Below are positions 1 through 14,997 of a stretch of DNA of 14,997 nt, piece by piece. How positions within the stretch are numbered: position 1 is the stretch's first letter; each line of letters opens with the position of its first letter. A program made the translations under genes and the position numbers. Source of the stretch: Martensiomyces pterosporus (taxonomy: Eukaryota; Kickxellomycota; Kickxellomycetes; Kickxellales; Kickxellaceae); contig MU604158.1 in assembly GCA_025201845.1 (NCBI GenBank), positions 1 through 14,997 of the forward strand, in the 5' to 3' direction. The notes under the pieces were generated by a model, which was not told the DNA's origin, searched no databases, and was given only the letters and a program-made list of their open reading frames with translations.

Positions 1-48
1 TGTATTTTTTGTGACCGGTCAGAAAGGCCAAATGGCTTTGTGTGAGTT

Positions 49-120
49 GGTTCTGTGGTCTAGCGGTATGATTCTCGCTTAGGGTGCGAGAGGTCCCGGG
101 TTCAAGTCCCGGCAGAGCCC
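49..120 (+). tRNA. tRNA-Pro (anticodon AGG)
   Basis: A complete cloverleaf can be folded by hand. The acceptor stem 49-55 pairs with 113-119 with one G-U wobble. The D stem is 58-60 with 70-72. The anticodon stem is 74-78 with 86-90, around a seven-base loop with AGG at 81-83. The variable loop has five bases, and the T stem 96-100/108-112 closes a TTCAAGT loop. AGG reads the proline codon CCU (and CCC if A34 becomes inosine). There is no intron, and CCA is not encoded, as is normal for eukaryotes. The A box (from about 58) and B box (about 99-109) are internal promoter elements. Confidence 0.97.
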
Positions 121-123
121 CTC

Positions 124-134
124 TTTTTCTTTTT
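124..134 (+). terminator. Pol III terminator of tRNA-Pro
   Basis: Two runs of five T on the coding strand (124-128 and 130-134), separated by one C, begin four bases after the tRNA. This is the usual RNA polymerase III stop signal with a backup. Confidence 0.85.
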
Positions 135-362
135 GCTTCCCTCTGCTCTCCGGGACTGGCTCTGCCAGCCTGTTTTTTGTTTTTTTGGACTGTTTGGTGT
201 TCAGGATTGTGCATTTTATCCTACTTTCTATCATTCACGTGGAATTACCCGTAAACAGTGGCATCTCGATAAGGCAGCCATCCACCAAGCTCCTACCATC
301 TGGCAGTGGCTTTGCTAGACATCCGTCTCTTTAGTCCCTGTCAAAGTGTATTTCGCTATAGG

Positions 363-1640
363 ATGCATAGCCGCTCGACTTCACACGCGCATCCGCAGGA
401 GCACGAGCATGGCCATGAACACGACCATGGTGGTGTTTTTGTTAGCGGCGGTGATGAAATGGATTCCAAAAACCTAAGTGAAGATGAATCGGAAGCCCGC
501 GCGCTAACCGACGTAATTGCAGCGTTCCTATGCTACAAGACATACACGCTGAACAGCGGTGTCTACCGACGTCTTCAAGCCATCGACCAATTGTCTGATC
601 GTCATCGATCCATCGTCTCTTCCCTGGGCACTATCGACAAGATCAAGCGTGCTGAGAGGCTTGTCCGTGAAAATTACAAATTCCTCCTTGATGTTGCCTA
701 CTCTAGTGCTATTGGACCGATGCCCGATCCAGCTAGCCAAACGAGTGAGTTTAAGGAGTGGATGGCGCAATTCTTCGAGGCAAGGAGGGCAGCGGGAAGA
801 CCGCTGGTGGAGGACCATCATATGGAGAAGCTGTACAGCACGCTGAAGCAGTTTGTACGTGACTGGTCCGCGGAGGGCAGAGAGGAGAGGGAGCAGACAT
901 ATGGCCCTCTTTTAAACGCTCTGGAGAGAGAGTTCGCCCATGTAAAACCGGAGTCCCGTGGTGCGATCAGAGTGCTGGTTCCAGGTGCTGGACTGGGTAG
1001 GCTGGCGTTCGATATCTGCTGTCGCGGGTTCAGTAGCCAGGGAAACGAGTTTTCGTACTTTATGCTTCTGGCATCCAACTATGTACTCAACAAGACCGAG
1101 CGTGTAAGCCAGCATGCCATCTATCCGTTCGTCCACCAGTTCTCCAACGTCGTGAAGGAGGAGGACCAGGTGCGGGCCGTTAGAATTCCTGACATTTTGC
1201 CTAGCCAAATGCCATTTGCGGACACCGCAGAGTTTTCGATGACTGCTGGCGACTTTATCGAGGTATATGGAGCAGAGGACGAGAAGGGAAGGTGGGATGC
1301 TATTGTTACGTGCTTCTTTATGGATACGGCGAAGAACGTCTTGGCATACTTGGATACGATGTGGAGTGCGATGAAACCAGGTGCGGTGTGGATCAACTTG
1401 GGCCCCTTGTTGTGGCACTTTGACAGCGTCCAGGGTGAGTCGTCGGTCGAGTTTACGCGCGAAGAGTTTATGGCCCTGGCGGAAAAGATCGGGTTTGTCT
1501 GGGATGGAGAGCAGTTCCAAGAGTGCATCCCAGTCTCGTATACCTCAAACTCGAGAAGCATGCTTCAGTACACGTACCGTGCCTTTATGACCGTTGCCCA
1601 CAAGCCAAACCAAGCCGCCGGAAACACCATTGCAAATTGA
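363..1640 (+). CDS. CARNMT1: Carnosine N-methyltransferase-like (N2227 family) SAM-dependent methyltransferase
   Basis: Predicted 425-residue enzyme of the N2227/UPF0586 family. The animal member methylates carnosine to anserine with S-adenosylmethionine; the physiological substrate in fungi is less clear. I recognise LKQFVRDWS (161-169), the SAM-binding glycine-rich motif VPGAGLGRL (206-214), QGNE (226-229), MTAGDF (293-298), TCFFMDTA (316-323) and WINLGPLLWHF (343-353), in family order. The human protein is of similar length (about 410). The frame is open upstream to a GTG at 306, but 363 is the first in-frame ATG, so I start there. A start at the next ATG (459) would remove an unusual His-rich segment (residues 8-22) and still leave the catalytic core whole. 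No signal peptide or membrane helix is visible, so it is probably cytosolic or nuclear. It converges on LCB1 with 138 bases between the stops. Confidence 0.92.
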   Translation: MHSRSTSHAHPQEHEHGHEHDHGGVFVSGGDEMDSKNLSEDESEARALTDVIAAFLCYKTYTLNSGVYRRLQAIDQLSDRHRSIVSSLGTIDKIKRAERLVRENYKFLLDVAYSSAIGPMPDPASQTSEFKEWMAQFFEARRAAGRPLVEDHHMEKLYSTLKQFVRDWSAEGREEREQTYGPLLNALEREFAHVKPESRGAIRVLVPGAGLGRLAFDICCRGFSSQGNEFSYFMLLASNYVLNKTERVSQHAIYPFVHQFSNVVKEEDQVRAVRIPDILPSQMPFADTAEFSMTAGDFIEVYGAEDEKGRWDAIVTCFFMDTAKNVLAYLDTMWSAMKPGAVWINLGPLLWHFDSVQGESSVEFTREEFMALAEKIGFVWDGEQFQECIPVSYTSNSRSMLQYTYRAFMTVAHKPNQAAGNTIAN

Positions 1641-1741
1641 GATATGCCTTTGCTGCTATAACGAAATAAGAAGTGCACGTGTGGGTCAGTGGAGTGTATT
1701 GAGAGGAACTAGCGGCCAAGTAGGCGGTTCTGATTTGGGTC

Positions 1742-1747
1742 ATTAAA
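1742..1747 (+). terminator. Candidate poly(A) signal of the methyltransferase gene
   Basis: ATTAAA lies about 100 bases after the stop at 1640 and is followed by an A-rich run. It sits in the 138-base gap between convergent genes, so the two transcripts probably end close together or overlap. No AATAAA was seen for the opposing LCB1 gene. Confidence 0.4.
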
Positions 1748-1778
1748 AAAAAGAAGGAACAAGGGGAAGCAGCGTTGT

Positions 1779-3341
1779 TTAGCGCTTCTTGGAAGTGACA
1801 CGGCTAACGGCGCTTTTGACGGCATGCGCGCACTTTTCAATCTCTTTGCGAGAATGAGCAGACGACACGCAAATACGGATGCTCGAGTTGGGCATCAGAC
1901 GCTCATGTTCATCAACATACATCGCACGGGTAAGCAGGACGCCGTCCTTCTGAGCCTCATCGGTGAGCTCGGTAAGCACACGGTCGATATCGGTCTTGGT
2001 CCACGCACCGCCCGACCGCTTCATACGAACCAGAGTCTCGGGGGTCAGTCTGATATGGACAACAGGGCTCTCCGACGATCCATCCACTTGCAGACCAGGG
2101 ACACGCTTAAGCAGGGTGCGCAGGAGGGCGGTGTTATCCCTAAGCTCCTTCAGGTAGTTGTCAGGCTTGATCTCGAGTGCCTGGATGGCATCAGAAGCAG
2201 CGACGGTCAGAATGCTTGGCATGGACGCGGAGAAGCAGTAGCCAAGGCCCGAGAGTCTCTGGTGCTCAACCAGGTCCTTGTCAGCACAGCAAAAGCCACC
2301 CGAGGCGCCAATAGCGTAGCACAGGGAGCCAATAAGCAGATCAACCTCGTGAGGGTCAATGCTGTAATGGTCAGTGAGGCCAGCGCCTCGCTTTCCCAGA
2401 ACGCCAAAGGACAGAGACTCGTCGAGGATGATGCGGAACTTGTAGCGGTGCTTGAGCTCAACCAGGTCCTTCAGTGGCGCAATGTCGCCGGTGTTTTGGA
2501 ACAGTCCCTCCGTGATGATGAACTTGCGAGGAAGTGCGTTCTTGCCACGGCGTCCAGCCAGCTGCTTGTTGACGTCTTTGAGGACACGCTCGAGATCCGC
2601 CATATCGTTGTGCTTGTACCAGTACACCTTGCTGCGCGAAAGAGTGATTGCTTGCTGGATGGAAAACGTGACTGCCTCGTCGGCGACAATGATATCGCCG
2701 CGCTTGGAGAAGCAGGGGATAACCGAAAGAGTAGTGGTAAATGCCTGGCTGTAGAGGATGGCAGCCGAGTGACCAATAAATGCAGCCAGTTGCTTCTCGA
2801 GCTCCATATGAACATCCAGGGTGCCGTAGAATCCTGGAGGACCGCAGGACCCAACGCCATACTTGCGCAGGGTTTCCAGCGCATGCTTCTCAAGATCAGG
2901 GTTATTGACGAATCCAAGGAAGTTGTACGAGGCAAAGTTCAGGACCTGTTTGCTGCTGTTTCCAGATGCCAGTCTGATCTTGATGCCGTTGGGGCCATCG
3001 ATCATCACGGCCTTGTCGAGGGTCTCGCGCTCAAACTCGGTCAGTTCGGGGACCAGGGGCTCGGGCTTCCAGTCCTCGACGAGCTCGTCAATCTCCTTCT
3101 CGGTAAGCACAACCTCGTTGTTGCCGATGTTGTACTTTTGCTTTGTAATGTACCAGACGATGAATCCGACGAGGCAGGCTTCAAGGAAGGTGCGGAAGGG
3201 GTCATCCTTGTAAGAATTCTTGATGTACCTGAGTACCATGCGGAACGTGAAGTCCCATGCAGTGCGCAGAGCGCCGTGCTGCTGGGTGCCGCCGAGTGAC
3301 TCAAGCGAGGGTGCTGGCGTTGGAGTTGCGATTGACGCCAT
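1779..3341 (-). CDS. LCB1: Serine palmitoyltransferase subunit 1
   Basis: 520-residue LCB1/SPTLC1 subunit of serine palmitoyltransferase, which condenses L-serine with palmitoyl-CoA to 3-ketosphinganine, the first step of sphingolipid synthesis at the ER. It has a membrane segment at about 52-66, followed by the PLP-dependent alpha-oxoamine synthase fold. Family motifs are NFASYNFLG (135-143), GVGSCGPPGFYG (162-173, containing the cysteine equivalent to human C133), ILDESLSFG (305-313) and QRLSGLGYCFSASMP (361-375). The stretch where LCB2 carries its PLP-binding lysine (about 336-350 here) has no lysine. This is normal for LCB1, which works as a heterodimer with LCB2. The ORF starts with ATG, runs the full family length and has no intron. 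The partner LCB2 is not in this window. It diverges from the PPR gene across 3342-4048. Confidence 0.96.
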   Translation of the reverse strand: MASIATPTPAPSLESLGGTQQHGALRTAWDFTFRMVLRYIKNSYKDDPFRTFLEACLVGFIVWYITKQKYNIGNNEVVLTEKEIDELVEDWKPEPLVPELTEFERETLDKAVMIDGPNGIKIRLASGNSSKQVLNFASYNFLGFVNNPDLEKHALETLRKYGVGSCGPPGFYGTLDVHMELEKQLAAFIGHSAAILYSQAFTTTLSVIPCFSKRGDIIVADEAVTFSIQQAITLSRSKVYWYKHNDMADLERVLKDVNKQLAGRRGKNALPRKFIITEGLFQNTGDIAPLKDLVELKHRYKFRIILDESLSFGVLGKRGAGLTDHYSIDPHEVDLLIGSLCYAIGASGGFCCADKDLVEHQRLSGLGYCFSASMPSILTVAASDAIQALEIKPDNYLKELRDNTALLRTLLKRVPGLQVDGSSESPVVHIRLTPETLVRMKRSGGAWTKTDIDRVLTELTDEAQKDGVLLTRAMYVDEHERLMPNSSIRICVSSAHSRKEIEKCAHAVKSAVSRVTSKKR

Positions 3342-4048
3342 CTGGCTCCTGAATCAGTTTGCTTGGAAATGTCTCGCCCGAGGTAGATGGAAATGATTAG
3401 CTGGGATGAGAGGAAAGCGATGAGCGGAAATACTTGCTGCTGGTGTTCTTTTGGTGTTTGGGGTTTCCTTCATTCGACTCGCCCTGCCTCGATTGGTTCG
3501 AGCCGGTCGAGACCACTCACTGCCGCGGAAGTTGGTTCCGAACCGATGGGAAAAAAGGCGAAGAAGGTGCAGTGAGAAGCCAGGCGGGAAATCGGCAGCA
3601 TTGGCTTGGGCCCCAGACAAAGTGCCGCGGCGCGCCCGTGCTGCGCTTTGCTGGCTGGAGTTCGAGATCAGGCGGCTGGTGGGTGTGTGTTTGCGCGAAC
3701 AGGCTGTTGGGTGTTGCTGGAACCCTCGGGCTCCTGCCAGAGCTTCAATTGCTCTGCGCGCTGTAATAGAGTAGATACATTCTGTTACGAATTGCTCTGC
3801 CTCTATACCTTTTTGTGCCTGCTCTTTTTCAGGGCAGATCAAGGATTCGCTCCTGATATGCGATCATTATCGCCTTTCTCCTTCACCGCACTTTTCAAGT
3901 TCAAATCAGCACCTGGCTTTTCTCTTCCTCGGCTATTTGTAATTTGCTTTTAAATTTGTGCGTGGGAGGTTCATTTTTCGCATACACCTTCATTTTTCAT
4001 TTTGCAAGCTGCAGAAACTGCTGCTCGTCCACAGCTCATTTGCATTTA
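3342..4048. promoter_or_regulatory. Divergent intergenic region between LCB1 and the PPR gene
   Basis: This 707-base gap must hold the promoters and 5' leaders of both divergent genes. CCAAT is present on the minus strand at 3492-3496 and 3600-3604, reading toward LCB1. There is an imperfect palindrome GGTTC-C-GAACC at 3534-3544 and CCGCGG at 3523-3528. The plus-strand side (about 3790-4040) is pyrimidine-rich, as is common in fungal leaders. Short ORFs here have no recognisable domain and biased composition; I do not call them genes. Confidence 0.5.
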
Positions 4049-7000
4049 ATGGCGTTGCGGAGCAGCGGTGGGGGCTGTTGGAGTTTGCCCTTGGCTCGCA
4101 ATGCAAAATCAGTAACAGCAGCAGCAGAGAGTCGACGCTGGTACCACAAGCCACGATATCAATGCCAGCTAAAGCAAAAGAAGGTGCAGCAGCGAATACA
4201 GGCGGCAGCGCCCTCAGTCACAGCTTGGGACAAACCAGCAACTAGACGCAGAGGCAAGATGGATTTGTGGAGCCAGCAATTAATGCATACAAGCGCTATA
4301 TCGAGGGAGCAGAGCGCCAGAGAGGCAGAGATCACAGAGGCGGTTGCCAAGCTGGCAGGTTTGCTAGAGAGTGATTCGGGTAATGCTCCGGAGATATGGG
4401 CAGCCTATGACCGACTAAAGATCCGCAGGATGCTTTCTTTTGTGCCCTACGAAGCCTGGGCCAGCTTGCTCAAAGCATGCCAGCGGACACCACACAAGCA
4501 ATCAATAGAACAGCGCGGTCAGCGACTGGACCGGATGCCTTCAGCACAATCGCTGTTTCCTCTTCGACGAGCATCTGGCGGTGCACTGGAAAGCACGTTT
4601 GGCAGGGAGTTTGTGGGGAGCAGCGAGATGCACCCGTGGACGCGCAGGATGGCAAAAATGCGGGCGTTGATGATTCTGGGCGATATGTGGCGATACACAG
4701 ACCTTAGCCACAGCATTGACAGCACTCAGCAGCTGGACAGTGCTGGCAGTAAGGATGATGAGCTCGTAGAGAATGGTGATAATGGAGTCCATGAGACATC
4801 CCACCCAATGTGGCGGCCAGCAGCTCTCCACTACAACATCGCCCTCGATGTGATTTGTCGCGACCCCTCATCTACAGTTGACGAGCTGATTTCGCTGCAC
4901 CGCGATATGCGGTTACATAGCATTCAAGAGGACGCGGTGACATTCAATACGCTTTTGAACGGGTGTCGGCGGATTCATGCGTGGAAGTACTTTCGTGTCA
5001 TCGACCAGCAACTGCGAAAGCGAGATGAGTGGGGGGTAACGCGTATGGATGCAACCACTTGGGGCACACTTATTCAGGGGTACAAGGAATGCATGGACTG
5101 GAGTGCTGTGGACAGCTGTGTTGCGCAAGCCAGTGCTGCTAGTCATGAGTGGCACAAGTCGCAAGGCGCGCCGGGACCAGGCACGCACGCAGTCAAACCT
5201 ACAGCCGAGCTGTGGAGCACAATTGTCAACGTGTATGCGGTCCGTGATATGGTCCCGCAGATGATTGCGTCAAGGCAGGTGATGCACGCGCTTGACCTGC
5301 CAATGAGCTTGTATACGTTTGCACCGATGTTTGCCGCGCTGCATAGATTTCGCAAGCACTTGATTCGGGACCAGAAGGACGCCTGGCCAGCAATTACGCT
5401 GGCGCTTGAGGAGCTCGAGGCGATGCGACAGTGTGGAGTTACGCCCAACGCCACTGTTCTGACTAACGTGATGCTGACGCTGGCGCTGGAGAACCCATAT
5501 GGCGCAAACAACCAAGCTGAGGATGGAAGCCGAGGGCAGTGCGATAAGGTGTCGAGTGTTGGTGGATCAATTGCACGGGAGCTGGAGGCAATGCTAGTAA
5601 GGGCGCGAGACCCCAACATTTATGCTGCCCTGTTTAACACTAACGGAAGGGCAAGGAGCTTGGATGATGTAAAGTCGATATGGCAGACGCTAGAGACAGA
5701 GTCGCAGTTTACCCACGATGATTCTGCACAGCCGCTTCTGTCGTCGCTGACACTAGCTGCTTACATGCACGCACTTATCAACTGCAAGGCATACGACGAT
5801 GCTATTGCCGCATTCTATAAATACGCAGCGCCCACACAACCTTCAAAAGACACGCAGCCAGGTAGTAGAGGCCACCTGGCGTCGGTGACACTAAAGAACG
5901 TGGATCGGTCGGTGTACGAGGCATCGATCAGGGCGTTCGCACTCGCTGATCGCCATCGAATGTGCCCACAGGTGATTCGAAAGATGATCAACTCGGGAAT
6001 TGAGCCCAGCGTGTTTGCACTAAGATACATGCTTCTAGCTCCCGACCAGGCGTACTCGAAGAGAAAGCACCAGCATAAGTACACTCGCAGGTGGAGTCTT
6101 CCGCTGGCGGTTGCGCGCGAGGCATGGGACATGATTCTGGGCATTAGACGGGAGAAGTGGATGAATGGGCCCCTCCTGCGCGATGAACCTCATAGTATCG
6201 ATGCTGGGATGAGTGGATCGGCCAAGCTAGGCAAGCGCAGTCATAGCTCGGCAGGCGAGCTGCCGGTGATTGTTAATGACATTGCAGCACAGTACATACG
6301 GATTGCTGCGTATGCGCGCAGTGTGCAGTTTGGCGAGCAGGTGTTTGAGGCATTGGAATCCGAGGCAGAGTACTTTGGAATTGGCCACGAACACCGCGCA
6401 AAAGAACGGGCATCTACCCACACCAGCGATACATATGAGAGCTCGGGGGATGCCGGTTTGGAGAGTGGGGCAGATTCAGGATATTCTCGCGGGCACAGTC
6501 GGTTCCCGGACGACCTTCAGTGTGCGCCGAATGTTCGCACCTATACATCGATGATCACAATGTATGGAAACGACGCGAATCTGGCTGGTGTTAGCAAGAT
6601 GTGGGCGAGCATGCTGCGTGATGGGGTGGAGCCCAATCTGATGACTTATACTAGCCTTATTAGCGCACTGCACAAGGTTGCACTGCGAAAGCGGTGGAAA
6701 CGCACGCAGACGTATTCGGAGATGGCCGCGTCAGGCAGCAAATTTGCCATGGACTCGCGAACCAAAGCCGACTCCGAGGAGCAAGGGCCAAAGGATGCAA
6801 ATGGCACTGGGGAGCTCTGGTGGGGCTCGACCAAACAGGACAATATGATTAGCCAGATCGAGGACCATATCTTGGGGGGAGTGCCCAAGCGGGACGGCAG
6901 AGAGCATGCAGCATCTATGTATGCTAGCCAGCAGTTGCAGCTGTTTGGAGACGGTAGATCTCCAGGCTTGGATATCCCACTAAGTACGCTGCTTCTGAGG

Positions 7001-7252
7001 TACCACTCTGTCAGGATTCGCGACACTATCCGCGATGTGCCCAAGGATTCGAGTAATGGCGCTGCGACGTATGTTGACCGCGATACAGCAGAGGACATCA
7101 AGAGGGCAATGCGCGTTTGCCAGGCGGTCGAGGACTCAGGGTTGGAGCCGGATTATAGGTTCCATTCAGCATTGGCGGATTTTTTCGAGACCTGTGGCGA
7201 CTCTTCGGGTGCCGAACTAGTGAGAAGCCATGTGGACACGAGTGTAGATTAA
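4049..7252 (+). CDS. Large pentatricopeptide-repeat (PPR)-like protein, probably mitochondrial
   Basis: 1067-residue helical-repeat protein. The frame is open upstream only from a TTG at 3944; 4049 is the first ATG and opens a basic, Ser/Arg-rich stretch with few acidic residues typical of a mitochondrial presequence (about 1-45). PPR-like helix pairs can be seen at about 296-330 (VTFNTLLNGC), 336-361 (TWGTLIQGY), 387-418 (LWSTIVNVYA), 523-551, 568-593, 621-664 and most clearly 828-876 (VRTYTSMITMYG, then MLRDGVEPN and MTYTSLISAL). Long polar linkers interrupt the repeats, for example about 782-822. PPR proteins bind single-stranded organellar RNA and act in its processing, stability or translation; the target cannot be read here. 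No catalytic domain (SMR, DYW or nuclease) is evident. The gene has no intron. Confidence 0.8.
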   Translation: MALRSSGGGCWSLPLARNAKSVTAAAESRRWYHKPRYQCQLKQKKVQQRIQAAAPSVTAWDKPATRRRGKMDLWSQQLMHTSAISREQSAREAEITEAVAKLAGLLESDSGNAPEIWAAYDRLKIRRMLSFVPYEAWASLLKACQRTPHKQSIEQRGQRLDRMPSAQSLFPLRRASGGALESTFGREFVGSSEMHPWTRRMAKMRALMILGDMWRYTDLSHSIDSTQQLDSAGSKDDELVENGDNGVHETSHPMWRPAALHYNIALDVICRDPSSTVDELISLHRDMRLHSIQEDAVTFNTLLNGCRRIHAWKYFRVIDQQLRKRDEWGVTRMDATTWGTLIQGYKECMDWSAVDSCVAQASAASHEWHKSQGAPGPGTHAVKPTAELWSTIVNVYAVRDMVPQMIASRQVMHALDLPMSLYTFAPMFAALHRFRKHLIRDQKDAWPAITLALEELEAMRQCGVTPNATVLTNVMLTLALENPYGANNQAEDGSRGQCDKVSSVGGSIARELEAMLVRARDPNIYAALFNTNGRARSLDDVKSIWQTLETESQFTHDDSAQPLLSSLTLAAYMHALINCKAYDDAIAAFYKYAAPTQPSKDTQPGSRGHLASVTLKNVDRSVYEASIRAFALADRHRMCPQVIRKMINSGIEPSVFALRYMLLAPDQAYSKRKHQHKYTRRWSLPLAVAREAWDMILGIRREKWMNGPLLRDEPHSIDAGMSGSAKLGKRSHSSAGELPVIVNDIAAQYIRIAAYARSVQFGEQVFEALESEAEYFGIGHEHRAKERASTHTSDTYESSGDAGLESGADSGYSRGHSRFPDDLQCAPNVRTYTSMITMYGNDANLAGVSKMWASMLRDGVEPNLMTYTSLISALHKVALRKRWKRTQTYSEMAASGSKFAMDSRTKADSEEQGPKDANGTGELWWGSTKQDNMISQIEDHILGGVPKRDGREHAASMYASQQLQLFGDGRSPGLDIPLSTLLLRYHSVRIRDTIRDVPKDSSNGAATYVDRDTAEDIKRAMRVCQAVEDSGLEPDYRFHSALADFFETCGDSSGAELVRSHVDTSVD

Positions 7253-7258
7253 AATAAA
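7253..7258 (+). terminator. Poly(A) signal directly after the PPR stop codon
   Basis: AATAAA begins at the base immediately after the TAA stop (7250-7252). This canonical signal would give a very short 3' UTR. The next gene starts only about 260 bases on, so a compact end is plausible. Confidence 0.55.
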
Positions 7259-7337
7259 CCCATTGGAGCCATATGCAAGTGGCAAAGCGACATCAATACG
7301 CTCAATAATGCCAGCTGGATGCAGCAGTAGCCGGCTG

Positions 7338-7372
7338 CTTGGTTCGGCAAAGATAAACTGTGCTGAACCGAG
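7338..7372. repeat. Inverted repeat / hairpin between the PPR and Mic12-like genes
   Basis: The arms 7338-7349 and 7361-7372 pair over 12 continuous positions around an 11-base loop; two pairs are G-U wobbles (7340/7370 and 7346/7364) if read as plus-strand RNA. It is neither a tRNA nor a recognised RNA family. It may lie in the PPR 3' region or in the leader or promoter of the next gene. Confidence 0.5.
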
Positions 7373-7512
7373 TTGCAATTGGTGAAAATGGCCAAGGCGA
7401 CGGGCGAATGAAGTGCTTCTGCTGTGATGGAGGCAGACGTGTGCTCCTCTGATTGCTATCTTTTTCTTGCTCCTTGTCATTCGCCCGAATTCTCACACAT
7501 TCTTTTCAGCAC

Positions 7513-8121
7513 ATGCCTACCATGTCATCGCGATACAGCAAGGTACTAACATGGCATAACGCCCAATTATTTGCTGGCGGCTTCATGCTCACCGGAACCG
7601 TGGGCTATATCTGGCTCAAGCCACGCATGGAGCGCACACAAGAGCTGCAAGACCACTTGCACCAAGTACAGCAGCACATGTACTGGAGCATGTCGCTGAC
7701 ACAGCGAGGGGATTTGCCTCCCAAACATGGTCAAGCGCTATACAATAGGAGTCGGCGGCGGTGGCTAGAGGGTGCCAATTCGTGGTGGAATAACAAGGTG
7801 TTTGGGTTCAACCGCTGGGTGATGGAGCCAGGCTATGTGACGCAGGAGGCCAGGAGGATGCAGAGGCTGGTTGGCCAGGGCGCTGCCGAGGAATGGGTCA
7901 AAGCTAGACGGCTGGCTAGAGGCGGCATGGAGTGGACTGGTGACTGGGTGAAGGACGCGGTGCATTGGAACGAAGCTATGGAGAAGGTAGGGAGGATGTG
8001 GGAGGGCGAGAGGAGCAAGTGGAGTCTGGCGCATGCAAACGCCATTGAGGCTGTCCACCCGCGATACAAAGAGAACGAGTCTGAAGAAAGGGACAATTCC
8101 AGGGGAGCAAAGCGCCGGTAG
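7513..8121 (+). CDS. Small one-helix protein, possible MICOS subunit Mic12/Aim5-like
   Basis: 202-residue protein. A single hydrophobic helix lies near the N-terminus (about 18-35, LFAGGFMLTGTVGYIWL). A charged, coiled-coil-prone stretch follows (38-56), then a Trp-rich segment (WLEGANSWWNN 84-94, FNRWV 99-103) and a basic C-terminus. This layout resembles fungal Mic12/Aim5, an inner-membrane MICOS subunit at cristae junctions: N-terminal helix, then a short motif around a conserved W-N. The resemblance is weak and the protein is longer than usual for that family. The frame is open upstream from a TTG at 7453; 7513 is the first ATG. ATG 7522 has the better context (A at -3) and would cost three residues. 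A pyrimidine tract ending in CAG at 7507-7509 could be a 5' UTR splice acceptor. Confidence 0.6.
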   Translation: MPTMSSRYSKVLTWHNAQLFAGGFMLTGTVGYIWLKPRMERTQELQDHLHQVQQHMYWSMSLTQRGDLPPKHGQALYNRSRRRWLEGANSWWNNKVFGFNRWVMEPGYVTQEARRMQRLVGQGAAEEWVKARRLARGGMEWTGDWVKDAVHWNEAMEKVGRMWEGERSKWSLAHANAIEAVHPRYKENESEERDNSRGAKRR

Positions 8122-8162
8122 CACCTAGCACATTTGGCCTCGCTGTGAGGCGCTGTTATTAT

Positions 8163-8168
8163 ATTAAA
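8163..8168 (+). terminator. Candidate poly(A) signal of the Mic12-like gene
   Basis: ATTAAA lies about 42 bases after the stop at 8121, in the 168-base gap before the convergent gene ending at 8290. Confidence 0.45.
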
Positions 8169-8289
8169 TACGCAGAGCTTATACGTGTTGTAGAGGCGAC
8201 AATAACAAGAATTGAGATACGGCGCACTAAGCAGGAAAAGAGCATACCAATGCGTACATTTTTGTTTTTATAAAAAGAGCACACTGCTG

Positions 8290-9294
8290 TCACCTATTCA
8301 GCATACTGATAGGCGAGAGAACCTTTTGTGTGGACGACTTTTGGATGAACGTGGCAATGTTTGATAGCCCCCGGTCTTCAACATAGTTGGGACCTGGGTG
8401 GGGCTGCAGCTGGCTCTCGCTGGTCATCAATGGGAACCACTCCAGGTCCGTGTAGTTATCAGCAGCCTTCACATTCCTCATGGGCAGAATACTGTCGACC
8501 ACCAGAGGCGAGCCATCCGGCAGGCCGTGTCGCCCCTGCGAATCCATCGTCAGCTCGGTGCCAACACTGATGTGGTAGGTGGCATTCGAGTACGTTTCGT
8601 GCAAAGTTGGTGGGTTCTGCGCCAGGGATCCGCCGGTATATCGCGAGGCAAGGTCATCGGTGATGGAGCCATTGGACTTTGGATTCATAAATACGCCGCC
8701 GTCTTCCGAAAAGTGGTTGTCCTTGGGCCTGTTGGGGTTGAAGCTGCCGCCAAGCTCGAGCGCCAGTAGCTGCATTTCCTCCTTCTGGTGTTCTTCGAGC
8801 TGGCGCCTACGCGAGCGCTTGCGGTAATGGAAATACCCGAACACGCCCAAAATGATAAGCACAATGACGCCGCCTGCAGCGCCGCCGGCAATGGCACCCA
8901 CATTGGTTGAGCTCTTGCTGCTCGCCGCCGCAGTTTCAGTCGCTTGTGCCGATCCAGGTCCGGGGGTTGGTGTGGAGAGCGGGGTGAGCGTCGGCAGAGT
9001 TGATGGTATGACGGGCATTGTAAGTGTGGCAGTCTTGCCATCGTTGTAGGTGGTTGTGACCAGTGTTCCGACCAGTGTGGAAACTTGCAAGTTGTCGTTC
9101 ATTATCATGAGGATGCTTGTGTATGTTGTTGGCTGGGTTAGCTGCTCGCCATTGCCGTTCTTGTCAGTCGTGGATATTGTTGCCACACCAGTTCCCACCG
9201 TCACCTTTACATTCGTGTATGCCGAAACGAGCGGCGTGGCTACTAGCAGCCCGAGGGCAAGGAGGGCTGATGTTTGCCGCTGCAAGCCAAACAT
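8290..9294 (-). CDS. Receptor-like type I membrane protein with Ser/Thr/Pro-rich ectodomain
   Basis: 334-residue protein, family not recognised. It has a signal peptide (1-25, hydrophobic core 9-23), then a small ectodomain (about 26-95) rich in Val/Thr and probably beta-stranded. A Pro/Thr/Ser stalk follows (96-131), then a Gly-rich transmembrane helix (132-157, GAIAGGAAGGVIVLIILG) and a basic stop-transfer stretch (YRKRSRRR). The cytoplasmic tail spans 158-334. The tail carries LALELGGSF (177-185), SRY (217-219), GTELTMD (245-251), DGSP (260-263) and YTDLE (281-285). The same motifs occur in the same order and nearly the same spacing in the tail of the pseudoprotease at 10436-11908. The ORF stays open to an ATG at 9645. 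I start at 9294 because the signal peptide begins exactly there, the 117-residue extension is low-complexity, and a TATA-like element lies between the two ATGs. Role unknown; a surface sensor or adhesion receptor is inference. Confidence 0.82.
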   Translation of the reverse strand: MFGLQRQTSALLALGLLVATPLVSAYTNVKVTVGTGVATISTTDKNGNGEQLTQPTTYTSILMIMNDNLQVSTLVGTLVTTTYNDGKTATLTMPVIPSTLPTLTPLSTPTPGPGSAQATETAAASSKSSTNVGAIAGGAAGGVIVLIILGVFGYFHYRKRSRRRQLEEHQKEEMQLLALELGGSFNPNRPKDNHFSEDGGVFMNPKSNGSITDDLASRYTGGSLAQNPPTLHETYSNATYHISVGTELTMDSQGRHGLPDGSPLVVDSILPMRNVKAADNYTDLEWFPLMTSESQLQPHPGPNYVEDRGLSNIATFIQKSSTQKVLSPISMLNR

Positions 9295-10435
9295 CACTGC
9301 TGTTCTGCGAGGGAGTGTATGGATGACTGGGTAGCGAAAAAGAGATGGCGCTAAGCAGCAATGCAGGCGTTTGTACGATACTAGACAACCGATGCCAAAC
9401 GGCACTTTGGCAAAGTTATCGGAAGTCAAATGCAATGATAATGGAACAAGGGGAAATGGAAGAGGCAGCGGAAATATTAAACTGCTGCTGGCCAGAATAT
9501 AGACATGGAATAGAAATGGAAACAACACAAGAGGGCGGTATCGAGCAAGAGGGAGCAGGGTAGCGATATATATGAGTGAAGAGGAAGAAAGAAGTGGAAA
9601 TAAGGGAGTTGGCTTCTGGGCCCTAAATTTAGGTGGAGCAGACATACAGCCGCGTATCTACCTCCACACGCCTCCACCTGATAGCCGCTGTTGTATGTGC
9701 CCATGAACAACAGCAATTCTAGTTAGTCCGTGCAAACTAGCCATAGATGATTCTACTCGCGTACCCGTTAAAAGCTTGCTATTTTTGTCTCCTCTGGTGA
9801 AAAAGTGGTTCACAGCTCCCTCGCTCCTACCCGCCGCTAGCTTACGCTGTTTATGTTTTCCATTTGCGCCCAAGCGGGAGGGATTTGCATGGGTGATGGC
9901 ATTTTTCTGATTTTCCGCCCTTCTAATGGCGTGGAGGCTCCCTTGGCATTGCGCTGCACGTCCCACCATATGGTTTCTCTACTGTGCTAATCATTCAGGA
10001 TTTGTGCACCAAGCATATGCAGCGGCGGCAGCTACATTCTGCTGCTGCTTGTTTTTTGGGGACGAGGGAAGACGGGCTGGCTCTGCAGCGCGAGAATTGG
10101 CTGGTCAACGGCTGAAGTCCAAGGGAGCCTGCTCATTTGCCATGCATCTATAATTAGCACAGGCGACATTGCTCATGACCAGGATGCAGCAGCACAGGCG
10201 CATGGACAGCACAGCCTATGCCCTTTGGTGCTGAAGGGCTCCGCCACAGGCAGGAGACATGTAGCGACACTGCGTGTGGTGGTGGCCGAAAAGAGTATCC
10301 GTGAGAACGGACACGGCAAATGGACTGCGCGGCATGCTGGTTGAGCCAGCAATTCTTAGATCATGGCACTGCGTTGGGCGACATCAATAGCAACAACACG
10401 ACAACAAAAACCAAGGCAGACTCTGGCGCCTTGGG
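9295..10435. other. Long intergenic region; leader and promoter of the receptor-like gene
   Basis: Positions 9295-9650, read on the minus strand, form a CT-rich leader. TATATAT-type sequence lies at 9566-9573, about 270 bases upstream of the ATG at 9294. A nine-codon upstream ORF on the minus strand (9477-9506) could lie in the leader. From 9650 to 10435 I see no convincing gene. A short hairpin (10335-10340 with 10346-10351) lies about 85-100 bases beyond the 3' end of the pseudoprotease gene. No AATAAA was seen for that gene. Confidence 0.4.
9566..9573 (-). promoter_or_regulatory. TATA-like element upstream of the receptor-like gene
   Basis: An ATATATAT run in an otherwise mixed-composition stretch, upstream of the CT-rich leader. 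If it positions transcription, the in-frame ATG at 9645 is not transcribed and the start at 9294 is used. Confidence 0.4.
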
Positions 10436-11908
10436 CTAAAGAGTAATGAGGTCGCTCCGGTTATCTGAGTAGTCGTAGAGGTAGTCCTCCAAATACGGAT
10501 AGTAATCCGACACCCTTCCCTCGCGGCTAGGCCGGATAAACTCCATGACCATCGGCGACCCATCCGCATACCTGTGGGTTTTGCTCAGCGTGTCCATCGA
10601 AATCTCCGTCCCCATCTCGGCCAGGTGCGGGATGTTTTCGGAGAATGGCGCCTCTGACCCATCGTCATAAGTCGACGTTCTCAGGTACCTGCTCGTAAAC
10701 GACGGGCGGCCAACCAGCCCGTCTTCGTACGGGGTGATGGTGGATGAATTGAGGATACTGACGGTGGTCGACCGCTTGGGCTCATACGATCCACCGAGTT
10801 CCTCAGCCAGCTGCTGCAGGCCCAGCTCGTAGATATACTCGCTGCGCTTGTTCTCCTTCTGCCGCTTGATGCTGCGGTACAGGAAATAGCCCAGGAGGGC
10901 GATAAGGACGATGGCCACCACAGCACCCACGGCTATGCCAGCAATGGCTCCAGTGGACAGGCTCTTTGGCGGTGAGACGATGGTTTCTGTTGGGCCAGGG
11001 GTAGGCGTTGTGCCGCTTGCCGGAGGCACCAGTAGTGTGTTGCCCGTGAATGCATCGTCAGAGAGGCCAGTTTTTGCCTTGAGGAACGATATGTAGCTGT
11101 ACACGTGGGTATACAGCGCCATGGTGTTGCTGTTGGCACAGCGATCGAGCTTGCCGCCCATGGTAACAAAGGACGAAAACACGCCAACTAGTTTCGGAAT
11201 GTTGTTGTCGTAGGTAATCAGAGGACCACCGTAGTCGCCCAGGCACGGAGACACGTTGGGAGTGAGCTTATTGAGCGTGCAAATGGCTCTTCCATTGGTG
11301 TTTGTATAAGGGCTAGTGGCGTTCTTGCACGTAGCATCGTCGCCAACAATAACCTTGGCATAATTCAGATCGTTGCTGGTAGCCCCGCTATAAGCGTTCG
11401 TTGACCCCCACCCCATGAAAGTAAGCGAGTCGCCGCTCTGCAGGGTGCCAATGTAGAGCGGAACACGGTTGACCTTGTCTGAAATATACTGCGTGAGGTT
11501 GACCTGCAGCAGAGCAATGTCGTCGACACCCGTTGCCGGGGTATACGTACTATCGACGATGATTTTCTTTACAGGCACTAGGGCCTGGCTGCCCAGGTTG
11601 CTGTTGCCAAACCCGACCCTGATGTTGCCCTCCGAGACCGCCTGCTTTGCCGCGGGGTCGTAGACACAGTATGCGGATGTCACGATGATTTGGTCCGTGA
11701 GAATTGCACCTGCGCAAGCAGTGCTGTTGGTTACATCGGGCGACGAGATGAACACAGCAAACGGATAGTCGGTGCTCTGGGCTTTGCTCCCGCCAATGAC
11801 GCGCTTGGACAGGCCATGGTATGTGGGCAGCGACGATGCTGCTGCTGCCACTGCTACTGCTAAGACGAGCGAGATGACTCCCAAAGATAGGCTCCGAAAA
11901 GGGCACAT
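10436..11908 (-). CDS. Membrane-anchored trypsin-fold pseudoprotease with receptor-like cytoplasmic tail
   Basis: 490-residue protein. It has a signal peptide (1-25), a short propeptide ending in Lys-Arg (35-36, a Kex2-type site), and a chymotrypsin-fold (S1) domain from VIGG (37-40) to about 276. A Thr/Pro stalk, a transmembrane helix (about 319-344) and a 146-residue cytoplasmic tail follow. Six cysteines (65, 81, 194, 210, 222, 257) match three canonical S1 disulfides. The catalytic triad is broken: TAAHC reads TSAYC, so His57 is Tyr80, and GDSGGP reads GDYGGP, so Ser195 is Tyr226. Asp102 (Asp130) and Asp194 (Asp225) remain. Loss of both His and Ser predicts no proteolysis, as in haptoglobin or azurocidin. 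Sequons at N61, N137, N196 and N218 suit a glycosylated ectodomain. The tail holds LAEELGGSY (367-375), SRY (406-408), GTEISMD (433-439), DGSP (449-452) and YPYLE (470-474), shared with the receptor-like neighbour. Its S1 domain is paralogous to that of 12538-13554. Confidence 0.88.
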   Translation of the reverse strand: MCPFRSLSLGVISLVLAVAVAAAASSLPTYHGLSKRVIGGSKAQSTDYPFAVFISSPDVTNSTACAGAILTDQIIVTSAYCVYDPAAKQAVSEGNIRVGFGNSNLGSQALVPVKKIIVDSTYTPATGVDDIALLQVNLTQYISDKVNRVPLYIGTLQSGDSLTFMGWGSTNAYSGATSNDLNYAKVIVGDDATCKNATSPYTNTNGRAICTLNKLTPNVSPCLGDYGGPLITYDNNIPKLVGVFSSFVTMGGKLDRCANSNTMALYTHVYSYISFLKAKTGLSDDAFTGNTLLVPPASGTTPTPGPTETIVSPPKSLSTGAIAGIAVGAVVAIVLIALLGYFLYRSIKRQKENKRSEYIYELGLQQLAEELGGSYEPKRSTTVSILNSSTITPYEDGLVGRPSFTSRYLRTSTYDDGSEAPFSENIPHLAEMGTEISMDTLSKTHRYADGSPMVMEFIRPSREGRVSDYYPYLEDYLYDYSDNRSDLITL

Positions 11909-12537
11909 TATCTCTGCTTATATGAATAACAATAAAATAAGGGGTGTGTAACGTTGGGAAGCAGAGCAGAATGCTGGACGCACTACACACGCTATATACA
12001 ATGTCTGCCGCACCAACAACAATAGCAACAGCAGTGCTAATAACAAGAGTATATTGAAATAAATAGAGGAACAATAATGATCAGGCTGAAGGAGTGAAGG
12101 AGTGAAAGAGAAAAGGAAAAGGCTACCAAGACGAAAATAGCAGCGACAAAAACAAGCAACAATAGCCAGAGTAGCGGGCAGTGAAAAACGCTGCTGCAGC
12201 AGAGGTTGTCAATTCCTCTTTTTATGCGCCCTGTCTTTCGCTACCAAAATGCGGTAGGAGGCGGATAGCCGATGCAGGCATGTGTGGTGCCCACTGCTGG
12301 GAAAGAGTGTAGTGGAAAACAGGAGAGTGAAAGCTGCACTAGCGAAGGAAATGGGCCTGGCATGAGCCGACAGGTTGGTGATTTCCACTGCTGTTCTTTG
12401 GCGCTGGAGGGGCCAATCTGCGGCAGACGTATAAACAAAATGTACAAAACTGGTGTTACGAAGGGGATTAATGGATGGGGCCTGGACATGGCTCTCGCCA
12501 ACGTTGGGGCGATGTCTGCGTGGTGAGTTCCACATAG
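11909..12537. promoter_or_regulatory. Promoter region of the pseudoprotease and 3' flank of the second one
   Basis: The half next to 11908 holds the minus-strand promoter: TATATA at 11993-11998 and, further upstream, a pyrimidine tract on the minus strand (about 12087-12122) containing an 8-base tandem repeat. A 12-base palindrome, CTGCTGCAGCAG, lies at 12191-12202. The remainder (12203-12537) is the 3' flank of the gene ending at 12538. I see no gene or clear poly(A) signal there. Confidence 0.45.
11993..11998 (-). promoter_or_regulatory. TATA box candidate for the pseudoprotease gene
   Basis: TATATA lies about 85 bases upstream of the ATG at 11908 on the minus strand. This is a normal distance for a TATA box plus a short leader. 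Confidence 0.55.
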
Positions 12538-13554
12538 TCACTCAGATTCGGCTCCATCATCGGCGTCGCTGGCATCTCCTGTGTCAAGTGTGCGCGAGGC
12601 AAGCTCATACGTCTGGCCCCACCGTGTCCTGGTCTTGGCCTGCCGCATCTTCCAGATGCGCAACAGGATGAACCCGAGCATCACTGCTGCTGCAATCGAG
12701 CTGAACACAATACCAGCGACAGCACCCTTTCCCAGCCTCTTTTTGTGCTCAATCTGGTCGCTTTGCTCAGCTACTGGTGCTGTGAATGTATCAACAGGCA
12801 CCTGTGTCACTGCAGCAATAAAATCCAGGTAGCTATATACATGTGTATAAAACGCCAGACTCGAGTTCTTTGCACACCTGTCGTATCCCTCAGGCGACAG
12901 GTCGACATGGTAGCTGTATATGCCGACAAGTTGGTAGTGGCCATTCACCTTGGCAACCAGGCTAGCTCCAAACTCGCCATCGCACAAATCATGGCCAGGG
13001 TACAGCTTGTTGTCGGTACACAGCACACGGCCCTCGACGCCGTTATAGTTGCGGCTTCTCCGGCACCTTTCGGGGTCGCCAATGCGCACACCAGTAGTCA
13101 GCAGCTTCTCCGACCACTCGCCTCCAACCTCTTTATCCACGCCCCAGCCCATGACATCCAGCTGTTCGTTTTCCTTGACGCTGCCCGAATACACAGGAAT
13201 CCTGTCCACACTGGGGAGCGAAAAGTCCAGTGGCTCTACTTGCAACAGGGCTATGTCGTTGGCCATCTCCTTCCGCTTAAACTGCGGGTCCACTGCTACT
13301 TTCACCACCCGTGCGTGCCGCAGCTTGCTGCGCTCCGTTGACCCGTACCCAACTAGGAGCTCGTCATGGTTTATCACCTGCAGGGTATTTGGGTGTACTA
13401 AGCAGAAGGCGGGCACCACAATTACCTCCGGATGGATGATTGTTCCGACGCATTGGAGTGGCCGCTTGTCGCGCGTGTAGCTGAGGTGTGCCACAAATGG
13501 GAACTCGCCTTCTTTGGCCTCCCGTCCGCCGACGATTCTCTTTGTAAGTGCCAT
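12538..13554 (-). CDS. Second trypsin-fold membrane pseudoprotease; N-terminal exon possibly missing
   Basis: 338 residues from the first in-frame ATG. Lys-Arg (5-6) directly precedes IVGG (7-10), then an S1 domain to about 249, a stalk, a transmembrane helix (about 277-299) and a short 39-residue tail with TYELASRTL (315-323). Six cysteines (35, 51, 164, 179, 191, 227) match the S1 disulfides. The triad is broken: His57 is Phe50 (VPAFC), Ser195 is Phe195 (GEFGAS) and Asp194 is Glu194, while Asp102 (D100) remains. It is a paralogue of the protein at 10436-11908: both share YTHVYSY followed by a [IL]xF segment near the end of the domain. No signal peptide is present, although the family layout requires one. 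The TAA just upstream is followed by an AG acceptor with a CTAAC branch-point-like motif 14 bases before it. An upstream exon is therefore likely, but I could not find one. The alternative is a decaying gene. Confidence 0.78.
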   Translation of the reverse strand: MALTKRIVGGREAKEGEFPFVAHLSYTRDKRPLQCVGTIIHPEVIVVPAFCLVHPNTLQVINHDELLVGYGSTERSKLRHARVVKVAVDPQFKRKEMANDIALLQVEPLDFSLPSVDRIPVYSGSVKENEQLDVMGWGVDKEVGGEWSEKLLTTGVRIGDPERCRRSRNYNGVEGRVLCTDNKLYPGHDLCDGEFGASLVAKVNGHYQLVGIYSYHVDLSPEGYDRCAKNSSLAFYTHVYSYLDFIAAVTQVPVDTFTAPVAEQSDQIEHKKRLGKGAVAGIVFSSIAAAVMLGFILLRIWKMRQAKTRTRWGQTYELASRTLDTGDASDADDGAESE

Positions 13555-13566
13555 GTCGATAGTTGT

Positions 13567-13584
13567 CTGTTAATCCGGTGTTAG
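13567..13584 (-). promoter_or_regulatory. Candidate 3' splice site with branch point, 5' of the second pseudoprotease
   Basis: On the minus strand CTAAC (13584-13580) is followed 14 bases later by CAG ending at 13567. The sequence after it continues in frame as five codons into the ATG at 13554. Those residues plus the next ones parallel the propeptide just before Lys-Arg in the neighbouring paralogue. The in-frame TAA would lie inside the intron. No convincing donor or signal-peptide exon was found upstream. Confidence 0.4.
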
Positions 13585-14080
13585 GGCATGTATGGAATGA
13601 AAGAGCATAAAAGGCGGATTGTAAGGAAAGATGTCCAGCGGTTGCGAAGAGGTGTTTTATGCTTCGTGCTCTGTAGACTTGCCTTGGGAACTACGTAGGC
13701 AGATGGGCAGGTGTGACCTCCTTGCACATGCTTGTGTGCGTGGCATGCAGGCGAAGCACCTCTTTTATTGTGCGCCAATTGGCCTGAAAATCAAGGTTGC
13801 CAAGCCCTTTTAGACAATGGCCACCATCAACTTGCTTCGGTGCAAGAAAAACAGGGCAGGCCAAAAGGCCGCCTATAGAAGAAAGGAGCTTCTGCACTAT
13901 TTCTGTAGCCAGATACAGGCGCTTGCAGATCACTTTGCCAGCTGCTCCGCTCCAACTTTAAGAGCGAGTTCGTTTTAAACACACCCACACCCATCTCTAA
14001 CCATCTCTCATTGCTTCTGCAGCTTTGCCGCTACAGATCTCTGACTTGCACCGTCTTTGCCTCCGTAATCATACTATTAA

Positions 14081-14092
14081 ATGCAACTATAA
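14081..14092 (+). promoter_or_regulatory. Three-codon upstream ORF before the GPI-protein gene
   Basis: ATG, two sense codons and TAA end one base before the main ATG at 14094. If the transcript begins upstream, ribosomes would have to terminate and re-initiate or bypass this ATG. Confidence 0.4.
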
Positions 14093-14093
14093 A

Positions 14094-14720
14094 ATGCTCC
14101 GCCTAGCTATTGTCGCCACACTCGCTGCCCAGGCAGTCAATGCGCAGTTCAAGTTCAATCCAGGAACTTACAACCCGTCTGAACTGTACAACTTCATTTC
14201 GGCCAACTACCCAACTATGGAGGTCGCCTGGCAGAAGTACCTGGACGATGCCAAAGCATCGTTCACAGGCGCTTACCCTGTTCTGACGTCCATATTTGCC
14301 ACCACCGCCATCCCCACCACATTTGACTCTGCCTTCGCCAGCCACCTCGCGGACGAGCTGTACAAGTTGGGCACCACAACCGTCGTTGACCCGCTCGTCA
14401 ACTCTGCCACCCTGAGGTTCACGGGCACGATGACTGCTACCAGTGGTACTCAGCCTACCACTGCTGCCACCGCCACTGCCACTTCTCGGGCGTCGACTCA
14501 GGCTCCGACTTCCAGCACATCCATAGCAGCATCCTCAAGCGATACTAACGTGTTTACCCTGGCGCCATCCACCACGACTGCAGCCTCCACCACTGTGCAG
14601 ACAACAAAGAGTACCGCAGCCACAAGCAAGAACGCTGCTGTTCCTGGTGCTTCTCCTGGGACTCGTGTGGGCCTTGCTGCTGCCGCTGCTGCCCTTGGTG
14701 GAATGTACTGCCTGTTCTAG
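14094..14720 (+). CDS. Secreted Ser/Thr-rich protein, probably GPI-anchored
   Basis: 208-residue protein, family not recognised. It has a signal peptide (1-17, cleaved near VNA-Q), then a compact N-terminal domain (about 18-105) with aromatic and Asp residues, no cysteine and probably helical. A Ser/Thr/Ala-rich stretch follows (about 109-180), likely O-mannosylated. The C-terminus looks like a GPI-attachment signal: small residues with a probable omega site around 180-188, a short spacer with one Arg, then a hydrophobic end (LAAAAAALGG and a few more residues). This predicts a plasma-membrane or cell-wall protein. The frame is open upstream without ATG; I start at 14094 because it is the first in-frame ATG, opens the signal peptide and has A at -3. 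It diverges from the pseudoprotease gene across a CCAAT-palindrome region. Confidence 0.85.
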   Translation: MLRLAIVATLAAQAVNAQFKFNPGTYNPSELYNFISANYPTMEVAWQKYLDDAKASFTGAYPVLTSIFATTAIPTTFDSAFASHLADELYKLGTTTVVDPLVNSATLRFTGTMTATSGTQPTTAATATATSRASTQAPTSSTSIAASSSDTNVFTLAPSTTTAASTTVQTTKSTAATSKNAAVPGASPGTRVGLAAAAAALGGMYCLF

Positions 14721-14766
14721 CCGCTTCGCTCATGTTTGTTTTGTTGCTGCCAGCTAGTTTTGGTTG

Positions 14767-14772
14767 ATTAAA
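14767..14772 (+). terminator. Candidate poly(A) signal of the GPI-protein gene
   Basis: ATTAAA lies about 47 bases after the stop at 14720. The remaining bases up to the tRNA at 14900 show no gene. Confidence 0.45.
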
Positions 14773-14899
14773 GACGCTGCTTTGTTCCTGCTGTATCCAT
14801 GCCATCACTGCGCGCACAGGAGAGGGTGGCAGGTGGAAGCTGTGTGCATATCTGCTACTGTATTGTTTTGTCCGCAGAATCAGAGGATAATTCCGCATT

Positions 14900-14973
14900 G
14901 CTTTCGTGGCGCAACTGGTTAGCGCGTCTGACTGTTAATCAGGAGGTTGTTAGTTCGAGCCTAACCGAGAGCG
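14900..14973 (+). tRNA. tRNA-Asn (anticodon GTT)
   Basis: A complete cloverleaf folds. The acceptor stem 14900-14906 pairs with 14966-14972 with one T-G pair, and the discriminator is G14973. The D stem is 14909-14912 with 14922-14925. The anticodon stem is 14927-14931/14939-14943 with GTT at 14934-14936. The T stem is 14949-14953/14961-14965 with loop TTCGAGC. GTT reads asparagine codons AAC and AAU. There is no intron and no encoded CCA. Confidence 0.97.
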
Positions 14974-14978
14974 ATTCC

Positions 14979-14982
14979 TTTT
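14979..14982 (+). terminator. Pol III terminator of tRNA-Asn
   Basis: A run of four T begins six bases after the tRNA end. Four is the minimum for RNA polymerase III termination, and no stronger run follows before the window ends. Confidence 0.6.
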
Positions 14983-14997
14983 GTCCTCCCATCTCTT

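What the first reader, a model, noticed from the sequence alone, without database searches (positions are those of the whole stretch)
8290..11908. Undescribed cytoplasmic tail module shared by a receptor-like protein and a pseudoprotease
The two adjacent minus-strand genes have unrelated ectodomains but collinear tails. In order, residues in 8290-9294 versus 10436-11908 are: LGGS 181-184 versus 371-374; SRY 217-219 versus 406-408; GTExxMD 245-251 versus 433-439; DGSP 260-263 versus 449-452; YxxLE 281-285 versus 470-474. The last spacing is identical (21 residues) and the others differ by one or two. I recognise no known domain. Conserved motifs in a cytosolic tail outside any enzymatic fold suggest a docking platform for a shared partner, that is, a receptor family with swappable ectodomains.
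Basis: partly seen in the sequence, partly recalled or inferred. Interest (0 to 1): 0.85.

Follow-up and report, generated by a model that had tools for sequence, protein, structure and literature searches.

The report
Shared tail on fungal surface pseudoproteases
Two neighbouring genes of a fungus make surface proteins with unrelated outer parts but the same inner tail, a so far unnamed module that probably tells the cell how to deliver or retrieve them, and one of the two belongs to a group of dead trypsin-like enzymes that look re-used as surface receptors.

Summary
The tails of the 334-aa protein (8290-9294) and the 490-aa trypsin-like protein (10436-11908) are homologous (BLASTP 4e-19; 0 of 2000 shuffles reach the tail score; profile-profile probability 99%); their ectodomains are not. 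No Pfam or PDB sequence match covers the tail. All named carriers found are Kickxellales. In this genome the full tail is on four genes: the 334-aa protein and three trypsin-fold pseudoproteases, so on two ectodomain types, not many. The two genes are neighbours in three of five other strains checked; the other two are undecided. Three parts of the mostly disordered tail are conserved: a juxtamembrane helix (box 1), GTExxMD..DGSP, and a terminal YxxL present in every complete tail. YxxL reads as a clathrin-adaptor (AP mu) sorting signal, as in yeast Mid2; the rest suggests a second docking partner. Beyond the finding: 17 of 17 tabulated trypsin-fold proteins with membrane anchor and cytosolic tail in this genome have lost the triad, while 12 of 12 with an intact triad lack such a tail; 13 of the 17 form a second, much diverged clade, mostly with LPxY/PPxY tails. 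Function is inferred, not tested.

The parts
8293..9294 (-). 334-aa type I membrane protein (P0001): signal-peptide-like start, beta-rich ectodomain about 26-94, Ser/Thr/Pro stalk, TM about 134-152, shared tail
   Evidence: alignment with homologs supports the start at 9294 rather than the ORF start at 9645
10439..11908 (-). 490-aa type I membrane pseudoprotease (P0002): signal-peptide-like start, KR|VIGG site, trypsin fold 37-275 with Y80 (His57 place), D130, Y226 (Ser195 place), TM about 321-339, shared tail
8734..8796 (-). box 1 of P0001 (residues 167-187), juxtamembrane helix ending in ALELGGSFNP
8428..8565 (-). box 2 of P0001 (residues 244-289): VGTELTMD, PDGSP, YTDLEW
10769..10837 (-). 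box 1 of P0002 (residues 358-380): YIYELGLQQLAEELGGSYEPKRS; 20 of 23 columns invariant in 12 rows
10487..10612 (-). box 2 of P0002 (residues 433-474): GTEISMD, ADGSP, YPYLE
12541..13554 (-). third gene of the tandem: trypsin-fold pseudoprotease (F/D/F at the triad), TM, short 40-aa tail without the module; the frame starts just before its KR site, so a 5' exon with the signal peptide may be missing

Best explanation
The finding is a conserved cytosolic tail module shared by two adjacent surface-protein genes of Kickxellales: a trypsin-fold pseudoprotease and a small beta-rich protein. The tail is predicted to be mostly disordered apart from a juxtamembrane helix and works through short linear motifs: box 1 (helix ending in LGGSYxP), a GTExxMD..DGSP stretch with a possible proline-directed phosphorylation site, and a terminal YxxL. 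Most likely the YxxL is read by a clathrin-adaptor mu subunit so that both proteins are delivered, polarised or retrieved together, as proposed for yeast Mid2 and AP-2, while box 1 and the GTExxMD..DGSP stretch bind a second, unknown partner. The ectodomains bind different ligands; the pseudoprotease domain, cut at a Kex2-type KR site, would act as a binding domain. Shown here: homology of the tails, conservation, neighbouring genes in three other assemblies, loss of the triad. Inferred: topology, sorting, phosphorylation, Kex2 cleavage, ligand binding.
For: Tail homology. Box conservation against linkers: P0002 box 1 88.9% identity, 20 of 23 columns invariant; box 2 67.5%, 19 of 42; linker 45.4%, 9 of 52. 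P0001 box 2 79.0% against 20.6-36.6% for stalk and linkers; ectodomain 39.2%. YxxL at the same place in 12 of 12 pseudoprotease rows and 28 of 29 P0001-family rows, the miss being truncated before it, and in both paralogs C18 and C184. Tail mostly coil at low confidence after the helix. The genome holds a mu-adaptin-type protein with KWVRY, the residues quoted for human mu2 in PMC4282331 (passages read), where the Mid2 tail binds Apm4 and Y278A in its single YXXPhi cuts binding by more than half; in PMC6426607 (passages read) truncating the Apm4 YXXPhi-binding region strongly impairs Chs3 uptake in Candida albicans. Same longest-contig length and consecutive locus tags of both genes in 3 of the 5 strains or species named in both hit lists.
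Against: No experiment. YxxPhi is a short pattern and common by chance; other YxxPhi matches occur in the P0002 and C18 tails and in several class II tails. PMC4282331 reports no phenotype when the mutations were expressed in vivo. Most of the conservation (box 1, GTExxMD, DGSP, IxPxR) is not needed for a YxxPhi signal, so sorting cannot be the whole function. Taken whole, the P0002 tail is no more conserved than its trypsin domain (55.2% against 54.5% mean identity): only the boxes stand out. The DGSP serine is E in C18 and the SP is lost in C184. In 2 of 5 strains or species the two genes lie on different contigs, so linkage is undecided there. AlphaFold models are of low confidence (mean pLDDT 52.4 and 55.8).
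Confidence: 0.45

Rival explanations
1. Signalling platform: the tail docks a kinase, GEF or scaffold (as Mid2/Wsc tails dock Rom2, recalled), with box 1 as the binding helix and DGSP as a regulated phosphosite; YxxL is part of that interface, not a sorting signal.
For: Box 1 is the most conserved of the seven P0002 regions compared (88.9% against 58.7% for the trypsin domain), and box 1-like sequences sit 21-25 residues after the TM in 9 of 15 class II relatives (uncorrected p under 0.05), which suggests a common partner.
Against: No known docking domain is recognised; nothing identifies the partner.
Confidence: 0.3
2. Shared descent without a shared function: P0001 arose by tandem duplication of a membrane pseudoprotease gene whose ectodomain was replaced, and the tail is kept by unrelated constraints in each.
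For: Tandem same-strand order of three genes; tail homology.
Against: The same columns stay conserved in both families across the Kickxellales found. No trypsin remnant between the genes: tblastn at E up to 1 gave two matches of 13 and 19 residues, E 0.32 and 0.76. Direction of transfer cannot be read from these data.
Confidence: 0.15
3. Regulated shedding: the ectodomain is released by a membrane protease and the tail is the released intracellular fragment.
For: Single-pass type I layout with a stalk.
Against: The stalk is poorly conserved (34.0% and 20.6%). Nuclear-localisation or cleavage sites were not looked for.
Confidence: 0.06
4. Chance match of motifs.
For: SRY fails in most relatives.
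Against: 0 of 2000 shuffles, hhalign E 3.9e-18.
Confidence: 0.01

Closest known systems
Yeast cell-wall stress sensor Mid2 (and Wsc family)
   Same: Single-pass surface protein whose cytosolic tail carries one YXXPhi that contributes to binding the AP-2 mu subunit in vitro (PMC4282331, passages)
   Different: No Pfam Mid2 match for P0001 or P0002 at E up to 0.1; one class II relative has a sub-threshold Mid2 match over its TM (E 0.00026, 21.2 bits against a cut-off of 23.2). Box 1, GTExxMD and DGSP were not compared with the Mid2 tail itself.
Arthropod serine protease homologs (catalytically dead S1, e.g. CLIPA and masquerade types; search listing with abstract starts only)
   Same: Trypsin fold with lost catalytic residues, kept as a non-enzymatic protein
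   Different: The listed examples are mainly immune cofactors of arthropods (one listed abstract mentions three honey-bee homologs that may be membrane-associated); here fungal, C-terminally anchored, with a conserved cytosolic module
Type II transmembrane serine proteases (TMPRSS)
   Same: TMPRSS2 is the best PDB sequence match to the P0002 ectodomain and among the top fold matches, after MASP-1; two database relatives are named 'Transmembrane protease serine 5'
   Different: TMPRSS are N-terminally anchored active enzymes (recalled); here the anchor is C-terminal and the triad is lost

Membership tests
Peptidase S1 (trypsin) fold, PF00089 | profile match and trypsin fold | tested here: met
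   P0002 1.9e-30; Foldseek to MASP-1 4.0e-14 on a low-confidence model
Active S1 peptidase | His57, Asp102, Ser195 | tested here: not met
   P0002 Y/D/Y; C18 L/D/A; C184 T/D/G; third window gene F/D/F. Orthologs: Y at His57 in 9 of 10 assessable and Y at Ser195 in 10 of 11; Linderina A/N/S, Dipsacomyces Y/N/Y
Mid2-like sensor | PF04478 profile match | tested here: not met
   no match for P0001 or P0002 at E up to 0.1
AP mu-sorted cargo (works-like claim) | YxxPhi in the cytosolic tail | tested here: met
AP mu-sorted cargo (works-like claim) | physical binding to a mu subunit | not testable with these tools
   only the presence of a mu-type protein with KWVRY was shown
Rsp5/WW-ubiquitinated cargo | PPxY or LPxY in the tail | tested here: not met
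   absent from the P0001, P0002, C18 and C184 tails; present in 11 of 15 class II tails
Known Pfam domain for the tail | profile match | tested here: not met
   whole proteins (P0002 matches below cut-off lie on the TM, reaching residue 355 at most) and ten tails (four stray families, each in 1 of 10 rows, best E 0.052). NCBIfam also gave none, but it is a prokaryote library

The most novel reading that the evidence does not exclude
Kickxellales re-used the trypsin fold as the ligand-binding part of a surface receptor superfamily: two clades of membrane-anchored pseudoproteases (class I, 4 genes; class II, at least 15 genes in this genome), most with an aromatic residue in place of the catalytic serine, joined to a common juxtamembrane box and to tail sorting codes (YxxL in class I; LPxY/PPxY, partly fused with YxxPhi, in class II), with the short beta-rich protein as a co-inherited partner that shares the class I tail and acts with the pseudoprotease as a receptor pair.
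Probability: 0.3. Interest if true: 0.82.

Novelty: new variant of a known kind. Interest (0 to 1): 0.6.

Why it matters
Few surface receptors are known in early-diverging fungi (recalled). A trypsin fold whose triad is lost in every tabulated member that has an anchor and a cytosolic tail would be a clear case of an enzyme family turned into receptors, and the shared tail gives a direct handle (box 1 and YxxL peptides) on the machinery behind them. The relatives are mostly listed as hypothetical proteins, or as trypsin-like or transmembrane serine proteases, which would mislead.

Tried and rejected
Chance similarity: rejected. Similarity of the two ectodomains: none. Known fold for the P0001 ectodomain: Foldseek against PDB gave no match at E 0.001 or better (best 0.092). 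A trypsin remnant between the two genes: none convincing. Pfam hits over TM segments (TM_ErbB1, EphA2_TM, Mid2, SKG6, Psg1, TMEM154) lie below their cut-offs; TMEM51 for the C114 fragment is above (27.0 against 25.5 bits); none was followed as homology. Some P0001 relatives carry precomputed Pfam labels PF21314 (P0012, P0015) or PF05795 (P0023), not followed. Acidic dileucine [DE]xxxL[LI] in box 1: strict in 21 of 29 P0001-family rows but absent from P0002; in C18 and C184 the pattern instead overlaps the YxxL (DYYPLL, DHYPLL). A C-terminal PDZ-like pattern in the pseudoprotease family (10 of 12) was left unproven. A DNA pattern scan of the window for PY-encoding sequence gave 1 match where 1.2 are expected, no use. 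Literature: searches listed all 5, 4, 3 and 0 papers that held the terms (Kickxellomycotina or Kickxellales with trypsin; Coemansia with serine protease; pseudoprotease, trypsin, fungi and transmembrane); two searches showed the top 12 of 79 and 10 of 89. None of the listed titles is about this family. Of PMC8778642 and PMC5954228 I saw search passages only: they held nothing on tails or pseudoproteases. Only this open-licence library was searched.
Full report
Observation. The two proteins align over TM and tail at E 4e-19. With the TM removed the tails score 120 against a shuffle mean of 31.6 (0 of 2000 as high), and with the juxtamembrane helix also removed 87 against 29.5 (0 of 2000); the ectodomains show nothing. 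Profiles of the two families' tails match with probability 99.0 and E 3.9e-18, their ectodomains with 0.3 (26 of 29 P0001-family tails were used because a simple cutting rule missed P0011, P0026 and P0046, and all 12 pseudoprotease tails).

Who carries the tail. The P0001 search returned 30 proteins at E up to 1; the 25 with E at or below 7.3e-46 are 24 named proteins of Dipsacomyces, Coemansia or Linderina and one unnamed (P0024); the other five (E 1.4e-3 to 0.94) I did not count as relatives. The P0002 tail alone found 11 proteins, all trypsin-domain proteins of Dipsacomyces, Linderina, Kickxella or Coemansia. The P0001 tail alone found 26, 25 of them named and again of Dipsacomyces, Coemansia or Linderina, and P0024. 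These four genera are Kickxellales. Neither tail search found the other family, which shows how limited word-based searching is here. In the window's genome (17.4 Mb, 216 contigs, unnamed) the full tail is on four genes: the two in the window, C18:186085-187470 and C184:9335-10564. The two extra ones are trypsin-fold proteins.

Anatomy of the tail. Tail lengths after the TM are 182 (P0001), 151 (P0002), 147 (C18) and 109 (C184) residues. AlphaFold gives one helix running from the TM into the cytosol (P0002 319-370, P0001 133-180) and low-confidence, mostly coil structure after it, with short helices at 211-219 in P0001 and 485-489 in P0002 (low-confidence models from 12 and 29 sequences). Conservation is confined to blocks: P0002 box 1 (358-380) 88.9% identity and 20 of 23 columns invariant, box 2 (433-474) 67.5% and 19 of 42, linker 45.4% and 9 of 52, stalk 34.0%, trypsin domain 58.7%; P0001 box 1 69.6%, a family-specific SITDDLASRYTGGS block 88.1%, box 2 79.0%, linkers 23.4% and 36.6%, ectodomain 39.2%. 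Taken whole, the P0001 tail is far better kept than its ectodomain (57.8% against 33.5%), but the P0002 tail is not (55.2% against 54.5%). The common core of both families is L.xLA.EL.GS[YF].P, GTE[LI].[ML]D, DGSP, I.P.R..K.[SA]D.Y..L. SRY is not part of it: [ST]RY in 3 of 12 pseudoprotease rows.

YxxL. The terminal Y..L is kept in 12 of 12 and 28 of 29 rows (the exception is truncated) and in both paralogs, with different middle residues (YTDL, YPYL, YPLL, YRHL), as expected of a YxxPhi signal (definition from PMC4282331 and PMC6426607, passages read). The genome has three PF00928 places; the one at C1:42796-43659 carries KWVRY, the residues quoted for human mu2 in PMC4282331. In that paper the yeast Mid2 tail binds Apm4 in vitro and Y278A cuts the binding by more than half, but the authors report no phenotype of the mutations in vivo.

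The pseudoprotease. P0002 has Tyr at both the His57 and Ser195 places. Among 11 orthologs, Tyr at His57 in 9 of 10 assessable and Tyr at Ser195 in 10 of 11; Linderina is A/N/S and Dipsacomyces Y/N/Y. C18 is L/D/A, C184 T/D/G, the third window gene F/D/F. One search examined 20 distinct trypsin-fold frames of this genome: 12 keep His, Asp and Ser, and none of these has a TM followed by a cytosolic tail; 5 have a TM and a tail of 40 residues or more and all are triad-dead (one of them, C40, is class II); 3 more are dead without a tail. Six PF00089 places listed (C28 two, C45 two, C104, C3) were not examined. In a quick tree of 34 trypsin-fold domains the class I set (8 rows, with the third window gene) is one side of a branch with SH-aLRT 93, or 99 without that gene. 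Class I proteins have a dibasic KR directly before [IV][VIL]GG in 14 of 14 assessable rows, while 2 of 12 intact-triad paralogs do, as does one dead tail-less frame (C77). This suggests constitutive Kex2-type processing in place of trypsin-type activation (inference).

A second clade. Searching with the C40 and C114 TM-plus-tail pieces uncovered more single-pass proteins. Counting C40 and C114, 15 are or appear to be very diverged trypsin-like proteins, two of them contig-end fragments (C114 and C115:52352). Of the 13 intact ones 11 match PF00089 at E up to 0.01, 3 of them over the family cut-off, and the 13 form one side of a branch with support 100. In a joint alignment all 13 have lost the triad in the same style: S, N or A at His57, N at Asp102 (13 of 13) and Y or F at Ser195 (8 and 5); P0002 (Y) and the third window gene (F) have an aromatic there too. 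With the four class I genes this makes 17 of 17 tabulated tailed proteins dead. Eleven of the 15 have [LP]PxY in the tail, in five of them running on into YxxPhi, e.g. LPAYADV (C109, C70 two, C115d, C114), so the two codes are not cleanly separate. The genome has an Rsp5-like locus on C46 with three WW matches next to a HECT match. Nine of 15 have a box 1-like 14-mer at uncorrected shuffle p under 0.05 (two at 0.0005), all 21-25 residues after the TM, as in the four full-tail genes (21-25); six do not, nor does the third window gene (p 0.22). These rows were found through TM-plus-tail queries, so the p values are not independent of the selection. One neighbour, C40:124633 (L061), has a Ser/Thr-rich ectodomain without a trypsin match, a weak box 1 (p 0.062) and PPSY.

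Synteny. Of the five strains or species named in both hit lists, three have both genes with the same longest-contig length and consecutive locus tags (LPJ53_005496/005497, IWW36_003795/003794, GGI07_005562/005561); in Dipsacomyces acuminosporus and Coemansia sp. RSA 2599 the contigs differ, so adjacency there is undecided.

Judgement. Its likely work is linear-motif docking: a sorting signal (YxxL) plus an unidentified partner of box 1 and of the GTExxMD..DGSP stretch. The idea of many ectodomains on one tail is not borne out for the full module. The wider and more interesting pattern is that membrane anchoring, a cytosolic tail and loss of catalysis go together in the trypsin-fold proteins of this fungus.

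Noticed in passing
G000 contigs C115, C30, C37, C70, C40, C109, C114 (L046-L073): At least 15 further single-pass proteins with very diverged trypsin-like ectodomains, 11 of them with LPxY/PPxY in the tail; five lie within about 27 kb of C115. All 13 intact ones have N at Asp102 and Y or F at Ser195.
   Followed up: partly
window 12541-13554 (-): Third tandem gene: trypsin-fold pseudoprotease with F/D/F at the triad and a short 40-aa tail without the module.
   Followed up: partly
L061:1333-2337 (-), C40:124633: Ser/Thr-rich single-pass protein without a trypsin match but with a weak box 1 and PPSY, near a class II gene.
   Followed up: no
window 8290-9294, residues 301-304 of P0001: GPxY conserved in 28 of 29 family rows near the C-terminus; resembles a degenerate PY motif.
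   Followed up: no
window 10439-10480 (-): C-terminus of the pseudoprotease family ends in a hydrophobic-x-hydrophobic pattern in 10 of 12 rows (PDZ-ligand-like).
   Followed up: no
window 14025-14720 (+): Ser/Thr-rich secreted-looking protein with a hydrophobic C-terminus, GPI-anchor-like by eye; no Pfam match.
   Followed up: no
window 306-1640 (+), 1779-3341 (-), 3944-7252 (+): Carnosine N-methyltransferase family, aminotransferase class I/II (serine palmitoyltransferase-like by eye), and a PPR protein.
   Followed up: no
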